Source: Streptosporangiaceae bacterium (GTDB lineage: Bacteria; Actinomycetota; Actinomycetes; Streptosporangiales; Streptosporangiaceae). Taken from it: a stretch of 10,826 nucleotides of DNA. This document shows, in pieces, positions 1-10,826 of the stretch. Numbering within the stretch: position 1 is the stretch's first letter; each line of letters opens with the position of its first letter. Location of the stretch: assembly GCA_030039095.1 (NCBI GenBank), contig JASHQP010000718.1:1-10826 (forward strand). The letters are read 5' to 3'. A model generated the notes under the pieces. The model was not told where the DNA came from and did not search any database. It saw nothing but the letters and a program-made list of their open reading frames with translations. The position numbers and the translations under genes are program-made.

Positions 1-1
1 C

Positions 2-712
2 CGCGCACAGGCCGTCGGTGCCCAGCCCGGAGCGGCTGCCCCGGCCCGCCTGGCCAGGGCTGCACCGGCCGGTGCCGGAACCCCACCGGTGGCTGCGACG
101 GCGGCGGTGGCGGTGCAGCCGCCCCGCAGCCGGGTGGTGGTGGGCACCGCGCTGTTCGTCCTCGGGTTCTCGGTCCTCTACACGTCGTACGGGCTGGCGT
201 TCGGCGGGCTCGGCGCCGCGCTCAGGGCGCACCAGCAGGTTCTGACGCAGGTGCTCGGTGCGCTGACGATCGTGCTCGGCCTGCTGTTCGCCGGGCTGCT
301 CGACCGGTTCACGCTCGCCGGGCGGATCATCCGGCCGTCGCTGCGGCCGCGGGCCGGCCTCGCCGGCGCTCCGCTGCTGGGCGTGCTGTTCGGCCTGGGC
401 TGGTCCCCGTGCATCGGTCCCACGCTGACCGCGGTGCTCACGCTCGCCGAGACCTCGGGGACCGCGGTCCGCGGCGCGTTCCTCGCGTTCGTCTACTGCC
501 TCGGCCTGGGCATCCCGTTCCTGATCGTGGCGCTGGCGTTCCAGCGCGGCATGCGCGCGTTCGGGTTCGCCCGCCGCCACGCGCGCCTGATCACCGCCAT
601 CGGCGGCGGCATGCTCGTGCTCGTCGGGGTGCTCGAGGTGACCGGGGCCTGGTCGGCCGCGATCACCTGGCTGCAGGTGCACTGGGTCTCCGGATACTCC
701 GCCCCCATCTAG
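2..712 (+). CDS. CcdA/DsbD-family thiol-disulfide transmembrane protein, 5'-truncated by window edge
   Basis: The frame is open from base 2, so the start and the first membrane segment lie outside the window. About 236 residues are visible. An Ala/Pro/Gly-rich linker (first ~40 visible residues) is followed by about five hydrophobic segments. The one coded around 365-460 carries GWSPCIGPTL, with its cysteine at 410-412. This matches the second redox cysteine of CcdA-type proteins, whose partner sits in the missing first segment. In the family, the cysteine pair carries electrons from cytoplasmic thioredoxin across the membrane to extracytoplasmic thiol proteins, often for cytochrome c maturation (ResA/CcdA/ResB/ResC). 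No ResB or ResC gene follows: the next gene is convergent, so this is the last gene of its unit. The family call is firm. The exact partner (cytochrome c maturation or another thiol-reducing path) is inferred and cannot be settled here. Confidence 0.88.
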   Translation, partial: RAQAVGAQPGAAAPARLARAAPAGAGTPPVAATAAVAVQPPRSRVVVGTALFVLGFSVLYTSYGLAFGGLGAALRAHQQVLTQVLGALTIVLGLLFAGLLDRFTLAGRIIRPSLRPRAGLAGAPLLGVLFGLGWSPCIGPTLTAVLTLAETSGTAVRGAFLAFVYCLGLGIPFLIVALAFQRGMRAFGFARRHARLITAIGGGMLVLVGVLEVTGAWSAAITWLQVHWVSGYSAPI

Positions 713-767
713 CCCAGGGACCGCGTGCGGCACCGCCCTTCCATGCGCACGTTGCGCGGCGCAGGTT

Positions 768-807
768 GCGGTCCGAGCGTTGCTGCGGTCCGAGCGTTGC
801 TGCGGTC
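768..807. repeat. 17-bp tandem direct repeat, about 2.35 copies
   Basis: The unit GCGGTCCGAGCGTTGCT occurs at 768-784 and again, identical, at 785-801. A partial third copy (GCGGTC) at 802-807 overlaps the stop codon of the convergent amidotransferase-like gene. The repeat sits in the 93-bp spacer between two converging genes. No transcription-terminator hairpin with a T-run was seen in the spacer. It looks like a simple slippage duplication, and no function is evident. Confidence 0.85.
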
Positions 808-1453
808 AGGCGGCCGCGGAGCGACTGCCGGCCGCGGCCCGCAGTCCCTCGAAGACCCGGATGTCCTCGCCCCGCTCGGGATGCCACCGCACGCCGAGCG
901 CGAACGGGTGCCCGGCCAGCTCGATGGCCTCGATCGACTCCCCGTCCGCCCAGGCGACCGCGGACACGTCGGCGCCGAGCCTGCCCACCGCCTCGCCGCC
1001 CGCTGACGGCACGCTCGCGAACGGAGCCGTGAGGCTGGGCCCGAGCAGCCGGCCAAGCCTGCTGTCCGGGCTGATCCGCACCTCCCGGTCGATCCACGTC
1101 ACCGCGCCGGGCGGCGGGCCGCCGTCACCGGGCCTGGTCAGCGGGCCGCCGCTGGCGGCGTTCAGCACCAGCATGGCGCGGCCGATGGCGAGCAGCGGAA
1201 GCCCGGCCCGGATCGCGGACTGCATGAGCGTGACCTCGCCGGCGTGGCCGGCGCCGTCGGAGAACACCAGCCCGCCGAGCGCTGCCGCGAGGCCAGGAGG
1301 CAGATAGGACGCCGACGGCAGCAGCACCGGGGCGCATCCGGACCGCTGCAGCGCCAGGGCGTAGCTGGCGGGCAGCAGCACGGCTTCCCGCACGCGACCG
1401 TCCCAGCCGGCGGCGGCCATCTCGCTGGTGATGCCGATGATCGGGCGCGTCAT
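806..1453 (-). CDS. Class I glutamine amidotransferase-like protein (peptidase C26 / PuuD type), catalytic Cys absent
   Basis: The 215-residue product starts MTRPIIGIT, the usual N-terminus of gamma-glutamyl-GABA hydrolase (PuuD)-type class I amidotransferases. It ends with the family's HPFALGVRWHPE block, in which His191 and Glu193 would be the catalytic His and Glu. The nucleophile elbow, normally L-G-I-C-R-G-M, reads LLAIGRAM here, so Gly91 (codon at 1181-1183) replaces the catalytic cysteine. The usual HHQ segment also reads SAGGEA (residues 150-155). The frame is intact and the rest aligns end to end, so this looks like a pseudoenzyme and not a decayed reading frame. It should not hydrolyse glutamine or gamma-glutamyl amides by the family mechanism. 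A binding or regulatory role is only a guess. The frame extends upstream to 1540, but family N-termini match the ATG at 1453. No strong Shine-Dalgarno sequence is visible. Confidence 0.8.
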   Translation of the reverse strand: MTRPIIGITSEMAAAGWDGRVREAVLLPASYALALQRSGCAPVLLPSASYLPPGLAAALGGLVFSDGAGHAGEVTLMQSAIRAGLPLLAIGRAMLVLNAASGGPLTRPGDGGPPPGAVTWIDREVRISPDSRLGRLLGPSLTAPFASVPSAGGEAVGRLGADVSAVAWADGESIEAIELAGHPFALGVRWHPERGEDIRVFEGLRAAAGSRSAAA

Positions 1454-1587
1454 GAGCCCATGATGATGCACCGCGGTGCTGCGGCGCGGCCAAACGAGTG
1501 ATGCAGCCGGATACGGTCGGTGACGCCCCGAATAATTCACCGGCGGCCGGCCTCGGCTGGCGTAAACGCGAAAGTGGCCTAGCGGCC

Positions 1588-1593
1588 GATAAT
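1588..1593 (+). promoter_or_regulatory. Possible -10 element upstream of the flavohemoprotein gene
   Basis: GATAAT lies in the divergent, comparatively A+T-rich spacer between the amidotransferase-like gene and the flavohemoprotein gene, about 100 bp before the chosen start. It resembles a sigma-A -10 hexamer, but no convincing -35 partner is found at 16-19 bp. I looked for an NsrR- or DosR-like operator and could not identify one. Confidence 0.25.
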
Positions 1594-1694
1594 CCAGCGC
1601 CGATACTGGACATGATCGCTAAAGCTTGCCGAACGGCATTCCACTACTCTGCGTATTCCCTCGCGCAACCACGCCGAAAAAGGTTGTATATGGC

Positions 1695-3083
1695 ATGTCA
1701 GGATGCGACACTCAGACTATGGCGATCGCGCTGGACGGCGGCTACCCTGACGATACTCCCCTGGTCAGCTTCGCAGGTCAGCAGGCCCGCTCGCCCTTCG
1801 GGCGGCGTCGTGCACCACATCAGGAACGACTTTTTTCCTTAACAGATCCGGATTGGCGCTTTTCAGCAATAGTTTCCGGCTCTGGCGTAAATGATGACGT
1901 TGCGGCCCCTCAGGAGTGGCCCAGTTCCGGTCGGCCGGAAGAGCCCGCTGCGGACGCCAGGGATTTTGATGCCCGGCTGGTGAAGGAATCCTTCGCCCAT
2001 CTTACTGAGAATCCCGATCTGGTGATGGAGCACTTTTACGCTCGCCTTTTTGTGTGCCATCCGGAAATCCGCTCCATGTTTCCGCATGCAATGCACGACC
2101 ATATGGAGCTGGTATTCGGCGCGCTCGCCCGTATAGTGTGGCACATCGATAACCCGGAGTACCTGGCCGACTATCTCGGCCAGATCGGCCGGGATCACCG
2201 GAAATTCGGCGTCAAGGAACGGCACTATGAGCCTTTCCTGACCGTGCTCGCCGAAACGGTCCGGCATTTCAACTCCCGCAACTGGACCGCCAGGACGCAG
2301 GCGGCCTGGGACGCCGCTCTGGGCCGTGTCTGCGCCGGGATGCTGGCCGCGGCCGAGCGCGACGCGGCGCTGCAGCCGCCCTGGTGGGTCGGCGAGGTGG
2401 TGCAGCACGACCTGCGCCGGCCGGACCTCGCGGTGCTGACGATCAAGCCGGACCAGCCGCTGCGCTACACGCCGGGCCAGTACGTCGCTGTGCAGGTGCC
2501 GCGATGGCCGCGGATCTGGCGCAACTTCTCGATCGCCAACGCGCCCCGGGAGAACGGCCTGATAGACCTGCACGTCCGCGGCGTGCGCGGCGGCATGGTG
2601 AGCGGGTCGCTGGTGCACAACACGCGGCCAGGCGACACCCTGCTGCTCGGCCGGGCGTGCGGCGAGATGACCGTGCCCGGTGGCCGGGACGCCCCTCTGC
2701 TGTGCATCGCCGGCGGCACCGGGCTCGCCCCGGTCAAGGCGATCGTCGAGGGAGTGATCAACGCCAGCAAGCCGGGGAGCCGCCGGGAGATCGTGCTGTT
2801 CTTCGGGGCACGGTCCACCGACGACCTGTACGACCTGCCGGATCTGCGGGTCCTCGAGTGGATCTACTCGGGGCTCACGGTGATTCCCGTTGCCGCACAG
2901 CAGGAAGAATTTGACGGCATCAACGGGCAGCTTCCCGATGTCGCCGCTCGCTACGCGAAATGCGACGGCAGGGAAATCTTCATAAGCGGCCCCGAGCTCA
3001 TGGTGCGGCGGACGGTTTCACTTCTCGCGAACCGCGTCCAGCCGGGCCAGATCCGCCACGATCAGCCGGAATCCACGCGGTAG
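1695..3083 (+). CDS. Flavohemoprotein (globin plus FAD/NAD(P) reductase), nitric oxide dioxygenase-like
   Basis: With the ATG at 1695 the product has 462 residues. Residues 1-~88 match nothing I recognise. Residues ~90-220 form a globin domain with B10 Tyr115 (HFYARLF), CD1 Phe129 (MFP) and proximal His168 (GRDHRKFG). Residues ~228-455 form a ferredoxin-reductase module: RNFS at 276-279 for FAD (RxYS-type, with Phe in the Tyr position), GGTGLAP at 340-346 for the nicotinamide nucleotide, and SGPELM near the C-terminus. Bacterial flavohemoproteins oxidise nitric oxide to nitrate in the cytoplasm using O2 and NAD(P)H. That role is inferred here. The 5' part, including the globin domain, is much less G+C-rich than the reductase part. 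The start is uncertain. AAAAAGG lies 11 nt before 1695; a TTG at 1626 would add 23 residues, and no in-frame ATG or GTG fits directly before the globin domain. Confidence 0.88.
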   Translation: MSGCDTQTMAIALDGGYPDDTPLVSFAGQQARSPFGRRRAPHQERLFSLTDPDWRFSAIVSGSGVNDDVAAPQEWPSSGRPEEPAADARDFDARLVKESFAHLTENPDLVMEHFYARLFVCHPEIRSMFPHAMHDHMELVFGALARIVWHIDNPEYLADYLGQIGRDHRKFGVKERHYEPFLTVLAETVRHFNSRNWTARTQAAWDAALGRVCAGMLAAAERDAALQPPWWVGEVVQHDLRRPDLAVLTIKPDQPLRYTPGQYVAVQVPRWPRIWRNFSIANAPRENGLIDLHVRGVRGGMVSGSLVHNTRPGDTLLLGRACGEMTVPGGRDAPLLCIAGGTGLAPVKAIVEGVINASKPGSRREIVLFFGARSTDDLYDLPDLRVLEWIYSGLTVIPVAAQQEEFDGINGQLPDVAARYAKCDGREIFISGPELMVRRTVSLLANRVQPGQIRHDQPESTR

Positions 3084-3104
3084 CAGCCGCCGCAAATGAG
3101 CGGC

Positions 3105-3263
3105 ATGCAATCCCACGCAGCTACGCCAGCTTCAGGCTCGGGTTAGCGCGCACCCCGCGTGCAATCCCATCCCGCGCATCGACCTAGGAAACTTTCGTGC
3201 GGTGCAATCCCACGCACGTTCTAAGAGCTGCAATTGCCCGCGATGCAATCCCGTTCTGCATCG
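3105..3263. repeat. Four dispersed TGCAATCCC repeats, each closed by a downstream GCA
   Basis: The 194-bp spacer between the converging flavohemoprotein and dienelactone-hydrolase genes holds TGCAATCCC at 3106-3114, 3160-3168, 3203-3211 and 3244-3252. Each copy is followed within 2-7 nt by GCA, so each can close a small hairpin with its own TGC. Two are strong: CGTGCG/CGCACG arms at 3196-3201 and 3213-3218 (11-nt loop), and CGATGCA/TGCATCG arms at 3241-3247 and 3257-3263 (9-nt loop). A degenerate copy, TGCAATTGCCC, starts at 3229. Start-to-start spacings are 54, 43 and 41 bp. The hairpin at 3241-3263 lies 14 nt beyond the hydrolase stop codon and might help end transcription, although no T-run follows it on either strand. 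Confidence 0.7.
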
Positions 3264-3277
3264 TGCCGGCCGAGCGT

Positions 3278-3988
3278 TCAGCCCTCCAGGTGCTCGCCGA
3301 AGAACGCGTAAATCCGCCGCCATGCGTCGGCCGCGTCGGACTCCACGTAGTTCATCCTGGCGACCTTCGAGAGCAGCGCCATCGCACCCGACGGCTCGGT
3401 CAGGAAGCGATGGCCGACCCCCGGGTAGACCTGCACGTCATGCGGGATCTCGAGCACGGTCAGGGCACGCTGCAGCCGCTCCGGAGCCTTGGTGCCCATG
3501 GGATCCCGGGCACCGTAGCTCGCGACGACCGGGCACGCCCCGCGCAGCGCGTTCTCGGCGTCCTGCGGAACGTCGCCGTAGTTCACCGACGCCACGGCGA
3601 AGCCGTCCCGCGGAGCGCAGAGCAGCGCGAACCCTCCGCCCAGGCAGAAGCCGATGACACCGGTCCGGCCCGTGCAGTCGTCCCGGGCGGCCAGGTACCC
3701 GCGCGTCGCCTCCAGCGTGTCGAAGGCGGGCCCGGACCCGGCCCGGACCTGGCGGATCGCACCAGCCACGCAGCGCACCCATGACCTGCCGTCGTAGAGA
3801 TCGGGCGCGAGGGCCAGGTATCCGTGCGCCGCGAACTGGTCCGCCTTGTTCCTGATGTCGTCGTTCAGGCCGAACGCCTCGTGGATCACGACCACGGCGT
3901 GCCACGGCCCCGGGGCCGCACCGGCCGGGGGCACCGCGAGGTATCCGTGCGTGGTGCGGTCGGCTACCTGGTACGAAATCGCTGGCAT
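3278..3988 (-). CDS. Dienelactone hydrolase family alpha/beta-hydrolase
   Basis: The 236-residue length is typical for the family. The catalytic triad is visible: nucleophile Cys115 in GFCLGGG, Asp162 in YGARDPMG and His193 in PGVGHRF. The supporting Glu37 is in VIHEAFGL. A cysteine nucleophile in this context, not serine, marks the carboxymethylenebutenolidase (dienelactone hydrolase) family. Its members hydrolyse dienelactones in chlorocatechol breakdown, but many act on other lactones or esters. No signal peptide is seen, so a cytoplasmic location is likely. No aromatic-degradation genes are nearby, so the substrate is unknown. The ATG at 3988 is chosen because MPAISYQV is followed directly by the domain; the frame stays open up to 4102. 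No clear ribosome-binding site is visible. The gene begins 50 nt after the ThyX-like stop codon and is probably the last gene of the trp-attenuated transcript. Confidence 0.87.
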   Translation of the reverse strand: MPAISYQVADRTTHGYLAVPPAGAAPGPWHAVVVIHEAFGLNDDIRNKADQFAAHGYLALAPDLYDGRSWVRCVAGAIRQVRAGSGPAFDTLEATRGYLAARDDCTGRTGVIGFCLGGGFALLCAPRDGFAVASVNYGDVPQDAENALRGACPVVASYGARDPMGTKAPERLQRALTVLEIPHDVQVYPGVGHRFLTEPSGAMALLSKVARMNYVESDAADAWRRIYAFFGEHLEG

Positions 3989-4038
3989 GCGGCAAACACT
4001 GTCACACCTTGCGCCACCGCGGTATGGCGCGCCGGTGA

Positions 4039-4380
4039 TTACGGGCAGACCCGGCCGTTGCGCTCGAACGCCGCGTGGGTCAGCGGCATCAGACCCGCCC
4101 ACAGCGCTTCCATCTGCTCGGCCACCATCTCGATCTCACGCTGCGGGAACGAGGGGAACGCGGAGTCCGGGTGCGTCACCCGCAGGGAGAGGAAGTTCAT
4201 CAGCGCCCGCGCATTGCAGTCGGCGTCGGCGTCGACGTCGGCGAGCGACTGCTCACCCTTGGTGGAGACGCGCGCTGCCCAGATCACATCGGCGTCGGAG
4301 GCTGCATGCTTGACGAGCTCGACGGTCATGTCGCTGCGGAAGGTGATGTCCGGCATGATCGTCATTCTGCTAGGAGCCAC
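4039..4380 (-). CDS. ThyX-like protein with internal deletion of the catalytic core, probable remnant
   Basis: The 113-residue product looks like the two ends of a flavin-dependent thymidylate synthase joined in frame. Residues 9-46 (ITFRSDMTVELVKHA through AARVSTKGEQSL) match the N-terminal strand and helix of ThyX. Residues 55-113 (CNARALMNFLSLR through PLTHAAFERNGRV) match its C-terminal part. The middle, about 130 residues judged against the usual ~240-250, is missing. That part holds the RHRxxSxxxxSxR signature that binds FAD and dUMP, so dUMP methylation is not expected. The junction falls at a GCCGAC-type hexamer repeat. The frame is intact and GGAAG lies 7 nt before the GTG at 4380, so the gene may still be translated; ATG codons at 4365 and 4356 are alternatives. 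It starts 19 nt after the trpE(G) stop codon. Confidence 0.72.
   Translation of the reverse strand: MAPSRMTIMPDITFRSDMTVELVKHAASDADVIWAARVSTKGEQSLADVDADADCNARALMNFLSLRVTHPDSAFPSFPQREIEMVAEQMEALWAGLMPLTHAAFERNGRVCP
4219..4242 (-). repeat. Four-unit hexamer repeat at the ThyX deletion junction
   Basis: On the minus strand, four consecutive hexamers read GCCGAC, GTCGAC, GCCGAC, GCCGAC. They encode the alternating residues ADVDADAD (47-54). The repeat sits exactly between the N-terminal and C-terminal ThyX-like parts. Short repeats promote slippage and deletion, so it may record how the core was lost. It could equally be original ThyX sequence expanded later. Confidence 0.7.
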
Positions 4381-4399
4381 CGTCAGTCTTCCACCGGGC

Positions 4400-6589
4400 T
4401 CACCGGCGATTGCCGCTGCCGACCGTGTCCCGTGACCGCGCCCTGGCCAGCCGCAGCACGTTCGCGATCACCTGGTGACCGGCCCGGCCGGACGCGCTCA
4501 GGATCGACTCCGGGTGGAACTGCACTCCCCACCGCCCGGCCGCCTGGTCCTCGATCGCCATCACCACACCGTCCGGGGTGACCGCGGTGACCGAGAACCC
4601 GCCCGCAACGCCGCCCGCAACGGCGTGCAGCGAGTGATAGCGCCCGGCGGTGAACTCGGCCGGCAGGCCGGCCAGCAGGCCGCAGGCCGCCGCGCCGGCG
4701 AGCACCCGCACGGTCCCCGGCTTGCCGTGCACCGGCGTGGCCAGCAGGCCGAGTTGCCCGCCCGCGTGCTCGACCATCGCCTGCATGCCCAGGCACACAC
4801 CGAACGCGGCGAGACCCCGGTCGTCGAGCGCGGCCAGCAGCGCGTCGCAGCCGAAGTCGGCGGGCCTGCCCGGACCGGGCGAGAGCACCACCAGGCCGGG
4901 CCGGTAGTCGTCGAGCAGCGCCGGGTCGAACCCGGCCCGCAGCGTGGTCACCTCCGCGCCCGCCTCACGGAAGTAGCCGGCCAGCGTGTGCACGAACGAG
5001 TCCTGGTGGTCGACCAGGAGCACCTTCAGGCCGGCGCCGGGCGCCTCGTCGGCGCGTTCCGGCCCGTCGGACGGGGCCTGATCGCGCAGCGCCTCGAGCA
5101 GCGCCCTGGCCTTCAGCTGCGTCTCCCGTTCTTCCGCGTCAGGGTCGGAGTCGAACAGCAGCGTCGCCCCGGCCCGGACCGCGGCCGTCTCGCCGCGGAT
5201 GTGCGCGGTGCGCAGGGTCAGCCCGGTGTTCATCCCGCCGTCGAAGCCGATCATCCCGACCGCCCCGCCGTACCAGCGCCGGGGACGGTCCTCGTGGTCC
5301 TCGATGAACTGCATGGCCCAGGTCTTGGGCGCGCCGGTCACGGTCACAGCCCACATGTGGGTCAAGAACGCGTCCAGCGCGTCGAAGCCGGGCCGCAGCC
5401 GCCCCTCCACGTGGTCCACGGTGTGGATCAGCCTGCTGTAGATCTCGATCTGCCGCCGGCCGATCACCCGGACGCTGCCCGGCTCGCACACCCGGGACTT
5501 GTCGTTGCGGTCCACGTCCGTGCACATGGTCAGCTCGGACTCCTCCTTGGCGGAGGTGAGCAGGGAGCGGATGTTCTCGGCGTCGGCCAGCGCGTCGCCG
5601 CCCCGGGCGATGGTCCCGGAGATCGGGCAGGTCTCCACCCGGTCACCGGTCACCCGCACGTACATCTCCGGCGAGGCCCCGACCAGGTACTCCCCCTGGC
5701 CCAGGTTGAGGAAGAACTCGTACGGCGCCGGGTTGCGCCGCCGCAGCCGCTCGTAGAAGGCGGCGGGCGAGCCGCACGTTCCGTGAAAGACGTGGCTGGG
5801 GACCACCTCGAACAGGTCACCGCGGGCGAACCGCTCCCGCGCCTGCTCCACGATCCGAGCGAACGAGCCTGGCCTGGGTTCCTCGGGAAGTTCAGTGACC
5901 TTAACGCGGCGCGCCAGCCCGGTCTGGTCAGCCAGCGGCTGGTCAGGGTCGCGTGGCAGGCCCTCGGTCGACGCGCCGGCCGCCTCGAACTCGTAGCTGT
6001 AGCAGGTCGCGGTCTCCCGCTTGCGGTCCAGCACGTACAGCCGGTCGGGCAGGTGCAGCACGAGGTCACGCTGGTCCGCTGGCCTGGTGTGCCGCAGCCG
6101 CACCGGCTCGAACTGGAATGCCAGGTCGTACCCGAATGCACCGTAGAGGCCCAGGTGCGGGTCGGGCCCGGCGAACGCGGCGATGATCTGGCGGAGCGCC
6201 GAGAACACCGTGGGCCGCCGGCTCCGCTCCTCCTCGGTGAACGTGCCCTCAGCCTCATGGATGACGACGCTGCTGGACCCAGGGCCGCCGGGCACAGGCT
6301 CGCCGGCCTGGCCCATTGCCCCGGTTATGACGGGCAATATCAGCCGGCCGCGGGCGTTGAGCGCGGTCGCGGTGACCCTGCGGCCGCGCGCGACCAGCTC
6401 GATGCACGGGTCAACGTATGCCATGTGCCAGCGGCTGTAGCGGCCCGGGTACTCCATGCCCGAGCTCAGCACGCCGCCCCGGCGCGCCTCGACCTGCTCG
6501 GTGATCTCCTCGAGGAGGTCGGGATCGAACGAGGTGGCGGTGCGGGTCACCCGGATTCCGCCGCCGGTCTCGTACTGGGTCAGGTCCAC
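4400..6589 (-). CDS. trpE(G): Anthranilate synthase, fused TrpE-TrpG
   Basis: The 729-residue fusion makes anthranilate from chorismate and glutamine, the first committed step of tryptophan synthesis. The chorismate-binding TrpE part spans about residues 1-505, with GTIARG at 325-330, TDVDRNDKSRVCEPGSV near 357-373, and AVTVTGAPK at 414-422. The TrpG amidotransferase part spans about 521-715, with SPGPG near 570-574, nucleophile Cys599 in FGVCLGMQ, and His692 and Glu694 in VQFHPES. The fused layout and length are those of the rhizobial and azospirillal TrpE(G), also known from some Streptomyces. The N-terminal LSSGMEYPGRYSRW replaces the LLES-type Trp-feedback motif of unfused TrpE. The GTG start at 6589 has GAGGGG 5 nt upstream. 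A trp attenuator directly precedes it, which supports anthranilate synthase over phenazine-type relatives. Confidence 0.96.
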   Translation of the reverse strand: MDLTQYETGGGIRVTRTATSFDPDLLEEITEQVEARRGGVLSSGMEYPGRYSRWHMAYVDPCIELVARGRRVTATALNARGRLILPVITGAMGQAGEPVPGGPGSSSVVIHEAEGTFTEEERSRRPTVFSALRQIIAAFAGPDPHLGLYGAFGYDLAFQFEPVRLRHTRPADQRDLVLHLPDRLYVLDRKRETATCYSYEFEAAGASTEGLPRDPDQPLADQTGLARRVKVTELPEEPRPGSFARIVEQARERFARGDLFEVVPSHVFHGTCGSPAAFYERLRRRNPAPYEFFLNLGQGEYLVGASPEMYVRVTGDRVETCPISGTIARGGDALADAENIRSLLTSAKEESELTMCTDVDRNDKSRVCEPGSVRVIGRRQIEIYSRLIHTVDHVEGRLRPGFDALDAFLTHMWAVTVTGAPKTWAMQFIEDHEDRPRRWYGGAVGMIGFDGGMNTGLTLRTAHIRGETAAVRAGATLLFDSDPDAEERETQLKARALLEALRDQAPSDGPERADEAPGAGLKVLLVDHQDSFVHTLAGYFREAGAEVTTLRAGFDPALLDDYRPGLVVLSPGPGRPADFGCDALLAALDDRGLAAFGVCLGMQAMVEHAGGQLGLLATPVHGKPGTVRVLAGAAACGLLAGLPAEFTAGRYHSLHAVAGGVAGGFSVTAVTPDGVVMAIEDQAAGRWGVQFHPESILSASGRAGHQVIANVLRLARARSRDTVGSGNRR

Positions 6590-6630
6590 GTCGGCCCCTC
6601 GGCTATGGGCCCGGGTGCCGACGGTGCGGG

Positions 6631-6665
6631 CAACAGAAACGACCGCCGGCTACCGGGCGGTCGTT
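6631..6665 (-). terminator. Attenuator terminator hairpin of trpE(G)
   Basis: Perfect 10-bp arms, AACGACCGCC (6665-6656) and GGCGGTCGTT (6647-6638), enclose an 8-nt loop. On the minus strand the second arm runs into TCTGTTG, giving a modest T-rich tail. The hairpin lies 48 nt before the trpE(G) start codon. Confidence 0.88.
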
Positions 6666-6701
6666 GTCAGGATCTGCAGCGTGCGCGAGCCAGCAACCGC
6701 C

Positions 6702-6743
6702 TCAGGGGCGGCGCCACCAGCCTTCGGTGCGGATCGCGTGCAT
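6702..6743 (-). CDS. trpL: Tryptophan leader peptide (13 residues)
   Basis: The short frame encodes MHAIRTEGWWRRP and a TGA stop. Two adjacent Trp codons (TGG TGG, 6719-6714) lie just before the first attenuator stem. Its role is to sense charged tRNA-Trp by ribosome stalling, and the peptide itself is probably without function. No Shine-Dalgarno sequence precedes the ATG at 6743. A -10-like TAGGCT ends 6 nt before it, so the mRNA may begin at or near the ATG. The start fits the attenuator geometry: the stop codon lies in the loop between segments 1 and 2. Confidence 0.88.
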   Translation of the reverse strand: MHAIRTEGWWRRP

Positions 6744-6749
6744 GGCGAG

Positions 6750-6755
6750 AGCCTA
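6750..6755 (-). promoter_or_regulatory. Candidate -10 element for the trp leader transcript
   Basis: TAGGCT fits the actinobacterial TANNNT -10 pattern and ends 6 nt before the leader ATG. Only 56 nt separate the upstream gene's stop codon from that ATG, so the promoter must lie here or inside the end of that gene. No good -35 hexamer was found at the expected distance. Confidence 0.4.
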
Positions 6756-6799
6756 GCAGGTCAGGCCGGGGCGCTGGCGGTGGCCGCGCTACCTGAAAA

Positions 6800-7795
6800 C
6801 TAGAAGTCGACCCAGGTTCCCGCACCCCGGCCGGTGGCGTTGCGGTAGGCGAGCCTGGCCGCCACCAGGTCCTCGATGGCCAGGCCGAGCGATTCGAAGA
6901 CGGTGATCTCGGTGTCCCCGCTGCGGCCCGGCGCGGTGCCGGTGAGCAGCTCACCGAGCTCGGCCCGGACGTGGTCAGGCCCGATCGCGCCTTCTGCCCG
7001 AGCCAGGACGTAGTCGCCCGCCTCGTTGGCGACCGACTCCCGGCTGTCCGCGAACACGGCGGCGGCCGCCATCGTCTCGGCGTCGAGTTCGCGTGCCTGG
7101 GGCACGCACGCTCCGACGGCGTTGACGTGCGCGCCCGGCGCCAGCCAGTCCCTGCGCAGCACGGGCTCGGCCGAGCTCGTGGCGGTCACGACGATCCCGG
7201 CCCCGGCGACCGCGTCGGCCGCCGAGTCGCACGCGGTCACCGGCACGGAGGTGTGCTCTCGCATGTCCTCGGCGAACCGGCGCGCCTTGTCCGGGTTCCG
7301 GCCCGCGACCCGGACCCGGTCCAGCGGCCGCGCATTTGCGACGGCCAGCAGGTGCGACCGAGCCTGCACGCCGGTGCCGATGATCGCCAGTTCCGCCGCG
7401 TCGGCCCGGGCCAGCAGCCCGGTGGCGACGGCCGACACGGCCGCGGTGCGTATCTCCGTGACCGCCGACGCGTTGAGCATGGCAAGCGGCTCGCCGGTCT
7501 GCGCGCTGGACAGCAGCACCACGCCCTGGTGCGAGTCAAGCCCGCGGGCCGGGTTGCCGCCGAAGATGCAGATGGCCTTCAGGCCGTAGGCCGCCGTGGC
7601 ATCCTGCCCGTCGGCGAGGTAGGCGGGCATCAGCGCCATCATCCCAGCCGCCGCCGGCGGCCTGATGATCGTCCGCAGCGGCTGGTGTGCCTGGCCGCTC
7701 TGGTACGCGACCAGCGCTTCCCGCATCGCGGCGGTGCACTCCCCGTACGGCAGCAGGGCATGCACGTCGCGGGCGCCGAGGACCAGCAGCTTCAT
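6800..7795 (-). CDS. Ornithine cyclodeaminase / mu-crystallin family protein
   Basis: The 331-residue length is usual for the family. It shows the substrate-domain block LKAICIFGGNPARGL with Lys73, Arg116 in TEIRTAAVSA, and the Rossmann motif IGTGVQA (139-145) for NAD(P). The family includes ornithine cyclodeaminase (ornithine to proline plus ammonia), alanine dehydrogenase-like enzymes and ketimine reductases. The aspartate that true ornithine cyclodeaminases carry in a GGD(C)P segment is not seen: the stretch reads NAVGACVPQARELD (225-238). An imine reductase or amino-acid dehydrogenase role is therefore more likely than cyclodeamination. The ATG at 7795 has GGAGG 5 nt upstream; the frame is open to 7978 but inside ftsH. 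The gene begins 34 nt after the ftsH stop codon, so the two are probably co-transcribed. The substrate is unknown. Confidence 0.88.
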   Translation of the reverse strand: MKLLVLGARDVHALLPYGECTAAMREALVAYQSGQAHQPLRTIIRPPAAAGMMALMPAYLADGQDATAAYGLKAICIFGGNPARGLDSHQGVVLLSSAQTGEPLAMLNASAVTEIRTAAVSAVATGLLARADAAELAIIGTGVQARSHLLAVANARPLDRVRVAGRNPDKARRFAEDMREHTSVPVTACDSAADAVAGAGIVVTATSSAEPVLRRDWLAPGAHVNAVGACVPQARELDAETMAAAAVFADSRESVANEAGDYVLARAEGAIGPDHVRAELGELLTGTAPGRSGDTEITVFESLGLAIEDLVAARLAYRNATGRGAGTWVDF

Positions 7796-7829
7796 CCGGT
7801 CCTCCGCCCTGTTGCCGGTTTCCGCCTCG

Positions 7830-9827
7830 TCACTGGTGCCCGGACGCGGGAGGCTCGGACGACCGCGACGGCCGGGCACCGTCGTGCGTGGTGGCGGCGT
7901 GCGGGGCGATCGCCATTTCCTCGGGCCGGTGCTCGGGCGCCGGCCTGCCGACGATCCGGTACACGTCGGAACCGTCAACGGTCTCCTTCTCCAGCAGCAG
8001 GTCGACGAGCTGCTCGAGCTCGCTGCGGTGGTCGCGGATCAGGTCCACCGCGTGCTGCTCGGCCTCGCGCAGCAGCCGCGACACCTCGCTGTCGATGGTG
8101 GCCTGTGTCGCCTCGGCGAACGGCCGGCTCGAAAAGCCCTGCCCGCCGCCGCCCAGAAACGCCGACCCGCCTTCGGGATACCCGATCGGCCCCAGCGCGG
8201 GCGACAACCCGAATTCGCGGACCATCTTGGTCGCCAGGTCGGTCGCGCTGGCCAGGTCGTTGGCGGCACCGGTCGAGCCCTGGCCGAACTCGACCAGCTC
8301 GGCGGCGCGCCCGCCCATCCGCACCGCCAGCGAATCGGTGAGATAGTCCTCGGCGTAGAGGTGCCGCTCGTCCACCGGCAGCTGCTCGGTCACCCCGAGC
8401 GTCTGCCCGGCCGGCAGGATCGTGACCTTCGCCACCGGATCGGCGTGATCCGACAGCGCGGCGACGATCGCGTGCCCGGACTCGTGGATCGCCACCGCGT
8501 GCTTCTCGTCCGGCAGCAGCACGTTCGAGCCCTCGCGCCGGCCGAGCAGGATCCGGTCCCTGGCCATGTCGAAGTCGTCCGCGGACAGCACATCGCGGTT
8601 GCCGCGCACCGCGTTGATCGCCGCCTCGTTCGCGAGGTTCGCCAGGTCGGCGCCGGAGAACCCCGGCGTCCCCCGGGCCACCACGTTCAGATTGACGTCG
8701 GGGCCCAGTTTCTTGTCCCGGCAGTGCACGGCGAGGATCGCGGCGCGCTCGGGCAGCGTCGGCAGCGGGATCGTGACCTGCCGGTCGAACCGGCCGGGCC
8801 GCAGCAGCGCCGGGTCCAGGATCTCGGGCCGGTTCGTGGCGCCCAGCACGACGATCCCCTGCGCCACGTCGAACCCGTCCATCTCCGCCAGCAACTGGTT
8901 CAGGGTCTGCTCGCGCTCGTCGTTGGAGACCACGGCGCCCGACCCCGACCGGCGCTGCCCGATCGCGTCGATCTCGTCGATGAAGATGATCGCTGGCGCC
9001 CGCTTGCGCGCCTCGCTGAACAGGTCGCGTACCCGCGCCGCGCCGACCCCGACGAACAGCTCAACGAAGCTGGAGCCGGTGACCGAGAAGAACGGGACCG
9101 AGGCCTCCCCCGCCACGGCCCGCGCCAGCAGCGTCTTGCCGGTACCCGGCGGCCCGATCATCAGCATCCCGCGCGGCGCCACCGCGCCCGCGCGCTGGTA
9201 CCGAGCGGGATTGCGCAGGAAGTCGATCACCTCGCCGATCTCGGACTTCACGCCCTCGTACCCGGCCACGTCGCTGAACTTGGTCGACGGCCGCTCGGCG
9301 TCGAAGACCTTGGCCCGCGACCGGCCGACGCCGAGCACGCCCTGCAGGCCAGCCCCGCCGCCCGCGCCCCGGCTCATGCGCCGGAACAGCCAGAACACGA
9401 GGATGAACGGCAGCAGCAGGATCAGCCAGTACAGCAGGTCGGTGCCCAGGCCCGAGCTCGGCGGGTTCGCGGATATCTTGGCCCCGTCGGAGGTCAGCTG
9501 CTGGGTGAGAGTGGTGGTCGGCGAGCCGGGGATGACGGTCTCGTACGACTTCCCGTTCGTCAGCTCGCCGGAGGCCGAGGTGTTGGCACCGCTGGAGCCG
9601 CTCGCGAACACCACCGTCTTGATCTTGTGCGCGCTGGAGTCCGCGATGAACTGCGAGTAGGTCAGGCTGACCGGCGTCTTGACGTTGATCCCCGGCAGGA
9701 TCAGCCACAGCGCGAAGAACGCAAGCAGCGCGATCGGCCATAGCCAGTGCCGCCATGCCGGCGGTGGTGGTGGTGCCGAGTTCACGGGCTTGTCGCCCGG
9801 TGGCGGCGGGTTCGGCTGTTTGCTCAT
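7830..9827 (-). CDS. ftsH: ATP-dependent zinc metalloprotease FtsH
   Basis: The 665-residue protein is a membrane-bound AAA+ protease that degrades membrane and short-lived cytoplasmic proteins. A Pro-rich cytoplasmic N-terminus (1-24) is followed by a membrane segment (~28-45), an external domain (~46-129) and a second membrane segment (~131-148). The AAA module has Walker A GPPGTGKT (225-232), a pore loop around FVG (258-260), Walker B IIFIDE (280-285) and arginine fingers in LLRPGRFD (Arg343, Arg346). The zinc site is HESGH (448-452; Ser in the usual Ala position), with the third ligand probably Asp524 in GAANDL. The C-terminus (about 625-665) is polar and probably disordered. The folE and tilS/hpt genes that often accompany the main actinobacterial ftsH are not beside it here, so it may be a second copy. 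It begins at the ATG at 9827; no strong ribosome-binding site is visible. Confidence 0.96.
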   Translation of the reverse strand: MSKQPNPPPPGDKPVNSAPPPPPAWRHWLWPIALLAFFALWLILPGINVKTPVSLTYSQFIADSSAHKIKTVVFASGSSGANTSASGELTNGKSYETVIPGSPTTTLTQQLTSDGAKISANPPSSGLGTDLLYWLILLLPFILVFWLFRRMSRGAGGGAGLQGVLGVGRSRAKVFDAERPSTKFSDVAGYEGVKSEIGEVIDFLRNPARYQRAGAVAPRGMLMIGPPGTGKTLLARAVAGEASVPFFSVTGSSFVELFVGVGAARVRDLFSEARKRAPAIIFIDEIDAIGQRRSGSGAVVSNDEREQTLNQLLAEMDGFDVAQGIVVLGATNRPEILDPALLRPGRFDRQVTIPLPTLPERAAILAVHCRDKKLGPDVNLNVVARGTPGFSGADLANLANEAAINAVRGNRDVLSADDFDMARDRILLGRREGSNVLLPDEKHAVAIHESGHAIVAALSDHADPVAKVTILPAGQTLGVTEQLPVDERHLYAEDYLTDSLAVRMGGRAAELVEFGQGSTGAANDLASATDLATKMVREFGLSPALGPIGYPEGGSAFLGGGGQGFSSRPFAEATQATIDSEVSRLLREAEQHAVDLIRDHRSELEQLVDLLLEKETVDGSDVYRIVGRPAPEHRPEEMAIAPHAATTHDGARPSRSSEPPASGHQ

Positions 9828-9833
9828 GAGACA

Positions 9834-9864
9834 TTCTTACGCAGTGTGCCCACGCGAGTGACAA
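9834..9864 (-). promoter_or_regulatory. Candidate ftsH promoter
   Basis: On the minus strand TTGTCA (9864-9859) and TAAGAA (9839-9834) are spaced by 19 bp and resemble -35 and -10 hexamers. The second ends 6 nt before the ftsH ATG, so a leaderless or nearly leaderless mRNA is possible. The spacing is long and the match imperfect, so this is a weak call. Confidence 0.25.
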
Positions 9865-9964
9865 TCGGTCCGCTGCCAGCGCAATCGGGCGCGTTGTCTG
9901 CCTGGCATGTCCCTGTTTGCTCCCTGTCATGAGATCCTCCGAGGAGAGCGAGGAAGAGGCCCTC

Positions 9965-10826
9965 ATGCCGTTCACGATTACCGTCGATGGTGTGCAGCGG
10001 CAGGTGGCGGCCGACGGCGGCCGCAGCCTGCTCGAGGTGCTCAGGGAGGACCTGGGCATCACCGGTCCCAAGCTGGGCTGCGGCGAGGGCGCGTGCGGCG
10101 CCTGCACCGTGCTGATCGGCCGCCGCGCGGTAACCGCGTGCAGCACGCCGGCGGCCGAGGCCGCCGGCCAGCGGGTCACAACGGCCGAAGGGCTGGCCGA
10201 GGACGGCGTGGCGCACCCGGTGCAGCAGGCATGGCTGGAGACCGGCGCGATGCAGTGCGGGTACTGCACGCCGGGCTGGCTCATGGCCACCGCCGCGCTG
10301 CTGAACCGCGTGCCGCACCCGGATGACGCCAGGATCGCCGCGGAGCTGTCGACAAACGTGTGCCGGTGCTGCACGTACCCACGGATCCTGCGCGCGGTCC
10401 GCCGGGCTGCCGAGCTCATGGAGCATCCGGAGCTGCTGGATCCGGTCGCTGGCGCGGATTCGGACTCCGGCCCCGCGGACGCGGTGCCCGCCGCCGGGGT
10501 GCCGCCCTGGGATCAGGCCAGGGACGCGGCGCCGTTCTTCGAGCAGCTCCCCGACGGCCTGGTGACGGTCGTCACCGGGGACGACGGCGCCTGGGTGCAC
10601 GTCGGGGCCGACGGCTCGGTGACGGCGTTCACCGGCAAGGTCGAGGCCGGCCAGGGCACCCGCACCGCACTGGGGCTGCTGGTCGCCGAGGAACTCGCGA
10701 TGCCCTCGGCCTCGGTGCGGGTAGTGATGGGCAACACCGACACCTCACCGTTCGACCTCGGCACGTTCGGCAGCCGCTCGATGCCGTTCGCGGCGCCGCC
10801 GCTCCGCGCGGCGGCCGCGGCAGCGC
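9965..10826 (+). CDS. Molybdenum hydroxylase, 2Fe-2S domain fused to molybdopterin-binding subunit (3'-truncated by window edge)
   Basis: The frame stays open to the right edge, giving 287 residues. Residues 1-~155 are a xanthine dehydrogenase-type iron-sulfur domain. Cys39, Cys44, Cys47 and Cys59 (GCGEGACGACTV) bind a plant-type 2Fe-2S cluster. Cys98, Cys101, Cys133 and Cys135 (QCGYCTPG, NVCRCCTYPR) bind the second. Cys136 is an extra cysteine where Gly is usual. After a linker (~156-195), residues ~205-287 match the start of an isoquinoline 1-oxidoreductase beta-type Mo subunit (FTGKVEAGQGTRTAL, VVMGNTDTSP, TFGSRS). Such enzymes hydroxylate N-heterocycles or aldehydes with water. The substrate is unknown. 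Both parts are normally separate genes, so this is a fusion. The ATG at 9965 follows a purine-rich stretch ending AAGAGG 5 nt upstream. An in-frame ATG at 9929 lacks a ribosome-binding site. It diverges from ftsH. Confidence 0.88.
   Translation, partial: MPFTITVDGVQRQVAADGGRSLLEVLREDLGITGPKLGCGEGACGACTVLIGRRAVTACSTPAAEAAGQRVTTAEGLAEDGVAHPVQQAWLETGAMQCGYCTPGWLMATAALLNRVPHPDDARIAAELSTNVCRCCTYPRILRAVRRAAELMEHPELLDPVAGADSDSGPADAVPAAGVPPWDQARDAAPFFEQLPDGLVTVVTGDDGAWVHVGADGSVTAFTGKVEAGQGTRTALGLLVAEELAMPSASVRVVMGNTDTSPFDLGTFGSRSMPFAAPPLRAAAAAA

Follow-up and report, generated by a model that had tools for sequence, protein, structure and literature searches.

A conserved (W)WWRR leader as the probable tryptophan attenuator of trpE(G) in Streptosporangiaceae and related actinobacteria

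Upstream of trpE(G) in a Streptosporangiaceae bacterium lies a compact leader from whose architecture we infer a ribosome-mediated transcription attenuator of this gene, working through ribosome stalling and termination in response to tryptophan, a reading to which we give a probability of about 0.92. It was found in a stretch of 10,826 nucleotides (contig JASHQP010000718.1, hereafter the window), where a first-pass annotation had listed a 13-residue frame with tandem Trp codons, a 1:2 stem, a competing 2:3 pairing and a 10-bp terminator. All of these parts are present on the minus strand in the order proposed, and the annotated span, 6631..6755, matches the whole element, which runs from 6755 to about 6630 when the -10-like box is included. 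The parts themselves, their conservation in relatives, a compensatory pair in the terminator and a near-fixed spacing between control codons and strand 2 are direct observations. In this regard, the spacing and the order-wide conservation, together with a likely leaderless start, go beyond what had been annotated.

The leader ATG (at 6743) is located 56 nt past the stop of an ornithine cyclodeaminase-family gene (6800-7978, minus strand), and 112 nt of the same strand separate the leader stop from the start of trpE(G) (Table 1). The product of this gene, which had been annotated as a fused anthranilate synthase, indeed matches TIGR01815 (TrpE-clade3) at 957.9 bits, over a cut-off of 739.15, as well as PRK13566. 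A close view of the leader shows that its 1:2 hairpin spans the stop codon of the leader frame, that the terminator AACGACCGCC...GGCGGUCGUU comprises 10 bp, or 12 bp counting CG:CG at the loop, and that a possible 2:3 pairing, GGCGGUUG:CGACCGCC, would include 8 pairs, one of them G-U. Elsewhere in the window, a 113-residue ThyX-like frame (4039-4380, minus strand) matches a ThyX-like gene in its N-terminal and C-terminal parts, which abut here, and the same two parts are separated by about 370 nt in three other loci (L103, L106 and L112); by its sequence, the copy of the window looks like an internal deletion. A flavohaemoglobin-like protein with globin, FAD- and NAD-binding domains is encoded at 1626-3083 of the plus strand.

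Table 1. Features of the trpE(G) leader region, in coordinates of the window
Feature	Position	Strand	Basis or remark
-10-like box TAGGCT, 6 nt 5' of the leader ATG	6750..6755	-	read in sequence
Leader peptide ORF MHAIRTEGWWRRP, 13 residues, stop TGA	6702..6743	-	read in sequence; conserved
Tandem Trp control codons UGG UGG	6714..6719	-	TGGTGG invariant in 79 aligned sequences
Strand 1 (CGCCGCCC), opening with Arg-Arg codons CGC CGC directly after the Trp pair	6706..6713	-	
Strand 2 (GGCGGUUG), starting immediately past the stop codon	6694..6701	-	alignment, pair counts
Basal 5'-end helix, 3' side UCGCG	6684..6688	-	pairs with CGCGA 6738-6734; minimum-energy fold, aligned helix
Strand 3 (AACGACCGCC), terminator 5' arm	6656..6665	-	fold
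Strand 4 (GGCGGUCGUU), terminator 3' arm	6638..6647	-	fold and pairing in 79 sequences
U-rich tail UUUCUGUU	6632..6639	-	first two bases double as the end of the 10-bp stem
trpE(G), anthranilate synthase components I and II fused	4400..6589	-	GTG start at 6589, 729 residues

The window alone would not decide whether such an arrangement has arisen by chance, with a WW frame and a hairpin fortuitously present in GC-rich intergenic DNA. A 118-nt fold of the window was no more stable than its shuffled versions (z -0.47, with 56 of 200 shuffles at least as stable), which makes the single-sequence fold indistinguishable from shuffles, and it was thus dropped as support. Moreover, strict terminator and promoter scans of 6500-6900 gave no match, and the terminator features, a GC-rich stem followed by UUUCUGUU, are present and conserved, yet went unflagged by the strict scan. 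Against these results stand the conservation of the element in relatives and its recovery by a held-out covariance model, both described below, because of which we regard a chance origin as very improbable.

The conservation was followed in 150 genomes sampled from the order of the genome carrying locus L001, which we take to be the Streptosporangiales from a family list and the usual placement of the genera. A trpE(G) gene was detected at E<=1e-100 in 147 of them; the upstream regions of 145 came through the genome set, and L001 and L003 stand for the remaining two genomes. By title, Streptosporangiaceae and Nocardiopsaceae bacteria, Spirillospora, Actinomadura and Streptosporangium are among the nearest loci. 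A short frame containing WW precedes trpE(G) in 143 of the 145 genome-sampled regions, and in 162 of 164 once 18 hand-picked actinobacterial loci and the window are added, compared with 8 of 164 antisense regions and 15 of 820 shuffled ones. As for the two exceptions within the 145, L209 has the usual layout with a single Trp codon, and L162 keeps the WW but has lost the early stop, its leader frame being predicted to continue through the terminator. Beyond the order, 25 loci that are actinobacterial by title were found among 80 trpE(G)-like loci, 18 of which were used; the 7 set aside (L022, L029, L046, L062, L069, L070 and L078), three of them from Streptomyces, showed no WW frame.

The 163 leaders gathered in this way (153 unique, the remainder being duplicates) carry a run of WW in 139 cases and of WWW in 24, directly followed by Arg-Arg in 160. 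The residues upstream of WWRR are variable in the alignment, and the WWRR block and the strands are constant. The spacing between the last Trp codon and strand 2 is near-fixed: among the 153 unique leaders, 123 have 14 nt and 22 have 12 nt. Setting aside four leaders of more than 20 residues left 159, which were reduced to 79 representatives for alignment; the terminator was not found by script in seven sequences of the leader set. The first-pass annotation had given, as one outcome that would refute it, homologues whose leaders have neither Trp codons nor covarying stems. The comparison did not refute it, as both Trp codons and stems persist across the sampled order.

Within the 79 sequences, the terminator core (columns 132-137:152-157) is paired in 99.6% of cells and contains a compensatory pair at columns 132:157, with A-U in 43 sequences and G-C in 34. 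The 1:2 helix (columns 55-60:68-73) is paired in 97.3% of cells with little variation. The 2:3 core comprises five near-invariant pairs, formed in 96-100% of the sequences, and a sixth one, for which 33 sequences have C-G, 9 (including the window) U-A, 1 U-G and 36 a broken pair. Covariation of 2:3 comes mainly from one column pair, and a register slid by +3 gave a similar percentage and score. Since the core hardly varies, an unvarying pair does not prove pairing, and the slid register behaves alike, the case for 2:3 is one of complementarity and logic more than of covariation; the mutually exclusive 2:3 and 3:4 pairings are both kept in relatives, and covariation support for the former is thin. 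Taken as a whole, the structure that we named is paired in 91.0% of cells of the 79 representatives, compared with 88.8% on average for column shuffles (none of 500 as high), a comparison in which the shuffles ignore relatedness and the structure had been named after reading the same 79 sequences. When slid along the alignment, the same structure is 33-62% paired. The number of further pair types was not above column shuffles, 254 of 500 being as high.

Two covariance models were used. As the window is part of the first one (R1), the clean test comes from the second one (R2), built from 48 of the 79 sequences, chosen by the author, which omits the window, L001, L002 and L087 along with 27 others, many of these being less typical. 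This held-out model scores the window at 44.0 bits (E 2.7e-9). It also recovers L001, L002 and L087, like the window, at E 8e-9 or better, and L015 at 4.7e-9. Weaker matches were obtained for L055 (E 0.0025) and for L019 (E 0.007), the latter lying off the start of its leader. A search of the window against Rfam 15 at E values up to 10 returned three unrelated sub-threshold matches, none of them at the leader, and nine relatives gave no match to Rfam 15 at the gathering cut-off.

Searches with R1 also led to similar leaders at other genes. Among 61 genomes of the order, this model gave a match in 59 at E<=0.1, which in one of them (G007) lies before trpS; in the class, order members included, it matched 48 of 197 genomes at E<=0.001. 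Fourteen further loci were read and the downstream gene was checked in six of them: three correspond to trpS, one to trpD, one has a sub-cut-off likeness to anthranilate synthase and one is without a family match. Trp-codon leaders with hairpins precede trpS at L252, L253 and L255, in genomes of the same order; L252 carries WW, and L253 (MRIRSLQCWLAC) and L255 carry a single Trp codon. At L254 (G037:C59) a similar Trp leader, MFAHLSQWWPAS, at about position 523, precedes trpD (TIGR01245), a target that goes unnamed in the consulted passages of PMC8079986, PMC7298713 and PMC1262725.

The start of the transcript can be predicted from the -10-like box. Of the 163 leaders, 155 have a TANNNT motif 6-7 nt ahead of their start and 161 have one at 6-9 nt, both being upper figures because the script preferred starts with a box; as a background, the motif occurs at 6-7 nt for 21 of 2384 other ATG or GTG triplets of the same regions. 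No -35 element was seen by eye, and a strict sigma-70 scan of 6500-6900 was empty. A box at this distance predicts a leaderless transcript, with the first nucleotide of the mRNA probably being the A of the leader ATG or one adjacent to it.

The attenuation reading would operate as follows. When charged tRNA-Trp is scarce, the leading ribosome would stall on the WW codons, with its leading edge covering strand 1, that is, the RR codons, and not strand 2, which would be free to pair with strand 3 once this is made; strand 4 would then remain single and the polymerase would continue into trpE(G). When Trp is plentiful, the ribosome would reach the stop codon, immediately before strand 2, and cover this strand, allowing 3:4 to pair and transcription to stop near 6632. 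If no ribosome is present, the 1:2 hairpin would form and termination would be the default. The near-fixed distance from WW to strand 2 would let a ribosome stalled on Trp cover strand 1 only. The conserved Arg-Arg with which the leader ends, as WWRR, may find its reason in the same geometry, since the Arg codons are strand 1.

Folding of the window with ribosome edges assumed from toeprinting practice gave a 2:3 probability of 0.98 when the ribosome was placed at W9 or W10 and the transcript ended at strand 3. With the ribosome at the stop codon, 2:3 fell to 0.0 and 3:4 reached 0.93 in the full transcript. The placement of the control codons therefore fits the switch under the assumed edges, a stalled ribosome freeing strand 2 and a ribosome at the stop covering it. 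Once strand 4 is present, equilibrium favours the terminator even with the ribosome stalled (2:3 0.0, 3:4 0.93). Because the terminator wins at equilibrium in every case, the switch must be decided during transcription. The choice is likewise made during transcription in the classical attenuation model.

It could be argued that the leader acts mainly on translation, with a downstream hairpin that hides the Shine-Dalgarno and start of trpE(G) until leader translation or read-through exposes them. In the window (6590-6625, minus strand), GUCGGC...GCCGAC flanks the Shine-Dalgarno just 5' of the GTG, and pairing of this region exceeds nearly all shuffles there (2 of 40 at least as high) and in L001 and L010 (0 of 40 each). 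The effect is slight across the 53 usable representatives of the 79, with a mean of 0.57 versus 0.47 in shuffles, 38 of the 53 lying above the shuffle mean and only 9 reaching rank 2 or better; it is the terminator that constitutes the strongly conserved element, and we regard a mainly translational role as unlikely. A possible second layer of control by this hairpin is likewise weak across the representatives. Strand 4 might also pair with the strand that faces the Shine-Dalgarno, an idea noted by eye in the window and set aside, as no such pairing was seen by eye in some other clades.

The short transcript might also, or mainly, work in trans, like the rnTrpL RNA and the peTrpL peptide of Sinorhizobium, and termination near 6632 would in fact release an RNA of ~110 nt opening with a leaderless ORF, the layout of rnTrpL (PMC7298713). 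The variable residues before WWRR, set against the fixed WWRR block and strands, fit control in cis, and a trans role, improbable on the whole, would more likely be additional to attenuation than replace it.

Together with the attenuator proper, a further helix at the 5' end deserves attention. In many relatives the first nine bases of the leader, AUGCGAACC, are the reverse complement of GGUUCGCAU, located after strand 2. The resulting helix, AUGCGAACC:GGUUCGCAU, is paired in 82.1% of cells, with double changes in five of its nine pairs (79 sequences), and its UGCG:CGCA part was found unaided by RNAalifold in the second alignment and was missing in the first. In the 75 usable representatives of the 79, the first nine bases are paired at 0.73 versus 0.35 in shuffles, with rank 2 or better in 47, and the start codon at 0.66 versus 0.26. 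The window departs from this pattern: its first nine bases are paired at 0.44 versus 0.48 in shuffles (26 of 40 at least as high), its start codon at 0.16 versus 0.26, and its helix is shifted (CGCGA:UCGCG), so that the fold leaves the AUG free, whereas the helix of many relatives includes it. A 5'-end helix closing over the AUG of the window itself was accordingly rejected, as the pairing is not above shuffles. For most relatives, we raise as a tentative and rather doubtful idea that the 5'-terminal AUG resides in the closing strand of the 1:2 hairpin, and that the switch would sense leaderless initiation together with Trp supply; if true, ribosome entry on the 5'-terminal AUG would compete with a hairpin hiding that AUG. 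The conserved AUGCGA may instead reflect a start-site preference of leaderless messages, a competing reason that is equally compatible with the data.

With respect to known systems, E. coli trpL follows a four-strand logic (1:2, 2:3 and 3:4) with a WW leader peptide. Its leader has a Shine-Dalgarno and an untranslated 5' part, targets a whole operon and is accompanied by TrpR repression. The leader described here shares the four-strand logic and the WW, and differs in its probable leaderless start and in having trpE(G) as first gene.

Other precedents come from rhizobia and Streptomyces, both invoked in the first-pass annotation and both borne out by the literature. In Sinorhizobium meliloti, trpE(G) is stated to be under attenuation, with a 14-residue tandem-Trp leader whose short transcript starts at the leader ATG (PMC7298713). 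The present leader resembles rnTrpL/peTrpL in its trpE(G) target, tandem Trp codons, short frame and, as predicted here, leaderless start; the S. meliloti leader has WWW and is otherwise unlike it, the phylum of the host differs, and trans functions, hypothetical here, have been demonstrated there. PMC8079986 describes in S. lividans the leaderless Trp leaders trpL1, before trpE and with two hairpins and a U-rich stretch downstream, and trpL2, before trpS. Trp attenuators with complementary triples have been predicted in Streptomyces and Corynebacterium in PMC1262725, which cites experimental work on trp attenuators in C. glutamicum and S. venezuelae. The Streptomyces attenuators are alike in their short Trp-codon leaders and leaderless starts (predicted in our case), but their leader MFAHSTRNWWWTAHPAAH differs from one with (W)WWRR near the stop, and the triple published for Streptomyces and Corynebacterium, gGCC-rGCy-GGCC, differs from CCGCC-GGCGG-CCGCC here (PMC1262725). 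At one further locus (L257), trpE lies behind a Streptomyces-like leader, its match to TrpE-clade3 being only below the cut-off. Literature naming Streptosporangi*, Nocardiopsis or Nonomuraea, covering few subscription papers, yielded no description of such a leader, PMC9147431 being by its title a strain survey.

Altogether, the essentials were already known: the mechanism, the leaderless leader and the trpE(G) target from S. meliloti, and leaderless Trp leaders from Streptomyces. What the sequences add is a family with its own (W)WWRR leader in the sampled order, without a match in Rfam 15. Trp attenuation as known from S. meliloti and Streptomyces would thereby reach the sampled part of another actinobacterial order. 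The alignment is good enough for building an RNA-family model, and the start-codon pairing conserved among relatives prompts the question of how leaderless initiation and attenuation influence each other.
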